A stretch of 64,000 nucleotides of DNA from Betaproteobacteria bacterium. GTDB taxonomy: Bacteria; Pseudomonadota; Gammaproteobacteria; Burkholderiales; Rhodocyclaceae. Of the stretch, positions 1 through 64,000 are shown piece after piece; the first letter of the stretch is position 1; the number at the start of each line of letters is the position of its first letter. Below the pieces are notes generated by a model, which worked only from the letters and a program-made list of their open reading frames with translations, did no database searches and was not told where the DNA came from. The position numbers were made by a program, and so were the translations under genes. The DNA is taken from the NCBI GenBank assembly GCA_012026885.1, contig VEPL01000029.1, positions 310,001 through 374,000 of the forward strand. Direction: 5' to 3'.

Positions 1-374
1 ACCGTCTTCGCGCAATCGCCGATGATGCCGGCGCAATCGGCAGCATCGAAGATCGAGAAGCGCGGCTTGTAGCCGAGCGCCTTGGCCTCCTCGCGCAGGA
101 TGCGCACGCCGAGCGAGTGGAAAGTCGAAATCTGCACTTCCGCGGCGGTCGACCGCGACAGCGCCTGCCCGACCCGCTCCTGCATCTCCTTCGCCGCCTT
201 GTTGGTGAAGGTGATGGCGGCGATGTTGCGCGGGGCGAAGCCGCAGTCCTGCACGAGATAGGCGATCTTCTGGGTGATCACCCGCGTCTTGCCCGAGCCG
301 GCGCCGGCAAGCACGAGCAGGGGCCCGTCGAGGTAGCGGATGGCTTCGCGCTGGGGAGGATTGAGGCCGGACAT
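1..374 (-). CDS. rep: ATP-dependent DNA helicase Rep (N-terminal part)
   Basis: This is the first 124 codons of a superfamily 1A 3'-5' DNA helicase; the rest lies beyond the left edge. The Walker A loop GAGSGKT is at residues 24-30, preceded by the Q-motif region LNPPQREAI, and motif Ia (AAITFTNKAAKEM) and the ISTFHSLG motif follow. The wording, including ITQKIAYLV after the P-loop and FSIFDAAD near the cut, is closer to Rep than to UvrD. Rep helps replication forks past protein roadblocks. The ATG at 374 has an AGGAA Shine-Dalgarno four bases upstream. The gene follows the pilT-pilU operon on the same strand, immediately behind that operon's terminator hairpin. UvrD cannot be fully excluded from the N-terminus alone. 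Confidence 0.9.
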   Translation of the reverse strand, partial: MSGLNPPQREAIRYLDGPLLVLAGAGSGKTRVITQKIAYLVQDCGFAPRNIAAITFTNKAAKEMQERVGQALSRSTAAEVQISTFHSLGVRILREEAKALGYKPRFSIFDAADCAGIIGDCAKT

Positions 375-381
375 GGTTCCT

Positions 382-412
382 GGAAAAGCAAACGCCCCGG
401 CTGACCGGGGCG
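382..412 (-). terminator. Rho-independent terminator after pilU
   Basis: Read on the minus strand, a perfect 8-bp stem (arms 405-412 and 393-400) with a 4-base loop is followed by a T-rich run (TTTGCTTTT). It lies about 45 bases past the pilU stop and ends only a few bases before the Shine-Dalgarno of rep. It therefore probably ends the pilT-pilU transcript and separates it from rep, or lets partial read-through into rep. Confidence 0.8.
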
Positions 413-457
413 GGATGTACGCATGGGCCGGATTTTACCGCGCCCCGGGCGGTTGGG

Positions 458-1594
458 TCAGACGATACCGAGATGCCCGATGCCGCTGGTCAGGTCGCGG
501 TCGTGCGATTCCTTGCCGTAGAGCTTGATCTGCAGGCGCAGGTCGTTGAGCGAGTCGGCGTTGCGCAGCGCATCCTCGTAGGTGATGCGGCCGGCCTCGT
601 AGAGGTCGAAGAGCGCCTGGTCGAAGGTCTGCATGCCGAGTTCGCGCGATTTCTTCATGATCTCCTTGATCTCGCCGACCTCGCCCTTGAAGATCAGGTC
701 GGCGATCAGCGGCGAGTTGAGCATCACCTCGATCGCCGCCACGCGGCCCTTGCCGTCCTTCTTGGGCAGCAGGCGCTGCGAGATCATCGCGCGCAGGTTC
801 AGCGACAGGTCCATCAGCAGCTGCGGCCGCCGCTCTTCCGGGAAGAAGTTGATGATGCGGTCGATTGCGGTATTGGTACTGTTGGCGTGCAGGGTCGCCA
901 GGCACAGGTGGCCGGTTTCGGCGAAGGCAATCGCGTAGTCCATCGTGTCGCGGTCGCGGATTTCGCCCATCAGGATGACGTCAGGCGCCTGGCGCAGGGT
1001 GTTCTTCAGCGCCGGCTTCCAGTCCTCGGTATCGACCCCGACCTCGCGCTGCGTGATGATGCAGTTCTTGTGCGCATGGACGTATTCGATCGGGTCCTCG
1101 ACCGTGATGATGTGGCCGTAGGTATTCTCGTTGCGGTAATCGACCATCGCGGCCAGCGACGTGGTCTTGCCGGTGCCGGTACCGCCGACGAAGATGACCA
1201 GGCCGAGCTTGGTCATCGCGATATCCTTGAGCACCGGCGGCAGGTTCAGTTCATCGAAAGTCGGGATGGTCGCGTTGATGGTCCGGCAGATGACGCCGAT
1301 ATGTCCCTGCTGGACGAAGGCGTTGGCACGGAAACGGCCGATACCGGCCGGCGAGATCGCGAAGTTGCATTCCTTGGTCCCCTCGAACTCTGCCGCCTGG
1401 CGGTCGTTCATGATCGCCCGCGCGAGCTCCGCCGTGTGCTGCGCCGTCAGCGTCTGGTTCGATACCGGGGTGATCTTGCCATCGACCTTGATCGCCGGCG
1501 GGAAACCTGCCGTGATGAAGAGGTCCGACCCCTTTTTCTGCACCATCAGGCGCAGCAGGTCGTGCATGAATTTCATTGCCTGGTCGCGTTCCAT
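458..1594 (-). CDS. pilU: Type IV pilus retraction ATPase accessory protein PilU
   Basis: PilU is a hexameric cytoplasmic ATPase of the GspE/PilT family that works with PilT to retract type IV pili for twitching motility. The 378-residue protein has Walker A GGTGTGKTT at 137-145, the Asp box VEDPIEY at 165-171, Walker B DVILMGE at 205-211 and the His box with TGHLCLATLHANS at 227-239. It matches PilU rather than PilT in the KKGSDLFITAG N-terminus and in a C-terminal tail beyond the PilT length. The ATG at 1594 has an AAGGA site four bases upstream, which supports it over the internal ATG at 1576. It follows pilT by 37 bases and is probably cotranscribed. Confidence 0.96.
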   Translation of the reverse strand: MERDQAMKFMHDLLRLMVQKKGSDLFITAGFPPAIKVDGKITPVSNQTLTAQHTAELARAIMNDRQAAEFEGTKECNFAISPAGIGRFRANAFVQQGHIGVICRTINATIPTFDELNLPPVLKDIAMTKLGLVIFVGGTGTGKTTSLAAMVDYRNENTYGHIITVEDPIEYVHAHKNCIITQREVGVDTEDWKPALKNTLRQAPDVILMGEIRDRDTMDYAIAFAETGHLCLATLHANSTNTAIDRIINFFPEERRPQLLMDLSLNLRAMISQRLLPKKDGKGRVAAIEVMLNSPLIADLIFKGEVGEIKEIMKKSRELGMQTFDQALFDLYEAGRITYEDALRNADSLNDLRLQIKLYGKESHDRDLTSGIGHLGIV

Positions 1595-1631
1595 GATTCC
1601 TTGCCTCTCTCGCTCTCGGTATCCGGCCGCC

Positions 1632-2675
1632 TCAGGCGGGGAAGTTGTCCTTGTTCATGGCACGCGAACGGGCCTCGCTGCTCGACACGACGTTACGCCG
1701 CACCAGGTCGAGCAGGTTCTGGTCGAGGGTCTGCATGCCGAAGTTCTGGCCGGTCTGGATCGCCGAATACATCTGCGCGACCTTGTTCTCGCGGATCAGG
1801 TTGCGGATGGCCGGCGTGCCGATCATGATCTCGTGCGCCGCGACGCGGCCGTTGCCGTCCTTCGTCTTCAGCAGCGTCTGCGAGATGACGGCGCGCAGCG
1901 ACTCGGACAGCATCGAGCGCACCATTTCCTTTTCGGCCGCCGGGAAGACGTCGACGATGCGGTCCACCGTCTTGGCCGCCGACGAGGTGTGCAGGGTACC
2001 GAACACCAGGTGACCGGTCTCGGCCGCGGTCAGGGCCAGGCGGATGGTTTCCAGGTCGCGCATTTCGCCGACCAGGATGACGTCCGGATCCTCGCGCAGC
2101 GCCGAGCGCAGCGCGTTGGCGAAGGACAGGGTATGCGGGCCGACTTCGCGCTGGTTGATCAGGCACTTCTTCGATTCATGGACGAATTCGATCGGGTCCT
2201 CGACCGTCAGGATGTGCGCGTAGTCGCTCTCGTTGACATGGTTCATCATCGCCGCCAGCGTCGTCGACTTGCCCGAGCCGGTCGGCCCGGTAACCAGCAC
2301 GATACCGCGCGGGTACTCGGAAATGTCCTTGAAGATCGGCGGGCACTTGAGCTCCTCGAGCGTCAGCACCTTGGACGGGATGGTCCGGAAGACGGCGCCG
2401 GCGCCACGCTGCTGGTTGAAGGCATTGACGCGGAAGCGCGCCAGGTTGGGCACCTCGAACGAGAAGTCGCACTCCAGCGTCTCCTCGTAGGTCTTGCGCT
2501 GGTGATCGTTCATGATGTCGTACACCATGCTGTGTACGTCCTTGTGCTCCATCGGCGGCAAGTTGATGCGGCGCACGTCGCCATGGACGCGGATCATCGG
2601 CGGCAACCCCGAAGACAAGTGGAGGTCGGAGGCCTTGTTCTTGACGGCAAAGGCCAGCAGTTCGGTGATGTCCAT
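1632..2675 (-). CDS. pilT: Twitching motility ATPase PilT
   Basis: PilT is the main retraction motor of type IV pili, acting as a hexamer at the inner-membrane base of the pilus machine. The protein is 347 residues, the usual PilT length. It starts MDITELLAFAVKNKASDLHL and carries Walker A GPTGSGKST at 130-138, followed by the VEDPIEFVH Asp box, a Walker B with DVILVGEMRD and the TGHLVFGTLHTSSA His box. The reading frame stays open for 56 codons upstream, but the ATG at 2675 has a GAGGA Shine-Dalgarno at the right distance and gives the family N-terminus. It is divergent from yggS across about 60 bases, a very common proteobacterial arrangement. Confidence 0.97.
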   Translation of the reverse strand: MDITELLAFAVKNKASDLHLSSGLPPMIRVHGDVRRINLPPMEHKDVHSMVYDIMNDHQRKTYEETLECDFSFEVPNLARFRVNAFNQQRGAGAVFRTIPSKVLTLEELKCPPIFKDISEYPRGIVLVTGPTGSGKSTTLAAMMNHVNESDYAHILTVEDPIEFVHESKKCLINQREVGPHTLSFANALRSALREDPDVILVGEMRDLETIRLALTAAETGHLVFGTLHTSSAAKTVDRIVDVFPAAEKEMVRSMLSESLRAVISQTLLKTKDGNGRVAAHEIMIGTPAIRNLIRENKVAQMYSAIQTGQNFGMQTLDQNLLDLVRRNVVSSSEARSRAMNKDNFPA

Positions 2676-2703
2676 GCAGGTCGTCCTCGGGGGCGCGTGT
2701 AGG

Positions 2704-2709
2704 TATACT
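2704..2709 (+). promoter_or_regulatory. Candidate -10 box for yggS
   Basis: TATACT lies 27 bases before the yggS ATG in the short pilT-yggS divergent gap. The element GTATAC around it is symmetric, so it might also contribute to the pilT side. I see no convincing -35 partner and only a distant GGAG before the yggS start. Confidence 0.35.
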
Positions 2710-2736
2710 GCGGAGCAGCGACAATTCCAAACAATT

Positions 2737-3420
2737 ATGAGCGTAATCGCCAACAACCTGCAAGCCGTGCGGTTCCGTATCGGCGAAGTGGCTCGGCAGG
2801 CGGGGCGACTGCCGGCAGCCGTCTCCCTGCTCGCGGTCAGCAAGACTTGGCCGGCCAGCTGCGTACGCGAGGCTGCGGCCGCCGGCCAGAGAGCTTTCGG
2901 CGAGAACTACGTGCAGGAGGCGGTCGACAAGATCGCCGCCACCGCCGACCTGACGCTCGAATGGCATTTCATCGGCCCGCTGCAGGCCAACAAGACGCGC
3001 CCGGTCGCCGAGCATTTTGCCTGGGTACATTCGGTCGACCGCATCCGCATCGCCGAGCGCCTTTCGGCGCAGCGGCCGGCCGGGCTGCCCCCGCTGCAGG
3101 TCTGCGTGCAGGTCAATGTCTCGGGCGAAGCCAGCAAGAGCGGTTGCGCCCCGGATGACGCCGCGGCGCTCTGCCGGGCCGTCGCGGCCCTGCCTAACCT
3201 GGTACTGCGCGGCTTGATGGCGATCCCCGAACCGGGCGACGACGAGTCTGCGCAGCGGGCGCCTTTTCGTCGCCTGCGCAGCCTGTTCGATGCCATCCGC
3301 GCCGGCGGCCTGCCGCTCGATACCCTTTCGATGGGCATGACCCACGACCTCGACGCGGCGATCGCGGAAGGCGCCACCATGGTGCGCATCGGCACCGCCA
3401 TTTTCGGAGAAAGAAAGTAA
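2737..3420 (+). CDS. yggS: PLP homeostasis protein YggS
   Basis: YggS/PLPBP is a small cytoplasmic fold-type III PLP-binding protein that keeps free pyridoxal phosphate balanced and affects amino-acid pools. The 227-residue protein has the hallmark segments LLAVSKTWPA (PLP lysine in the VSK motif), GENYVQEAVDK, EWHFIGPLQANK and LSMGMTHDLDAAI, close to the usual 230-residue length. The ATG at 2737 is chosen because the protein then begins as in the family. No strong ribosome site is seen, only GGAG about 20 bases upstream. It is followed after two bases by proC, and yggS-proC-yggT-yggU read as one operon. Confidence 0.95.
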   Translation: MSVIANNLQAVRFRIGEVARQAGRLPAAVSLLAVSKTWPASCVREAAAAGQRAFGENYVQEAVDKIAATADLTLEWHFIGPLQANKTRPVAEHFAWVHSVDRIRIAERLSAQRPAGLPPLQVCVQVNVSGEASKSGCAPDDAAALCRAVAALPNLVLRGLMAIPEPGDDESAQRAPFRRLRSLFDAIRAGGLPLDTLSMGMTHDLDAAIAEGATMVRIGTAIFGERK

Positions 3421-3422
3421 AC

Positions 3423-4235
3423 ATGAAGATCCTCTTCCTTGGCGGTGGCAACATGGCCGCCGCCATGATCGGCGGCATGCTCAAGCAGGGTTTCGCGGCG
3501 GGCGAGATCGACGTCATCGACCCGGTACCAGAAGCGCGCGCCAGGCTGGCGGCGGATTTCGGGGTCAATTGCCATGCCGGCGCCGCCGATGCCCCGGCCA
3601 ATCCGGCCGTCCTCATCCTCGCGGTCAAGCCACAGCAGATGAAGGATGCCCTGGCGCCGCTCGCCGGGGTAGTGGCCGGTGCCCTCGTCATCAGCATCGC
3701 CGCCGGCCTCGACATGGCGGCGCTGGCGCGCTGGCTCGGCGGGCACCGCCGCATCATCCGCTGCATGCCCAATACGCCGGCGCTGATCGGCGCCGGCATC
3801 ACCGGCCTGTGTGCGCAAACGGGCGTCGGCGACGCGGACCGCGCGGTCGCCGAGCGCATCCTGCGCGCCGTCGGCAGCACCGTCTGGATCGCCGACGAGG
3901 CACAGATGGATGCTGTCACCGCCATCTCGGGCAGCGGGCCGGCCTATGTCTTCCTCTTCATCGAGGCCTTGCAGCAGGCGGCGACCGACCTCGGCTTCAA
4001 CGAGGATCAGGCGCGCCGGCTCGCCATCGAGACCGTGCAGGGCGCGGCGGCGCTGGCCGCGCAATCGGCCGAGCCGGCGGCGACGCTGCGCGAGCGGGTG
4101 ACCTCGAAGGGCGGCACCACCGAAGCGGCGCTGCGCGTGATGACCGAACGCGGCGTCAAGGACGGCATCGTCGCCGGCTGCAAGGCCGCCGAGGCGCGCG
4201 GCCGCGAGCTCGGCAAGCTGCTCGGGGCAGGCTGA
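3423..4235 (+). CDS. proC: Pyrroline-5-carboxylate reductase
   Basis: ProC catalyses the last step of proline synthesis, reducing 1-pyrroline-5-carboxylate with NAD(P)H. The 270-residue sequence opens with the Rossmann loop ILFLGGGNMAAAMIGGM. It has LAVKPQQM after the second strand, RCMPNTPALIGAG in the middle, and the C-terminal signature AISGSGPAYVFLFIEAL with the conserved VTSKGGTTEAAL segment. It starts two bases after yggS, and its stop overlaps the yggT start by one base (TGATG), so translation is probably coupled. Confidence 0.97.
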   Translation: MKILFLGGGNMAAAMIGGMLKQGFAAGEIDVIDPVPEARARLAADFGVNCHAGAADAPANPAVLILAVKPQQMKDALAPLAGVVAGALVISIAAGLDMAALARWLGGHRRIIRCMPNTPALIGAGITGLCAQTGVGDADRAVAERILRAVGSTVWIADEAQMDAVTAISGSGPAYVFLFIEALQQAATDLGFNEDQARRLAIETVQGAAALAAQSAEPAATLRERVTSKGGTTEAALRVMTERGVKDGIVAGCKAAEARGRELGKLLGAG

Positions 4236-4765
4236 TGCAGGCAATCATCTTCCTCGTCGACGCGGTCGTCACCTTTTTCTGCACCCTGTTCCTGCTGCGC
4301 TTCCTGATGCAGGCGACGCGCGTTTCCTTCGCCGGGCAACTGGGCGATTTCGTCGTCAGGCTGACCAACTGGGCGGTCAAGCCGCTGCGCCGTTTCATCC
4401 CCGGTGTCGGCGGACTGGACTGGGCCAGCGTCTTCGCCGCACTGGCCCTGCAGGTGTTGCTCGCCGGCATCGTGGTCGGCCTCTCCGGCAAGATGGCCGT
4501 CGACAGCGGCGGCCTCGTGCTGATGATGCTCGTGCTCGCCGTGCGCAGCCTGCTCCGCCTCGCCGTTTACCTCCTGATCGGCGCCCTGATCCTGCAGGCG
4601 GTACTGTCGTGGGTCAATCCCTATTCGCCGCTGGCCGGCCCGGCCAACCAGGTCACCCGGCCGCTGCTCGACCCGATCCGCCGCATCGTCCCGCTCATCT
4701 CGGGCATCGACCTCTCGCCGCTGGTCGCCATCCTGCTGCTGCAGGTCATACTGATGTTCCTGTGA
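4235..4765 (+). CDS. yggT: YggT family integral membrane protein
   Basis: A 176-residue inner-membrane protein with two YGGT modules. Hydrophobic segments lie near residues 4-25, 65-85, 95-125 and at the C-terminus (LSPLVAILLLQVILMFL), separated by the family motifs with NWAVKPLRRFIPG and WVNPYSPLAGPANQVTRPLLDPIRR (shown here only as landmarks: NPYSP and PLLDPIRR). YggT proteins are linked to osmotic tolerance and, in some bacteria, to cell-division or cofactor-sequestration roles; the molecular function is not settled. It overlaps proC by one base and the next gene by four bases. Confidence 0.9.
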   Translation: MQAIIFLVDAVVTFFCTLFLLRFLMQATRVSFAGQLGDFVVRLTNWAVKPLRRFIPGVGGLDWASVFAALALQVLLAGIVVGLSGKMAVDSGGLVLMMLVLAVRSLLRLAVYLLIGALILQAVLSWVNPYSPLAGPANQVTRPLLDPIRRIVPLISGIDLSPLVAILLLQVILMFL

Positions 4766-5058
4766 GCGACTGGTTTCGCGTCGCGCCGGACGGCCGCATT
4801 ACCCTGACCCTGCACATCCAGCCCGGCGCCAAAAAGACCGAATGCGCCGGCTTGCACGGCGACGCTTTGAAGATCCGCCTCGCCGCACCGCCGGTCGACG
4901 GCAAGGCCAACGCGGCGCTCGTTGACTTCATCGCCACCACCCTCGGCCTCCCCAAGTCGGCCGTGACCCTCAAGAGCGGCCAGACCTCGCGGCGCAAGGT
5001 CGTGGAGGTAGTCGGAGCAATAAGCTCGGAAGTCAAGGCACTAGCGGGCGTTGGCTAA
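4762..5058 (+). CDS. yggU: DUF167 family protein YggU
   Basis: A 98-residue cytoplasmic protein of the DUF167/YggU family, function unknown. The family signature IQPGAKKTE, the segment IRLAAPPVDGKANAALV and the ending SGQTSRRKVVEV are all present. I chose the GTG at 4762, which overlaps the yggT stop as GTGA; there is no in-frame ATG near the expected N-terminus. It closes the yggS operon. The gene downstream is convergent, and no strong terminator is seen in the 55-base gap. Confidence 0.88.
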   Translation: MSDWFRVAPDGRITLTLHIQPGAKKTECAGLHGDALKIRLAAPPVDGKANAALVDFIATTLGLPKSAVTLKSGQTSRRKVVEVVGAISSEVKALAGVG

Positions 5059-5113
5059 GAGGTGCCGCATCCCCGGCCGGGAATTATCCGGAACAGCCTT
5101 TCTCCAAGCCCTG

Positions 5114-5944
5114 TTATTTCACTGAAACAACCTGCCCGAGGGAAATGCGCCCCTCGGCCAGGTTGCGGCCCTGGTTTTGTGCCATCTCGCGGAAATCCTG
5201 GCCCATCAGCAAATGAAATCCAAGCGCCGGAAAGCCCTCTCGGCGTATTCTCTCTGCCAGGTTTACAAACCACTCGCGCGCCTCCGCCGTCGTATCGTTC
5301 CAGTTTGAAACGGTAAATCCTGCATCGTGCAACAGATCGCGCAACTCATCCGGCGACACCAGAAAACTCGTCTCAGGTGTCCGCGCCCATGGAACCGGGA
5401 ACATCACGGGGCCCGACGGGCCGGCAAGCACGTCGTAGATGGCGAGCGTTCCCCCTGGTTTCAAGACCCGGTACATCTCGCTGTATAGCCGACGCTTGTC
5501 CGGGATATTCATGGCGACATGCTCGGTCCAGACGACATCGAACTCATTGTCGGCAAACGGGAGATTCGTGGCATCGCCCTGGCGATAGTCGATCAGTTCA
5601 TCGAGGCCAACCTTGGCGGTGAGCAGCGACGCGACCCGGCAATACTCGTCCGTCAGGTCGATGCCGGTGACGCGGCAACCGAATTCCTTCGCCAGGCAGC
5701 GTGAAGTTCCGCCGATGCCACTGCCGATATCCAGGACGCGATCCGTCGAACGCAAACCGGCCGCCCGGGCGAGCTCAAGGGTGGCCGCGCGGCCGCGAAT
5801 ATGAAACGCGTCGATTGGAGCCAGTTCCTCGTGAGAGAGCCTGTCCACGTTGACGCCAGCCGCTTCCAGGGCCGCAAGGATGACGCCTGCCAAATCCGAC
5901 CGGCCATAGTGGGTTTGTATGGCCTCGTTAACACCATTCCGCAT
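5114..5944 (-). CDS. Class I SAM-dependent methyltransferase, substrate unknown
   Basis: A 276-residue Methyltransf_11/UbiE-like protein. Motif I VLDIGSGIGG is at 70-79, followed by the acidic ribose-binding strand VTGIDLTDEY, the GDATNLPFADNEFDVVW region and the post-motif YRVLKPGGTLAIYDVL. The N-terminal THYGRSDLAGVILAAL helix is typical of a group of proteobacterial small-molecule methyltransferases, but the substrate cannot be read from the sequence. The frame is open upstream, but the ATG at 5944 has a strong GGAGGG ribosome site nine bases away. It stands alone, convergent with yggU and downstream of the pyr block terminator, so it is probably monocistronic. Confidence 0.85.
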   Translation of the reverse strand: MRNGVNEAIQTHYGRSDLAGVILAALEAAGVNVDRLSHEELAPIDAFHIRGRAATLELARAAGLRSTDRVLDIGSGIGGTSRCLAKEFGCRVTGIDLTDEYCRVASLLTAKVGLDELIDYRQGDATNLPFADNEFDVVWTEHVAMNIPDKRRLYSEMYRVLKPGGTLAIYDVLAGPSGPVMFPVPWARTPETSFLVSPDELRDLLHDAGFTVSNWNDTTAEAREWFVNLAERIRREGFPALGFHLLMGQDFREMAQNQGRNLAEGRISLGQVVSVK

Positions 5945-6038
5945 CGCTATTTCCCTCCTGGGGCCGGAGCGTTCGTGCCGACATACACGGTCAATCAGAC
6001 AACATTTGCAAACCGGGAAAGCGATGGCTTGCGCGAAA

Positions 6039-6067
6039 GCTGCCTCCTTGATTGATAGACAGGCAGC
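6039..6067. repeat. Inverted repeat upstream of the methyltransferase
   Basis: Perfect 7-base arms GCTGCCT (6039-6045) and AGGCAGC (6061-6067) flank a 15-base AT-richer spacer, about 95 bases before the methyltransferase start. It could be an operator or a leader hairpin. Apart from the pyr terminator I see no gene in the interval 5945-6210. Confidence 0.35.
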
Positions 6068-6161
6068 GACCACTTTGCAACCCTGAATGGGCCTTGAATC
6101 GGATTACTGCCGTGGCCGAATCGCTGATCGTGTCCATACGGGTTTTTCAAAGTGCAGCCGG

Positions 6162-6195
6162 ACAACAAAAACGGCGGATTACCCGCCGTCTTTTT
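6162..6195 (-). terminator. Rho-independent terminator after pyrC'
   Basis: A 7-bp GC-rich stem (arms 6171-6177 and 6183-6189, loop of 5) is flanked by A-runs and T-runs on both sides. On the minus strand it is followed by TTTTTGTTG, ideal for ending the pyr operon about 20 bases after the pyrC' stop. The CTTTTT on the other side makes it potentially bidirectional. Confidence 0.85.
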
Positions 6196-6210
6196 CAACC
6201 CTTCCAACGC

Positions 6211-7461
6211 TCAGGCCCGATAAACCACTTGCCCGCCGACTACCGTCGCGCGGACCTGGCCGGTCATCGGATAGCCCAGCCACGGCGAGTTCTTGCCGCG
6301 GCTGGCGAGGGCCTCCGGCGTCAGCACCCAGGTCGCGGCCGGGTCGAAGATGCAGAGGTCGGCCGGCGCCCCGGGCGTCAGGCGGCCGGCTTCGAGACCA
6401 AGGACGGCGGCTGGCGCCGAGGTGATGCGCGCCAGCGCATCGGGCAGTCCGACACCGGCGGCGGCAGCCCACTTGAGCGTCAACGGCAGCAGGACTTCGA
6501 GGCCGGTGGCGCCGGGTTTGGCTTCGCCGAAGGGCAGCAGCTTGTCGTCGGCGGCGACCGGTGTGTGGTCCGAACAGATCGCCGCGAGACCGGCCACGGC
6601 GGCGGCCGAGAGCGCCTCGCGGTCGCCCTGGGCACGCAGCGGCGGGGCGAAGCGGGCGTGCGGATTGAAGTAGCCGATGTCGTTTTCGGTGAGCAGCAGG
6701 TGATGGATGCCGATGTCGAAGCTCACCGGCAGGCCGTCGTGGATGGCACGCTTGACCAGCGTGACGCCCGCGGCCGAAGACAGACGCGTGAGATGGACGC
6801 GGCAGCCGGTTTCTCGGGCCAGTTGAAGAATGGTGGCGATGGCCACCGTTTCGGCCGCCACCGGGATACCGGCGAGGCCGAGGCGAGCTGCCACCTCCCC
6901 GTCATGGGCGATGCCGTTGCGCGCCAACCAGTGGTCCTGCGGCTGCAGCCAGACGGCGAAGCCGAAGGTGGCAGCGTATTCCATCGCGCGCCACAGCGCC
7001 TCGGTGTCGACGACGGTGCGCTGCGCCTGCGAGAAGGCGACGCAGCCGGCTTTCTTCAGGCCGGCGAGTTCCGCGAGGCGCTCGCCGCCAAGGCCGAGGG
7101 TCAGTGCGCCGAGCGGCAGCACGCGCGCCTTGCCGATCTCGCGGGCGCGATGGACGAGGCGGTCAGCCAACTCGGGTTCGTCGAGTGGCGGATCGGCGTC
7201 GGGCGGCACGACGACCGAGGTGACGCCGCCGGCCACCGCCGCCGCCAGTTCGGCCTCGATGCTGTTGAGGCGGGCACCGAGGTCGATGAAGCCGGGACAG
7301 ACGATGCAGCCGGTCGCATCGACGGTCTGCGCGGCGACGAATCCGGGCGGTGCCTCGCCGATGCCGGCGATGCGGCCGTCGGCGACGTAGAGCGAGGCAT
7401 TGTTGCGGTCGACGCCGGTCTGGGGACAAATTACGCGGCCGTTGGTGATTTCCAGGTTCAT
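6211..7461 (-). CDS. pyrC': Dihydroorotase-like protein PyrC' (probably non-catalytic)
   Basis: A 416-residue amidohydrolase-fold protein of the type I dihydroorotase family. Where active enzymes have the zinc-binding H-x-H and REPG after PGFIDL, this protein reads PGFIDLGARLNSIEAEL: both histidines are absent and the loop is shortened. The later segments VHLTRLSS, FNPHARFAPPLR and ICSDHTPVAADDK keep the family outline. This matches the Pseudomonas PyrC' type, known to be enzymatically inactive but needed to assemble aspartate transcarbamoylase with PyrB. An active dihydroorotase should be encoded elsewhere. The ATG at 7461 has GGGGAA upstream and lies four bases after the pyrB stop. Confidence 0.88.
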   Translation of the reverse strand: MNLEITNGRVICPQTGVDRNNASLYVADGRIAGIGEAPPGFVAAQTVDATGCIVCPGFIDLGARLNSIEAELAAAVAGGVTSVVVPPDADPPLDEPELADRLVHRAREIGKARVLPLGALTLGLGGERLAELAGLKKAGCVAFSQAQRTVVDTEALWRAMEYAATFGFAVWLQPQDHWLARNGIAHDGEVAARLGLAGIPVAAETVAIATILQLARETGCRVHLTRLSSAAGVTLVKRAIHDGLPVSFDIGIHHLLLTENDIGYFNPHARFAPPLRAQGDREALSAAAVAGLAAICSDHTPVAADDKLLPFGEAKPGATGLEVLLPLTLKWAAAAGVGLPDALARITSAPAAVLGLEAGRLTPGAPADLCIFDPAATWVLTPEALASRGKNSPWLGYPMTGQVRATVVGGQVVYRA

Positions 7462-7465
7462 CTTT

Positions 7466-8425
7466 TCAGTTCCCCGCAACGATGCTCATCACCGCCATGC
7501 GCACGGCGATACCGAAGGTGACCTGCGGCAGGATCACCGCCTGCGGGCCGTCGGCGACCGCCGAATGGATCTCGACGCCGCGGTTCATCGGACCTGGATG
7601 CATCACGATGGCATCGGGACTGGCGAGCGCCAGCTTCTGCGGCGTCAGGCCGTAGTGGCGGAAATATTCGCTGGCCGAGGGCAGCAGCGCCCCGGTCATG
7701 CGCTCGTTCTGCAGGCGCAGCATGATGATCACGTCGACGTCCCTGAGCCCTGCGGCCATGTCGTGAAAGACATGCACGCCGAGGCGGTCGAGGTGTTTGG
7801 GCAGCAGTGTCTCGGGGCCGATGGCGCGCACCTCGGGAACCCCGAGCGAAGTCAGCGCATGGATGTCGGAGCGGGCGACGCGCGAATGCAGGATGTCGCC
7901 GACGATGGCGACGCGCAGTTGCGTGAAGTCCTTCTTGTAGTGGCGGATCGTGTACATGTCGAGCAGGCCCTGCGTCGGGTGGGCGTGCCGTCCGTCGCCG
8001 GCATTGACGACGTGGATGTCGTCGCGGCCGACGCGGCGCAGGTGGTCGGCGATCAGGTAGGGGGCCCCGCTCGAGGCATGGCGCACGACGAACAGGTTGG
8101 CGTGCATCGCGCACAGGTTGTCGATGGTGTCGAGCAGCGTCTCGCCCTTGCTGGCCGACGACTTGTTGATATCGAGGTTGATGACGTCGGCGCTCAGGCG
8201 CTTGGCGGCGATCTCGAAGGTGGTGCGCGTGCGCGTGGAATTCTCGAAGAACAGGTTGAAGACGCTCTTGCCGCGCAGCAGCGGCACCTTCTTGACTTCG
8301 CGCGCCGAGACTTCCATGAAGGAAGCGGCGGTATCGAGGATTTGCGTCAGGATCGCCGGCGGCAGGCCTTCAATCGAGAGCAGGTGGGTGAGTTCGCCGT
8401 TGGCGTTCAACTGCGGGTTATGCAT
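7466..8425 (-). CDS. pyrB: Aspartate carbamoyltransferase catalytic subunit
   Basis: PyrB joins carbamoyl phosphate and aspartate, the committed step of pyrimidine synthesis. The 319-residue protein carries the carbamoyl phosphate loop [13 protein letters not shown], the HPTQGLLD motif, [11 protein letters not shown] and the C-terminal [11 protein letters not shown]. The ATG at 8425 has GGAGG seven bases upstream and overlaps the pyrR end by eight bases. With the inactive PyrC' downstream it probably forms a dodecameric PyrB-PyrC' holoenzyme, as known for pseudomonads. Confidence 0.97.
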
Positions 8426-8927
8426 TTTCCAGCCTCCACGCCAGTCGACCGCGGTCATCTCGCTCCAGCACCAGGTTGTCGCCGGCAGCCAGGTCGATGT
8501 CCCACACGCACCAGGTCGCTGCCACCGGCAGCTCGCGACCGCCGCGGTCGGCGAGCACGGCGAGGGCAACGGAAGCCGGCCGGCCGTAGTCGAACAGTTC
8601 GTTGAGCGCCGCCCGCGTCGTCCGTCCGGTGTAGAGGACATCATCGACGAGGATCAGGTGTCGGCCCTCGACATCGAAGGGAATCACAGTCGGCTTGACC
8701 TGCGGGTGCAGTCCCTTCTCGGCGAAGTCGTCGCGATAGAAGGAAACGTCGATCAGGCCGATGTCGTCAGGCAGTCCGAGCAATTCGCGCAGGCGCGCGG
8801 CGATCCAGGCGCCGCCGCTATGGATGCCTACCAGCGCCGGGTTCCTGGCGACATGGGGACGGATGAGGTCGGCCAGCGCACGGCACTGGAGTTCGGCGTC
8901 AGGCAGCGGGTTGGGCGGATTCGGCAT
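8418..8927 (-). CDS. pyrR: PyrR-type uracil phosphoribosyltransferase / regulator
   Basis: A 169-residue type I phosphoribosyltransferase with the PRPP-binding signature [18 protein letters not shown], characteristic of PyrR. In Firmicutes PyrR binds pyr mRNA and attenuates transcription; in proteobacteria the RNA-binding role is less clear and it may act in uracil salvage or regulation. I chose the ATG at 8927 because the family N-terminus ([14 protein letters not shown]) follows closely. It overlaps the 3' end of ruvX by 29 bases and pyrB by 8, so the genes are translationally coupled. I see no obvious PyrR-binding hairpin, since there is no leader between the genes. Confidence 0.9.
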
Positions 8928-9336
8928 GCGGGTTCTCGAGCCAGGTTTGCAGGATGAGCTGGGCAGCCACCGCATCGAGCAGCGGTTTCGCGGTCTTGGC
9001 GTTGCGGCCGGTTTCGCGCAGGCGCGCTTCAGCGTCGCGGGAGGTCAAACGTTCGTCGGCGAGCGCGACCGGAAGGCTGAAACGTCTCGCGAGGCGGCCG
9101 GCGAAACGCTCGGCACGCTGCGTCATCGCATGCGGCGTACCGTCGGCGTGGGTAGGCAGGCCGACCACCAGTTGTTCCGGTCGCCATTCGTCGATCAGGC
9201 GGCCGATGGCGGCGAAGCGCTCGTCGTTCGACTCGGCATGGATGACCGTGAGCGGATGGGCGCTGCACAGCAGCGTTTCGCCGGTGGCGACCCCGATCCG
9301 CCGTTCCCCGAAGTCGAAGGCGAGGACGGTTCCCAC
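8899..9336 (-). CDS. ruvX: Putative Holliday junction resolvase / pre-16S rRNA nuclease YqgF
   Basis: A 145-residue RNase H-fold protein. The first acidic strand is FDFGERRIGVA, followed by VVGLPTHADGT, the helix-strand ADERLTSRDAEA and the C-terminal LLDAVAAQLILQTWL with its catalytic aspartate. YqgF/RuvX trims the 5' end of 16S rRNA in E. coli. The likely start is the GTG at 9336, one base after the yqgE stop; no in-frame ATG is available and the ribosome site is weak. The yqgE-ruvX-pyrR-pyrB order is a conserved proteobacterial operon. Confidence 0.93.
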   Translation of the reverse strand: MGTVLAFDFGERRIGVATGETLLCSAHPLTVIHAESNDERFAAIGRLIDEWRPEQLVVGLPTHADGTPHAMTQRAERFAGRLARRFSLPVALADERLTSRDAEARLRETGRNAKTAKPLLDAVAAQLILQTWLENPHAESAQPAA

Positions 9337-9337
9337 G

Positions 9338-9898
9338 TCAGGCGTGGCCGGCCACGTCGGACAGCTGTGTAAAGCTGATCCCGAGTTTCTGCATCGCTGC
9401 AGGCAGGCGCTCCTCGGGCGGCAGTTCGAACAGGATGCTCGCCTTGGCCGGCACGGTGAGCCACGAATTCTGGGCCAGCTCATCCTCGAGCTGGCCGGCA
9501 TCCCAGCCCGCGTAGCCCAGCGTGACGATGATTTCGGAAGGCAGGCCTTGCGCGCCGACCGAGGCGAGGACGTCGCGCGAGCTCGTCAGGCCCACTTCGC
9601 CGTTGATTGCCAGCGTGGACTGCCAATCACCCACCGGGCGGTGCAGGACGAAGCCGCGGTCGAGCTGGACCGGCCCCCCGAAATAGACCGGCAGGTCGCT
9701 CAGGCCGCCCTCCTCGAGCTTGATGTCGATTTTCTCGAGCAGGCCGGCGAGGTTCATGTCGATGGGCCGGTTGACGATGATGCCGAGCGCACCGTTCTCG
9801 CTGTGCTCGCAGACATAGACCAGCGCGTGGGCAAAATACGGGTCTTCCAGCGTCGGCATCGCGATGAGGAAGTGGTCGGTCAGGTTTACGCTGTCCAT
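9338..9898 (-). CDS. yqgE: YqgE/AlgH family protein
   Basis: A 186-residue cytoplasmic protein of the UPF0301 family. Landmarks are [17 protein letters not shown] at the N-terminus, [34 protein letters not shown] and [15 protein letters not shown]. The biochemical function is unknown; AlgH was first linked to alginate regulation in Pseudomonas. It heads the yqgE-ruvX-pyrR-pyrB-pyrC' operon and is divergent from the photolyase gene, sharing a 37-base gap. Confidence 0.93.
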
Positions 9899-9906
9899 GC
9901 TGGAAT

Positions 9907-9912
9907 TTTAAT
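9907..9912 (+). promoter_or_regulatory. Candidate -10 box for the photolyase gene
   Basis: TTTAAT is followed directly by a GC-rich discriminator (CGCCCGCGG) and lies 24 bases before the photolyase ATG. The same layout, an A/T hexamer ending AAT then CGC, recurs before thiD, mpl and waaC in this window. No clear -35 is visible. Confidence 0.3.
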
Positions 9913-9935
9913 CGCCCGCGGGGTACAAACCAATC

Positions 9936-11351
9936 ATGCCGCTCGAAAAAGCCCTCGTCTGGTTCCGCCGCGACCTGCGCGACCACGACCACGCCGCCCT
10001 GAGCGCGGCACTCGCCGGCGCCGGCGCCGTCCATTGCGCCTTCGTCTTCGACACCGGCATCCTCGACGCGCTGCCCACCCGCAGCGACCGGCGCGTGCAT
10101 TTCATCCGCGAATCGCTGGTAGAACTCGACGCCGCCCTGCGCCGGCGCGGCGGCGGCCTCATCGTCCGCTACGGCCTACCGCTCGAGGAGATACCCCGCC
10201 TCGCGTGCGAACTGGGCGTCGGCGCGGTGTTCGCCAACCGCGATTACGAGCCCTATGCCAAGGCGCGCGATGGGGCAGTCGCGGATGCGCTTTCCGCTTC
10301 CGGGATCGCCTTTTACCGCCTGCGTGACCAGGCGATTCTCGACGGCGACGATGTCCTCACCCAGAGCGGGCGACCGTTCACGGTGTTCACGCCCTACCGG
10401 AACGCCTGGCTCAAGCGCCTGACCGATGCCGATTGCGCGGCCTGGCCATGCGACGGCCACCTCGCACCGGTCGCCAGCAACGGCGTTCCCGCCCTCGCCG
10501 AAATCGGTTTCGTCCCGACCAATCTGGGCGAACTCGGCATCCGCCCGGGCATGAGCGGTGCCCGCCTGCTCTGGGACGAATTCAGGCTACGCCGCATCGG
10601 GCAATACGGCGCCCTGCGCGATTTCCCGGCCCGCCGCGGGGTCAGCTACCTGTCGGTGCACCTGCGCTTCGGCACCCTGCCGATTCGCGAGGCGGTACGC
10701 GCCGCGCGCACCCCGGGCGCCGACACCTGGCTCAACGAACTGATCTGGCGGGATTTCTACTTCATGATCCTCGACCGCTTCCCGCATGTCGTCGAGCGTT
10801 CGTTCAAGCCGGAATTCGACGCGCTGGCCTGGGAAGACTGGCCCGAGGGCTTCGTGGCGTGGCAGGAAGGACGCACCGGCTATCCGCTGGTCGATGCAGC
10901 GATGCGCCAGCTGCGCCACAGCGGCTGGATGCACAACCGGCTGCGCATGGTGGCAGCATCGTTTCTGGCCAAGGACCTCGGCATCGACTGGCGCCTCGGG
11001 GAACGCCACTTCGCCGACCAGCTCAACGATTTCGATCTGTCCGCCAACAATGGCGGCTGGCAATGGGCGGCGTCCACCGGCTGCGACGCTCAGCCCTACT
11101 TCCGGATCTTCAACCCGGTCACCCAATCGGAGCGCTTCGATCCGGACGGTGCCTTCATCCGCCGCTACGTGCCCGAACTGGCCGCGCTACCGGCCCGCTA
11201 CATCCATGCTCCGTGGCAGCTGCCCGCTGCCGAGCAGGCACGGCATGGGTTCATGCCCGGACGTGACTACCCGCTACCCATCGTGGACCATACCACGGCG
11301 CGGGAGCGCACGCTGGCGCGCTACGCTGCGGTCAGGAAGCCTTCGCCGTGA
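9936..11351 (+). CDS. phrB: Deoxyribodipyrimidine photolyase (class I)
   Basis: A 471-residue light-driven DNA repair enzyme that splits cyclobutane pyrimidine dimers using FADH- and an antenna chromophore. The N-terminal alpha/beta domain starts ALVWFRRDLRDHDH. The helical FAD domain contains WLNELIWRDFYFMIL, GYPLVDAAMRQLRHSGWMHNR and the signature with DFDLSANNGGWQWAAST and YFRIFNP. Asn in the flavin pocket (ANNGGW) fits a photolyase rather than a plant-type cryptochrome. It is monocistronic, divergent from yqgE, and its last 20 bases overlap the 3' end of chpA on the other strand. Confidence 0.95.
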   Translation: MPLEKALVWFRRDLRDHDHAALSAALAGAGAVHCAFVFDTGILDALPTRSDRRVHFIRESLVELDAALRRRGGGLIVRYGLPLEEIPRLACELGVGAVFANRDYEPYAKARDGAVADALSASGIAFYRLRDQAILDGDDVLTQSGRPFTVFTPYRNAWLKRLTDADCAAWPCDGHLAPVASNGVPALAEIGFVPTNLGELGIRPGMSGARLLWDEFRLRRIGQYGALRDFPARRGVSYLSVHLRFGTLPIREAVRAARTPGADTWLNELIWRDFYFMILDRFPHVVERSFKPEFDALAWEDWPEGFVAWQEGRTGYPLVDAAMRQLRHSGWMHNRLRMVAASFLAKDLGIDWRLGERHFADQLNDFDLSANNGGWQWAASTGCDAQPYFRIFNPVTQSERFDPDGAFIRRYVPELAALPARYIHAPWQLPAAEQARHGFMPGRDYPLPIVDHTTARERTLARYAAVRKPSP

Positions 11352-14300
11352 CGAAACCGCGGATCAGGCCGAGCAGCTGGTCCTCGTCGTACGGTTTGCC
11401 GAGATAGGCACTGGCACCGATCTCGATCGCGTAGGTGCGGTGCTTCTCGGCGGTACGCGACGTGATCATGATCACCGGGATCTTGGCCAGGCGGCTGTCG
11501 GCGCGCACATTGCGGACGAAATCGAACCCGTCCATGCGCGGCATCTCGATATCGGAAAGGATCACGTCGGGTGTGACATCGAGCAGTTGCTCGAGCGCAT
11601 CGACACCGTCCTTGGCGAGCACGACCTGGAAGCCCTCGCGGGTCAGCATGCGGCTGGTGATCTTGCGCACGGTCAGCGAGTCGTCGACGACCATCACGGT
11701 CGGCATCGCGGGCGCCGCCGGCGCAACTTCCGGTACTGCCGGCACGCCCGTTTCGACCGCTGCTGCACCCAGCACCGGCGCGCGGCTGGCGAGTGCAACC
11801 GGATTCAGGATGAGCGTGACCTGCCCGTCGCCCAGCACCGTGGCGCCGGCGATGCCGACCACCTTGGCGAGCTGGGCGCCGATATTCTTGATGACGACTT
11901 CCTGGTTGCCGCGCAGTTCATCGACCTGGACGGCGACGCGCTGTGAGCCGGAACGCAGCAACAACACCCAATGCTGGCGCTGCGGCTCGGGCTGGGCGTG
12001 TAGTTCGCCGACGAGATGCGGCAGGTAGCGGAACGGATAACGGTTGTTCTGCCAGCTCACTTCGCCGCGCGCACGCACTTCCTCGAGCGGGCCTGCCTTG
12101 AGTTCGAGCACCTGCTCGATCATCGCGGCGGGGATCGCATAACTGCTCGCGCCGGCGCGCAGGATCAAGGTCTGGGTGACCGCCAGCGTCAGCGGCAGGT
12201 AAAGCCGGAAGGTCGTTCCCTTGCCGAGCTCGGAGGCAATTTCGATACGTCCGCCGAGGTCGGCGACACCCGTGCGTACGACGTCCATGCCGACGCCGCG
12301 ACCGGCAATCTGGCTGACCGTCCCGGCTGTCGAAAAACCGGGCCTGAAGATCAGGTCGTACAACTTGGCATCATCCGCCGCCTCATCCGGCGCGACCAGC
12401 CCGAGGGCCTCGCCGCGGGCACGCAGCTTGGCCGGATCGAGGCCGCGGCCGTCGTCGCTCATCGCGACGATGATTTCGTTGCCTTCCTGGGAAAGCTTCA
12501 GCGAGACTTCGCCGATCTCGCGCTTGCCGGTGGCGATGCGGTCGTCACGCGGCTCGATGCCATGGGCGACCGCATTGCGCAGCATGTGTTCGATCGGCGC
12601 CATCATCTTTTCCAGCACCGAGCGGTCCATTTCGACGTGACCGCCCACCAGCTCGAGGTTGGCGCGCTTGCCGAGTTCCTTCGCCGCCTGGCGGACAATG
12701 CGGAAGAGCCGCTCCGACTGGCTCGAGAACGGCACCATGCGAACGCCCATGAGCGCCTGCTGGAGGCCGCGGTTCAGGCGCGCCTGGGCGATCAGGGCAG
12801 CGTTGGCATCGTCGAGGTTCTTGAGCAGGTTCTGCTGGACGGTGGCGACGTCGTTCACCGACTCCGCCATGAAGCGAGTGAGTTCCTGGAAGCGCGTGAA
12901 GCGGTCGAGCTCGAGCGGATCGAAATCGGCAGTGCCGTCGTGGGATTGGGCGACGCGGGCCTGGATCTGGCCTTCGGCCTGGATTTCGATGTCGCGCAAC
13001 TGGCGGCGCAGGCGGATGACGTTTTCGGTAAGGTCGAGCAGCGAGCCCTTGAGGCTGCGCATTTCGCCCTCGATGCGGGCTCGGGCGATCGACATTTCGC
13101 CAGCCTCGTTGACCAGGCGATCGACCAGGTCGGCACGTACGCGCAGGAGCGCGCGCCGGTCACCGCCTTCGCCTTCGTGGTCATGCTCGGCCTCGGCGGG
13201 TGCCGCGACCACGGGTGCCGCGGCGGGCGCCGGTGCGGCACCGGCCCCGGAAGCCGGTGCGGCCGGAAGCGCGGGCGCCGACACCGCTGCCGGCGCAGGC
13301 TGCTGCAGGTCAACGGCAGCCGTCTCGCCGTGACGCAGGCGGTCGGTCGCCTGGTCCAGCGTGTCGCAAGCCGCCTCGACCTCATCGATGAATTCCTGGC
13401 TGACGCTGCCACCCTTGACCGCTTCCTCGACGCGCGATTCGAGCAGGTGGGTGTATTCGCCGAGGTTCATCGCCCCGGCCATCCGGGCGTTGCCCTTGAA
13501 GGTATGCAGCACGCGGGCGATGGCACGGGGGACCGCCTCATCCGCCGGGTTGCTGCGCCAGGCATGCAGTTGCTCGCTCAGGGCGGCGAGTTGGTCCTGT
13601 GCTTCGTCGAGGAAGATCGGCAGCAGCTGCTCATCGTAGTCATCGACCAGCTGGCGCGGCGCCGCGACTGGCGCGGGCGCCACCGGCGCCGGTGCCTGAG
13701 CAAGTACTGCATCGCCCGCTGCGGGCTCAAGGGTCTGATCGACAGACGTTTCCGCCGCTGCTGCCGGCTCGGAGTCGCCAAAATACGCCTCGATCCCGGC
13801 GTCCACCGTGACTGTCTCGCCTTCCACAGGCGCGGCAGGCTCGTCGGTCGTGGCGCAGAAGACATCCTCGAGCGCTGCTATGAGCTGAACCTGGTCTTCC
13901 GGCGCCTCCTGACGTGCGAGGCCCTCGAACATCGCCTGCAGGGTAAGGATCGCCTGGCGTGCGGTCTCGAGGCCTTCTACGCTGTCCGGCCGCCGCGAAT
14001 TGTCGCGGCGCATCAGCGCGTGTTCGAGCGCGATGGCGAGATGATGCAGCGGCATCAATCCGACCGTCGCAGCAATGCCGCCCAGGGTGTGGGCGGCGCG
14101 GATCATCGGCATCGAGGTTGGCGCGGTCGGATTGGCGTCCATCGCTGCATAACTCTCGAGCAGCGTCGCCAGATGCCCCCGCGCCTCCTCGCAGAAAATA
14201 TCGTAGAGCGTCGGGCTCGCCAGCACCGCGGGCGGCACTTCGACGGCCGGCGCCGATTCCGGTGCCACGGCATCGAGATCGTCCACTCCGGCCGCGACTT

Positions 14301-17300
14301 CCTCGATGACGATTTCGTCGCCCAGGTCGAAGGCGAAGTCGTCGCCGCCGGCAAGGGTATCTTCAACGGCCTCCGCCGTCGGCGCGGCGGGAGCGTATTC
14401 CTGACCAGCGAAGTCGACGACGTCGACTTCGCCAAGATCGAAGACCATCGCCGCATCGGACGGCTCCTCGGGTAGCACGTCAGCCGGCGCCAGCTCTGCG
14501 GCGGGCGCATCGGCGAGCACCTCCGCCGCAAGCTCCGCTTCGGGCTCACCGAGATCGAAAACCATCACCTCATCGGGCAATGCGTCAGCCGGGACCGGTT
14601 CTGCGACGGGGGCATCAGCCACCGCCTCGACCGCAAGCTCCGCTTCGGGCTCGCCGAGGTCGAAAACCATCTCGTCATCGGGCGACGAAACCGCCGCAAA
14701 CTCGCCGGGCACTCCGGCATCGGCTGCCGGTGCCGGCGGCGGCGCAATCTCCGGCTCGCCGGGGTCGAAACTGAAGGATTCGTCGCCAGCGACGGCTGCT
14801 GCCGGCTCGCCCGGCGCCGCGGCAAAATCCGGAAAATCGACGACGACAGCTACCGGCTCCGCGACATCGGTGGCGGACAATGCGACGGTCACCACCTCGG
14901 ACGGTGCCGGGGCCGTCTCCTCGACAGTTTCGCCGCGCAGGCGGGCAGCGGCAGCAACCATGTGATGCGGGTCGGGCAATCCGGCACCACCGGATTCGAG
15001 CGCCGTAACCCAGGCGACGAAGAGGGCGCGCGCGGATTCGATCAGCGCGAGCAGCTCGGGATCGGCAGGGCGGTCCTCGCGCAGCCAGAAGTTGAGCGTC
15101 TGTTCGAGCTCCCACGCCGCCTCGCCAAGGTCGACGAGTCCGACCATGCGGCCGCTGCCCTTGAGCGTGTGGGCAGCGCGACGAATCGTGGTCAGAGCCT
15201 CGACGTTGCGTGCGTCGGCCTTGAGCACCTCGACGTGCTCGCCGAGGTTTTCGAGAACCTCGTGCGCCTCCTCGAGGAAGATTTCGAGCAATTCGGCATC
15301 GATTTCCTCGTGGCTCGACTGGGCCAGCTCCATCGTCTCGCTGGCGGGTGCAGGCGCCTCAGGGACCGGCGCAGCTACCAGTTGCGGCATGTCGGCAAAC
15401 GCGGAATCCAGGAAATCGCCGCTCTCGAGCGCGCCAAGCATGTTCTTCGCAGTTTCGCCGAGCGCCTGGTCGGCGACCAGATCAGCATCTTTCTGGAGCG
15501 ACTGCAGGTTCTGCTTCAGCTCGTCGCGCAGGCGCCCGTCCTCGGGCGCTTCCCGGAGGGCGTCGACAAGGGCCTGAGTTTCCTGGCGCGCCTGTTCGAC
15601 CTGGATCTCGACCGACGGCGCCGCTTCGACGTCATCTTCCTCGACGCTTTCCGCAACCGCCTCTTCGCCGTCACCGTCGATGCGCCGGACGAAGGCTTCG
15701 TAGTCGGATTCGCCGTGCTCGAGAGAATCGACGAAGAAGCCCAAGACCGACAAGCGGTGGGCGACCGTCTCGAAATCATCCTGGGCCGGGGTGTAGCCTG
15801 GCGCCGCGAAGCGACGCACCGACTCGCCGCACTCCTGCAGCGTGGTCACCGCCCCCAGATGGCCGAGCATGGCCAGCGCTCCGGCCGTCTGCTTCAAAGG
15901 CACTTCGAGGGTAACCAGTTCGCCGGCCTTCTCCGGGTTGCGGAAGAAGGCGTCGAGCGCCTGTTCGACCTGGCCGAGATTGGATTTGATCTCGCGGGCG
16001 ACCTGGCCAACCAGGAGCTTCTCCTGAGCCCGCCGCGTCATCTCGTCGAGCAGCGGCAACTCGTCGCCGCCAGCCGGCGGCCGGCCGCCGATGCAGCCAT
16101 GCAGGCGGGCGACCATGAGGTCGACCTGCTGCGCGAAATCGGTGCCCAGGCGGCGGAAGTTTTCCTGCGCGTTCTGCATGAGCAGGATGGCCGTGGCGAC
16201 CTCCATCGCGATGCTTTCGTTCTGGCGGGAGGTATCTTCCGCCAACCAGGAGGCGATCGCCGCAAAACCCTGTCCGAGCCGCTTGAAATCGAGTTGCCCG
16301 GTTTCGTTGATGAGGCCGGCGCACGCCTGTGCCTGCTGGGCAAAGGCAGGCAACACGGCCAGACTGCCCGAGCAGACCTTGTTCCAGGACTCCTCGGTCG
16401 TCACCAGCGCCTCGCGCAGGCGTCGCAAGGCAATTTCCTGCGGCGCGCTCGTCGCCGCCACATCGGGGGGAATCAGGTCGCGCAGGCTGAACAACTCCTG
16501 CACTTCGGCAACTGCCGGGCTGGTTTCCGCCGGCACCCGGCCGACTTCGTAGAGGATGTCGCGCAGGAGTCGCTCCGCAACGTTGCGGGAACCCTCCTGC
16601 AGGCGGCGGATCTGCGTGTCGACCCGGGCGAGCAGGTGGCGCAGGGTATTGTCGCCGGAAGCGTCGCGTCCGGCGAGGGAGTCGATGAAAGCGAGTGCCG
16701 ACCACCAGAAGGTGCGCGCCGTACCGGACTCCTGAACTGCCTCGATGGCCCCGAGGGCACTGCGCATCTGACCGATGGCCGCAGCAACGTCGCCGCTGCG
16801 CGTCAGCCAGGACAGCAGTCCTTTCTGGAAGCGGGCGCGCTCGCCCTTGATCAGGTTCCGCTGCGCATCCGCCGACAGCGGCTCGGGTACCGGGCGACGC
16901 GGCGGGCGGCGAACGAGATCCGGGTGGAAGAGGTCGCTCGGGCTGAAGCCGGCAACGCCGCGCGCTTCGGCAAGCGCCCGGTATTCCGGCAGCAGGCGCA
17001 AGGGCTGGTTGGGTTCGCCGGCGATCAGATCGTCCAGGTAACGCCGCAGCGCGGCGAGCGAGCGCGAGACGGCATCGGCCGCCGCGCTCGTCAAGGCAAG
17101 CCTGCCTTCCTCGAGCGCCAGCAGAAGAGCTTCGACCGATTCGGTCAGCTGACTGGCGCCATCCAGGCCGACGATCGACAGGGCGCCGTGAACCTGATGC
17201 ACATGGGTGCGGCAGAACTTGAGGCGGCCGGAATCGCCGCTCAGGCGGCATTCCTCGAGCGCCTCGTCGGCACGCCCGAGCGCCAGGTCGATTTCACCCT

Positions 17301-17346
17301 TGACCCAGGTCAGGGGACCCAGGTCGAATTCGGTCGCCGCGTTCAT
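11332..17346 (-). CDS. chpA: Chemotaxis-type hybrid histidine kinase ChpA (PilL)
   Basis: This is the kinase of the Pil-Chp system that controls type IV pilus motors and, in Pseudomonas, cAMP. The protein is about 2004 residues. It has a degenerate N-terminal Hpt-like domain, intact Hpt sites at H726 (AAHTLKGSGRMVG) and H1281 (LHTFKGNARMAG), and a weaker one at H1086 where HTLKG reads HTLGG. A dimerisation/HATPase region follows with its N-box Asn at 1591 (RNAVAHGIEP), then a CheW domain from about 1725 and a C-terminal receiver with phospho-Asp 1932 (LSDIEMPRMDG). Long acidic linkers carry a repeated FDLGE motif. The ATG at 17346 lies 16 bases after pilJ. It is shorter than the 2472-residue Pseudomonas ChpA. 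Confidence 0.95.
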   Translation of the reverse strand: MNAATEFDLGPLTWVKGEIDLALGRADEALEECRLSGDSGRLKFCRTHVHQVHGALSIVGLDGASQLTESVEALLLALEEGRLALTSAAADAVSRSLAALRRYLDDLIAGEPNQPLRLLPEYRALAEARGVAGFSPSDLFHPDLVRRPPRRPVPEPLSADAQRNLIKGERARFQKGLLSWLTRSGDVAAAIGQMRSALGAIEAVQESGTARTFWWSALAFIDSLAGRDASGDNTLRHLLARVDTQIRRLQEGSRNVAERLLRDILYEVGRVPAETSPAVAEVQELFSLRDLIPPDVAATSAPQEIALRRLREALVTTEESWNKVCSGSLAVLPAFAQQAQACAGLINETGQLDFKRLGQGFAAIASWLAEDTSRQNESIAMEVATAILLMQNAQENFRRLGTDFAQQVDLMVARLHGCIGGRPPAGGDELPLLDEMTRRAQEKLLVGQVAREIKSNLGQVEQALDAFFRNPEKAGELVTLEVPLKQTAGALAMLGHLGAVTTLQECGESVRRFAAPGYTPAQDDFETVAHRLSVLGFFVDSLEHGESDYEAFVRRIDGDGEEAVAESVEEDDVEAAPSVEIQVEQARQETQALVDALREAPEDGRLRDELKQNLQSLQKDADLVADQALGETAKNMLGALESGDFLDSAFADMPQLVAAPVPEAPAPASETMELAQSSHEEIDAELLEIFLEEAHEVLENLGEHVEVLKADARNVEALTTIRRAAHTLKGSGRMVGLVDLGEAAWELEQTLNFWLREDRPADPELLALIESARALFVAWVTALESGGAGLPDPHHMVAAAARLRGETVEETAPAPSEVVTVALSATDVAEPVAVVVDFPDFAAAPGEPAAAVAGDESFSFDPGEPEIAPPPAPAADAGVPGEFAAVSSPDDEMVFDLGEPEAELAVEAVADAPVAEPVPADALPDEVMVFDLGEPEAELAAEVLADAPAAELAPADVLPEEPSDAAMVFDLGEVDVVDFAGQEYAPAAPTAEAVEDTLAGGDDFAFDLGDEIVIEEVAAGVDDLDAVAPESAPAVEVPPAVLASPTLYDIFCEEARGHLATLLESYAAMDANPTAPTSMPMIRAAHTLGGIAATVGLMPLHHLAIALEHALMRRDNSRRPDSVEGLETARQAILTLQAMFEGLARQEAPEDQVQLIAALEDVFCATTDEPAAPVEGETVTVDAGIEAYFGDSEPAAAAETSVDQTLEPAAGDAVLAQAPAPVAPAPVAAPRQLVDDYDEQLLPIFLDEAQDQLAALSEQLHAWRSNPADEAVPRAIARVLHTFKGNARMAGAMNLGEYTHLLESRVEEAVKGGSVSQEFIDEVEAACDTLDQATDRLRHGETAAVDLQQPAPAAVSAPALPAAPASGAGAAPAPAAAPVVAAPAEAEHDHEGEGGDRRALLRVRADLVDRLVNEAGEMSIARARIEGEMRSLKGSLLDLTENVIRLRRQLRDIEIQAEGQIQARVAQSHDGTADFDPLELDRFTRFQELTRFMAESVNDVATVQQNLLKNLDDANAALIAQARLNRGLQQALMGVRMVPFSSQSERLFRIVRQAAKELGKRANLELVGGHVEMDRSVLEKMMAPIEHMLRNAVAHGIEPRDDRIATGKREIGEVSLKLSQEGNEIIVAMSDDGRGLDPAKLRARGEALGLVAPDEAADDAKLYDLIFRPGFSTAGTVSQIAGRGVGMDVVRTGVADLGGRIEIASELGKGTTFRLYLPLTLAVTQTLILRAGASSYAIPAAMIEQVLELKAGPLEEVRARGEVSWQNNRYPFRYLPHLVGELHAQPEPQRQHWVLLLRSGSQRVAVQVDELRGNQEVVIKNIGAQLAKVVGIAGATVLGDGQVTLILNPVALASRAPVLGAAAVETGVPAVPEVAPAAPAMPTVMVVDDSLTVRKITSRMLTREGFQVVLAKDGVDALEQLLDVTPDVILSDIEMPRMDGFDFVRNVRADSRLAKIPVIMITSRTAEKHRTYAIEIGASAYLGKPYDEDQLLGLIRGFVTAKAS
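14319..14790 (-). repeat. FDLGE-motif repeats in the ChpA linker
   Basis: Five imperfect copies of a short motif (F-S/A/V-F-D-L/P-G-E/D) are spaced through the acidic Ala/Pro/Glu-rich linker of ChpA, residues about 853-1010. The two central copies share MVFDLGEPEAELA followed by similar VADAP-x-AE and P-ADALP stretches, so about 35 residues look tandemly duplicated at DNA level. The motif resembles a short linear docking site spaced on a flexible tether. Confidence 0.7.
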
Positions 17347-17362
17347 CTTCGCCTGCGGCCCC

Positions 17363-19465
17363 TCAATCGACCTTGAAGCCGGCAACCGAACCCTTCAGTT
17401 CGGAAGCGAGCGCCGTCAGTTCGTCGACCGCCTCGGCGGTACGCTGCGTACCGGCAGTGGTCTGCTCGGTAACGCTGAGGATGTTCTGCATCATGTGCGC
17501 GACTTCGGTCGCCGAATCCGCCTGGCTCTGGGTCGAGGTCGAGATGTTCTGAATCAGGTCGGCAAGGTTGCGGGACACGTCGCCGATCTCGTTCAGCGCC
17601 TGGCCTGCAGCGTCTGACAGGCGCGCGCCCTCGACCACGCCCTGGGTCGATTGTTCCATGGCGGACACGGCGTCCTGGGTATCGGTCTGAATGGTCTTGA
17701 CGATCGCTGCGATCTGCTTGGTCGCCTCGCCCGAACGTTCCGCAAGGCGCTGGACTTCTTCCGCAACCACGGTGAAGCCGCGACCCGCGTCGCCGGCAGA
17801 CGCCGCCTGGATGGCGGCGTTCAGCGCCAGAACGTTGGTTTGCTCGGTAATGTCCGAAATCAGTTCAACGATTTCGCCGATCTCCTGCGAGCTTTCGCCA
17901 AGGCGCTTGATCCGCTTCGAGGTTTCCTGGATCTGGTTGCGGATTTCGTTCATGCCCTTGATCGAGTCTTCCACAGCCTGCGTACCCTTTTCGGCGGCCG
18001 CCAGCGACTGGCGTGCAACCTGGGCTGACTGGAGGGCGTTACCCGACACTTCGCTCATCGAACTGGCCATCTGAAGCGCCGACTGGCCGGCCTGCTGGAT
18101 TTCGCTCGACTGGCGTTCGGCGGCGGAAATCAACTCGGCCGAGGTCTGGCGTGCGATTTCGGTCGCCGCGGTCACCCGCGTCGCCGCGTCGTTGATGCGG
18201 CCGACCAGCAGTCGCAGCTCTTCGATGGTGTAGTTGATCGAGTCGGCGATGGCGCCGGTGATGTTCTCGCTGACGGTTGCCGTCGTCGTCAGGTCGCCGT
18301 CGGCGAGGTCGCCGAGTTCGTTCATCAGCTGCAGGATGGCGTCCTGGTTCTCGCGGTTGGTCTTTTCCGACTGCTGCCGCTCGATCTCCGCCGCCTCCGC
18401 GCGATGGCGCGTTTCGTCGAGGTAGGCCTTGGCCAGCAGGCCGAGAACGAGCACGGCGAGCGCGACGAGCGCGAAGAGGATTACGCCGAACAGGCCGCGG
18501 TTGGCCAGTTCGGCCTGATAACCCTTGGCGAGTTCGTCGGTTGCCTTGAGCAGGTCCTCGCTGCCGCGGAAGATGCGGGCACCGCCCTGTTTGGCGATAA
18601 CCAGCGGCTGCAGGTTGCCGAGGATGGCGCCGATCGCCAGCTGGTAGCTCTTGAAGGCCTTGTTGAGTTCATCAATCTTGGCTCTGGTGTCGGCATCCTT
18701 GTCAGAGGCCGCCGAGCGCGTCAGGCCCTGCAGGATGTCACGGAATGCATTGGTGTCCTTGCCCAGCAGGAAGGCGACTTCGGGACTGATTTCGTCGGCG
18801 CCGACGAGGGTGGCGGAATTCTTGGCGATCCGCTGGGTGAGCATGACCAGCTGGTTGGCCGCAGCGATTTCGCGCGCCGGCGCAGCGTTCTGCAACTTGA
18901 GCGCGGCAACCTGCTCGGAGAGCTCGAGCATCAGCGGGTTCTGGGCGTCGATGTTGGCAACGCCCTTGCCCAGGCGCAGCAGGTTGTTTTCCTGGTCGAC
19001 GACGAGGCCGGCGTCGCGGTCGGTTTCTTCCCACAGCTTGGTCAGCGCTTCGAGCTGCGGCTTCACGTCTTCTTCCGACGGCGGCACCACGCGGCCGGCC
19101 ACGTCGCCGCCCTTCGTTAGCCGCTCCAGGAGGTCGCCGAACGTCTGGCGCGATTCCTTGAGCTGGGTAAAAGCCACTTCGTTGCCCTGGACCGCCAGCG
19201 AGGTCGCCTTGGCCAGCCGCTGCGACAGCATGCGCATCTCGCCGGCTGCCGAAATGTAGGCCGTACCGTTGGCGGAGGTCTGGTTGTCCATATAGACGAG
19301 GGTGGATATCGCCACCAGCAGCGCAACGAAAGCGACGCCCAGTGTCTTCATGCGCTGGACCAGCGAACGCTCGGTCAGCCCACCGGACTCCGCGCCGCCG
19401 ACGTCGGCAACCGTCATCGGTTCTTCGCCGCCACCGCGCTTGAGTTTCTTAAAGCTGAATGCCAT
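17363..19465 (-). CDS. pilJ: Type IV pilus methyl-accepting chemoreceptor PilJ
   Basis: A 700-residue inner-membrane chemoreceptor that feeds the ChpA kinase. Transmembrane segments are at about 41-59 and 324-347, with a periplasmic PilJ sensor between them that contains two PilJ-type repeats ([13 protein letters not shown] and [13 protein letters not shown]). A HAMP-like linker and the signalling hairpin with [19 protein letters not shown] and [15 protein letters not shown] follow. There is no C-terminal methyltransferase-docking pentapeptide; the protein ends GFKVD. In the operon it follows pilI by 27 bases. No pilK methyltransferase gene follows it. Confidence 0.95.
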
Positions 19466-19492
19466 ACCCTGTCCCCCTCCGTCGCGGCCGCT

Positions 19493-20005
19493 TCAGACCC
19501 CGATATTCATGAAATTTTTGTCCGCCAGCAGTTCGCGGACCGTGAGCTTGCTCCATACCTTGCCGTGCGCATCCTTGTAACGCCCATTCCCCCATTCCGG
19601 CGCATCGGCATCGGCGGGCAGCGCCTCGAAGTCGTCGGGATTGCGCAAGCCGAGCATGCCTGTCACCAGCAATGCCGCGTTGGAACCGTAGCGGCTACCG
19701 ATCAGCAGCAAGCGCGTGTTGTTGTTCTGCGGGGTCGGCGCGCCGCCGCAGAACACCGAGAAATCGGAGACCGCATAAAGGCTGCCGCGAATGTTGGCGA
19801 TACCGGCGAACCACGACCGGGTCAGCGGGACGGGCGTCAGCCTTGGCGCCTGCAGGATCTCGCCACCATCGGTCAGGTCGATCAGCCAGTCCTGCTCGCC
19901 GGCACGGACGCCCAGCCAGGACGAAGAATGCCGCCCTTGCGCGGCGCCCGTCAGGCGCTCGGCAAGGTATTGCTGGAATTCGCGGAGGCTGGTTTTTCGC
20001 GCCAT
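19493..20005 (-). CDS. pilI: CheW-like coupling protein PilI
   Basis: A 170-residue CheW-domain protein that couples PilJ to ChpA. The segments SWFAGIANIRGSLYAVSDFSVF and LLLIGSRYGSNAALLVTGMLGL (landmarks ANIRG and ALLVTG) match the CheW barrel of the PilI subgroup. The ATG at 20005 lies five bases after the pilH stop. The protein ends KLTVRELLADKNFMNIGV, typical of PilI. Part of pilG-pilH-pilI-pilJ-chpA. Confidence 0.9.
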   Translation of the reverse strand: MARKTSLREFQQYLAERLTGAAQGRHSSSWLGVRAGEQDWLIDLTDGGEILQAPRLTPVPLTRSWFAGIANIRGSLYAVSDFSVFCGGAPTPQNNNTRLLLIGSRYGSNAALLVTGMLGLRNPDDFEALPADADAPEWGNGRYKDAHGKVWSKLTVRELLADKNFMNIGV

Positions 20006-20010
20006 GCGGC

Positions 20011-20376
20011 TCAGGGCAATGCGGCGATCTTCTTGAGAAGTTCGTCCGGATTGATCGGCTTCACGAGGTAGTCGGCAGCGCCCTGGCGCAGGCCCCAGAT
20101 GCGGTCGGTCTCCTGGCTCTTCGTGGTGCATACGAAGACCGGGATACTCTTGGTTTCCTCGTCACGGGTCAGCGTACGCGTCGCCTGATAGCCGTTGAGC
20201 CCGGGCATCACGACATCCATGAGGATGAGGTCGGGCTTCAGCGCCTTGGCCTTGGCGATGCCGTCCTCGCCGCTTTCCGCGGTCGTCACCTGGTAGCCGG
20301 CGCGGGTGAGCAGGTCGACCGCGAAGAAGCGCTCGGTCGGCGAATCATCTACGACGAGAATATTCTTGATGGGCAT
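20011..20376 (-). CDS. pilH: Response regulator PilH
   Basis: A 121-residue single-domain receiver, homologous to CheY. It has the acidic pair VVDDSPTERFF, the phospho-acceptor strand LILMDVVMPGLNGY and the lysine loop YLVKPINPDELL. PilH is thought to act on retraction or as a phosphate sink in the Pil-Chp system. The ATG at 20376 is preferred to the in-frame GTG two codons earlier because GGAG lies five bases before it. Confidence 0.95.
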   Translation of the reverse strand: MPIKNILVVDDSPTERFFAVDLLTRAGYQVTTAESGEDGIAKAKALKPDLILMDVVMPGLNGYQATRTLTRDEETKSIPVFVCTTKSQETDRIWGLRQGAADYLVKPINPDELLKKIAALP

Positions 20377-20393
20377 GGTCACTCCAACTGCTG

Positions 20394-20801
20394 CTAGGTG
20401 GCCTGCGGCGCGACCGGGAACGCGAAATTGGCCACGGTCTGCAGCAGGCTGTCTTTGGTGAAAGGCTTGGTGAGGTACTGGTCGGAACCGACCATGCGCC
20501 CGCGCGCCCGGTCGAACAGGCCATCCTTGGACGACAGCATGATCACGGGCGTGGATTTGAAGCGGGCGTTCTTCTTGATCAGCGCGCAGGTCTGATAGCC
20601 GTCCAGGCGCGGCATCATGATGTCGCAGAAAATCACCTTTGGCTGGTGATCGGCAATCTTGGCCAGCGCATCGAAGCCATCCTCGGCGAGAACGACCTGA
20701 CAGCCGGCCTGAAGCAGGAATATCTCCGCGCTCCGCCGGATGGTATTGCTGTCGTCAATGATCATCACCTTGACGTCACGCAACTTGCTCAAGTCAGCCA
20801 A
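20394..20801 (-). CDS. pilG: Response regulator PilG
   Basis: A 135-residue single-domain receiver with IIDDSNTIRRSAEIFLLQAG, the phospho-acceptor segment IFCDIMMPRLDGYQ and YLTKPFTKDSLL. PilG promotes pilus extension and cAMP synthesis in Pseudomonas. The start appears to be TTG at 20801, behind a good GGGGAGA ribosome site. It is the first gene of the Pil-Chp operon. Unlike in many gammaproteobacteria there is no rubredoxin gene before it; thiD is divergent instead. Confidence 0.95.
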   Translation of the reverse strand: MADLSKLRDVKVMIIDDSNTIRRSAEIFLLQAGCQVVLAEDGFDALAKIADHQPKVIFCDIMMPRLDGYQTCALIKKNARFKSTPVIMLSSKDGLFDRARGRMVGSDQYLTKPFTKDSLLQTVANFAFPVAPQAT

Positions 20802-20844
20802 TTATCTCCCCTCGGTGCCCGCAGGCTCCTTGTAATCGCGGCTA

Positions 20845-20850
20845 ATCATA
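20845..20850 (-). promoter_or_regulatory. Candidate -10 box for the pilGHIJ-chpA operon
   Basis: On the minus strand TATGAT is preceded directly by GTG (extended -10-like) and lies about 45 bases before the pilG start. The 236-base gap between pilG and thiD holds no gene; this and the thiD hexamer are the only promoter-like elements I can support. Confidence 0.35.
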
Positions 20851-20982
20851 CACTGCCGACCTCAAATTTCCAGCACTTCGCAACGGCTGTCGGCCCGCCC
20901 CGCTCCCCGGTGCGGACACTGGCGGAAACTGGTGCCGGCGCGCGTCCGGCAATGCTTCGGCCGTCGCGACGCCCGCTTCGGA

Positions 20983-20988
20983 TAGAAT
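20983..20988 (+). promoter_or_regulatory. Candidate -10 box for thiD
   Basis: TAGAAT followed by the GC-rich discriminator CGCGGCC lies 50 bases before the thiD ATG. An almost identical element (TAGAAT-CGCCCCC) precedes mpl. No clear -35 is seen. Confidence 0.4.
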
Positions 20989-21037
20989 CGCGGCCATCTT
21001 ACCCAATCGCTGCAGCACCTGCCAAGGCAGGGCCCCC

Positions 21038-21883
21038 ATGACCGAACGTTCCGCAACCCCGCCGCTCGTCCTCGTCTTCGCCGCCAGCGACCCGACTTCG
21101 GGCGCCGGCCTCCAAGCTGACCTGCTGACCCTGGCCAGCCTCGGCTGCCACCCGCTCGGCGCGCTGACGGCGATCACCGTGCAGGACACGGTCGGTGTCG
21201 AGAGCGTGCACCCGGTCGCCGCCGAACTGCTCGAGCGCCAGGCGCGCATCCTTCTGGAGGACATGCCGGTTGCCGCCTTCAAGGTCGGCGTGCTGGGCAG
21301 CGTCGAGAATGTCGTAGCCGTCGCCGAGATCGTCTCCGACTATCCGGAAATCCCCTTGGTCATCGACCCCGTCCTCGCCTCGGGGCGCGGCGACGACCTT
21401 TCCGGAGACGACGTCATCTCCGCCCTGCGCGAACTGCTGCTGCCGCAGGCCACGGTCGTCACGCCGAATGCCCCGGAGGCAAGGCGCCTCGCCGAAAATG
21501 CCGAAGACGAAGGCGAACCGACGATCGACGAATGCGCCGAGCGCCTCATCGAGATGGGTGCGCAGCATGTCCTCGTCACCGGCACCCACGAAAGCACGCC
21601 GCAGGTGGTCAATACCCTCTACGGCCCGGACGGTGTCATCCGCCGCGACCGCTGGGAGCGGCTGCCGGGCAGCTACCACGGCTCCGGTTGCACGCTAGCC
21701 TCGGCCATTGCCGGCTGCCTCGCCGGCGGCGCCTCTCTCGAAGATGCCGTGCGCGACGCCCAGGATTACACCTGGCAAACCCTCCGGCACGGTTTCCGCG
21801 CCGGCATGGGCCAGTTCATCCCGGACCGCCTGTTCTGGGCGCGCGATGACGACAGCGAAGACAAACCGGATGCCGCCGCCTGA
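21038..21883 (+). CDS. thiD: Hydroxymethylpyrimidine/phosphomethylpyrimidine kinase
   Basis: ThiD phosphorylates HMP and HMP-P for thiamine synthesis. The 281-residue ribokinase-fold protein has [19 protein letters not shown] at the N-terminus, [14 protein letters not shown] and [13 protein letters not shown] in the middle, and the catalytic end [20 protein letters not shown] with the cysteine typical of ThiD. Its last 14 bases overlap thiE, the next step in the pathway, so the two are translationally coupled. There is no TPP riboswitch in front of this gene, unlike thiC. Confidence 0.95.
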
Positions 21884-22505
21884 CCTGCGCGGGCTCTACG
21901 CGGTAACGCCGGACTGCGGCGACGGCGCGAGCCTGCTCGCCGGCGTGGCGGCGGCGCTGGCGGGTGGCTGCCGCATCGTCCAGTATCGCGACAAGACGAG
22001 CGCGATGGCCGAACGCGTCGCCCGCGCCCGTGCGCTGCGCGAGATCACCCGCCGCCACGACGCCCGCCTGGTCATCAACGACGACATCGCCCTGTGCTGC
22101 CTGTCCGATGCCGACGGCGTCCACCTCGGTCGCGACGACGGCGACCTGCGCAACGTCCGCCGCCTGCTCGGGCCCGACCGCATCCTCGGCGCCTCGTGCT
22201 ATGCCGATTTCGATTGCGCCGTCCGCGCCGCAGCCGCCGGCGTCGACTACATCGCCTTCGGCGCCGCCTTCCCGTCGCCGACCAAGCCGGACGCGCCGCC
22301 GGTTGCGGTCGACCTCTACCGGCGGGCCAAAACGAATCTGGCACCGGCGGTCTGCGCCATCGGCGGCATCACCGCCGACAACGCGGAGCCCCTGGTCGAC
22401 GCCGGCGTCGACCTGCTTGCCGTCAGTACCGATCTTTTCTCGGCAGCGGACATCGCGGTCCGTGCCGCCCGATACCAACGACTTTTCGAGAGAGCCACGC
22501 CATGA
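21870..22505 (+). CDS. thiE: Thiamine-phosphate synthase
   Basis: ThiE joins HMP-PP to the thiazole phosphate to make thiamine phosphate. The 211-residue TIM barrel shows [44 protein letters not shown], the anion-binding [13 protein letters not shown] and [10 protein letters not shown]. The ATG at 21870 overlaps the end of thiD, and its stop overlaps the hemL start (ATGA). Genes for thiamine and haem synthesis therefore share one transcript here. Confidence 0.95.
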
Positions 22506-23785
22506 CCTCACGCAACGAAACCCTGTTCGCTCGCGCCCAGAAACATATCCCCGGCGGCGTCAATTCCCCGGTGCGCGCCTTCCGCTCGGTCGGCGGCACG
22601 CCTCTCTTTTTCGAACGCGGCGCCGGCGCCCGCGTGCAGGATGCCGACGGCAAGTGGTACACCGACTATGTCGGTTCGTGGGGCCCGATGATCCTTGGCC
22701 ACGCCCACCCCGAGGTGATCGCAGCGGTCCAGGAGGCCGTGCTCGACGGCCTGTCGTTCGGCGCCCCGACCGAGCGCGAGGTCGAGATCGCCGACCTGCT
22801 GTGCGAGCTGGTGCCGTCGATGGACATGGTTCGCCTCGTTTCGTCCGGCACCGAAGCGACGATGAGCGCCATCCGGCTGGCCCGTGGCTTTACCGGCCGC
22901 GACATTCTGGTGAAGTTCGAGGGCTGCTACCACGGCCACGCCGACAGCCTGCTGGTCAAGGCCGGCTCGGGTCTGCTGACCTTCGGCAACCCGTCGTCCG
23001 GCGGTGTCCCGGCCGGTACCGCCGAAACCACCATGGTCCTGACCTACAACGACCCGCAGGGCCTGGCCGAAGCGTTCGGGACGCATGGCGACAAGATCGC
23101 CGCCGTCATCGTCGAGCCGGTGGTCGGCAACATGAACCTGATCGCCCCGACGCCGGAATTCCTCAAGGCCATGCGCGACCTCACTGCGCAATATGGCGCC
23201 GTGCTGATTTTCGACGAGGTGATGACCGGCTTCCGCGTCGGCCCGAAAAGTGCACAAGGCCTGTTCGGCATCACGCCGGACCTGTCGACCTTCGGCAAGG
23301 TAGTCGGCGGCGGCATGCCGATGGGTGCCTTCGGTGGCAGGCGCGAGATCATGGAAAAGATCGCCCCGCTCGGCCCGGTCTATCAGGCCGGTACGCTGTC
23401 GGGCAACCCGATCGCCACCGCTGCCGGCCTGGCCACGCTCAAGCTGATCCAGGCCCCCGGTTTCTATGAATCCCTGACGGCCAAGACCAGGGCCCTGTGC
23501 GACGGCATGGCCGCCGCTGCCAGAAAACATGGCGTGTCCTTCAGTGCCCAGAACATCGGCGGCATGTTCGGCCTCTACTTCGCCGACACCTGCCCCGGCA
23601 CCTATGACGCCGTGCTGGCCTGCGACAAGGAAGCCTTCAACCGCTTCTTCCACGCCATGATCGCCGCCGGCCATTACTTCGCCCCGTCGGCCTTCGAGGC
23701 CGGCTTCGTCTCGGCAGCGCACACCGATGCCGACATCGCCGGCACAATCGCCGCTGCGGATGCCTACTTCGCGACGCTGAAGTGA
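22502..23785 (+). CDS. hemL: Glutamate-1-semialdehyde 2,1-aminomutase
   Basis: HemL converts glutamate-1-semialdehyde to 5-aminolevulinate, the tetrapyrrole precursor in the C5 pathway. The 427-residue aminotransferase-fold protein carries [13 protein letters not shown] at the N-terminus, [31 protein letters not shown] and the PLP lysine K266 in [18 protein letters not shown]. Length and motif spacing fit E. coli HemL. The start overlaps thiE by four bases and the stop overlaps gdx by four bases. Confidence 0.97.
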
Positions 23786-24120
23786 GCACCGGCTCCGCCT
23801 GGGCGGTCCTTTTCATCGCTGGCCTCTGCGAAATCGGCTGGGCGGTCGGCCTCAAGTACACCGACGGCTTCAGCCGCCTGTGGCCGAGTGTGGGCACGAT
23901 CGCGGCCATGATCGCCAGTGTCGTCCTACTCGGCTGGTCCTTGAAGGTGCTTCCGCTCGGCACCGCCTACGCGGTATGGACCGGCATCGGCGCCGTCGGT
24001 ACGGCACTGCTTGGCATGGTGCTCTTCGGCGAATCGCGCGAGGCGCTGCGGCTCGCCAGCATCGCGCTGATCGTCGCCGGCATCGTCGGCCTCAAGCTGG
24101 TCACGCCCGACAGCCACTGA
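23782..24120 (+). CDS. gdx: SMR family guanidinium exporter (Gdx/SugE type)
   Basis: A 112-residue, four-helix small multidrug resistance protein. The conserved substrate-binding glutamate is E17 in [15 protein letters not shown]. The stretch [18 protein letters not shown] and the pairing of GLKYTDGF with the following helix mark the Gdx/SugE branch, now known as proton-coupled guanidinium exporters acting as dual-topology dimers. The GTG start overlaps the hemL stop, so there is no room for a guanidine riboswitch; expression appears tied to hemL. Confidence 0.9.
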
Positions 24121-24204
24121 CCGTTGCGGTCGACGGCGGAAAAAGGCCGAAATCCAGGACCCGCCGACATCCTCGCTGTCGCACCCGCCGCTGCCGCGAC
24201 TGCC

Positions 24205-25650
24205 TTACATGAGGAAAAGCGTCGCCAGCCCGAGGAAAATGAAGAAGCCCCCGGAATCGGTGAGCGCGGTGATCATCACCGAGCCGCCGACCGCCGGGTC
24301 GGCGCCGAAGCGCTCGCGCAGGAGCGGGATGCCGACGCCGGCAGAAGCTGCCAGGAGAAGGTTGAGCGTCATCGCCGCGGTCATGACCGCACCCAGGGCA
24401 ATGCTGCCGTAAAGCCACCAGGCCGCGATGCCGAGCAACCCGCCCCAGATCAGGCCGTTGATCGTCGCGACGCCGAGTTCCTTGCGCAACAGCCGGCGCA
24501 TCGCATCGGGCTGGACCTGGCCCATGGCGATGGCACGCACGATCATGGTGATCGTCTGGTTGCCGGAGTTGCCGCCGATGCCGGCGACGATGGGCATCAG
24601 GGCGGCGAGCGCGACCAGTTTCTCGATCGACCCCTCGAAGGCGCCGATCACCCGCGAAGCGACGAAGGCAGTCACCAGGTTGATCGCCAGCCACGCCCAG
24701 CGGTTCTTCACCGAGTCCCAGACCGAGGCGAAGATGTCTTCCTCTTCGCGCAGACCAGCCTGCGCCAGCTGTTCGCTGTCCGCTTCCTCGCGGATCAGGT
24801 CGACCACCGCATTGACGGTGACGCGGCCGACCAGCTTGCCCGCCGGGTCGACCACCGGTGCCGAAACGAGGTCGTAACGCTCGAAGGCCTTGGCCGCCTC
24901 GTCGGCGAGATCATCCGGCTCGAGCTCGACGAACTCGGTCTGCATCAGGGCGCCGACCTCGACATCGACTTCATTGACCAGCAGGATGTTGAGCGGCAGG
25001 ACTCCCTTGATGCGGTCATCCCGGTCGACGACGAAGAGCTGGTCGGTATGGTCCGGCAACTCGTCGAACAGCCGGAGGTAGCGCAGCACGACCTCGAGCG
25101 TGACATCCTCGCGCACCGTGACCATGTCGAAATCCATGATCGAACCGACCGATTCCTCGGGGTAGGACATCGCGGCGCGCAACTGCTCGCGCTCCTCGGC
25201 CGACAGCGACTTGAAGACGTCGGCGACGACATCCTGCGGCAGGTCGGGGACGAGGTCCGCCAGCTCGTCGGTGTCGAGACTCTCCGCAGCGGCGACCAGT
25301 TCGGTCGGCGCCATCGATTCGATCAGGGTTTCCCGGACCGCATCGGAAACCTCGAGCAGGATGTCGCCGTCGCGCTCGGCCTTGACCAGGTCCCAGACGA
25401 TCAGGCGCTCGTCGAGCGGCAACGCCTCGAGAATGTAGGCGACGTCGGCCGGGTGCATCGGCTCCAGGCGGCGCTGCAGCTCGTTCAGGTGCTGCTTGTG
25501 GACGATGTCCCCGACGAGGTCGTGGCGCGGGCCTTCCTGGCGCTGGACGAGGTCCTCGACCAGCTTGTGCCGGGCGAGCAGGGTCTGCACCTCGGCGAGA
25601 TGCTCCTGGAGTTCTTCGTCCGAATCGGAAAGCTGGTTTTCCTCGCTCAT
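24205..25650 (-). CDS. mgtE: Magnesium transporter MgtE
   Basis: A 481-residue magnesium channel/transporter with the classic layout: a cytoplasmic MgtE N domain (about 40-140, with MHPADVAYILEALPLDER), a CBS pair (about 145-265, SIMDFDMVTVREDV and VVDPAGKLVGRVTV), a plug helix and five transmembrane helices from about 295. The pore signature GGNSGNQTITMIVRAIA and the end ALTDSGGFFIFLGLATLFL are present. The ATG at 25650 gives MSEENQLSDS, a usual acidic N-terminus. It is convergent with gdx; the 84-base gap holds no gene or strong terminator. Confidence 0.96.
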   Translation of the reverse strand: MSEENQLSDSDEELQEHLAEVQTLLARHKLVEDLVQRQEGPRHDLVGDIVHKQHLNELQRRLEPMHPADVAYILEALPLDERLIVWDLVKAERDGDILLEVSDAVRETLIESMAPTELVAAAESLDTDELADLVPDLPQDVVADVFKSLSAEEREQLRAAMSYPEESVGSIMDFDMVTVREDVTLEVVLRYLRLFDELPDHTDQLFVVDRDDRIKGVLPLNILLVNEVDVEVGALMQTEFVELEPDDLADEAAKAFERYDLVSAPVVDPAGKLVGRVTVNAVVDLIREEADSEQLAQAGLREEEDIFASVWDSVKNRWAWLAINLVTAFVASRVIGAFEGSIEKLVALAALMPIVAGIGGNSGNQTITMIVRAIAMGQVQPDAMRRLLRKELGVATINGLIWGGLLGIAAWWLYGSIALGAVMTAAMTLNLLLAASAGVGIPLLRERFGADPAVGGSVMITALTDSGGFFIFLGLATLFLM

Positions 25651-25714
25651 GGTGCAGTGCCGCAAACGGGCTGCCATTCTAGCACCGCGAGAAACCTGCC
25701 GCCCCGGCAAAAAA

Positions 25715-26410
25715 TCAGGGAATCTCGGCGCCGGGCATGCGCCCGAGGATGATCGCCGTCTTGCGGGCGAGCCCGGGCGCATTGCGGTTGCGGTCGTAGT
25801 AGCGCGGGTTGGGCACCATGCCGGCCAGCCTCGCCGCCTGTTCCGGTCCCAGCTGGCCGGCACCGACGCCGAAGTGGTGGCGGGCCGCGGCCTCGGCGCC
25901 GAAGACGCCGTTGCCCCACTCGATCACGTTGAGATAGACCTCGAAGATCCGGCGCTTGCTCCACAGCCCCTCGAGCATCAGCGTGATGATCGCCTCCTCG
26001 GCCTTGCGGAAATACGACCTGGTCGGGGTCAGGAAGAGGTTCTTCGCCAGCTGCTGGCTGATCGTCGAACCGCCGGCCACCGGCTTGCCCCGCTTCTGGT
26101 TCTTCTCGAGCGCCTTCTGGATGCCGTCCCAGTCGAAGCCCTCGTGGTCGACGAACCTGGCGTCCTCGGCGGCGATGATCGCCCGCTTCAGGTGCGGCGA
26201 AATGCGCTCGTAGGGAAGCCACTGATGCTTTAGCCGCGCCCCCGGTTCCTTCGTCCGCAGCTCAGAGAGGCGGATCTCCATGAAGCGCGTCTCGCCGGGA
26301 TCGACCCACTTCCACGCCAGCACCCAGCCGAACAGCCAGAGCTGCCAGGCGAGGAAGACGCCGAGCAGGGCCAGCAGCCCCCATTTGAGCCAGCGCCCGA
26401 GGCGCCTCAT
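25715..26410 (-). CDS. mtgA: Monofunctional biosynthetic peptidoglycan transglycosylase
   Basis: MtgA polymerises lipid II into glycan strands at the periplasmic face. The 231-residue protein has an N-terminal membrane anchor (about 9-33) followed by the GT51 domain: catalytic E82 in KRAIIAAEDARFVDHEG, GGSTISQQLAKNLFL at 113-127, and RIFEVYLNVIEWGNGVFG. The start overlaps the aroE stop as ATGA. It is the last of four genes (rnb-like, tonB-like, aroE, mtgA), each overlapping the next by four bases. Confidence 0.96.
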   Translation of the reverse strand: MRRLGRWLKWGLLALLGVFLAWQLWLFGWVLAWKWVDPGETRFMEIRLSELRTKEPGARLKHQWLPYERISPHLKRAIIAAEDARFVDHEGFDWDGIQKALEKNQKRGKPVAGGSTISQQLAKNLFLTPTRSYFRKAEEAIITLMLEGLWSKRRIFEVYLNVIEWGNGVFGAEAAARHHFGVGAGQLGPEQAARLAGMVPNPRYYDRNRNAPGLARKTAIILGRMPGAEIP

Positions 26411-27231
26411 GCCGCGATCTGGGCGCGCAGGGCGGCGAGGACCGGTGCCGTCTCCGGACGGACATCGCGCCAGACGAGGAAGGCCTCGGCTGCCTGCTCG
26501 ACGAGCATCCCCAGGCCATCGGCACAGCGCCCGGCGCCCCGGGCGCGGGCCTGCGCGAGGAACGGCGTCTCGCCGCGTCCGTACATCATGTCGTAGGCCA
26601 GGCTGCCGGGCGCGAAGGCGCCGTCCGGCAACGGCAGGGTAGCGCCGGACAGGCTGGCCGAGGTGGCGTTGATCACCACGTCGAAGCTGCGGCCGGCGAA
26701 ATCGGCATAGTTTCCGGCGTCGACCGCAGCCAGGTCGGCGAACTGCGCCGCGAGGCGCGCCGCCTTGTCGCCTGTACGGTTGGCGATGGCCAGCGTCTGC
26801 GGACCGCAGGCGAGCAGCGGCGCAACGGCACCGCGGGCGGCGCCGCCGGCCCCGAGCAGGAGGATGCGGCGACCGGCGAGCGGAAAGCCGAGGTTCGCCT
26901 CGATGTCTCGCACCAGCCCGGCGCCGTCGGTGTTGTCGCCGGCGATGGCGCCACCGGCAAAGCTGAGGGTATTGACTGCACCGGCACGGGCGGCACGGTC
27001 GCTGAGGCGGTCGCACAACGCGCAGGCCTCTTCCTTGAATGGCAAGGTGACGTTGGCGCCGCGACCGCCGGCGGCGACGAACTCCTGCACCGCTCCGGCG
27101 AAGCCGTCGAGTGGCGCCAGCACCGTGTCGTAAGTCAGATCCTGCCGGCACTGCGTGGCAAACAGGGCATGGATGGCCGGCGATTTCGAATGGGCGACCG
27201 GGTTGCCGAAAACGCAGTAGCGGTCGCTCAT
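26407..27231 (-). CDS. aroE: Shikimate dehydrogenase
   Basis: AroE reduces 3-dehydroshikimate with NADPH in the aromatic pathway. The 274-residue protein has the shikimate-binding SKS at 15-17, catalytic K66 in NVTLPFKEEA and D102 in NTDG, and the NADPH loop GAGGAARG at 127-134. The end ADGLGMLVEQAAEAFLVW is also typical. The frame runs open upstream, but MSDRYCVFGNPVAHSKSPAI starts correctly at 27231, overlapping the stop of the tonB-like gene. Confidence 0.97.
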   Translation of the reverse strand: MSDRYCVFGNPVAHSKSPAIHALFATQCRQDLTYDTVLAPLDGFAGAVQEFVAAGGRGANVTLPFKEEACALCDRLSDRAARAGAVNTLSFAGGAIAGDNTDGAGLVRDIEANLGFPLAGRRILLLGAGGAARGAVAPLLACGPQTLAIANRTGDKAARLAAQFADLAAVDAGNYADFAGRSFDVVINATSASLSGATLPLPDGAFAPGSLAYDMMYGRGETPFLAQARARGAGRCADGLGMLVEQAAEAFLVWRDVRPETAPVLAALRAQIAA

Positions 27232-28112
27232 CGGTTGGCGGCGGAAAGCTGGTCGCCCTGGGTGAAGTACCACGAGCGCGTGATGACGAGGATATCGACC
27301 TCGCGCTTCATTTCCGGGGTGAACGGTGCATACGGCGAGGCCATCTGGACAATGCGGCGGGCGGCATCGTCGAGCACCTTGAACCCGGACGAGCGGTTGA
27401 TCTCGAGGCTGGCGAGCGAACCGTCGGTATTCAGGGAAACGGTCATCACCAGCGAACCGTACAACTTGCCGCGCGCCGCCTCGGGATAGTTCAGCGTGCC
27501 GATGCGCTCCACCTTGTGGCGCCAATCCTCGATGTACTGGGCGAAGAGATACTCGGAGGTGCGGGCGCCGATGAACTTCTTGCGCGGCCGCTTGTTGTAT
27601 TCATCGACGTTCTTGTTGATTTCCCCCTCGAGGCGCGCCATGGCGCGGGCCGATTCGGTCAGGTCGAAGCCGGAGGGCACGGGATCCGGCACGGGCTGCT
27701 CCGGCGCCTGCCGGGCGGCTGCCGCGGCACGCGCCGATTTCGCGGTGGTCAGCATTTTCTGCTGCTGCACCTCGAGCTCGCGCATGCGCTTCTGCATGCG
27801 CTCGATCTCGGTCCCCGTCGCCTGCTTCGGGGTCGGCGGCAACGGCGTCGCGATGCGCCGGTTCTCGTCGGTATCGCCACCGCCGTCGAGGTTGGCCTGT
27901 GCCCGCGCCTGCGCATCGTCGGGGCGCTTGGCCGACTTGGCATTGACCAGGATGATGTCGAGCGCCTTGTCGCGCATCGCGCGCGAGGAATCGGGGAAAC
28001 TGAAGTGCAGCGTCAGCAGCAAGGCGTGGACGATCAGCGACACGACGATCGCCCCCTGCAGGCGGCGGTTGTCGGGCAGGGCAGGCTGCCAGGCCAGCGT
28101 CGCGGCGCTCAC
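27228..28112 (-). CDS. TonB-like C-terminal domain protein
   Basis: A 294-residue protein with one N-terminal transmembrane segment (about 18-37, IVVSLIVHALLLTLHF), a charged coiled-coil-like stretch (about 100-135, ERMQKRMRELEVQQQKML region) and a C-terminal TonB fold (about 200-285) with LNYPEAARGKLYGSLVMTVSLN (landmarks NYPEAARG and VMTVSL). It should span the periplasm from an inner-membrane anchor. There are no exbB or exbD neighbours; it sits between an RNase II-like gene and aroE, overlapping both by four bases. The GTG at 28112 is the start. Whether it energises a receptor or has an envelope role is unknown. Confidence 0.82.
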   Translation of the reverse strand: MSAATLAWQPALPDNRRLQGAIVVSLIVHALLLTLHFSFPDSSRAMRDKALDIILVNAKSAKRPDDAQARAQANLDGGGDTDENRRIATPLPPTPKQATGTEIERMQKRMRELEVQQQKMLTTAKSARAAAAARQAPEQPVPDPVPSGFDLTESARAMARLEGEINKNVDEYNKRPRKKFIGARTSEYLFAQYIEDWRHKVERIGTLNYPEAARGKLYGSLVMTVSLNTDGSLASLEINRSSGFKVLDDAARRIVQMASPYAPFTPEMKREVDILVITRSWYFTQGDQLSAANR

Positions 28113-30010
28113 TGTTCCTCTTCCTCCTCGACCGTCTCGGGCATGTCGTTGTCAACAGTGGAAAGATAGCGGCAAGCGACCTCGGGGCCAAGCAGGTCGA
28201 TCGATTCGATGGCGAGGCGGACGTGCGTTCCCGCCGGGAGATCGGCGGGCAGCGAGGGCACCCGCAGGAGGATCGGCAGATGGGCGAGCTTGACCAGCTG
28301 CTCGCGGCGGACAGTCGCCGCGGTCTCCGACAGTCCCTGCCGCTGCAGCCAGCGCAGGCTCCAGTAGCGCTCCATCAGGCGCTGGAAATCGGCATAGGCG
28401 GCATAGGTCGTCTCGAAATCGCGCATCGCGGCGAACAGTTCGGCCGATTTCTGGGCGAAAGGCGGCGCTTCGCCCTTGAGGCAGGCGATCAGCTGCCACT
28501 GGTTGACCAGGTCGCAGTAGCGGCGCAGCGGCGAGGTCATCCAGGCGTACTGCGGCACCCCCAGCCCTTCGTGCGGCATCGGCGAGGTGGTCATGCGCAC
28601 CTTGCCCTGTGTCTGCGCCCGGTACAGGCAGGCCACGTTCTTCTCGGCGAGCAGGCCGCCCCAGGTCGAGTTGGCGACGATCATCAGTTCGGCGACCAGC
28701 TTGTCGAGCGGGCTGCCGCGCTTGCGCTCGCAGATCTCGACAATACACGCCTCGGGGTCGGCGAAATCGCCGACGATCGCGAAGTTGTAGTCGTTGATGC
28801 CCTGGGTCGCCGAGGGCTTGCCGCGCCGGCCTTCGCAGGCGTTGGCGAAGTGCCACAGGTGTACCAGTTCGTCGCGGAACGGCCGCTCGGGCAACGGGCC
28901 GCCGACGGTTTCCGCGTTGAACCAGGGCTCGACCTCGTGGTGGCGCAGGTTGGCGGCGATATGGACCAGCTCCAGCCGCGATTCGTGCGCGACAATCTCG
29001 AAGCTTTCGTTCACCGTCAGGTAGAGCGACACGGCCGGACAATCGACACCACCGGCAAGCGTGTAATTCCTGACCACGTCGTCCGGCAGCATGGTGATCT
29101 TGTTGCCCGGCATGTAGACCGTCGACAACCGCGCACGCGCGACGCCGTCGAGCGGCGAACCGTGCTCGATCGCCAGCCCAGGCGCGGCGATGTGGATGCC
29201 GATGCGCGAGCCGATTCCCGGCAGCCAGGCCACCGAGAGGGCATCGTCGATCTCCGTCGTATGGGCGTCGTCGATCGAGAAGGCGCGCACGTCGGCGCGC
29301 GGCAGGTCGGACGACTGGCCGGGTACCGGCAGGTCGGGGAAACCGGTGCCCCTGGGAAACTGCTCGTGCAGGAAGCGCCGGTAATGCAGGTGGTAAGGCG
29401 AGCGGATGGCGCCGCAACGGAACAGCAGTTGCGCCGCCGTCAGCCCGGTTTCCGCGCAGGCGGCCTCGAAGGCCTTGGTCTCGGGGCGGTTGCGATCCGG
29501 CGCGTAGAGCAGGGCATCGGTCAGCGCGGCGATCTCCGCCGGCAGGCGGAAGGCCTTGAGGTCGGCGACCCAGCCTTCCATCGCCAGTGCCTGCTGGCGC
29601 TTTTTCTCCTGGCTCGCGAGCGCGGCCACCAGGATATCGGGCGGCGCCTTGCGGAAGCGCCCCTTGCCCTTGCGGTGGAAATAGACGGGAGCGGCATGCA
29701 GCGCGAGCAGGACCGCGCTCGCCTCGACCGGTGCCGGCTCGTGCCCGAAGTAATCGCGGGCGAAGTCGAGAAAGGAAAACTCGCCGTCGGCAGCGCATTC
29801 CCAGAGGAAATCCGCTTCGATCGCCTCGGCCAGCGGCGTCGCCTGCTCGAGCAACTGCCCTGCTACCGGAGCGGCGAAGCGCAGCAACACGGTCGCCGAC
29901 TTGATCTTGCTGCGCTTGCCCGAGGGCATTTCCACCTGCAGCGACGACTCGTTGTCGGCCATGACACTACCGGCCTTGAAGCCGCCGTCTTCTTCGAACA
30001 ATACATTCAT
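28109..30010 (-). CDS. RNB-domain exoribonuclease (RNase II/R family)
   Basis: A 633-residue protein with a central RNB catalytic domain. The metal-binding signature is FSIDDAHTTEIDDALSV, followed by YMPGNKITMLPDD, and the C-terminal part has PQYAWMTSPLRRYCDLVNQWQL. The N-terminal 100 residues form a poorly conserved beta-rich region; the C-terminal region may hold an S1-like fold but it is weak, so RNase R and canonical RNase II labels are both unsafe. The ATG at 30010 begins MNVLFEEDGGFKAG. A perfect TATAAT ends seven bases before this ATG. It heads the overlapping chain that continues with the tonB-like gene, aroE and mtgA. Confidence 0.88.
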   Translation of the reverse strand: MNVLFEEDGGFKAGSVMADNESSLQVEMPSGKRSKIKSATVLLRFAAPVAGQLLEQATPLAEAIEADFLWECAADGEFSFLDFARDYFGHEPAPVEASAVLLALHAAPVYFHRKGKGRFRKAPPDILVAALASQEKKRQQALAMEGWVADLKAFRLPAEIAALTDALLYAPDRNRPETKAFEAACAETGLTAAQLLFRCGAIRSPYHLHYRRFLHEQFPRGTGFPDLPVPGQSSDLPRADVRAFSIDDAHTTEIDDALSVAWLPGIGSRIGIHIAAPGLAIEHGSPLDGVARARLSTVYMPGNKITMLPDDVVRNYTLAGGVDCPAVSLYLTVNESFEIVAHESRLELVHIAANLRHHEVEPWFNAETVGGPLPERPFRDELVHLWHFANACEGRRGKPSATQGINDYNFAIVGDFADPEACIVEICERKRGSPLDKLVAELMIVANSTWGGLLAEKNVACLYRAQTQGKVRMTTSPMPHEGLGVPQYAWMTSPLRRYCDLVNQWQLIACLKGEAPPFAQKSAELFAAMRDFETTYAAYADFQRLMERYWSLRWLQRQGLSETAATVRREQLVKLAHLPILLRVPSLPADLPAGTHVRLAIESIDLLGPEVACRYLSTVDNDMPETVEEEEEQ

Positions 30011-30016
30011 CGGCGG

Positions 30017-30022
30017 ATTATA
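30017..30022 (-). promoter_or_regulatory. Candidate -10 box at the RNB gene start
   Basis: A perfect TATAAT on the minus strand overlaps the yqiA stop codon and ends seven bases before the RNB gene ATG. If used, transcription would begin at or next to the start codon and give a leaderless mRNA. There is no clear -35. Confidence 0.35.
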
Positions 30023-30599
30023 ACCCCGCGTATTCAATGATTTGCGGAATGAACCCGGGAAAGCGCGTGAAGCTGTGGTCGCCGCCGGGAAACACGGTCT
30101 GCCGGCAGCCGGCATAGAAATCGGCCGCCTGGCGCCAGTCGAGCACGTCGTCGCCCTGCTCGGCGAGCAGCCAATAGCGCCCGGGCGTCGGCCGGGCGAC
30201 TTGCGCCGCCAATTGGGCGGCATGCTCGGCGGAGAACGCAAAGCGTTCGCCGGTGTGGAAGTTGGCGTGCTCGCCGATGAATTTGGCAGGATCCAGGCGG
30301 TCGACCGCAGCCGGGTTGATGAGCACGGCATTCAGTCCGTACTTCTCGGCAAGGTGATTGGCGTAATGGCCGCCGAGCGAGGAGCCGACCAGCGTAAGCC
30401 GCGCGCCGGCCGCCTCGATCAGTGCCGACATCGCGGCCATCGCCACGGCCGGCACCGGCGAAAGCTGCGGGCAAATGAAACGGTCGGCCAGCCCGCGCTG
30501 CGCCATCGCCGCCGCCATCTGGCACGACTTGAGCGAAGCCGGCGACGAGCAGAAACCGTGCAGGTAGAGGATCCCCGGTACCGTCAATGGGCGGCCCAT
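30018..30599 (-). CDS. yqiA: YqiA-like alpha/beta hydrolase (putative esterase)
   Basis: A 193-residue UPF0227/YqiA-type serine hydrolase. The N-terminus [16 protein letters not shown] gives the oxyanion loop, the nucleophile elbow is [10 protein letters not shown], and the catalytic His is in GGDHSFTRF near the C-terminus. In E. coli YqiA has short-chain acyl-CoA thioesterase/esterase activity. The ATG at 30599 overlaps the 3' end of uppP by 16 bases, so the two are coupled. Confidence 0.88.
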
Positions 30600-31408
30600 T
30601 CCACCCAGCCGAAATGCGCGGTGGCCAGAACGACGATGCCGAAGACGATTCGGTACCAGGCGAAGGGCACGAAGTCGTGGGTCGATATGAAACGCAGCAG
30701 CCAGCGTACGCACAGGAAGGCCGACACGAAGGCGGAAACGAAGCCGACCGCCCACATCCCGACATCGTCGAACGACAGCAGGGCGCGTTCCTTGTAAAGC
30801 TGGTAGATGGTCGCCACGCCGAGGGTCGGAATGGCGAGGAAGAACGAAAACTCGGTGGCCGCCTTGCGCGAAAGGCCGAAGAGAAGGCCGCCGATGATGG
30901 TCGCCCCCGAACGCGAGGTACCGGGAATCAGGGCAAAGGCCTGCGCCAGGCCCAGCTTGAGCGCGTCGGCGAGGGTCATTTCGTCGACACTCTGGACACG
31001 GATCACGTGCTCCCGGCGCTCCGCCCAGAGGATCACGAAGGCACCCAGGATGAATGTGGTCGCCACCGGAATCGGGCTGAACAGGTGGGCCTTGATCGCC
31101 TTGCCGAAAAGCAGGCCGAGGATGGCCAGTGGCAGGAAGGCGACGAACAGGTTACGCACGAAGCGCTGCGCAGCCGGATCGTGCGTCACCCCGCGCGCGA
31201 CCTTCGCGAGGCGTTCGCGATACTCCCAGACGACAGCGAGAATCGCCCCGGACTGGATCACAATTTCGAATAACTTGCCGCGATCGTCGTTGAAATCGAG
31301 CAAATCGCCGACAAGGATGAGATGGCCGGTCGACGAGATCGGCAGGAATTCGGTCAGTCCCTCGACAATGCCGAGAATGAGTGCCTTGAGCAGGAGAACA
31401 GGGTCCAT
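30584..31408 (-). CDS. uppP: Undecaprenyl-diphosphatase
   Basis: UppP (BacA) dephosphorylates undecaprenyl diphosphate to recycle the lipid carrier for peptidoglycan and LPS, and gives bacitracin resistance. The 274-residue protein has the two active-site motifs [14 protein letters not shown] at 16-29 and PGTSRSGAT at 162-170, with about eight membrane helices. It overlaps yqiA downstream. Confidence 0.97.
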
Positions 31409-31453
31409 CGGGGATCGCCGGGACCGGCGCCAGATTGCGGAGGCCGCATTCTA

Positions 31454-31693
31454 CTACCCCGGGCGGGTCGCCGCCTCGAGCGCCGCCAGCCAGTGCAACG
31501 CTTGCTCGCGCGAGTCGCCGCACATTTCGGTGGAGGGCTGCAAGCCGGAACAGCAGCCCGGGCGCTCCGGCCGACCGAATAGCGCGCAACGCAGGTCGCC
31601 TGTCAGGTGTCTGCAGGAGACGCCGGCCGGCTTGGCCAGCGACGTGATCGACGGCGCGATGCAGCAGGCAGCGCAGCCAGGACGGCAATCCAC
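31454..31693 (-). CDS. YkgJ-type cysteine-cluster protein
   Basis: A 79-residue protein of the YkgJ/UPF0153-like group, which may bind zinc or an iron-sulphur cluster. The N-terminal CRPGCAACC (Cys 3, 7, 10, 11) is followed by IAPSITSLAKPAGVSC and later cysteines in GDLRCALFG and ERPGCCSG. The start appears to be the GTG at 31693, with only a weak ribosome site. It lies 44 bases after the thiC stop. Function unknown. Confidence 0.78.
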   Translation of the reverse strand: MDCRPGCAACCIAPSITSLAKPAGVSCRHLTGDLRCALFGRPERPGCCSGLQPSTEMCGDSREQALHWLAALEAATRPG

Positions 31694-31737
31694 GGAGGCA
31701 ACGGCCCGATTTCGGGGTTTTTCAGGCGTCGACCGCG

Positions 31738-34529
<2,792 letters not shown>

Positions 34530-34550
34530 TGACATTTTGTCGGAACATTT

Positions 34551-34570
34551 ATATTAGCTTGTGCTAATAT
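34551..34570. promoter_or_regulatory. Perfect palindrome before the pcm-rhodanese-tolC unit
   Basis: Arms ATATTAGC and GCTAATAT (8 bases each, 4-base spacer TTGT) lie 20-39 bases before the pcm ATG. A TATATT overlaps the left arm and could be a -10. The spacing (8-4-8) is the same as in the palindrome at the tetR start, but the sequence differs, so the same regulator need not bind both. Confidence 0.6.
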
Positions 34571-34589
34571 TTAGACTGCGGAGACCCCA

Positions 34590-35243
34590 ATGAACATCGA
34601 GCAAGCCCGCTTCAACATGATCGAACAGCAGATTCGCCCGTGGGACGTCCTCGACCCCAAGGTGCTCGATCTGCTTTTTGTGGTCAAGCGTGAGGATTTT
34701 GTTCCAGCCGCTTACCGCAACCTCGCCTTCGCCGACCTCGAGATCCCGATCGGCTCCGGCCAGGTCATGCTGGCCCCGCGCGTCGAGGCCCGCCTGCTGC
34801 AGGAACTCGGCATCCGCAAGACCGACAAGGTACTCGAGATCGGTACCGGCAGCGGCTACATGGCCGCCCTGCTTGCCGCAGCGGCCGACCACGTCGTCAC
34901 GATCGAATCGCGGCCCGAGATCGCCGATTTCGCCCGCCAGAACCTCGAACGCGCCGGCGTCACCAACGTCACCGTCGAGACCGGCGATGGCGCGCAGGGC
35001 TGGTCCCATCGCGGGCCTTACGACGCCATCGTCGTTTCCGGCTCGCTGCCCGAATTGCCGGCGGCGCTGCTCAAGCAACTGCGCGTCGGCGGGCGCCTGG
35101 CTGCCATCGTCGGTGAAGCCCCCGTCATGGAGGCACAACTGGTCACCTGCACGGCCGAGGGCACCTTCCATACCGTCAACCTGTTCGAGACCGTGGTCCC
35201 GGCGCTCGACGGCGCCCGTCCGAAAGCCGACTTCACCCTCTGA
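34590..35243 (+). CDS. pcm: Protein-L-isoaspartate O-methyltransferase family protein
   Basis: A 217-residue SAM-dependent methyltransferase of the PCMT family, which repairs isomerised aspartyl residues. It has IEQQIRPWDVLDPKVLD at the N-terminus, motif I VLEIGTGSGYMAALLA and the post-I strand VVTIESRPE, then GDGAQGWSHRGPYDAIVVSG (landmark GPYDAIVVSG). Proteobacteria often carry this variant directly upstream of tolC, separate from the surE-linked pcm, so an alternative substrate is possible. A GGAG site precedes the ATG. Its stop overlaps the rhodanese start (TGATG). Confidence 0.85.
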   Translation: MNIEQARFNMIEQQIRPWDVLDPKVLDLLFVVKREDFVPAAYRNLAFADLEIPIGSGQVMLAPRVEARLLQELGIRKTDKVLEIGTGSGYMAALLAAAADHVVTIESRPEIADFARQNLERAGVTNVTVETGDGAQGWSHRGPYDAIVVSGSLPELPAALLKQLRVGGRLAAIVGEAPVMEAQLVTCTAEGTFHTVNLFETVVPALDGARPKADFTL

Positions 35244-35566
35244 TGCAGCAGATCAGCGCACGCCAACTGGCCAACTGGCTGTCTGACCGGGAGCGCCCCA
35301 AGCCGATCCTGGTCGACGTGCGCGAGCCTTGGGAATTCGATCTCTGCCACATACCGGGATCGCTGCCGATGCCGATGAATGCCGTACCGGCACGCCACCC
35401 CGAACTCCCGCAGGATTGCGACGTCGTTGTGATATGCCACCATGGCGGGCGCAGCATGCAGGTGGCGATGTACCTGCAGCGCGCGGGATACTCGCGGCTC
35501 TACAACCTCGCCAGCGGCGTCGAGGGCTGGGCAACGGAAGTCGACCCGGCCATGCGCCGCTACTGA
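35243..35566 (+). CDS. Single-domain rhodanese-like protein
   Basis: A 107-residue sulfurtransferase-fold protein. The active-site loop is ICHHGGRS with the catalytic Cys at 65, and the N-terminal ILVDVREPWEFDLCHIPGS is the rhodanese signature. It probably handles sulfane sulphur in the cytoplasm; no partner is indicated. It overlaps pcm by one base and is followed by tolC after 17 bases, an arrangement common in betaproteobacteria. Confidence 0.9.
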   Translation: MQQISARQLANWLSDRERPKPILVDVREPWEFDLCHIPGSLPMPMNAVPARHPELPQDCDVVVICHHGGRSMQVAMYLQRAGYSRLYNLASGVEGWATEVDPAMRRY

Positions 35567-35583
35567 AGAAGGCACGATCCGCA

Positions 35584-36912
35584 ATGAACCGATTCGCCTG
35601 GCTCCTGAGCATTCCATTGCTGTCGGGCCCGCTGCACGCAGCCGACCTGTTGCAGGTCTATCGCGACGCCCGCGAGAGCGATGCAGTCTTCGCAGCCGCA
35701 CGGGCCACGGCCGAAGCCGGCCGCGAGAAGGAACCGCAGGCGCTCGCCGGCCTGCTCCCGACACTGGGCGTCACCGGCAGCACGCAATGGAACGAGAACG
35801 ACATCTTCCGGCGTGACGGCCCGTTGCTCGCCAACCCCAACTTCAACAGCAACGGCTACACCATCACCCTCAGCCAGCCGCTCTTCCGCTGGCAAAACTG
35901 GGTAGCCTACGGCCAGTCGAAGTGGCAGGTCGCCCAATCCGAGGCCAATTTCGTCCAGGCCCGTCAGGATCTCATCCTGCGCGTGGCGCAAGCCTACTTC
36001 GACGTCCTCTACGCTGCCGCCAACCTCGAGGCCGTGCGTGCCAACAAGACAGCGATAGGGCAGCAGCTCGAAGCTGCCAAGAAGAACTTCGAAGTCGGCA
36101 CCGCCACCATTACCGATTCGCAGGAAGCGCAGGCCCGCTTCGACCTCGCCGTCGCCCAGGAGATCGCCGGCGAGAGCGATCTCGAGGTCCGCCAGCGGGC
36201 GCTGCAAGCGATTCTCGGCAAGGAACCCGAAACCCTCGCGCCGGTCCGCAAGGACGCGCAGATGGCGCCGCCGCAGCCGGCCGATCCCGGGCAGTGGGTC
36301 CGGGCGGCCGAAACCGGCGCCATTCCGGTGCAATTGCAGCAGGCCGCCCTCGAGATCGCGGACCGCGAGGTGGAGCGCCAGCGCGCCGGCCACTATCCGA
36401 CGGTCGACCTGGTCGCCAACAAGGGCAACACGACGACCTTCGGCTCCACGGTCACCGGCGCGCTCGATACCGACTTCCAGAACGTCGGTGTCCAGTTCAG
36501 CCTGCCCATCTTCCAGGGCTTCGGGGTCGTCTCGCGCACCCGCGAAGCCAGTGCCAACCGGGCGGCGGCGGAAGCCAGCCTTGAGGCGGCCAGGCGCAAC
36601 TCGGCGCTGGCGGCACGCCAGTATTATCTCGGTGTCGTCAATGGACTGGCGCAGGTGCGCGCGCTGCGGGCGGCGTTGATCTCGTCGCAGTCGGCGCTCG
36701 AATCGAACAAGCTCGGCTACGAGGTCGGCGTGCGCATCAACATCGACGTGCTCAATGCCGAGAACCAGGTCTTCGTCACCCGCCGTGACCTCGCCAAGGC
36801 CGTGCTCGACACCATCCTCGCCCAGTTCCGCCTCAAGGCCGCCGTCGGCACCCTCGACGAATCCGACGTCGTAGCCGCCAACGCGCTGCTCGACACTGCA
36901 GCAGTGCGCTAG
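35584..36912 (+). CDS. tolC: TolC family outer membrane efflux channel
   Basis: A 442-residue outer-membrane factor for type I secretion and RND efflux. A signal peptide (about 1-19, ending GPLHA) is followed by two repeated beta-barrel/alpha-barrel halves: LSQPLFRWQNWVAYGQSK and, in the second half, FSLPIFQGFGVVSRTREA. The C-terminal half has YEVGVRINIDVLNAENQVF, a TolC hallmark. The ATG at 35584 gives the signal peptide directly. The gene converges with waaA, sharing four bases (CTAG serves as both stop codons). Confidence 0.93.
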   Translation: MNRFAWLLSIPLLSGPLHAADLLQVYRDARESDAVFAAARATAEAGREKEPQALAGLLPTLGVTGSTQWNENDIFRRDGPLLANPNFNSNGYTITLSQPLFRWQNWVAYGQSKWQVAQSEANFVQARQDLILRVAQAYFDVLYAAANLEAVRANKTAIGQQLEAAKKNFEVGTATITDSQEAQARFDLAVAQEIAGESDLEVRQRALQAILGKEPETLAPVRKDAQMAPPQPADPGQWVRAAETGAIPVQLQQAALEIADREVERQRAGHYPTVDLVANKGNTTTFGSTVTGALDTDFQNVGVQFSLPIFQGFGVVSRTREASANRAAAEASLEAARRNSALAARQYYLGVVNGLAQVRALRAALISSQSALESNKLGYEVGVRINIDVLNAENQVFVTRRDLAKAVLDTILAQFRLKAAVGTLDESDVVAANALLDTAAVR

Positions 36913-38174
36913 CGCGCGCTGCCGGCACCGGCAACAAATCCTTCAATCGCCGCCTGCGTGCGTTCCGCCGCACCACGGTGGGCAGCGGCGAAAGTCGTCG
37001 CGGCGATGCGCATGGCACTGCGCTCGCCGGTCGCCGCCAGCAGGTGCGCGACAGTGCGCCCGAGATCGCCGGCATCGGCGACACGCCGCGCGGCGCCGGC
37101 GCCAATCGCATCGTCCGTCGCCTGCCGGAAATTGAAGGTGTGCGGTCCGACCAGCACAGGACAGCCGCAGGCGGCCGCCTCGATCAGGTTCTGCCCGCCG
37201 AGCGGGACCAGGCTGCCGCCGACGAAGGTGACGTCGGCAAGGCCATAGTAGGCGGCCATTTCCCCCATGCTGTCGCCGAGCCAGACTTCGGTATCCGCGG
37301 CCGGCAGGCCGGCGCTGCGCCGAACGACGCGCAGGCCTTCACGTTCCACCAGGGCGCCGACCGCCGCGAAACGCTGGGGATGCCGCGGCACCAGCACGAG
37401 TAGTGCGCCGGACGCGGCGAGCGCGCGGTGCGCGGCCAGCACGGCCTCCTCCTCGCCCTCGCGCGTGCTGGCAGCCAGCCAGACCGGCCGGCCAGCCAGC
37501 GTCGCGCGCCAGGCGGCGCCGAGCGCCAGCTTGTCGGTAGCTGGTGCCACGTCGAACTTGAGATTGCCGCAGACGGAAATCCGGGACGCGCCCAAAGCCG
37601 CCAGGCGCTCTGCATCGGCTGCGGTCTGCGCCGCGACGCCGGCCAGCGCGGCGAAGGCCGGCCGCGCCAGAGTGCCGACACGGCCATAGCCGCGCGCCGA
37701 GCGCTCGGACAGGCGCGCATTGGCGAGAACGACCGGAATCGCGAGCCGCTTGGCAGCGGCCAGCAGGTTCGGCCAGACCTCGGTCTCCATGAGCACGCCG
37801 AAGGCCGGCGAAAAGTGCCGGAAAAACCGGTCGACCGCACCCGGGTAGTCATAGGGCAGGTATGCCTGCATAACCCGATCGCCGAATACCTCGTGCCCGG
37901 CCGCGCGACCGGTCGGCGTCATGCCGGTCAGGAGGATGCGGTGCTCCGGCCAGCGGGCTGCCAGTGCGGCGACCAACGGCTGGGCTGCCCGCGTTTCGCC
38001 AACCGAGACGGCGTGCACCCAGATCAGTGGCCCGGCTACGCTGCCGGCGTAAAAGCCGTAGCGTTCGCCGACATGGCGCAGGTAGTCTGGCTGCCGGCGC
38101 GCCCGCCAGAGGAGGCGAAGCCAGATCAGCGGCGTCAGCGCATACAGGAGCAGCGTGTAGGCGAAGCGGGCCAT
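36909..38174 (-). CDS. waaA: 3-deoxy-D-manno-octulosonic acid transferase (Kdo transferase)
   Basis: WaaA/KdtA adds Kdo to lipid IVA, starting the LPS inner core at the cytoplasmic face of the inner membrane. The 421-residue GT-B protein has an N-terminal membrane helix (about 4-22), the catalytic Glu region VHAVSVGETRAAQPL, LMETEVWPNLL, and the donor-binding GGSLVPLGGQNLIEAAACG and VGPHTFNF. Its start shares one base with the waaC stop (TGATG), so both are translated from one mRNA. Confidence 0.96.
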   Translation of the reverse strand: MARFAYTLLLYALTPLIWLRLLWRARRQPDYLRHVGERYGFYAGSVAGPLIWVHAVSVGETRAAQPLVAALAARWPEHRILLTGMTPTGRAAGHEVFGDRVMQAYLPYDYPGAVDRFFRHFSPAFGVLMETEVWPNLLAAAKRLAIPVVLANARLSERSARGYGRVGTLARPAFAALAGVAAQTAADAERLAALGASRISVCGNLKFDVAPATDKLALGAAWRATLAGRPVWLAASTREGEEEAVLAAHRALAASGALLVLVPRHPQRFAAVGALVEREGLRVVRRSAGLPAADTEVWLGDSMGEMAAYYGLADVTFVGGSLVPLGGQNLIEAAACGCPVLVGPHTFNFRQATDDAIGAGAARRVADAGDLGRTVAHLLAATGERSAMRIAATTFAAAHRGAAERTQAAIEGFVAGAGSAR

Positions 38175-39124
38175 CAGGCAGAACCCGGCAAGGCAGCCAG
38201 CACGTCGCTGACGGCAGGAATGACGGCTCGCCCGCCGAGGTTGCAGTGAAAGCCGGTACCGAGGACACCTGTCAGGCCGGGGTCGGTCGCCGTATACAGC
38301 GCCACGGTCGGCGTCCGCAAGGCTGCAGCCAGGTGCGTCAGGCCGGTATCGACCCCGACGGCAGCCTGCGCCCGTCCGAGCAGCACAGCCAGTTCGGCGA
38401 TCGACAGGGTCGGCGCCGCGAGCGCGCCGGGAATTGCCGCGGCCAGCCGGCCCGCCCGCTCCCGCTCGACGGCGCTACCGCCGGGCAGCACTGCGCGCAC
38501 CCCCTGCCCTGCCAGGGCCTGCCCGAGTTCCTGCCAGTGCGTTTCCGGCCACAGCTTGTCATCGCGGCTGGTCGCGCTCAGGAACACCGCGAAGGGCTCC
38601 GCGGGCAGCCAGGGCAGCGCCAGCTCCGGCGCCACGAGACCGTAATCGAGCGGGGTGTCGACGGCGTAACCGAGGGCCGCAGCGACCAGCCGCCGGTTGC
38701 GTTCGACCGCATGAAGGTCGCGCGGCACGACGAAACGATGACCGTAGAATCGCACGGCGGCGGGCTCGCGGGCCGAGGCGGCGGCATAGCCGGAGACCGG
38801 CACGCCGGCTTGACGGGCGACGAGCGCGCTCTTGACTAGCCCCTGCGTGTCGATGACCCGGTCGTACTTGCCGTCGCTCAGACGCTGGCGTGCGGCGCCG
38901 ATCTCGCGCCAGGTGGACGGCGATAGCACCTGACGGCGCCAGCGGCGGACGGCGACCGGCACGATGTCATGGACCTCGGGATGCAGGCGCGGAATGGCGG
39001 CAAAGCTCTCCTCGACGCACCAGTCGATCACCGCATCGGGCAGGTGCCGGCGAATGTCGTTGACCACCGGCAGGTTGTGAATGACGTCGCCGAGCGAAGA
39101 AGTTTTCACGAGCAGAATGCGCAT
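38174..39124 (-). CDS. waaC: ADP-heptose:LPS heptosyltransferase I
   Basis: WaaC adds the first L,D-heptose to Kdo2-lipid A. The 316-residue GT9 protein starts MRILLVKTSSLGDVIHNLPV and has DTQGLVKSALVAR, FLSATSRDDKLWPETHW, and the donor-binding end GVDTGLTHLAAALRTPTVALYTATDPGLTG (landmark TDPGLTG). It is divergent from the core glycosyltransferase gene across 39 bases. Confidence 0.95.
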   Translation of the reverse strand: MRILLVKTSSLGDVIHNLPVVNDIRRHLPDAVIDWCVEESFAAIPRLHPEVHDIVPVAVRRWRRQVLSPSTWREIGAARQRLSDGKYDRVIDTQGLVKSALVARQAGVPVSGYAAASAREPAAVRFYGHRFVVPRDLHAVERNRRLVAAALGYAVDTPLDYGLVAPELALPWLPAEPFAVFLSATSRDDKLWPETHWQELGQALAGQGVRAVLPGGSAVERERAGRLAAAIPGALAAPTLSIAELAVLLGRAQAAVGVDTGLTHLAAALRTPTVALYTATDPGLTGVLGTGFHCNLGGRAVIPAVSDVLAALPGSA

Positions 39125-39131
39125 CGGCGGA

Positions 39132-39137
39132 TAAAAT
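39132..39137 (+). promoter_or_regulatory. Candidate -10 box for the core glycosyltransferase operon
   Basis: TAAAAT lies 26 bases before the glycosyltransferase ATG in the waaC divergent gap. No clear -35 is visible. Confidence 0.3.
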
Positions 39138-39156
39138 GCCCACTTTCGAAGCCGCG

Positions 39157-39162
39157 ATTATA
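39157..39162 (-). promoter_or_regulatory. Candidate -10 box for waaC-waaA
   Basis: On the minus strand a perfect TATAAT is followed by the discriminator CGCGGC and lies 32 bases before the waaC ATG. It resembles the thiD and mpl elements. The -35 is not obvious. Confidence 0.4.
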
Positions 39163-39163
39163 A

Positions 39164-39928
39164 ATGTCCGCCCCGCGCCAGCCGATGTCCGTCGCGATCA
39201 TCACCCTCAACGCCGCTGGGCAACTGGCCGCCTGCCTCGACAGCGTCCGCTTCGCCGACGAGGTCGTGGTGGTCGATTCAGGCAGCAGCGACAACACCGT
39301 CGCACTGGCGAGCGCGGCCGGTGCCCGCGTCATCCACCAGGACTGGCTCGGCTTCGGCGCACAGAAGCAGTTCGCCGTGGAAGCAGCAGCACACGACTGG
39401 GTGCTGTGCCTCGACGCCGACGAGCGGGTGACACCCGAATTGCGGACCGCCATCGAAATGGCCCTGAATGCGCCCTCGACCGCAGCTTTCCGCTTCGCCC
39501 GGCGCAATCGCTTCCTCGGCCGCTACCTGCGCCACGGCGAGGGTTACCCGGACTGGAGCCTGCGTCTCTTCGACCGCCGCCGCGGCCGCTGGTCGGACGA
39601 TACGGTCCACGAGAAAGTGATCGCTGAAGGATCGGTGGCGACGCTGCCCGGCGATCTCCTGCACGACTCGGCCGAGACCTTGGCCGCCTACCTCGCCAAG
39701 CAGAACCGCTACACCACGCTCGCCGCCGAAATGGCGGTCGCCGCCGGCAAGCGGGCGGGTCTCGCGCGCATCGCCTTCAGCCCGCTGGTCCGCTTCGTCA
39801 AGTTCTACATTATCCGCCAGGGCTTCCGCGACGGCCTGCCCGGCTTCGTCCACATCGTCATCGGCTGCTTCAACAGCTTCTGCAAGTACGCCAAGATGCG
39901 CGAACTGGAGACAGGAAAGACATCATGA
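39164..39928 (+). CDS. Glycosyltransferase family 2, LPS core type (WaaE/KdtX-like)
   Basis: A 254-residue GT-A enzyme. The N-terminus [20 protein letters not shown] and [15 protein letters not shown] bind the nucleotide sugar, [14 protein letters not shown] is the DxD-type region, and [24 protein letters not shown] is typical of the WaaE/KdtX branch (landmark [10 protein letters not shown]). It probably adds a hexose to the LPS core; the sugar is not determinable. The start is either the ATG at 39164 or the one at 39185; neither has a good ribosome site. It overlaps the epimerase gene by four bases. Confidence 0.88.
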
Positions 39929-40932
39929 AAGTGCTGGTCACCGGTGCCGCCGGGTTTATCGGGATGTCCACCACGCTGCGCCTGCTCGCGCGGGGCGACG
40001 AGGTGGTCGGGCTCGACAACGTCAACGACTACTACGAAGTCAGCCTCAAGGAGGCACGCCTGGCACGCCTGACCGGCCACGCCAACTTCCGCTTCGTCAG
40101 GATGGACGTCGCCGACCGACCTGGCATCGCCGAACTTTTCGCCGGCGAGCGTTTCGACAAGGTCATCCACCTCGCCGCCCAGGCCGGCGTGCGCTACTCG
40201 CTGCAGAATCCGCATGCCTATGTCGATAGCAACCTAGTCGGCTTCGTGAATATCCTCGAGGGCTGCCGCCACGGCGGCGTAAAGCACCTCGTCTACGCGT
40301 CGAGTTCGAGCGTCTACGGCGGCAACACGAAAATGCCGTTCTCCGAGCACGACAGCGTCGACCACCCGGTCAGTCTCTACGCGGCGACCAAGAAGGCCAA
40401 CGAACTGATGGCCCACACCTACAGCCACCTTTACGGCCTGCCGACCACCGGCCTGCGCTTCTTCACCGTCTACGGACCTTGGGGCCGGCCGGACATGTCG
40501 CCTATCCTCTTTGCCGGCGCCATCCTCCGCGGCGAGCCGATCAAGGTGTTCAACCACGGCAACATGAAGCGCGACTTCACCTACATCGACGACATCGTCG
40601 AAGGGGTGATCCGTGCCAGCGACCGCGTCGCGATGCCCGACCCCGGCTACGATCCGCTGGCAGCCGACCCGGCAACTAGCAGTGCGCCATACCGGGTTTT
40701 CAATATCGGCAACAGCAATCCGGTGCCGCTGATGGAGTTCATCGCGGCGATCGAGGACGCGATCGGCCGCCCTGCCGAAAAGATCTTCCTGCCCATGCAG
40801 GACGGCGACGTCCCGGCCACTTATGCCGACACGTCCCTGCTCGACAACTGGGTCGGTTTCGCCCCGGGGACGCCGGTGCGGGAAGGTGTGGCCCGTTTCG
40901 TCGCGTGGTATCGCGACTACTATCGGGTCTGA
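39925..40932 (+). CDS. NAD-dependent epimerase, UDP-glucuronate 4-epimerase type
   Basis: A 335-residue extended short-chain dehydrogenase. The Rossmann loop is GAAGFIG at 7-13, the catalytic pair is in [10 protein letters not shown] and YAATKKANE, and [12 protein letters not shown] and [15 protein letters not shown] mark the UDP-GlcA 4-epimerase/WbpP-like branch. It should supply UDP-galacturonate or a related sugar for LPS or capsule. It is cotranscribed with the glycosyltransferase (ATGA overlap). Confidence 0.9.
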
Positions 40933-40956
40933 ACGCTTTTTCAGGAGAAGGAGCAA

Positions 40957-41787
40957 GTGGCCACTTACGCCATCGGCGACATCCAGGGCTGTTACGACTC
41001 CCTCCAGCGCCTGCTCGGCCTGTGCCGCTTCGACCCGCGCAGCGACCGTCTGTGGCTGGTCGGCGACCTGGTCAACCGCGGGCCAGCTTCGCTGGAAACG
41101 CTGCGCTATTTTCGGTCGTTGGGGCCCGCCGCACTGACCGTCCTCGGCAACCACGACCTCTACCTGCTGATGGTGGCGGAAGGGGGTGCCAAGTATCGCG
41201 GCAAGGACGACACGCTGCAGGAGATCCTCGATGCGCCGGACTGCGGCGAACTCCTCGACTGGCTGCGGCGCCAGCCCCTTTGCCATGTCGAAGGGAACTA
41301 CTGTCTCGTCCATGCCGGCCTGCTGCCGCAATGGACAGCCGTCCGCGCCCGCGAACTGGCGCGTGAGGTCGAGGCCGCCCTGCAGGGCCCGGATTACCGG
41401 GAATTCATCCTCAACCTGTGGGGCAGCGAGCCGGCCGCCTGGTCCGACGATCTCGCCGGCTGGCGGCGCCTGCGCGTCATCGTCAATGCGATGACCCGGA
41501 TGCGCTTCTGCACCCGCGATGGAACCATGGAGTTCAAGGTCAAGGGCAAGGTCGCCAACGCGCCAGCCGGCTACCTGCCCTGGTTCGAACTACCCGACCG
41601 CCTGAGCACCGACAGCGTCCTGGTTACCGGGCACTGGTCCGCCCTCGGCCTCAAGATCACGCCGAACCTGCTGGCGCTGGATTCCGGCTGCCTGTGGGGC
41701 GGCCACCTGACGGCAGTCAGGCTGGAGGACCGGCGGGTGTTCCAGGTGGAGTGCTCGTCAGAGGAAGCCCTGCCGCTGAAGCTATAG
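40957..41787 (+). CDS. apaH: Symmetrical bis(5'-nucleosyl)-tetraphosphatase
   Basis: ApaH hydrolyses Ap4A to two ADP and can remove Np4 caps from RNA. The 276-residue metallophosphatase has GDIQGCYD (Gln where E. coli has the metal-ligand His, a known variant), GDLVNRGP, LGNHDLY and the C-terminal VTGHWSALGLK and LDSGCLWGGHLTAV. The start is GTG at 40957 behind AGGAG. Its last 71 bases overlap the 3' end of olsA on the opposite strand. Confidence 0.94.
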   Translation: MATYAIGDIQGCYDSLQRLLGLCRFDPRSDRLWLVGDLVNRGPASLETLRYFRSLGPAALTVLGNHDLYLLMVAEGGAKYRGKDDTLQEILDAPDCGELLDWLRRQPLCHVEGNYCLVHAGLLPQWTAVRARELAREVEAALQGPDYREFILNLWGSEPAAWSDDLAGWRRLRVIVNAMTRMRFCTRDGTMEFKVKGKVANAPAGYLPWFELPDRLSTDSVLVTGHWSALGLKITPNLLALDSGCLWGGHLTAVRLEDRRVFQVECSSEEALPLKL

Positions 41788-42463
41788 CTGCCCGGGCGGC
41801 AGCGGCAACTGCGCGCCGGTCCTCGCCCGCCAGCCCGCACGGCGGCAGCGCCACGAGGCGCGCGACGAGGCGCGGGCTGCCAATGATCGCCTGCGCGCTC
41901 TCGATCAACGAAACATCCCCGTCGTAGCGCGGCGCCAGGCTGCGCTCGCCGCTCTTCTCCCAAAAGGACAAGGCAACCGGCACGACCGGCCGTCCGGCGG
42001 AGAGCGCCGGCTGCAGAAGTGCAGCGTGAAAATGCAGCAGGCAGCGTCCGTCGCTGGTGGTTCCTTCCGGAAAGACGGCGACATGCCGCCCGCGCGATAG
42101 CAGGTCGGCGATCTCGGCATTGACGATGCGCGCGTGGCCGCGGCTGCCGCGGCGCAGGAAGATGGTGCCGTTGCGTGCCGCCAGCCAGCCGATCAGCGGC
42201 CAGTCGCACACCTCTGCCTTGGCGATGAAGGCGGCCGGCAGGGCGGCATTGATGACGAAGATATCGAGCCAGGAGATGTGATTGGCGACCAGCAGGGCGC
42301 CCGCTGGCGCACACCCGAGGTCGACCTCGAGGTCGACGCCGAGCGCATCGAGCAGGGCGGCCGACCAGTCCTGCAGGAGACGCAGGCGCAAGCGCTCGCG
42401 GCACAGCGGAAAGACGGCCAGCACGACCAGCGCTCCGGCTGCAAGCAGGAGGCCGATGCGCAA
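41717..42463 (-). CDS. olsA: 1-acyl-glycerol-3-phosphate acyltransferase family (candidate OlsA)
   Basis: A 248-residue PlsC-family O-acyltransferase. The catalytic NHISWLDIF (H-x4-D) is followed by the acceptor-binding VFPEGTTSDG motif and VVPVALSFW. Lying directly behind a candidate olsB, it probably acylates lyso-ornithine lipid, as OlsA does; a role in phospholipid synthesis is the alternative. The start is uncertain: TTG at 42463 is given here, but the frame stays open upstream to a CTG at 42502 that has GGGGA before it and overlaps the olsB stop. Confidence 0.82.
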   Translation of the reverse strand: MRIGLLLAAGALVVLAVFPLCRERLRLRLLQDWSAALLDALGVDLEVDLGCAPAGALLVANHISWLDIFVINAALPAAFIAKAEVCDWPLIGWLAARNGTIFLRRGSRGHARIVNAEIADLLSRGRHVAVFPEGTTSDGRCLLHFHAALLQPALSAGRPVVPVALSFWEKSGERSLAPRYDGDVSLIESAQAIIGSPRLVARLVALPPCGLAGEDRRAVAAAARAAIASAAGLPLTSTPPGTPAGPPA

Positions 42464-42498
42464 ATAGCGTACGGCGCGGAGGAGTACGGGAATGCGCT

Positions 42499-43260
42499 TC
42501 AGCCGGAATCCCCGAGATAGTGGCGCGCATAACGCGACGAGACGCGCGCCATGGGCATCAGGATGGGCAGGTCGGCGGTGTTGAAATCTGGATCCCAGGC
42601 CGGTTCACCGCAAATCCAGGCGCCGGCGCGCAGGTAGCCCTTGATCAGCGGCGGCGTCTCCGCCGGAAGATCCTGGCGCAGCGCTGCGAGCGGCAGCGGA
42701 CAGCGAGGGAATACGCGATACTCGGGCGGCCCGAGATGCTCGTCGGCAAGGCGGGTGTAGAGGCTGGCCGCGGCATGGCCGCCGTCGGCCATGCTGACCG
42801 AGGCGCAGCCCATCAGGTAGTCGTAGCAGTTCTCGGTCATGTAGCGCGCAAGCCCCGACCAGAGCAGGGCGATGGTTGCGCCGGTGCGGTAGTCGGGATG
42901 GACGCAGGAGCGGCCGATCTCGACGAGGCGTGGGCGCAGGTGCTGCAGGCGGGTGAGGTCGAATTCGTTCTCCGAGTAATAGCCGATCCGGCCGGCGCTC
43001 TCCGGGGACAGGATACGGTAGGTACCGACGGTTTCGCCGCTGTCGTCGTCACGCACAACGAGGTGGCGGCAATGGGGGTCATAGACGTCATGGTCGACCC
43101 CGGGAATGCGGTTGGCCAGCCGGGCACCGAGTTCGCCGGCGAAGACCCGGTAGCGCAGGCGCTGCGCCTCGAGAATCTCTGCGCTTCCCTGCGCGATGCC
43201 GACGCTGAGGCGGCGCTTGGCCGGACGCTGGCGCCCGGCGGACTGATGCAGATGTTCCAT
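42499..43260 (-). CDS. olsB: GNAT-fold N-acyltransferase (candidate L-ornithine N-acyltransferase OlsB)
   Basis: A 253-residue member of the OlsB/hemolysin-like acyltransferase family. EAQRLRYRVFAGELGA near the N-terminus, CRHLVVRDDDSGETVGTYRIL and VEIGRSCVHPDYRTGATIALLW are the family landmarks. OlsB attaches a 3-hydroxy fatty acid to ornithine to make lyso-ornithine lipid, a phosphate-free membrane lipid often used under phosphate limitation. The ATG at 43260 lies behind GGAG, which is inside a perfect 8-bp hairpin. Confidence 0.82.
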   Translation of the reverse strand: MEHLHQSAGRQRPAKRRLSVGIAQGSAEILEAQRLRYRVFAGELGARLANRIPGVDHDVYDPHCRHLVVRDDDSGETVGTYRILSPESAGRIGYYSENEFDLTRLQHLRPRLVEIGRSCVHPDYRTGATIALLWSGLARYMTENCYDYLMGCASVSMADGGHAAASLYTRLADEHLGPPEYRVFPRCPLPLAALRQDLPAETPPLIKGYLRAGAWICGEPAWDPDFNTADLPILMPMARVSSRYARHYLGDSG

Positions 43261-43262
43261 CG

Positions 43263-43288
43263 TGTTCTCCTGGTGATGATGGAGAACA
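43263..43288 (-). promoter_or_regulatory. Hairpin masking the olsB ribosome site
   Basis: On the minus strand TGTTCTCC (43288-43281) and GGAGAACA (43270-43263) form a perfect 8-bp stem with a 10-base loop. The GGAG Shine-Dalgarno of olsB is the start of the second arm, two bases of spacing remain before the ATG side, and nothing else lies in between. It could act as a translational switch or RNA thermometer. Confidence 0.65.
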
Positions 43289-43340
43289 AGTCTGGAACCC
43301 CCGGGTTACGCGCGCGTTGCCGGAACGTGACGCCGGCGTT

Positions 43341-44273
43341 TCACCACGGACTGTCGCCGAACGCCCGCCGGTAGCGCTCGCCGATCTCGTCGCGGCTCGG
43401 CTGGTGATTCTGGCCGCCGCGATGGGCGATCTTGATCGCGCCCATGACGGCAGCGAGACGCCCGGTACGCAGCCAGTCGAAACCGTGGGCGATCCCGTAG
43501 AGGAGGCCGGCACGATAGGCATCGCCGCAACCGGTGGGGTCGACGACGGCATCGGCGGCGACACAGGGGATGTCGATGCGGCCGCCCGCAACGTAGAGGC
43601 TGGACCCTTCGCCGCCGCGCGTGACGATGAGCGCCTCGACCGCGCCGGCCAGCTGCTCGAGGCTGCGCCCGGTACGGTCGCACAGGAGTTGCGCCTCGTA
43701 GTCGTTGAAGCATGCATAGGTCGCCAGCTGCATGAAGTCGAGCAGGTCGTCGCCGCTGAACATCGGCAGGCCCTGGCCCGGATCGAAGATGAACGGCACG
43801 CCGGCGGCCGCGAAGTCGCGCGCATGCTGCAGCATGCCCTCGCGCCCGTCGGGGGCGACGATGCCGAGGCGGGCATTGGCGCGGTCGACCTTGTTCAGGT
43901 GCGAAAAACTCATGGCCCCCGGGTGGAAGGCGGTGATCTGGTTGTCGTCGAGGTCGGTGGTGATGAAGGCCTGGGCGGTAAAGCTGCCGGGCACCTGGCG
44001 GATATGGTCGCGGCGCAAGCCGAGCCGGTCGAGGCGCTCCAGGTACGGAGCCGCATCGTCGCCGACTGTCGCCATGATCGCCGGCTCGCCGCCGAGCAGC
44101 ATCAGGTTGTAGGCAATGTTGCCGGCGCAGCCGCCGAATTCGCGCCGCATCTCGGGAACGAGAAAGGCGACGTTCAGGATATGGATCTGTTCCGGCAGGA
44201 TGTGGTGCTTGAAGCGGTCCGGAAAGACCATGATGTTGTCGAAGGCGAGGGAACCGCAGATGAGCGTGGTCAT
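43341..44273 (-). CDS. PfkB family carbohydrate (adenosine-type) kinase
   Basis: A 310-residue ribokinase-family kinase. It begins MTTLICGSLAFDNIMVF and has FGGCAGNIAYNLMLLGG (substrate-binding), ALIVTRGGEGSSLY and the catalytic/anion-hole motif DPTGCGDAYRAGLLYG. Betaproteobacterial relatives are annotated as adenosine kinase or generic sugar kinases; the substrate cannot be fixed from sequence. The ATG at 44273 is one base after the stop of the zinc-ribbon gene, so the pair is coupled. Confidence 0.86.
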   Translation of the reverse strand: MTTLICGSLAFDNIMVFPDRFKHHILPEQIHILNVAFLVPEMRREFGGCAGNIAYNLMLLGGEPAIMATVGDDAAPYLERLDRLGLRRDHIRQVPGSFTAQAFITTDLDDNQITAFHPGAMSFSHLNKVDRANARLGIVAPDGREGMLQHARDFAAAGVPFIFDPGQGLPMFSGDDLLDFMQLATYACFNDYEAQLLCDRTGRSLEQLAGAVEALIVTRGGEGSSLYVAGGRIDIPCVAADAVVDPTGCGDAYRAGLLYGIAHGFDWLRTGRLAAVMGAIKIAHRGGQNHQPSRDEIGERYRRAFGDSPW

Positions 44274-44274
44274 G

Positions 44275-45285
44275 TCAGGGGTAAATGGCATCGAGTCGGT
44301 AGCCGGCAGCCGCAGCGCCCTGGAGATCGATCCATAGGCGCACGGCGATTTCGCCGGCAGGCGGGAAAACCGCCGAGTCCCCGCCCGGTGGCAGGTAGTC
44401 GGCAGCGGTGAGGAGGCGGCGCGACAGCGGACGGTCAGCGGCGTCGGTCAATGTCAGGTCGAGCACCGGCCAGTCCTGGGCATATGGCGCCCAGTTGCGC
44501 AAGCGGGCCTGCAGGAGCAGCAGGCCACGCGCATTGTCGGACTGCAGGTCGGCGGATTCGACGCTGATCAGGTCACGGTTGCGCGGCAGGCCGATTTCGA
44601 GGCCCAGCCCTTCGGCGACGGATCGCAACTGCGGCATGCGCACAGCGGCCTCGACGCGGAAATGGTAGAGCAGTTGCCCCCCGAAAACAGCGGCAAGCAC
44701 CAGGGCAGCGAGCACATAGGGCCAACGCAAGGGGCGCGCGTCGGTGATCGCGAAGCCTGCGGAAGCGTCCGCTGCCAGCACCCCGGCCGCCCAGCGGTTG
44801 TAGCCCGGTGCTTCGCTCAGGTCGCGTACGGCTGCCATTCCGGCAGCGCGGACGGCATCGACCGGGTCGACAGCCGTTTCCGGTGCGCGGTCGCCGGCAG
44901 CCTGGGGCTCCTCCCCGGCAGTCGCGGACTCCGCCGCGGCGACGGTTGCCGTCGAAAGGTCCGTAGCCGGGAAATCTGCCGGCGGCACTTCGTCAGCCAG
45001 CGGCATCTGCTCCGCGCATGCTTCCTCGATGGACGTTTCCGGCACGGGCGGGGAATCCGGCTCCCTCGTGGCGGCAACTTCCGGCGGCGGCGTCTCGACA
45101 GCCGGCGGCAGCTGTGCCGGAGGCCCTTCAGTTTCAGGCGTGGATGACAGCGCCTCGACGACAAGTTCGTCGAACGCGTTGAAGACCGCCTGGCAGCGAC
45201 CGCAACGGACGCGGCCGGCCCGCGCCCGCAACTGCTCCGAGGTGACGACAAAAACGGTGCGGCACTCGGGGCAACGGGTCTGCAT
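44275..45285 (-). CDS. MJ0042 zinc-ribbon / DUF3426 membrane protein
   Basis: A 336-residue protein with an N-terminal zinc finger (CPEC at about 5-8 and CGRC at about 29-32), a long acidic Pro/Glu/Ala-rich linker (about 50-180), one transmembrane helix (about 210-230, WPYVLAALVLAAVFGGQLL) and a C-terminal DUF3426 beta domain. Function unknown. It is regularly placed after prmA in betaproteobacteria. The start shares one base with the prmA stop. Confidence 0.88.
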   Translation of the reverse strand: MQTRCPECRTVFVVTSEQLRARAGRVRCGRCQAVFNAFDELVVEALSSTPETEGPPAQLPPAVETPPPEVAATREPDSPPVPETSIEEACAEQMPLADEVPPADFPATDLSTATVAAAESATAGEEPQAAGDRAPETAVDPVDAVRAAGMAAVRDLSEAPGYNRWAAGVLAADASAGFAITDARPLRWPYVLAALVLAAVFGGQLLYHFRVEAAVRMPQLRSVAEGLGLEIGLPRNRDLISVESADLQSDNARGLLLLQARLRNWAPYAQDWPVLDLTLTDAADRPLSRRLLTAADYLPPGGDSAVFPPAGEIAVRLWIDLQGAAAAGYRLDAIYP

Positions 45286-46175
45286 CAGGTCTTCTCCCCG
45301 GCGAGACAGACCCAGCCTTCGCGTACGTCGGCAATCGCGAGCTTCGCCCATGGCGCATAGACCGCGATGATCTCGCCGGCCTGCTCGTGCAGGATGCCGG
45401 ACAACGCCAGCTTCCCGCCCGGACGCACGAGGGCGCAGATGGCCGGCGCGAGGACGCGCAGCGGGTTGGACAGGATGTTTGCCACGACCAGATCATATGT
45501 GCCGGCGAGTGGCTGCGCCGAATCGGCGAAGGTCACGGCGACCCCGTTGCGCTCCGCGTTGTCGCGCGCGGCCGCAACCGCCTGCGGGTCGATGTCGACC
45601 CCGGCAACGACGCCGGCACCGAGGCGGGCTGCAGCGATCGCCAGGATGCCGGAACCGCAGCCGTAGTCGAGCATGCTGCAGGCGGGCGAGACATTGCGCT
45701 CGAGCCACTCGAGGCAAAGCCGGGTGGTGGGGTGCGACCCCGTGCCGAAAGCCATGCCCGGGTCGAGTATCAGGTTGATCGCCGCCGGGTCGGGCGTCGC
45801 ATGCCAGGAGGGGACGATCCACAGGCGCTGCGAAACCCGGATCGGGTCGAACTGCGTCTGGGTCAATTGCACCCAGTTCTGCTCGGCGATCGCTTCGACG
45901 GTGAAAGCAGGGCATGTCTTGAGCCCGGCAAGGGCTGTTGCCGCCGCAAGGAGTTCTCCGGGATCGGCATCCGGTTCGAGCAGCGCGACGATACGCGAGT
46001 GGAGCCAGCCCGGAGATATTGCGGAGCCCGGTTCGCCGAACTGCGGCTGCTCGTCGGGGGTGCCGGCATCGGCATCCTCGATGCTGGCCGACAACGCGCC
46101 CGCCGCGATCAGCGCATCGCAGAGCGGTTCGGCGTTGCCAGCGTCGGTGAGGAAACTGAGGCTCTGCCAGCCCAT
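45285..46175 (-). CDS. prmA: Ribosomal protein L11 methyltransferase
   Basis: PrmA trimethylates ribosomal protein L11. The 296-residue protein has the small N-terminal L11-binding domain (MGWQSLSFLT onward), the linker QNWVQLTQTQFDPIRVSQRLWIVPSW (landmark ENW-like QNWVQ), LDPGMAFGTGSHPTT, motif I LDYGCGSGILAIAAARLGA and NILSNPLRVLAP. It follows accC by three bases. Confidence 0.96.
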   Translation of the reverse strand: MGWQSLSFLTDAGNAEPLCDALIAAGALSASIEDADAGTPDEQPQFGEPGSAISPGWLHSRIVALLEPDADPGELLAAATALAGLKTCPAFTVEAIAEQNWVQLTQTQFDPIRVSQRLWIVPSWHATPDPAAINLILDPGMAFGTGSHPTTRLCLEWLERNVSPACSMLDYGCGSGILAIAAARLGAGVVAGVDIDPQAVAAARDNAERNGVAVTFADSAQPLAGTYDLVVANILSNPLRVLAPAICALVRPGGKLALSGILHEQAGEIIAVYAPWAKLAIADVREGWVCLAGEKT

Positions 46176-46178
46176 CGG

Positions 46179-47537
46179 TTACCGCTTGACTTCGCCCTTG
46201 TCGGCGAGCCGTTGCTCGAGATAGTGGATGCTGGTGCCCCCCTCGACGAAACGGGCGTCCTGCATCAATTCCTGGTGCAGCGGGATGTTGGTCTTGATGC
46301 CCTGGACGCTCATCTCGGACAGCGCGATGCGCATGCGGCGGATCGCCTGCTCGCGCGTGTCGCCAAAGGCGATCACCTTGGCCACCATCGAGTCGTAGTG
46401 CGGCGGCACCGTGTAGCCCTGGTAGATGTGGGAATCGACGCGGATGCCGGGACCGCCAGGGGGATGATAAAACTCGATCCGGCCAGGAGATGGCACGAAC
46501 GTGAAGGGATCTTCGGCGTTGATGCGGCATTCGATGGCATGCCCGCGGAAGCTGATGTCCTTCTGCCGATACCGCAGTTTCTCGCCAAAAGCGACGCGGA
46601 TCTGCTCCTGGACGATGTCGATGCCGGTGATCGCCTCGGATACCGGGTGCTCGACCTGGACGCGCGTGTTCATCTCGATGAAATAGAACTCGCCGTTCTC
46701 GTAGAGGAACTCGAACGTGCCGGCACCGCGGTACTTGATCTTGCGACAGGCCTCGGCACAGCGCTCGCCGATGCGGGTGATCAGGCGGGCCGGGATATGC
46801 GGGGCCGGCGCCTCCTCGATGATCTTCTGGTGGCGGCGCTGCATCGAGCAGTCGCGCTCGCCGAGATAGACCGCGTTGCCATGCTCGTCGGCAAGGATCT
46901 GGATTTCCACATGGCGCGGATTTTCCAGGTACTTCTCCATGTAGACCGTGGGATTGCCGAAGGCGGTCTGCGCCTCCTGCCGGGTCATCTGCACCGCATT
47001 GACCAGGGCCGCCTCGGTATGGACGACGCGCATGCCGCGCCCGCCGCCGCCGCCGGCCGCCTTGATGATCACCGGGTAGCCGATGGCACGGGCGATCTTG
47101 ACGATTTCCTTGGGATCATCGGGCAGGGCGCCCTCGGAACCGGGCACGCAAGGAACCTGCGCCTCGCGCATCGCATTCTTCGCCGAAACCTTGTCGCCCA
47201 TCAGGCGGATGGTCTCGGCGCGCGGACCGATGAACGTGAAGCCTGAGGTCTCGACCCGCTCGGCGAAGTCGGCATTCTCCGAGAGGAAGCCGTAACCCGG
47301 GTGAATGGCCTCGGAATCGGTCACCTCGGCCGCCGAAATGATCGCCGGGATGTTCAGGTAGCTCTGCGCCGAAGGGGCGGGACCGATGCACACCGACTCG
47401 TCGGCGAGCTTGACGTACTTGGCGTCGCGATCGGCCTCGGAATGGACGACGACCGTGCGGATGCCGAGTTCGCGACAGGCGCGCTGGATGCGCAGGGCGA
47501 TTTCGCCCCGGTTGGCGATGAGGATCTTGCCGAACAT
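46179..47537 (-). CDS. accC: Acetyl-CoA carboxylase biotin carboxylase subunit
   Basis: AccC carboxylates the biotin of AccB using ATP and bicarbonate, the first half of malonyl-CoA synthesis. The 452-residue ATP-grasp protein starts [17 protein letters not shown] and has the glycine-rich loop [43 protein letters not shown] and [16 protein letters not shown]. The ATG at 47537 lies seven bases after accB. Confidence 0.98.
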
Positions 47538-47544
47538 GGCGCGA

Positions 47545-47991
47545 TCAGCCGATGACGAACAGCGGCTGGCCGAACTCGACCGGCTCGCCGTTCTCGACGA
47601 GGATCGCCTTGATGACGCCGGCGGCATCGGACTCGATCTCGTTGAGGAGTTTCATCGCCTCGATGATGCACAGCGTATCGCCTTCCTTGACCGCCTGGCC
47701 GACCTGCGCGAGCGGTTCGGCACCCGGCGAGGAGGCGCGGTAGAAAGTGCCGACCATCGGCGACTTGACGACATGACCGTCGGGAAGGTCGTCGTCGAGA
47801 CCGGCATCCGCCGCCGCAGCGGGCGCAGCCGGGGCGGCGACCGGCACCGCGTAATGGTGCGCCGGCGGCGCCGCGACAGCGCCGTAGTGCTTGGCGATGC
47901 GCACCTTCTCCTCGCCTTCGGTCACCTCGAGTTCGGAAATACCGGACTCCTGGACGAGGTCAATGAGTTTCTTCAGTTTGCGCAGATCCAT
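47545..47991 (-). CDS. accB: Acetyl-CoA carboxylase biotin carboxyl carrier protein
   Basis: A 148-residue carrier. The N-terminal helix [18 protein letters not shown], an Ala/Pro-rich hinge (about 39-65) and the biotinyl domain with [10 protein letters not shown], biotin on K114, are all present, including the thumb-like [17 protein letters not shown] lies five bases before the ATG. It shares the operon aroQ-accB-accC-prmA. Confidence 0.97.
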
Positions 47992-48010
47992 GATTGCTCC
48001 CTTGCAATAA

Positions 48011-48041
48011 CCGGCGAGCGGCCCTCAGGCCGCCACGCCGG
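48011..48041 (-). promoter_or_regulatory. Long hairpin in the aroQ-accB gap
   Basis: Two stacked GC stems, 48011-48016 with 48036-48041 and 48018-48023 with 48028-48033, enclose a 4-base loop with a small internal bulge. On the minus strand it is followed by TTATTGCAAGGGAG, so it sits just before the accB ribosome site. It could be an aroQ terminator with a weak T-run, an attenuator, or an accB leader element. Confidence 0.5.
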
Positions 48042-48050
48042 CCGGTTTGA

Positions 48051-48530
48051 CTATTCGGCGGCGAGCCGGTCGATCAGAAATTCGAGGGCGAAGCGGTAGC
48101 CCTCGTGGCCGAGGCCACAGATCACGCCGACGGCGAGATCGGAAAAATACGAATGGTGCCGGAAAGCTTCGCGGGCATGCACGTTGGACAGGTGCACCTC
48201 GACGAAGGGAATCCCCACGGCAGCCAGCGCGTCGCGCAGTGCGACGCTGGTGTGCGTGTAGGCGGCCGGATTGATGACGATGCCGCCGACGCCCTGTTCG
48301 CGGGCGGCGTGGATGCGTTCGACGAGCACGCCCTCGTGGTTGCTCTGGAAGACGTCGAGGTCAAAGCCGGACTCTTGGGCACGACGCAGCAATGCGGCAT
48401 CGATATCGGCCAGCGTCACGCTGCCATAGACTCCCGGCTCACGGGTACCCAGCAGGTTGAGGTTGGGGCCATGAACGACAAGGATCCGGGGGCGAACGGC
48501 GTTATTCGATGCCGCTTTTTGCTTCTTCAT
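48051..48530 (-). CDS. aroQ: 3-dehydroquinate dehydratase, type II
   Basis: AroQ removes water from 3-dehydroquinate in the shikimate pathway; the type II enzyme is a dodecamer. The 159-residue protein has [16 protein letters not shown] with the catalytic Tyr just after, [31 protein letters not shown] and [16 protein letters not shown]. The first residues [10 protein letters not shown] form a short extra tail. It is first in the aroQ-accB-accC-prmA operon. Confidence 0.97.
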
Positions 48531-48569
48531 GGCTGCAAGTTTGCCGGAAATCGCAGCAAATTGCCAGCC

Positions 48570-49160
48570 TCAAGCACCGATCAGCGTACGCAGCGCCGGG
48601 GCGCGGATGCGCTCGCGCGGCCGCCCGTCGCGGTGCTTGGCCGCCATGCGCTCGAACTGGGGCGGCAGGATGATCAGGTTGGCATCGACGGTATCGGTCT
48701 CGACCACGAGGACCGCCTCGGCCCGGTCGCCCCGCGGCTCCACATGCGAATAGGCGATGCCTCGGCCGAGAAGGAAGATCTCGACATCCTTCGCACTGTC
48801 GGGGAAAAGAAGGATATCGATGCGCGAATGTTCGCCGGCCGTTCCGTCGAGCACGGAGCCGGAAAGGTAGGGCGAAAACGCGTCCAGCAACTCAAGGAGC
48901 TCGAGGGCGCTGCGCCGCATCGCCAACAGCATCGCCGAGTGCTCCTCATCCTGGTAGAGGCTGCGGTAGGCGCGCAACTCGGCTTCGACTTCGGCGTTGT
49001 CCGGGAAGCCTGCATGGCCGGGCAGGCCCAGCTGGCGGGCCGCCTTGCGCTTGGCGTGCGCGTAGTCGGTGATGCCGTCCTCGGCGATCAGCCTGGCGGC
49101 CGCGCTGGCGATGCTGGCGCGCACGCTGGCGCCCGGGCGGGTCCGGTCATGGGGAGGCAT
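48570..49160 (-). CDS. Conserved protein, possible degenerate nucleotidyltransferase
   Basis: A 196-residue protein I cannot assign to a characterised family. The first half is helical and basic (IAEDGITDYAHAKRKAARQLGL, landmark AHAKRKAARQLG). The second half has a GSVLDGTAGEHSRIDILLF segment that resembles the GS-x-D-x-D core of Pol-beta-type nucleotidyltransferases, but only one Asp is clearly placed. The ATG at 49160 has GGGGAGG directly before it. It is divergent from mpl, a pairing I have seen as conserved in betaproteobacteria. Confidence 0.7.
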   Translation of the reverse strand: MPPHDRTRPGASVRASIASAAARLIAEDGITDYAHAKRKAARQLGLPGHAGFPDNAEVEAELRAYRSLYQDEEHSAMLLAMRRSALELLELLDAFSPYLSGSVLDGTAGEHSRIDILLFPDSAKDVEIFLLGRGIAYSHVEPRGDRAEAVLVVETDTVDANLIILPPQFERMAAKHRDGRPRERIRAPALRTLIGA

Positions 49161-49175
49161 GGTGCTCGCTCGCGG

Positions 49176-49181
49176 TAGAAT
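49176..49181 (+). promoter_or_regulatory. Candidate -10 box for mpl
   Basis: TAGAAT followed by CGCCCCC lies 29 bases before the mpl ATG, almost the same as the thiD element. No clear -35 is seen. Confidence 0.4.
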
Positions 49182-49209
49182 CGCCCCCATTCTAACGGCT
49201 CCTCGTCAC

Positions 49210-50556
49210 ATGCACATTCACATTCTCGGCATCTGCGGCACCTTCATGGGCGGCGTCGCGCAACTCGCCATCGCCTCCGGCCACCGAGTCACCGGCTGCG
49301 ATGCCAATGTCTACCCGCCGATGAGCGACCAGCTGCGCGAAGCCGGCGTCGAACTGATCGAAGGCTTCGACGCCGGCCAACTGGCGCTCAAGCCCGACAT
49401 TTTCGTGATCGGCAACGCGGTTTCGCGCGGCAACCCGCTGCTCGAGGCCATCCTCGACCAGGGCCTACCCTACGTGTCCGGGCCGCAATGGCTGGCCGAG
49501 CATGTCCTGCAAGGACGCTGGGTGCTCGGGGTGGCCGGCACACACGGCAAGACGACGACCGCTTCGATGCTCGCCTGGATCCTCGAGGACGCCGGCCTGG
49601 CGCCTGGCTTCCTGATCGGCGGCGTGCCCCTGAATTTTTCCGTCTCGGCCCGCCTCGGGGAAACGCCCTTTTTCGTCATCGAGGCCGACGAGTACGATAC
49701 CGCCTTCTGCGACAAGCGCTCCAAGTTCGTCCATTACCGGCCGCGGACCGTCGTCCTGAACAACCTCGAGTTCGATCATGCAGACATATTCGCCGATATT
49801 GCCGCGATCGAGACCCAATTCCACCATCTGGTGCGCACCCTGCCGCAGTCCGGCCTTATCGTCTTCAATGCCGCCGAGGCGAGCCTGGAACGGGTCATCG
49901 AGCGCGGATGCTGGACGCCGGTCGAGCGCTTCAACGACCCGGCCGGTTACCGGGTCAGCGGCGATGACGCCCGTGGCAACCTCGTCCTGCATGGTCCGGA
50001 AGGCGTGGTCGGCCGCAGCCGCTGGCAACTCTCGGGCGAACACAACCGCGCCAACGCCTGCGCCGCCCTGCTCGCCGCCCGCCATGTCGGCGTTCCGCTG
50101 GCGCAGGGACTGGACGCGCTGTCGCGCTTCGTCAACGTCAAGCGGCGCATGGAGGTGCGCGGCGAAGTGCGCGGCGTCACAGTCTATGATGACTTCGCCC
50201 ACCATCCGACGGCGATCGCCACCACGGTTGCCGGCCTGCGCCGCAAGGTCGGGAATGCCCGCATCCTCGCAGTGCTCGAGCCACGCTCCAACACGATGAA
50301 GCTGGGGACGATGAAATCCCAGCTACCCGACAGCCTGCGCGAAACCGATGTCGCCTTCTGCTACGGCGCCAACCTGGGCTGGGACGCCCGTGCCGCACTG
50401 GCCCCGATGGGCGCGCGCGCCATCGTCGAGGACGAACTCGACGCGCTGGTCGACCAGATCGTCATCGCTGCACAACCGGGCGACCACATCCTGGTGATGA
50501 GCAACGGGGGTTTCGGCGGAATTCACGGCAAGATAATCGCCGGTTTGATGCAGTAA
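49210..50556 (+). CDS. mpl: UDP-N-acetylmuramate:L-alanyl-gamma-D-glutamyl-meso-diaminopimelate ligase
   Basis: Mpl reuses the murein tripeptide by joining it to UDP-MurNAc, part of peptidoglycan recycling. The 448-residue Mur-ligase protein starts MHIHILGICGTFMGGVAQLA, has the P-loop GTHGKTT at 110-116, FVIEADEYDTAFCDKRSKF, LNNLEFDHADIF and VYDDFAHHPTAI. The DHADIF and AHHPTAI segments fit Mpl rather than MurC. The upstream reading frame is open, but the ATG at 49210 matches the family start. Confidence 0.95.
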   Translation: MHIHILGICGTFMGGVAQLAIASGHRVTGCDANVYPPMSDQLREAGVELIEGFDAGQLALKPDIFVIGNAVSRGNPLLEAILDQGLPYVSGPQWLAEHVLQGRWVLGVAGTHGKTTTASMLAWILEDAGLAPGFLIGGVPLNFSVSARLGETPFFVIEADEYDTAFCDKRSKFVHYRPRTVVLNNLEFDHADIFADIAAIETQFHHLVRTLPQSGLIVFNAAEASLERVIERGCWTPVERFNDPAGYRVSGDDARGNLVLHGPEGVVGRSRWQLSGEHNRANACAALLAARHVGVPLAQGLDALSRFVNVKRRMEVRGEVRGVTVYDDFAHHPTAIATTVAGLRRKVGNARILAVLEPRSNTMKLGTMKSQLPDSLRETDVAFCYGANLGWDARAALAPMGARAIVEDELDALVDQIVIAAQPGDHILVMSNGGFGGIHGKIIAGLMQ

Positions 50557-50604
50557 GGGAAAATTTACCTTGCTGCGGCCGACCCGGTTTCCCGCGCGGA
50601 ATTG

Positions 50605-50637
50605 AAAAGGGCGCGGCGAGATCACCCTCCCGCGCCC
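50605..50637 (-). terminator. Rho-independent terminator after maeB
   Basis: On the minus strand an 8-bp stem (arms 50630-50637 and 50609-50616, 13-base loop) is followed by TTTTCAATT. It lies 24 bases past the maeB stop. Confidence 0.75.
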
Positions 50638-50660
50638 ACTGCGGCTTGCTGCGGCGCGGC

Positions 50661-52937
50661 TCAGCGCTCCGTTGACTCGACGACGGCCAGCGCCGTCATG
50701 TTGACCAGCCGGCGCACGGTCGCGGTGGAGGTCAGCACATGCACCGGCTTGGCGGCACCAAGCAGGATGGGGCCGATCGTGACGCCTTCGCCGCCGGTCA
50801 TCTTGATCAGGTTGTACGAGATGTTGGCGGCATCGATGTTGGGCATGACCAGCAGGTTGGCCTCGCCCTTGAGCGGCGAATCCGGATTGGCTTCGCGCCG
50901 GAGGTCCTCTGACAGCGCGGCATCGCCGTGCATCTCGCCATCGACTTCGAGTTCGCCGGCCGACATCGCCGAAACGAGACCGGCAGCCACGCCCATCTTG
51001 CGCGCCGACTCGGAGCTGCCGGAACCGAAGTTGGAATGGGACAGCAGGGCCACCTTGGGCTGGTTGCCGAAACGCTTGACCTGTTCGGCGGCGAGCAGCG
51101 TCATCTCGGCGATCTGCTCGGCCGTCGGGTTTTCGTTAACGTGCGTATCGCAGATGAACAGCGAGCGGCCCGGCAGCATCAGGTAGTTCATCGCCGCCAG
51201 CGTATTCACCCCGGCGCGCTTGCCGATGATGTTGTTGATGACGCCGAGATGATGGCTGTACTGGCCGGTCATGCCGCAGATCAGGCCATCGGCGTAGCCG
51301 AGCTTGAGCAGCATTGCGCCGATCACGGTCGGCTTGCGGCGCATCGCCTCCTTGGCGATCGAAGGCGTCACGCCACGGCGCGCCATCAGCTTGTGGTAGG
51401 CGGACCAGCACTCGCGGTAGCGCTCGTCTGATTCCGGATTGACGACGTCGAAGTCGACCCCGGGGCGGATGCGCAGCTTGGCCTTCTCGAGCCGGTGCTC
51501 GATGATTTCCGGCCGGCCGATCAGGATCGGGCGCGCAAACTTTTCCTCGATGACCACCTGCACGGCGCGAAGCACGCGTTCGTCCTCGCCTTCGCAGAAG
51601 ATGACGCGCTTGCCCTTGGCCTGGCGGGCCGCCTGGAAGATGGCGCGCATGCCGATGCCGGTGTGATAGACGAACTCGGACAGCTTGGCGCGATACGCCG
51701 CCCAGTCGGTGATCGGGCGCGTGGCGACGCCCGAGTCGATCGCCGCCTGCGCCACCGCCGGCGCGATCTTGACGATCAGGCGCGGATCGAACGGTTTCGG
51801 GATCAGGTATTCCGGGCCGAACGAGAGCACGGCCCCGGGATAGGCCATCGCCACCTCGTCGGTGACCTCGGCTTCAGCCAGTTCGGCGATGGCGCGCACC
51901 GAGGCCATCTTCATTTCTTCGGTGATGCGCGTGGCGCCGACATCGAGCGCGCCGCGGAAAATGAACGGGAAGCAGAGGACGTTATTGACCTGGTTCACGT
52001 AGTCGGAACGGCCGGTGGCGATGATCGCCTCAGGACAGACTTCCTTGACCAGCTCCGGCATGATTTCCGGCGTCGGGTTGGCCAGCGCGAAGATCATCGG
52101 CCGCGCGGCCATGGTCCTGACCATGTCCTGCTTGACGACCCCCGCGGTGGACAAGCCGAGGAAAACGTCGGCGCCGACCATGGCGTCGGCCAGCGTGCGC
52201 TTGTCGGTGTCCTGCGCATAGCGTGCCTTCGTTTCGTCCATGCCGCCCGGACGGCCGACGTAGATCACGCCCTTGGAATCGCAGACGGTGATGTTCTCGC
52301 GCTTGACGCCGAGGTCGCACCACAGGTTGAGACAGGAAATCGCGGCCGCGCCGGCACCGGAACAGACAACCTTGATCTCGTCGATCTTCTTGCCGACGAC
52401 CTTGAGGCCGTTGAGCATGGCAGCGGCCGAAATGATGGCGGTGCCATGCTGGTCATCGTGGAAGACCGGGATGCTCATCCGCTCCTTGAGCTTCTGCTCG
52501 ATGTAGAAGCACTCCGGCGCCTTGATGTCTTCCAGATTGATGCCGCCCAGCGTCGGCTCGAGGGCGGCGATCATGTCGATCAGCTTGTCCGGATCATTCT
52601 CGGCGAGTTCGATGTCGAAGACGTCGATGCCGGCGAACTTCTTGAACAGGCAGCCCTTGCCCTCCATGACCGGCTTGGCGGCGAGCGGGCCGATGTTGCC
52701 GAGGCCGAGGACGGCCGTACCGTTGGTAACGACGCCCACCAGGTTCGCGCGCGAGGTGTATAGGGCAGCCGTCGCCTCGTCCTCGACAATCGCGTCGCAG
52801 GCGGCGGCAACCCCCGGGGAATAGGCAAGTGCAAGGTCGCGCTGGTTGGTCAGGCCCTTGGTCGGGCGGACGGAAATCTTGCCCGGCGTGGGCAGGCGAT
52901 GGTACTCGAGTGCGGCTTCGCGCAGGTCTTTTTCCAC
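50661..52937 (-). CDS. maeB: NADP-dependent malic enzyme (MaeB type, with phosphotransacetylase-like domain)
   Basis: MaeB decarboxylates malate to pyruvate, making NADPH. The 758-residue protein has the malic enzyme part first (residues about 1-430: [54 protein letters not shown]) and a PTA-like C-terminal domain (about 435-758, [31 protein letters not shown]). In MaeB this domain binds acetyl-CoA for allosteric control and is not catalytic. The start is GTG at 52937 behind GGGAG. Confidence 0.97.
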
Positions 52938-53160
52938 GGTAGCTCCCGGAGATTCGACGATTCTGGAAAGCCGCGTAGGTTACTCCAAAGACCGTCGTGG
53001 CGAAAGTGCTGTAATTATGAATAACGGGCAAGCAGCTGCGTCCCGGCCAACTCCCTCTGCCGGAACAGGGTGCATTGCTGCACGGAATGCATTACATTGA
53101 CCAGACCAACACCAAAAACGCATCAAACCCTAAAGCGGACACGGAACGAGGGAGGACGCC

Positions 53161-53598
53161 ATGCGCAACATCATCTTCGCCATCATCGCGCTGCTGGCGG
53201 CGCATTCGGCCGCCACCCAGGAAGCGGCCATCGGCTACGTGAAGACGGTCGCCGGCGAGGCGACGGTCACTACCGCCGGCAAGGCGGTCAAGGCCGAAGC
53301 CGGAACCCCGGTCCAGATCGGCAGCGTCTTGAAGACCGGCGCCAAGGGCACGATGGGCATCACCTTCCGGGACGAAACGGTGATGTCCTTCGGCCCCAGC
53401 ACCGAGTTGACCGTCGACGAATACCTCTACGCCCCGAGCCAGGGCAAACTCAAGATGGGCAGCAAGCTCTCGAAAGGCAGCATGAACTACGTCTCCGGCG
53501 TCATCGCGAAGTTGCAGCCCGATGCCGTGTCGGTCACGACTCCGACCGGCACGATCGGCGTGCGCGGCACCCATTTCGTCGTCCGCGTCGAGGAATGA
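53161..53598 (+). CDS. FecR-domain periplasmic protein
   Basis: A 145-residue secreted protein. The signal peptide is about 1-19 (IIFAIIALLAAHSAA), then a FecR beta domain with AIGYVKTVAGEATV, TGAKGTMGITFRDETVMSFGP and the terminal signature TPTGTIGVRGTHFVVRV. In FecR itself this fold links a receptor to an anti-sigma factor; here there is no sigma factor nearby. The neighbours are an OmpA lipoprotein gene four bases downstream, a CHASE2 cyclase and an HD-GYP sensor, so an envelope-sensing role is likely. GGGAGGA lies before the ATG. Confidence 0.85.
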   Translation: MRNIIFAIIALLAAHSAATQEAAIGYVKTVAGEATVTTAGKAVKAEAGTPVQIGSVLKTGAKGTMGITFRDETVMSFGPSTELTVDEYLYAPSQGKLKMGSKLSKGSMNYVSGVIAKLQPDAVSVTTPTGTIGVRGTHFVVRVEE

Positions 53599-53602
53599 CG
53601 TC

Positions 53603-54193
53603 ATGAGCCGGCTGACCACCCTTGCCGCCGCAGTGCTCGCCGCCGTGGGGCTCTCCGCTTGCGCCAACAAGTCTTACGTCGCACTGCTCGACAATCCCGA
53701 CGGCGGTACCGGCAAGGTCTACGTCAAGGGGGCCAAGGGCGAACAAGTCATCGACAAGGCCGGCAGCGGCGCGCCGCTCGACGGTTCGCAAAAGGCCGCC
53801 GCGATCCCGCCCGGGCAGATCCAGCGCGATTTCGGCGAAGCCATGGCCGCCCGCCCGACGCTGCCGAAGCGCTACCTCCTTTATTTCGAATCCGGCGGAA
53901 CGAAACTGACCGCCGAATCAAACGCCCTGATCCCGCAGATCATCGCCGACGCGAAGCAGCGCCCCGGAGTCGACGCGTCGATCATCGGGCACACCGACAC
54001 GGTCGGCAAGGCGGACGCCAACACCGCGCTGGCATTGCGCCGCGCCCAGACGGTGGCGGACCAGATCAAGGCCCAGGGCCTGACGGTAGTGGCACTCGTC
54101 GTCGAGTCGCATGGCGAGAGCAACCTGCTGGTTGCGACACCGGACGAGACGCCGGAGCCGCGCAACCGCCGCGTCGAAATCTCGCTCCGCTGA
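53603..54193 (+). CDS. OmpA-like peptidoglycan-associated lipoprotein
   Basis: A 196-residue lipoprotein. The lipobox is LSAC with the lipidated Cys at 20, followed by a short spacer domain and a C-terminal OmpA fold (about 95-196) with FESGGTKLTAES, IIGHTDTVGKADANTALALRRA and EPRNRRVEISLR, which binds diaminopimelate of peptidoglycan. It follows the FecR gene by four bases and should tether the FecR-like system to the wall. Confidence 0.86.
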   Translation: MSRLTTLAAAVLAAVGLSACANKSYVALLDNPDGGTGKVYVKGAKGEQVIDKAGSGAPLDGSQKAAAIPPGQIQRDFGEAMAARPTLPKRYLLYFESGGTKLTAESNALIPQIIADAKQRPGVDASIIGHTDTVGKADANTALALRRAQTVADQIKAQGLTVVALVVESHGESNLLVATPDETPEPRNRRVEISLR

Positions 54194-54199
54194 AGGGTC

Positions 54200-54221
54200 G
54201 ACCGCACCCGCCGGTGCGGTC
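54200..54221 (+). terminator. Strong hairpin between the OmpA and cyclase genes
   Basis: A perfect 9-bp stem (54200-54208 with 54213-54221, 4-base loop) lies in the 32-base gap between two converging genes. On the plus strand TGCCTCACTTTTC follows, only partly T-rich, so termination may be imperfect or bidirectional. Confidence 0.6.
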
Positions 54222-54225
54222 TGCC

Positions 54226-56376
54226 TCACTTTTCGCTCATCACGATCAGGTCGCCGCTGGCGCCGGAATGCAGCCGGCCCAGATGCAGGCCGACCAGCGG
54301 GTCGTCCGGAAAATCCTTTGCCAGCGCCTCGAAACGGGCCGCCGCGTCGGACTGCCCCTCGGCCATGACGGCATAGGCGGCACGGTAATCGGCGAGCGGT
54401 GCCCGCGCGATGGCAGGATCGTCGACCACCGGCTCGAACACCGCGAGCGCCTGCGTCTTGCCCTTGAGGACGAGACGTCCGACCGGACGGACCACGGCAT
54501 CGGGGCAATCACGCAGGGTGTCCTCGGAAACGCACATGCGCGTGCCGAGGTGCTTGTTCACGCTCTCGAGCCGGGCGGCGGTGTTCACCGGATCGCCCAG
54601 CGCCCGGTAGTCGAAGATGTTGGAGCCACCGAAGTTGCCGACGATGACTTCGCCACCGTGCACGCCGATGCGCGTCTTGCCGAAGGCGATGCCCTTCGCC
54701 TGCAGGTCGCGGCTGTAGCGGCTGGCGAACGCGTCCATCTCGAGCGCGCAGGCGAGCGCCCGGCTGCGGTGGTCGGCCTGCGGCACCGGCGCCGAGAACA
54801 TGATGGCGACCGCATCGCCAACGATGCGGTCGAGCGTGCCGTCATGCTTGAAGGCGATGGCGATCATCTCGTCGAGGTAGGTGTTGAGCAACGCCACCGC
54901 CTCGCCCGGGTCGATCTTTTCCATCAGGCTGGTGAAGCTGGCGAGGTCGGTGAAGATGAAGCTGCACTCCTGGCGGCGACCGCCCAGTTCCATCGCCTCG
55001 GGGTGGTCGACCAGGTGCGAGACGCGGTTCGGCGACACATAGCGGGCGAAGGCTTCCTTGATCCAGCGCTGCTCGCGCTCGCTGGCGAAGTGGCGGACGA
55101 CGCTGCACAGGACGAAGGTAAAGAGGGCGACGATGACCGGCGTCGCCGTGTCGATCAGCAGCCCTTCGGCTGAAAAGGCGTGCCAGCCTCCGTAAAGGAT
55201 GGCACCGACTACAGCTAGTGCTGCTCCGGCGGCGAACAGGGCGCGCACGCGCAGCGTCAGGAAACCGACGCCGAGGCCGGCAACGACGAGGAGCAGGGCC
55301 TCGAGCCCGCGCGCCCAGCCCGGCCGCTGCAGGTAATGGCCGGTCAGGATCTGCTCGAGCGCCTGGGCGTGGGCCTCGACGCCGGGCATGACGCGGCCGA
55401 GCGTGTTGAAGCGCAGGTCCATCAGGCCCTGCGCCGAACTGCCGACGAGGATCAGGTGGCCCTCGACAAGTTCCTGCGGCACCTTCCCCGCCATGACCTG
55501 CCACGCCGGCAGGTAGCGCCCCGGCACCGGCGGCGAGTAATGCACCCAGATCTCGCCCTGCGGCGTCGTCGGGATGGTCACGTCGGCAATGCGCATTTCC
55601 GCCAGGCCGGCACCCGGGCCGGCACTCTTCAGGATGACGTTGGGGACGCCCTGGCCGACCCGTAGGGTCTCAGCGACCAGCGTCGACACCGGCTGCCCGG
55701 CGACCTGCAGGACCAGCGGCACGCGCCGCACGACACCGTCGCCATCCGGGACGAAGGTGAGAGCGCCATTGCCCTTGGCGGCGGCAGACAACGCCGGCAG
55801 GCTGCCGACGATGCCATCGAAGGGATGCAGCCAGCGTCCGGGGGGTTCGCCGGCGAAGATGAAGCGCCCCATGTTGGGCGGCACCTCGAGGGCATCGCCG
55901 CCCGATTTGGCCTCCTTTCCGCGGTCGACCGCAAAACCGACGACGACATCGCCGCGCGCGACGCTTTCGGCAAAGACCCGGTCGTGGTCGGGCAGGGCAA
56001 CGAGCGCCTCGCGCAAGCCGCCCTTGATCTGCCAGAGGTCGGCCGCCGCCAGCGGCGAAGTGCGGTCCGGTTCGGCGAAGATGACGTCGAAGCCGACCGC
56101 AGCCGCCCCCGCAGCGCCGAGGCGGTCGACCAGCTCGGCCAGTCGCGTGCGCGGCCACGGCCACTGGCCGAGACGGGCGAGGCTCTCGTCGTCAATGTCG
56201 ACGATGCGCACCGGCGCCTCGGCGAAGGTACGCGGCTGCCAGCGCTGGTACTGGTCGAACAGGCTGTTGCGCAGGGACTGCAGCACCAGCGCGTCGCCAA
56301 AGAGCAGGAAGACCCCGACGGCGACGGGCAGGAAGGGCAGCAGCCAGGTTATACGCAGCGCGCTCTTGCGGGCCAT
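54226..56376 (-). CDS. CHASE2-domain class III adenylate/guanylate cyclase
   Basis: A 716-residue inner-membrane signalling enzyme. An N-terminal anchor (about 10-30) is followed by a periplasmic CHASE2 sensor (about 30-355, VRIVDIDDESLARLGQWPWPR and FDVIFAEPDR), three membrane helices (about 357-430) and a cyclase domain (about 465-635). The metal Asps are D477 (FTDLASFTSLME) and D521 (GDAVAIMF); ALGDPVNTAARLES is also intact. The usual purine-recognising Lys before the second Asp is Arg 517 here. It is convergent with the FecR-OmpA pair and divergent from the HD-GYP gene. The product, cAMP or cGMP, is not decided by the sequence. Confidence 0.93.
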   Translation of the reverse strand: MARKSALRITWLLPFLPVAVGVFLLFGDALVLQSLRNSLFDQYQRWQPRTFAEAPVRIVDIDDESLARLGQWPWPRTRLAELVDRLGAAGAAAVGFDVIFAEPDRTSPLAAADLWQIKGGLREALVALPDHDRVFAESVARGDVVVGFAVDRGKEAKSGGDALEVPPNMGRFIFAGEPPGRWLHPFDGIVGSLPALSAAAKGNGALTFVPDGDGVVRRVPLVLQVAGQPVSTLVAETLRVGQGVPNVILKSAGPGAGLAEMRIADVTIPTTPQGEIWVHYSPPVPGRYLPAWQVMAGKVPQELVEGHLILVGSSAQGLMDLRFNTLGRVMPGVEAHAQALEQILTGHYLQRPGWARGLEALLLVVAGLGVGFLTLRVRALFAAGAALAVVGAILYGGWHAFSAEGLLIDTATPVIVALFTFVLCSVVRHFASEREQRWIKEAFARYVSPNRVSHLVDHPEAMELGGRRQECSFIFTDLASFTSLMEKIDPGEAVALLNTYLDEMIAIAFKHDGTLDRIVGDAVAIMFSAPVPQADHRSRALACALEMDAFASRYSRDLQAKGIAFGKTRIGVHGGEVIVGNFGGSNIFDYRALGDPVNTAARLESVNKHLGTRMCVSEDTLRDCPDAVVRPVGRLVLKGKTQALAVFEPVVDDPAIARAPLADYRAAYAVMAEGQSDAAARFEALAKDFPDDPLVGLHLGRLHSGASGDLIVMSEK

Positions 56377-56526
56377 TGTTTTTCCCCTTGGTCGGATTCC
56401 GGCACGGCAATGAGCTTAACGCATTGCGCAAATGACGCAGATACCTTTTACAGCGCTGCGGGCGAATGCTAACGTACTGGACATGTCCGTCGCTCGCACG
56501 GACCCGGGTGCGCAAGGGAGAAGTCC

Positions 56527-59511
56527 ATGCTGAAGCTGAACATCCGTTACCAGAACTGGGTCATGGCCAGCGTCGTCGTGCTGGTCGTTCTGGTCGCCAC
56601 CATCTTCCTGATCACGGTGCATCGCACCTTCAACCAGCTGGCCGAGGAGAGCGCCGCCAGCCGCTTCACGCTGATCGGCCAGCAGGCCGACGCCAAACTC
56701 GAGACCCTGATCCTCCAGAGCGGGCGTTTCGTCACCGCGCAGTCGCGCGTCGGACTCGACCATTTCGTCATGGGCGGCCACATCAACGGCCAGGACCTGG
56801 TCCAGACGTTCCTCGGCTCGCTCGAGGCGGACCAAACCCTTTATTCGCACTACTTCGGCCTCGCCAACGACGAATTCCTGCAAGTCATTGCCATCCGCGA
56901 GGACCTGCGCATCATGGCCGCGCTGAAGGCGCCCGAAGGCAGCTACTTTACGGTCCGCCGCGTCGAAAATGCGCTCGGCGGCGAGCGCAGCGAACGCTGG
57001 GAATTCCTCGACCGCGACCGCAAGCCGATCGGCAACCGTAACCAGACGACCGAATTCCGGCCGACCACCCGTCCCTGGTACAACGGCGCCTTGGAGCGCA
57101 ATGCGCTGACCGTCGCTGCGCCTTATATCTTCGCGTCCTCGGGCGAACTTGGCGTTACCGTGGCCACCCCACTGCCCGGCAAGGCCGGCGCGGTCGGCAC
57201 CGACATCCTGCTCCAGTCACTCAATCAATTCCTGAGCCAGCTACGCATCTCGCCGAACGGCGCCATCGCGCTCCAGGATCCCCAGGGGCGCATCCTTGCC
57301 TTCCAGGGCAGCGGCCCGCGTTTCAGCGGCCAGAACTTCGCGCCCCTGACGCCGGCCGAGAAGATCGACAACCCCTACCTCACGGTGCTCAGGGACACCC
57401 AAAGCATCGCCGAGTCGCGCGTGCTTGCCCTGGACGACGGCGACAAGTACGTTGTCAGCCAGTACCGCTCGGAGCCGATCGCCGGCAGTCCGTTCCGGAT
57501 CACCATCCTCGCCCCGGTCAGCGACTTCTCCGGCGGTTTCGACAAGGCGCGCGACAGTGTCATGATCGCCGCGCTGGTCGTGCTGCTGCTGACACTGCCC
57601 CTCGCCTTCCTCGGCTCGCGCCGCGATGCCCGGACGCTCGCCAACCTGGCCCGGGATTCGGAGCGCATCAAGCGCCTCGATTTCTCGGGCGAACCCAGCA
57701 AGGCGGACACCTTCGTCTATGAAGTGAAGGCCCTGGCCGACGCACAAGCCGTGATGCAGACGTCGATCCAGGAACGCACGGCACAGCTCGAGCTCGCCCA
57801 GCAAAAACTGGCCATGCTGGTCGAGAACGGCCTGTTGTTCTCGAGCGAAAAGGATCGCTCCAAGCTGCTCCGGCACATCCTGTTCGGCGGCAAGAACATC
57901 GTGCCGTGCCAGGCGGCGACCCTGTTCCTGAAAACCGAGCGCGACACCTTGGTCTTCGCGATGCGCACCAGCGACGACCCCTTGCCGACCAACGAAATCC
58001 CCCTTTACCACAGCGACACCGGCCACCCCAACGAACGCTTCGTGGCTCCCTATGTGGCGATCCACAACCAGACGGTGGTCATCGACGACGTCTACACCGA
58101 AACGCGCTTCGACCTCTCGGGTACCAAACGCTTCAGCGAGGAATCGGGGTTCCGCACCGTGTCCATGCTGACCGTGCCGCTATCGCCGCAGGAAGGCGAG
58201 GTCATCGGCGTCCTGCAACTGCTCAACGCCACCGACCCGGCGACCGGCGCCGTGATCCCGTTCGCGCCGGAAATCGCCGGCTACGTCGAAGGCCTGGCCG
58301 CGCAGGCGGCTGTCGCACTGCAGAACCAGAACCTCGTCGAGGCGCAGAAGAACCTGATGGACGCGCTGATCAAGATTATCGCCGGCTCGATCGACGCCAA
58401 GAGCGCCTATACCGGCGGCCACTGCGAACGCGTGCCGGAGCTCGCGATCATGCTCGCCGAGGAAGCGTGCAAGGTCGACAGCGGCCCCCTCGCCGACTTC
58501 CGTTTCACCACCGACGACGAGTGGCGCGAGTTCCGCATCGGCGCTTGGCTGCACGACTGCGGCAAGGTGACGACGCCCGAATACGTCGTCGACAAGGCGA
58601 CCAAGCTGGAAACCATCTACAACCGCATCCACGAGGTACGCACCCGCTTCGAGGTGCTGCTGCGCGATGCCGAAATCGAGCGCCTGGCAGCCATCCACGA
58701 AGGCGGCGTGCCGCGCGCCGATGCCCATGCCCGCTTCGCCGAGCGCAAGGCGCAACTGCTCGACGATTTCGCCTTCATTGCCGAATGCAACATCGGCGGC
58801 GAATTCATGGCTCCCGAGCGGGTCGACCGCATGAAGCGCATCGCCAGCGAAACCTGGCAGCGCAATTTCGACGACCGGCTTGGCCTCTCGCACGAGGAGT
58901 TGCTGCGCTACACCAATGAGCCGGTCGCCGAAATGCCGGCCACCGAGCACCTGCTCGCCGACAAGCCGCACCACGTCGTACCGCGCACGCCAAACGCCGC
59001 GCTCGACGAGAAGTACGGCTGGAAAGTGAAGATCCCGGAAAATCTCTACAACTTCGGCGAGGTCTACAACATGGCCGTCGCCCGCGGCACCCTCTCCGAG
59101 GAAGAACGCTTCAAGATCAACGAGCACATCATCCAGTCCATCGTGATGCTCGACCGGCTGCCGCTGCCCAAGCACCTGAAGCGTATCCCCGAATACGCCG
59201 GCACCCACCACGAGACGCTGATCGGCACCGGCTACCCGCGGAAACTTACCGCCGACGAGTTGTCGATCCCGTCCCGGATCATGGCCATCGCCGACATTTT
59301 CGAGGCACTGACCGCTTCCGACCGCCCCTACAAGAAGGCCAAGACGCTGTCCGAGTCGATCAAGATCCTGTCTTTCTTCAAGAAGGACAAGCACATCGAC
59401 CCGGTCCTCTTCGACCTATTCCTCAGTTCGGGCATCTATCGCCGCTATGCCGAGCGCTACCTGAAACCTGAGCAGGTCGACACGGTCGACATCGCGCCCT
59501 ACCTGGGCTGA
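56527..59511 (+). CDS. Sensor protein with periplasmic Cache-like, GAF and HD-GYP domains
   Basis: A 994-residue protein predicted to degrade cyclic di-GMP. TM1 (about 13-33) and TM2 (about 346-364) bound a dCache-like periplasmic sensor; a coiled stretch and a GAF domain (about 425-602) follow. The HD part is H676-D677 in LHDCGKVTTPEYVVDKATKL, and the GYP part is IGTGYP at 899-904, next to H894 H895 E896. These halves are separated by roughly 220 residues rather than about 60, so a large helical insert sits in the catalytic domain. GGGAG precedes the ATG at 56527. Confidence 0.92.
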   Translation: MLKLNIRYQNWVMASVVVLVVLVATIFLITVHRTFNQLAEESAASRFTLIGQQADAKLETLILQSGRFVTAQSRVGLDHFVMGGHINGQDLVQTFLGSLEADQTLYSHYFGLANDEFLQVIAIREDLRIMAALKAPEGSYFTVRRVENALGGERSERWEFLDRDRKPIGNRNQTTEFRPTTRPWYNGALERNALTVAAPYIFASSGELGVTVATPLPGKAGAVGTDILLQSLNQFLSQLRISPNGAIALQDPQGRILAFQGSGPRFSGQNFAPLTPAEKIDNPYLTVLRDTQSIAESRVLALDDGDKYVVSQYRSEPIAGSPFRITILAPVSDFSGGFDKARDSVMIAALVVLLLTLPLAFLGSRRDARTLANLARDSERIKRLDFSGEPSKADTFVYEVKALADAQAVMQTSIQERTAQLELAQQKLAMLVENGLLFSSEKDRSKLLRHILFGGKNIVPCQAATLFLKTERDTLVFAMRTSDDPLPTNEIPLYHSDTGHPNERFVAPYVAIHNQTVVIDDVYTETRFDLSGTKRFSEESGFRTVSMLTVPLSPQEGEVIGVLQLLNATDPATGAVIPFAPEIAGYVEGLAAQAAVALQNQNLVEAQKNLMDALIKIIAGSIDAKSAYTGGHCERVPELAIMLAEEACKVDSGPLADFRFTTDDEWREFRIGAWLHDCGKVTTPEYVVDKATKLETIYNRIHEVRTRFEVLLRDAEIERLAAIHEGGVPRADAHARFAERKAQLLDDFAFIAECNIGGEFMAPERVDRMKRIASETWQRNFDDRLGLSHEELLRYTNEPVAEMPATEHLLADKPHHVVPRTPNAALDEKYGWKVKIPENLYNFGEVYNMAVARGTLSEEERFKINEHIIQSIVMLDRLPLPKHLKRIPEYAGTHHETLIGTGYPRKLTADELSIPSRIMAIADIFEALTASDRPYKKAKTLSESIKILSFFKKDKHIDPVLFDLFLSSGIYRRYAERYLKPEQVDTVDIAPYLG

Positions 59512-59542
59512 GAGCGGTCCGCGAGCCCGCCGGAGGCCAGGC

Positions 59543-60400
59543 ATGCCGATCGACGGCCCGGTTCCCGGCTGGCTGCTGTCGACGGTCGCCGTGGCGACCA
59601 TCTTCACGGTGATGTTCGACCTCGGCCTGGCCATCGCCCCCGGCGATTTCCGGCGCGCCTGGGAGCGGCCGGGTCCGCTGCTGAAAAGCCTGTTCGCCAT
59701 CCTGATTGCCGTCCCGGCGCTAGCGCTGGTCGTCGTCAGGGCTGTCGACCTTGCCCGGCCGGTCGAGATCGGCATCGTCCTGATGGCGATCTCGCCGGGC
59801 GCCCCGGTCGCATTGCGCCGCTCGCTCGCCGCCGGCGGTGAGCGCGGTTTCGCCCCGGCGCTGCAGATCGCGGTGGCGATCCTCGCCGTTTTCGCCATCC
59901 CCCTCTGGATCGCCGGGCTCGACGAGGTCTATGGCGCCAGCGCCGCCGTCGACCCGCGCCATCTCGCCCGCCAGGTCTTCATCGCGCAACTGCTACCGCT
60001 CGGACTGGGCATCGCCCTCATCCGCCTGCGCCCGGCGTGGGCGGCCGCGCTCGCCGCCTACAGCGGCCGGATGGCGACCGTCCTGCTGCTGGCGCTGGCC
60101 GGCCTCGCGCTCGTCGCGGTCTGGAAGCCGGTGCAGGACGCCGGGCTGCACGCCGCCGGCGCGGTCGTGCTCATCACCGCCGGCGCCCTGGCCTGCGGCC
60201 ACCTGCTCGGCGGGCCCGAGCCGGGTACGCGCACGGCAGCGGCTGTCCTCACCGCTGCCCGCAACCCGGGGCTGGCGATGGTCGTGGCGACGGTCAACCA
60301 CGCCCAACCGCTGGTCATCGCCACCATCCTCGCCTACCTGCTGTTCGCCGCGCTGACCGTGCTCCCCTACGTGTTCTGGCGCCGGCGTCAGAAGCGATAG
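59543..60400 (+). CDS. Bile acid:sodium symporter (BASS) family transporter
   Basis: A 285-residue membrane protein with eight to nine helices. The first module FTVMFDLGLAIAPGDFRRAW and the later stretch AAAVLTAARNPGLAMVVATVNH (landmarks FDLGLAI and RNPGLA) are family hallmarks. BASS proteins carry organic anions such as bile acids, pantoate or pyruvate; the substrate here is unknown. GGAGG lies upstream of the ATG. Its last 13 bases overlap the end of the TonB receptor gene on the other strand. Confidence 0.85.
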   Translation: MPIDGPVPGWLLSTVAVATIFTVMFDLGLAIAPGDFRRAWERPGPLLKSLFAILIAVPALALVVVRAVDLARPVEIGIVLMAISPGAPVALRRSLAAGGERGFAPALQIAVAILAVFAIPLWIAGLDEVYGASAAVDPRHLARQVFIAQLLPLGLGIALIRLRPAWAAALAAYSGRMATVLLLALAGLALVAVWKPVQDAGLHAAGAVVLITAGALACGHLLGGPEPGTRTAAAVLTAARNPGLAMVVATVNHAQPLVIATILAYLLFAALTVLPYVFWRRRQKR

Positions 60401-62475
60401 GCGAGCGTCAGCCGGGCGCTGCGCGGCTCGGTCGGATGGATATGGCGGTCGAACGCCGGCGCCGCCTCGCCGGGCAATTGCGATTGGTACCAGTACTCGA
60501 TGTCGTTGGCCTGGCGGTTGAACAGGTTGTAGACATCGAGCGCGAGCCGTACCTTCGGCGTGAATTTGTAGCCGATGCGCAGGTTCGTCAGCGCCGAGGA
60601 TTGCGAGCGCACCGAGTTGTCCTCGACCAGCGGGCGTGGGCCGAAGTAGCGCAGGCGCAGCGCACCGAACCAGGGGCCGAGGTTATCGACGGTGACGCCG
60701 AGGTTGGCCGTCGCCACGATGGCGCCGGGGATGTAGTCGCCCTCCGGAGCCGACTCGCTGAAGCGGGCGTGCGACCAGGCGAGGTCGGCATCGAAGGCCA
60801 GCCAGGCATTGGCGACCCAGGTGTTGGTCCATTCGGCACCGCAGCGGCGCGACGGACGCGACGGCTCGGTCGTGCCGGCATCACCGACGAAGAGTAGCTC
60901 GGAATCGAGGTTCAGCTGCCAGACGGCCAGCGTCGTCTTCCAGCCCGCCAGCGGCTCGCTGCGCAGCCCTATCTCGTAGCCCGTGGTTCGCACCAGCGGT
61001 GAAACCCGGCTGACCGGCGTCACGCCGTCGGCCGGATCGACGCGGATGGTCGTGCCGCGCGCATCGTTGGAATGGAAGCCCTGCCCGTAGTTGGCGTACA
61101 ACTCGGTACGCTGCCAGGGCCCGAAGATCAGGGCCAGCTTGGGCGTCACGACGTGGTCGCTCGCCTTGCCCGAATTGGCCGGCAGGCTGGCGTCGACCGT
61201 GAAATCGTAGGCATCGCCGCGCAGGCCGAGCTGCGAGCGGAACCAGTCGGTCCACCGCGTCTCGTTCTGCGCCCACAACGATACGCTGCGCTGGGTGACC
61301 GCATCGGCGCGCACCGTGTTCCAGGTGATGCGGCGCTGCGTGTTGTCGAGGGTGACCGGGTCGATGCGGTCGACTCGCGCGTCGACGCCGAAGGCATTAG
61401 CCACCTCGAATTCGCCCCAGCGGTCGAACAGGGTATGCGCCAGCGAGAAGCCGCCGGCCTGGCGCCGTTCGCCCTGCTTGAACTGGTCGCCGGTGGCGCA
61501 GGTGCCGGTGGCCGCATAGTCGTTCAGGCAGTACTGGAAATTGGACCAGAGGTCGAGGCCGGAACGCAACCACCATGCGCTCGCCCGGCTCTGGCTGTTG
61601 TCGCCGCGCCGCGCCCATTCGGCCGCAAGGCTGTAGCGGAAGGCGTCGCCGCCGGTGCTGTCGTCGAGCGTGCCATAGCGGCCGACGCGGCCGCCATCGA
61701 TGGCGCGCCTGGCGACCTGGTCGGTCGAAGTCCATTGGCCGCGATAGGCCATGCCGGTCAGCGCGAAGCCGTCCTCGGCGCTGCCCTGGCTGTAGCGCAG
61801 CACACCGTTCAGCTTGCGGTAGTTCTCCGGAACCTCCCACGGTCCGTCGTTGTGGAAAAACTCGAGCGCATAGAGCAGGTGCCCGGGCCCCGCATCGGGC
61901 GAGCCGGCGAGCAGGGCGCGCGCGTAACCGTTCCGGCCGGCGGTCAGCTGGGCGAGCGTGCCGTCGAGGTAACGCCGGTAGTCGATGCGGGCGACGCCGA
62001 CCGACGAGAAATCGCCTTCATCGGCGTAGTAGGGTCCCTTGCGGTAACGGATGCGGTCGACCAGTTCGGGGATCAGGAAATTGAGGTCGGTGTAGCCCTG
62101 CCCGTGGGCGTGGGTGGGCATGTTGACCGGCACGCCGGCGACCCAGGTCGCGAAATCGGTGCCGTGGTCGAGATTGAAGCCGCGCAGGAAATACTGGTTC
62201 GCCTTGCCGTCGCCGGCATGCTGGGTGACGATCAGGCCCGGCACCATCTCCAGCGCTTCGCCCGGGCGCAGCAGCGGCACCGCCTCGAGGCGCTGGCCGG
62301 AGACGACCCCCTCGCTGCCGGCCGTCGCCAGGCCCTCGAGGTTCCCGGCCCGGGCGCGGATCTCCACGGCCGACAGTTCGGTGGTCTCGTGTGCCCCCGC
62401 CAGCCCGGCCAGGACAAAATATGACGAAATTCCAATTCGTCTTAACGTAACCCGCCACGGCACGATGGGCGCCAC
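60388..62475 (-). CDS. TonB-dependent outer membrane receptor, probably for nickel/cobalt
   Basis: A 695-residue receptor. A signal peptide (about 1-28, ending LAGLAGA) leads into a plug domain with EMVPGLIVTQHAGDGKANQ and the motif RGFNLDHGTDFATW, and a 22-strand barrel ending with the aromatic LTLAYRF. The TonB box is unclear. The THAHGQGY stretch offers histidines. The start is GTG at 62475 behind GGAAAG. It lies 13 bases after a NiCoT permease gene, which suggests nickel or cobalt uptake by guilt by association; an organic ligand is the alternative. Confidence 0.86.
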   Translation of the reverse strand: MAPIVPWRVTLRRIGISSYFVLAGLAGAHETTELSAVEIRARAGNLEGLATAGSEGVVSGQRLEAVPLLRPGEALEMVPGLIVTQHAGDGKANQYFLRGFNLDHGTDFATWVAGVPVNMPTHAHGQGYTDLNFLIPELVDRIRYRKGPYYADEGDFSSVGVARIDYRRYLDGTLAQLTAGRNGYARALLAGSPDAGPGHLLYALEFFHNDGPWEVPENYRKLNGVLRYSQGSAEDGFALTGMAYRGQWTSTDQVARRAIDGGRVGRYGTLDDSTGGDAFRYSLAAEWARRGDNSQSRASAWWLRSGLDLWSNFQYCLNDYAATGTCATGDQFKQGERRQAGGFSLAHTLFDRWGEFEVANAFGVDARVDRIDPVTLDNTQRRITWNTVRADAVTQRSVSLWAQNETRWTDWFRSQLGLRGDAYDFTVDASLPANSGKASDHVVTPKLALIFGPWQRTELYANYGQGFHSNDARGTTIRVDPADGVTPVSRVSPLVRTTGYEIGLRSEPLAGWKTTLAVWQLNLDSELLFVGDAGTTEPSRPSRRCGAEWTNTWVANAWLAFDADLAWSHARFSESAPEGDYIPGAIVATANLGVTVDNLGPWFGALRLRYFGPRPLVEDNSVRSQSSALTNLRIGYKFTPKVRLALDVYNLFNRQANDIEYWYQSQLPGEAAPAFDRHIHPTEPRSARLTLAYRF

Positions 62476-62488
62476 GCTTTCCGGTGCC

Positions 62489-63298
62489 TCAGGCGGTTGC
62501 CGGCCGCCGCGTGATACGGACCGCGAACGCGAAGCTGGCGGCGATCAGCACGACCAGGGCCGCGCCGAAGGCCAGTTCCTTGCCGTCGCTCCACGCGTCG
62601 ACGGCCGGCGAGAGCAGGCGGGCGGCGCCGAAGGCGGCGACCAGGAGGCTGATGCCCGAGACGACCAGCCCCATGACGCGCGAGGCGACCAGCGCGATCT
62701 GGTCGGCCCGTGCGATCAGGCGGGCGATCCAGAAACCGTTGATGCCGTCGGTCAGCAGCATGCCGGCGATGAACAGGCCGGCGAGCAGCAGCGCCTCGCG
62801 CCAGCCGCCGAACTGGGTCGCGGTGAGCGCGAAGAAGGCCGCCTGCGACAGCGTGTCGAAGGAGAGCGCGAATAGGGCGCCGACCAGCGCGACGAGGGCG
62901 GGATGCCCGGCGTGGCGCAGGCGGCCGAGCCAGCGCCCCTTGACGCCGACCGGGGCGACCAGCTCGTCGGGCGCCGCGCGCAGCACGGCGCCCAGGTTGA
63001 GCACGCCGAGCGCGACGAGGAAGCCGATCGAGATCAGCGCGCCGACCGTGGCGAACCAGCCCGGCACTGCCCAGTGTCCGGCCAGCGCCGACACGCCGAG
63101 CGCGATGGCCATGACCACGGCGCCATGCCCGAGCGAGAACAGGGTGCCGCACCAGCGCGCCAGCCGCGGCCGCGCGCGGGCATTGCAGCGCGTGAGGCCG
63201 TCGATGGTCGCCAGATGGTCGGCATCGAAGCCGTGTTTCATGCCGAGCACGAAGGTCAGGATGAGCAGCGAAAGCCAGTCGGCGGGCAGGTTATCCAT
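62489..63298 (-). CDS. hoxN: High-affinity nickel/cobalt permease (NiCoT family, HoxN-like)
   Basis: A 269-residue membrane protein of the nickel/cobalt transporter family. The signature H22-x4-D27-H28 (KHGFDADHLATID) in helix II is intact, and LFSLGHGAVV matches the second motif. It is shorter than Ralstonia HoxN (351 residues) but has the expected helices. The ATG is at 63298. It follows a HupT/HoxJ-like kinase gene and precedes a TonB receptor, so nickel supply for hydrogenase or urease fits. A near-consensus sigma-54 promoter precedes it. Confidence 0.9.
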   Translation of the reverse strand: MDNLPADWLSLLILTFVLGMKHGFDADHLATIDGLTRCNARARPRLARWCGTLFSLGHGAVVMAIALGVSALAGHWAVPGWFATVGALISIGFLVALGVLNLGAVLRAAPDELVAPVGVKGRWLGRLRHAGHPALVALVGALFALSFDTLSQAAFFALTATQFGGWREALLLAGLFIAGMLLTDGINGFWIARLIARADQIALVASRVMGLVVSGISLLVAAFGAARLLSPAVDAWSDGKELAFGAALVVLIAASFAFAVRITRRPATA

Positions 63299-63328
63299 GG
63301 GGGCGTATGAAGTTGTCGCAAGTCATCA

Positions 63329-63345
63329 TACAAGAGCCGTGCCAA
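63329..63345 (-). promoter_or_regulatory. Sigma-54 (-24/-12) type promoter before hoxN
   Basis: On the minus strand TTGGCACG-G-CTC-TTGTA matches the consensus YTGGCACGrNNNTTGCW at all but one defined position (T for C in the -12 GC). The predicted start site lies about 20 bases before the hoxN ATG. The -12 mismatch lowers confidence. Confidence 0.55.
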
Positions 63346-63398
63346 GGTCGTGCCCACTGATTTTCATCGCTTTTTCGGGGTCGACCGCAACCGGGTGG

Positions 63399-64000
63399 TC
63401 AGCTGCTTTCCAGGGGCAGTGAAAGGATGAATTCCGCCCCGCCGCCGGGCCGGTTGGCGGCCGCCAGGCGACCGCCGTGCCGGTCGACGATGCCGTAACT
63501 GATCGACAACCCGAGCCCGGTGCCCTGGCCGACCGGCTTGGTCGTGAAGAAGGGCTCGAACAGGCGGCCGAGATGCTCGGGGGCGATGCCCGGCCCGTCG
63601 TCGGCGAAGCACAGTTCGACCATGCCGCCCGCCACGGCACCCGTCACCGTCAGGTGGCCGGCCGGCTGCGCGGCGGTCGCGTCGCAGGCGTTCTGCACCA
63701 GGTTCATCACCACCTGCTGCAGTTGCCCCGACGAACCCGGGCAACGCAGTCCGGGCGGCAGGTCGACGGCGACGGCGAAACGGGCCGGCGCGCTCTGCGT
63801 CACCCAGCGTACCGAGCGCTCGACCACCTCGTTGAGATCGACGCGCTCGGGCGTCGCCTTGTCCACCGCCGAGAAGCGCTTGAGGGCGTCGACGATGTCG
63901 CGCGTGCGCTCGGCGCCTTCGATCATGCCGTCGATCAGCGGCGTCATGTCGGCGAGCACGCGATCGATGCGCAGTTCGGCGCGCAGTGCCGCCAGACCGG
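63399..64000 (-). CDS. Sensor histidine kinase, HupT/HoxJ-like (C-terminal part)
   Basis: The last 200 residues of a histidine kinase; the N-terminal part lies beyond the right edge. The visible segment holds a dimerisation-helix remnant (GAERTRDIVDALKRFSAVDK), the N-box MNLVQNACDATA, the G1 box DDGPGIAPEHLGRLFEPFFTTKP and G2 GQGTGLGLSISYGIV. The ERTRDIVDALKRFSAVD wording and the neighbour hoxN fit the hydrogen-sensing HupT/HoxJ kinases that act with NtrC-like HupR/HoxA regulators. The conserved His itself lies outside the window, so the assignment is tentative. Confidence 0.8.
   Translation of the reverse strand, partial: GLAALRAELRIDRVLADMTPLIDGMIEGAERTRDIVDALKRFSAVDKATPERVDLNEVVERSVRWVTQSAPARFAVAVDLPPGLRCPGSSGQLQQVVMNLVQNACDATAAQPAGHLTVTGAVAGGMVELCFADDGPGIAPEHLGRLFEPFFTTKPVGQGTGLGLSISYGIVDRHGGRLAAANRPGGGAEFILSLPLESS

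Follow-up and report, generated by a model that had tools for sequence, protein, structure and literature searches.

A FecR-domain protein and an OmpA-like lipoprotein beside a CHASE2 receptor cyclase and an HD-GYP protein: a candidate envelope-spanning signalling module

The 64,000-nucleotide stretch of DNA analysed here (the window) contains four neighboring signalling genes and raises the question of whether they form one module and, if so, how a signal would pass through it. A sequence-only reading had named their domains and described a FecR-OmpA pair, a convergent cyclase gene and a divergent HD-GYP gene; the coordinates, strands and Pfam scan of the window proteins agreed with this description. 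The FecR-domain protein (53161–53598, + strand, 145 aa; PF04773, 8e-10) and the OmpA/Pal-like lipoprotein (53603–54193, + strand, 196 aa; PF00691, 1e-13) are encoded as a tight pair, with the second gene starting four bases past the stop codon of the first. The gene of the CHASE2 receptor cyclase (54226–56376, − strand, 716 aa; PF05226, 4e-58; PF00211, 2e-16) converges on this pair. Between them lies a 9-bp inverted repeat with a 4-base loop (54200–54221), which was read by eye and is possibly a shared terminator of the convergent genes; it is absent from the list of the terminator scan, in which terminator-like sites were at chance level. The gene of the Cache-like/GAF/HD-GYP protein (56527–59511, + strand, 994 aa; PF01590, 4e-8; PF13487, 2e-40; PF02743 or dCache_1, 4e-6, under the curated cut-off) is divergent from the cyclase gene, and the two are separated by an intergenic region of 150 bp (56377–56526). 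A promoter scan gave two promoter-like sites, both within the HD-GYP frame, and no RNA element reached the gathering score in 50000–64000.

The four genes belong together, and their grouping is far beyond chance. Related loci were taken from the best 80 of 85 cyclase relatives, of which 27 were short-flanked and 53 had 5.5 kb on both sides. Within this distance, the 53 fully flanked CHASE2-cyclase loci contained FecR in 52 cases, the OmpA lipoprotein in 47 and HD-GYP in 32, with all three present in 27 and HD-GYP missing from 21 (HD-GYP was counted at E up to 1e-3, including a weak match of 3e-11 in locus L012). FecR matches in the 80 loci were near CHASE2 in 70 cases and far from it in none. 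When neighbors were clustered without prior choice, the same four families came out top, with FecR and OmpA undercounted because overlapping longer frames displaced some of them. The next two clusters occurred in 19 and 17 loci, and the example frame of the first runs antisense over the FecR-OmpA genes of locus L015. A TonB receptor gene (60388–62475, − strand), located 0.9 kb past the HD-GYP gene, and the flanking NicO, SBF, malic enzyme-PTA and Mpl genes were rejected as parts of the module, as they were found in none of these best 80 of 85 loci.

The same association was observed in a set of 40 genomes, one per family, which were selected for CHASE2 and in which the family of the window is absent. 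FecR was located within 6 kb of 34 of the 98 CHASE2 genes (1.2 expected), in 22 of the 40 families, and 27 of the 34 pairs were on the same strand. The co-occurrence of CHASE2 cyclases with FecR and OmpA proteins, which the sequence-only reading had proposed as a check, was clearly borne out in these genomes and in the related loci. FecR is not obligatory for CHASE2, because 64 of the 98 genes had no FecR within 6 kb, some of them close to contig ends. In the genome of the window, conversely, one FecR-OmpA pair (L087) stands without CHASE2, and both CHASE2 genes of that genome are on another contig. In the 22 genomes that hold a pair, FecR was near 26 of 41 CHASE2-cyclases, 1 of the 109 remaining class III cyclases and 0 of 150 dCache places (the control lists were longer and were cut to their 150 best places); these genomes were selected for the pair, and 34/98 is therefore the rate to quote. 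FecR is associated with CHASE2, not with class III cyclases as a whole. On a CHASE2 tree with long branches, linkage changes at least nine times (56 rows, 19 of them linked and six omitted from the count; the tree is of this size because split domain matches were dropped). In a mirror-tree comparison, FecR distances tracked CHASE2 distances beyond those of the cyclase (partial r 0.36, n = 42) and also tracked the cyclase domain (partial r 0.27). The advantage of CHASE2, 0.09, lies within a subsample range of −0.04 to 0.25, and this comparison was not decisive as proof of FecR-CHASE2 contact.

The FecR protein is composed of a signal-like N-terminal helix and a single FecR domain. Pfam found no anti-sigma domain in its 145 residues, and the protein is predicted to be soluble and periplasmic. 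In plasmids, FecR matches occurred in three records (38.8% over 59% of the query). A CHAT-TPR protein (L204) was rejected as a FecR carrier and left uncounted, as its custom-profile match was not confirmed by Pfam. The lipoprotein has a lipobox cysteine, Cys20, and a C-terminal domain of the peptidoglycan-binding type (residues 94–189). Cys20, Asp132 and Arg147 are at least 90% conserved among 64 aligned sequences; Asp132 was equated with Asp102 of YfiB from the motif, not from an alignment. The N-terminal arm (residues 21–96; 53663–53890, + strand) is the proposed FecR-binding element. A search of 24 genomes, chosen from the 41 in use, gave 11 arm matches, all within ∼4.5 kb of a FecR match, and in one of them (L220, 1859 aa) FecR and arm are inside one protein. 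The lipoprotein arm travels with FecR.

The cyclase comprises, by hydropathy and domain matches, a hydrophobic N-terminal segment, the CHASE2 domain, hydrophobic segments at 355–382 and 404–432 and a class III cyclase domain at 468–642 (structure model pLDDT 89.7). The metal residues Asp477 and Asp521 are present in all 78 filled alignment rows; with CHASE2, membrane segments and two metal Asp residues, the protein is a class III receptor cyclase. Sequence searches of solved structures gave 42 matches at the cyclase end, some of which take in the preceding membrane segment, and the match list of a CHASE2 structure comparison was filled by the cyclase domain. Relatives of the cyclase were found in 583 plasmid records (best 39%). 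Adenylate cyclases read the base with Lys at one position and Thr, Ser or Asp at the other. The window cyclase departs from this rule, with Arg at both positions (Arg517 in 74 of 78 aligned rows, Arg591 in 73 of 77). Among 62 CHASE2-cyclase frames from the 40-genome set and the second locus of the window's own genome, the first position was Lys in 41 and Arg in 7, and the second Thr in 35 and Arg in 6. In the Rhizobiales relatives within the set of 80 loci, the pair is Lys/Ser instead of Arg/Arg.

In our best model, to which we give about even chances, the four genes encode one envelope-spanning signalling module that would work like YfiBNR, with HD-GYP as a second output. FecR, a small periplasmic protein, would act on the inner-membrane cyclase through its CHASE2 domain. 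The lipoprotein would be anchored on two sides, in the outer membrane by its lipid and in peptidoglycan by its OmpA domain, and its arm would bind FecR and, depending on the state of the envelope, withdraw it from CHASE2 or offer it to CHASE2, so that the shift of FecR would toggle cyclase output. The HD-GYP protein would serve the pathway as its second output enzyme, turning over the message or tying it to c-di-GMP. The contacts of FecR with CHASE2 and with the arm are inferred, as are the stimulus, the nucleotides used and whether control is positive or negative. Counting against the model, SMc02177, a FecR gene of Sinorhizobium meliloti, is reported as dispensable for signal perception (PMC5498481), 64 of the 98 CHASE2 genes lack a nearby FecR, one FecR-OmpA pair stands without CHASE2, and HD-GYP is missing from 21 of the 53 full loci, with the long-core type seldom near CHASE2. 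The sequence-only reading had FecR and OmpA proteins supplying or holding a ligand for CHASE2; the anatomy fits a relay of three parts, like that of YfiBNR, at least as well. A broader claim, that CHASE2 receptors of any output have FecR proteins as their general partner in the periplasm, is one that we consider plausible but hold a little more loosely than the model itself.

One alternative, which we regard as improbable, is a co-receptor made of FecR and OmpA, which would catch a ligand from outside and pass it to CHASE2. As reported for Sinorhizobium meliloti, the CHASE2 cyclases of the CyaD1/CyaD2/CyaK-Clr-NsrA system depend on the outer-membrane protein NsrA for sensing a protein signal, so relays from outside to CHASE2 do exist. 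Partners found elsewhere with FecR have, in a few instances, TPR, Ig-like or LysM domains, and FecR is found with CHASE2 receptors of several outputs, both of which would suit a co-receptor. However, the S. meliloti FecR gene SMc02177, a neighbor of CyaD1 (SMc02176) by locus tag, is described as dispensable for perception of the plant signal, with FecR redundancy possible there (PMC5498481). Moreover, the window FecR is a single small domain without a known ligand, and the lipoprotein belongs to a wall-binding type.

The reverse arrangement, in which FecR and OmpA are outputs whose genes respond to the cyclase nucleotide and are kept close for co-regulation, is about as unlikely. It would match the account of SMc02177 as a target of the cAMP regulator Clr (PMC5498481): outside the plant, the gene is switched on by way of the CHASE2 cyclases and Clr, and it acts in the response. 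Against it, FecR stays beside CHASE2 when the output is no cyclase: the 34 FecR-paired receptors comprise 25 cyclases, five histidine kinases, three with GGDEF and EAL, and one HD-GYP (9/34 in all), while FecR is near only one of the 109 other class III cyclases, and the prevalence of same-strand pairs also speaks against it. No CRP-type palindrome was found within two mismatches in 56377–56526, nor any in the whole locus, and the whole window contained four such matches (12 expected by chance); the effector's own site may differ.

The HD-GYP protein raises the question of how many messengers are involved. Its core is of the long type, with 218 residues between HD and HHE. His632, His676, Asp677 and His867 are present in 40 of 40 aligned long-core proteins, and His894, His895 and Asp923 in 39, the remaining row being a gap; the HD residues and metal ligands of HD-GYP enzymes are thereby kept. 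HD-GYP c-di-GMP phosphodiesterases bear the signature HHExxDGxGYP. Its Asp is replaced in 40 of 40 long-core proteins, is retained in the solved HD-GYPs 4mcw and 5z7c, and is retained in 5 of the 12 short-core partners examined. The NKFDE motif marks cNMP-binding GAF domains, and such a function was rejected for this GAF domain: N567 and F579 are kept, and Lys follows N567 in 1 of 40. By motif pattern, long-core HD-GYP proteins stand beside Arg/Arg cyclases in 34 of 37 loci (the other three are V/R or H/R), and short-core ones beside cyclases with Lys at the first position in all seven readable cases. Long-core HD-GYP is near CHASE2 in just 4 of 32 places; 25 places were of the short type, two of them partial matches compatible with either type. 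CHASE2-GAF-HD-GYP fusions were found in two genomes (L152, in the order FecR-OmpA-fusion, and L204).

This pairing of core and cyclase types and the loss of the signature Asp would favor an HD-GYP protein that removes the cyclase's own product rather than c-di-GMP, leaving one messenger, and the phosphodiesterase of a Campylobacterota cluster is said to act on cAMP (PMC9239204). We nevertheless find this slightly less likely than either of the preceding alternatives. The split follows two family branches and may therefore be one event, the metal ligands match those of HD-GYP enzymes, some short-core partners keep the Asp, and the genome has 17 GGDEF domains. A joint change of specificity in the Arg/Arg cyclase and the Asp-less HD-GYP, with an unusual nucleotide in use, seems to us just as doubtful. 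Of the earlier claim that wall and periplasm are connected to two cyclic nucleotides, the link from envelope to messenger survives as the best reading; two nucleotides are unproven, given the Arg/Arg pair and the Asp lost in every long-core protein. Finally, related Betaproteobacteria and Pseudomonas account for many of the 80 loci, but descent or chance as a general account is contradicted by 11 different gene orders among the 35 four-gene loci (one order resting on a weak HD-GYP match), by the spread over families, by the absent flanking genes and by the repeated changes on the tree, and is very improbable.

CHASE2 is a common bacterial sensor domain, present in 160 of 249 genomes of a phylum sample, and its direct signal is poorly known; a 2016 paper states that the factors it recognises are unknown (PMC5192318). 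The association with FecR, which control sensors and cyclases do not share, offers a concrete, testable input for CHASE2, and the lipoprotein arm a second testable contact, toward the cell wall. If the general partnership is true, it would supply the missing input of CHASE2.

Among known systems, the classic FecI-FecR-FecA type was rejected. The window FecR has no anti-sigma domain and transmembrane helix, and a Pfam scan of eight proteins, those of the malic enzyme gene through the NicO gene, detected no sigma factor. The sequence-only reading had excluded both a sigma factor and a TonB receptor; the first exclusion stood for these eight proteins, and the second did not, yet the receptor is not conserved and consists of plug and barrel with no separate signalling domain (Pfam). 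The retention module of secreted adhesins (LapA type, 5ix9) has the same fold as the FecR protein with a weak sequence match, and the long FecR-arm protein is a further likeness, but the window FecR is free and is not the end of an adhesin.

Closer parallels are found around CHASE2. S. meliloti combines CHASE2 cyclases and an outer-membrane partner with a FecR gene adjacent by locus tag, and on pSymB (L216) a FecR gene and the gene of a cyclase related to that of the window (36.7% over residues 18–663) converge; the S. meliloti NsrA, described as a beta-barrel, stands where the window has the OmpA lipoprotein. In the Burkholderia BiofilmReg operon, as described, a LysM-bearing FecR protein adjoins a CHASE2 receptor (PMC5192318), a similar union of FecR, wall-binding domain and CHASE2. 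Its output, however, is a histidine kinase with a response regulator, LysM is within the FecR protein itself, and OmpA lipoprotein and HD-GYP are not named in the available description. The Campylobacterota cluster unites a CHASE2 adenylate cyclase, a phosphodiesterase, a FecR-domain outer-membrane protein and a TPR protein, in a brief mention that gives no mechanism (PMC9239204). Compared by description, it shares cyclase, FecR protein and phosphodiesterase with the window, and has the TPR protein in place of the OmpA lipoprotein. The claim that no such pathway had been described therefore held for the exact four-gene set, which was not found in the literature searched, and not for FecR beside CHASE2 receptors, which is already in print for some groups.

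The parallel on which the best model is built is YfiBNR (TpbB) of Pseudomonas aeruginosa, whose lipoprotein is reported to require peptidoglycan binding and to touch the periplasmic protein through its N-terminal loop (PMC4887326, PMC3375315). The window likewise encodes an OmpA/Pal-like lipoprotein with peptidoglycan-binding residues; none of its best NCBIfam matches (YiaD, PA1041, Pal and YfiB) reaches the cut-off of its family. The other parts differ: a FecR domain, for which Pfam gave no YfiR-family match, stands in place of YfiR, CHASE2 with a class III cyclase in place of the periplasmic PAS, HAMP and GGDEF of YfiN, and the HD-GYP gene is additional. The window module would thus, in the best model, act like YfiBNR without being a member of that system. 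The OmpA arm may tie FecR to the wall in a relay of envelope state with an origin separate from that of YfiBNR; if this is true, unrelated parts have come to repeat the logic of YfiBNR, and the outputs are a cyclase and an HD-GYP protein.

The four-gene module is real and conserved, and the accessible part of the literature searched, with subscription journals mostly outside it, yielded among the matches listed no description of this variant of envelope signalling as a set. The genes lie side by side at 53161–59511, with the coordinates and domains given by the sequence-only reading: reading frames and Pfam matches identify a FecR protein, an OmpA-type lipoprotein, a class III cyclase with a CHASE2 domain and a protein with Cache-like, GAF and HD-GYP domains. 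The FecR protein (145 aa) is composed of a signal-like N-terminal helix and one FecR domain. The lipoprotein gene starts at 53603, 4 bases past the FecR stop codon, and alignment and hydropathy place a conserved Cys20 behind the hydrophobic start of its product. The cyclase gene is located on the opposite strand to both, and a 9-bp inverted repeat, read from the sequence, is common to the convergent ends of the lipoprotein and cyclase genes. The cyclase and HD-GYP genes are divergent, with 150 bp between them. Hydrophobic segments flank the CHASE2 domain on both sides, as judged by hydropathy. The structure models of FecR (pLDDT 92.8) and the cyclase (pLDDT 89.7) are of high confidence. Close by, on the minus strand (60388–63298), are genes for a TonB-dependent receptor and a NicO-type nickel/cobalt transporter, which may be a metal uptake pair.

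When ∼85,000 species genomes were scanned, 85 proteins related to the window cyclase came up; the best 80 were used, and the six-frame proteins of these 80 loci were searched with the window proteins. Flanks of 5.5 kb or more to either side are available for 53 loci; of these, 52 contain FecR within 5.5 kb, 47 OmpA, 32 HD-GYP and 27 all three. The corresponding numbers for the 27 loci with short flanks were 17, 18, 10 and 8. All 70 FecR matches in the 80 loci are located no more than 5.5 kb from CHASE2. All four genes occur in 35 of these best 80 loci, in 11 different orders, one of which (locus L012) depends on a weak HD-GYP match. Carriers of the complete set include Azonexus hydrophilus (L015) and Rhodocyclus gracilis (L011), and two loci (L013 and L018) have the four genes on a single strand. 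Clustering of neighbours without prior choice ranked the four module families first, and none of the five genes that flank the window module, including the TonB receptor and NicO genes, recurred in the best 80 of the 85 relatives. In four loci from Pseudorhodoferax and Variovorax (L038, L044, L045 and L051), the FecR protein that precedes CHASE2 is far larger (608 aa in L045, with FecR as the sole Pfam domain), HD-GYP follows CHASE2, and the OmpA lipoprotein was not found. The cyclase is broken into two or three frames in L035, L063 and L078, which is either true decay or assembly error. The window layout recurs on S. meliloti pSymB (CP090106.1; L216, 6001–9034), where the gene of a related cyclase is convergent with one that encodes a FecR domain; this cyclase may be CyaK.

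The association extends to more distant families of the phylum. Forty genomes, one per family and all with CHASE2, were taken from 249 and contained 98 CHASE2 and 129 FecR matches. FecR lay within 6 kb of 34 CHASE2 genes, in 22 of the 40 families, whereas gene numbers and genome sizes would predict 1.23 such cases. Of these pairs, 27 were on one strand; the other 64 CHASE2 genes had no FecR within this distance. Together with the 52 of 53 fully flanked loci, this bears out the co-occurrence beyond chance in other genomes that the sequence-only reading had set as a test. In the 22 genomes that hold a FecR-CHASE2 pair, FecR was near 26 of 41 CHASE2-cyclases. For the controls, among the matches listed, the count was 1 of 109 for class III cyclases of other kinds and 0 of 150 for dCache_1 places. 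The outputs of the 34 FecR-near CHASE2 proteins were cyclase (25), histidine kinase (5), GGDEF and EAL (3) and HD-GYP (1). Because the controls are near zero and the output domains are several, FecR is associated with the CHASE2 sensor rather than the enzyme. Against this stand the 64 CHASE2 genes that lack a nearby FecR and a mirror-tree comparison (n = 42), in which the partial r of FecR was 0.36 with the CHASE2 domain versus 0.27 with the cyclase domain, a small and uncertain preference.

Parts of the lipoprotein region that is N-terminal to the OmpA domain are conserved in the alignment. A search with this arm alone (residues 21–96), run on a picked set of 24 of the 41 genomes used, gave 11 matches, all on the same contig as a FecR match and within ∼4.5 kb of it. 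Ten carriers are OmpA-type proteins; the eleventh is a 1859-aa protein (locus L220, 1448–7024, minus strand) in which FecR (residues 136–251) is directly followed by the arm (267–329), a possible link of the arm to surface proteins of adhesin-like type. In the best 80 of the 85 relatives, 69 arm frames were found, all of them OmpA frames as well. This gene fusion and the neighbourhood point to the arm as a putative FecR-binding element. The genome of the window has a paralogous FecR-OmpA pair with the same arm (G000:C16:315413-316026; L087, 7111–8195). A rhodanese-type protein is encoded nearby, and CHASE2 is absent from the 16 kb read there; both CHASE2 genes of this genome are on contig C11.

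CHASE2 and GAF-HD-GYP form a single protein in two other genomes (L152 and L204). In L152, this protein is preceded on the same strand by a FecR-OmpA pair; in L204 (3744–11705, minus strand), it has a 1236-aa CHAT-TPR protein in its vicinity, and such a combination of receptor and caspase-like protein is unusual. A third candidate (L203) contains only CHASE2 and GAF before the contig end. HD-GYPs similar to that of the window are split by their HD-to-HHE spacing into a long core (217–218 residues), to which the window protein belongs, and a short core (164–171 residues), found near CHASE2 in 4 of 32 and 12 of 25 places, respectively (41 genomes). The other CHASE2 cyclase gene of the window's genome, which lies outside the window (G000:C11:421923-425716; L086, 9516–13720), lacks FecR and has a short-core GAF-HD-GYP gene directly behind it in the same orientation; such cyclase-HD-GYP pairs occur in other genomes too.

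Two cyclase positions, located by alignment with solved cyclases and taken here to be base-reading in class III cyclases, are occupied by Arg in the window branch (74 of 78 filled rows at the first, 73 of 77 at the second); in the wider set, with 62 CHASE2-cyclase frames, Lys (41) and Thr (35) prevail at them. Long-type HD-GYPs accompany Arg/Arg cyclases in 34 of 37 cases among the best 80 of 85 loci, the remaining three reading V/R or H/R, and short-type HD-GYPs accompany Lys-type cyclases, without FecR, in all seven readable cases of the 40-genome set. The metal-binding Asp477 and Asp521 of the cyclase are kept, as are the metal ligands of the long-core HD-GYPs, in which the Asp of HHExxDGxGYP is absent (40 of 40; it is kept in 5 of 12 short-core proteins compared). 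The genome encodes 17 GGDEF and 17 cNMP-binding domains, so both c-di-GMP and cNMP networks can exist in it.

Related arrangements appear in the accessible text of earlier papers: operons of FecR-LysM with a CHASE2 histidine kinase (PMC5192318), mtxA followed by a CHASE2 cyclase gene (PMC4439547), and S. meliloti, for which CHASE2 and FecR are both treated (PMC5498481). As described in the portions available (PMC4887326, PMC3375315), the outer-membrane, OmpA/Pal-like YfiB, once activated, removes periplasmic YfiR from the inner-membrane cyclase YfiN; peptidoglycan binding is required for taking YfiR, and an N-terminal loop is part of the contact. By analogy, the four-gene module would act as a YfiBNR-like relay, to which we give about an even chance. 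It is rather unlikely that FecR and OmpA instead form a co-receptor for a ligand. Reports on NsrA in S. meliloti favour signal transfer from the outer membrane to CHASE2 (PMC13001267, PMC7529298). The FecR gene SMc02177 of that species, reported to be under Clr control and dispensable for signal perception (PMC5498481), speaks against FecR as an input. That both proteins are downstream targets, as Clr control of SMc02177 might suggest, is similarly improbable. The YfiBNR-like relay would not make the module a member of that system, because the YfiR family and the GGDEF output are absent. YfiBNR is nevertheless the nearest mechanistic parallel, with the same layout built from different parts.
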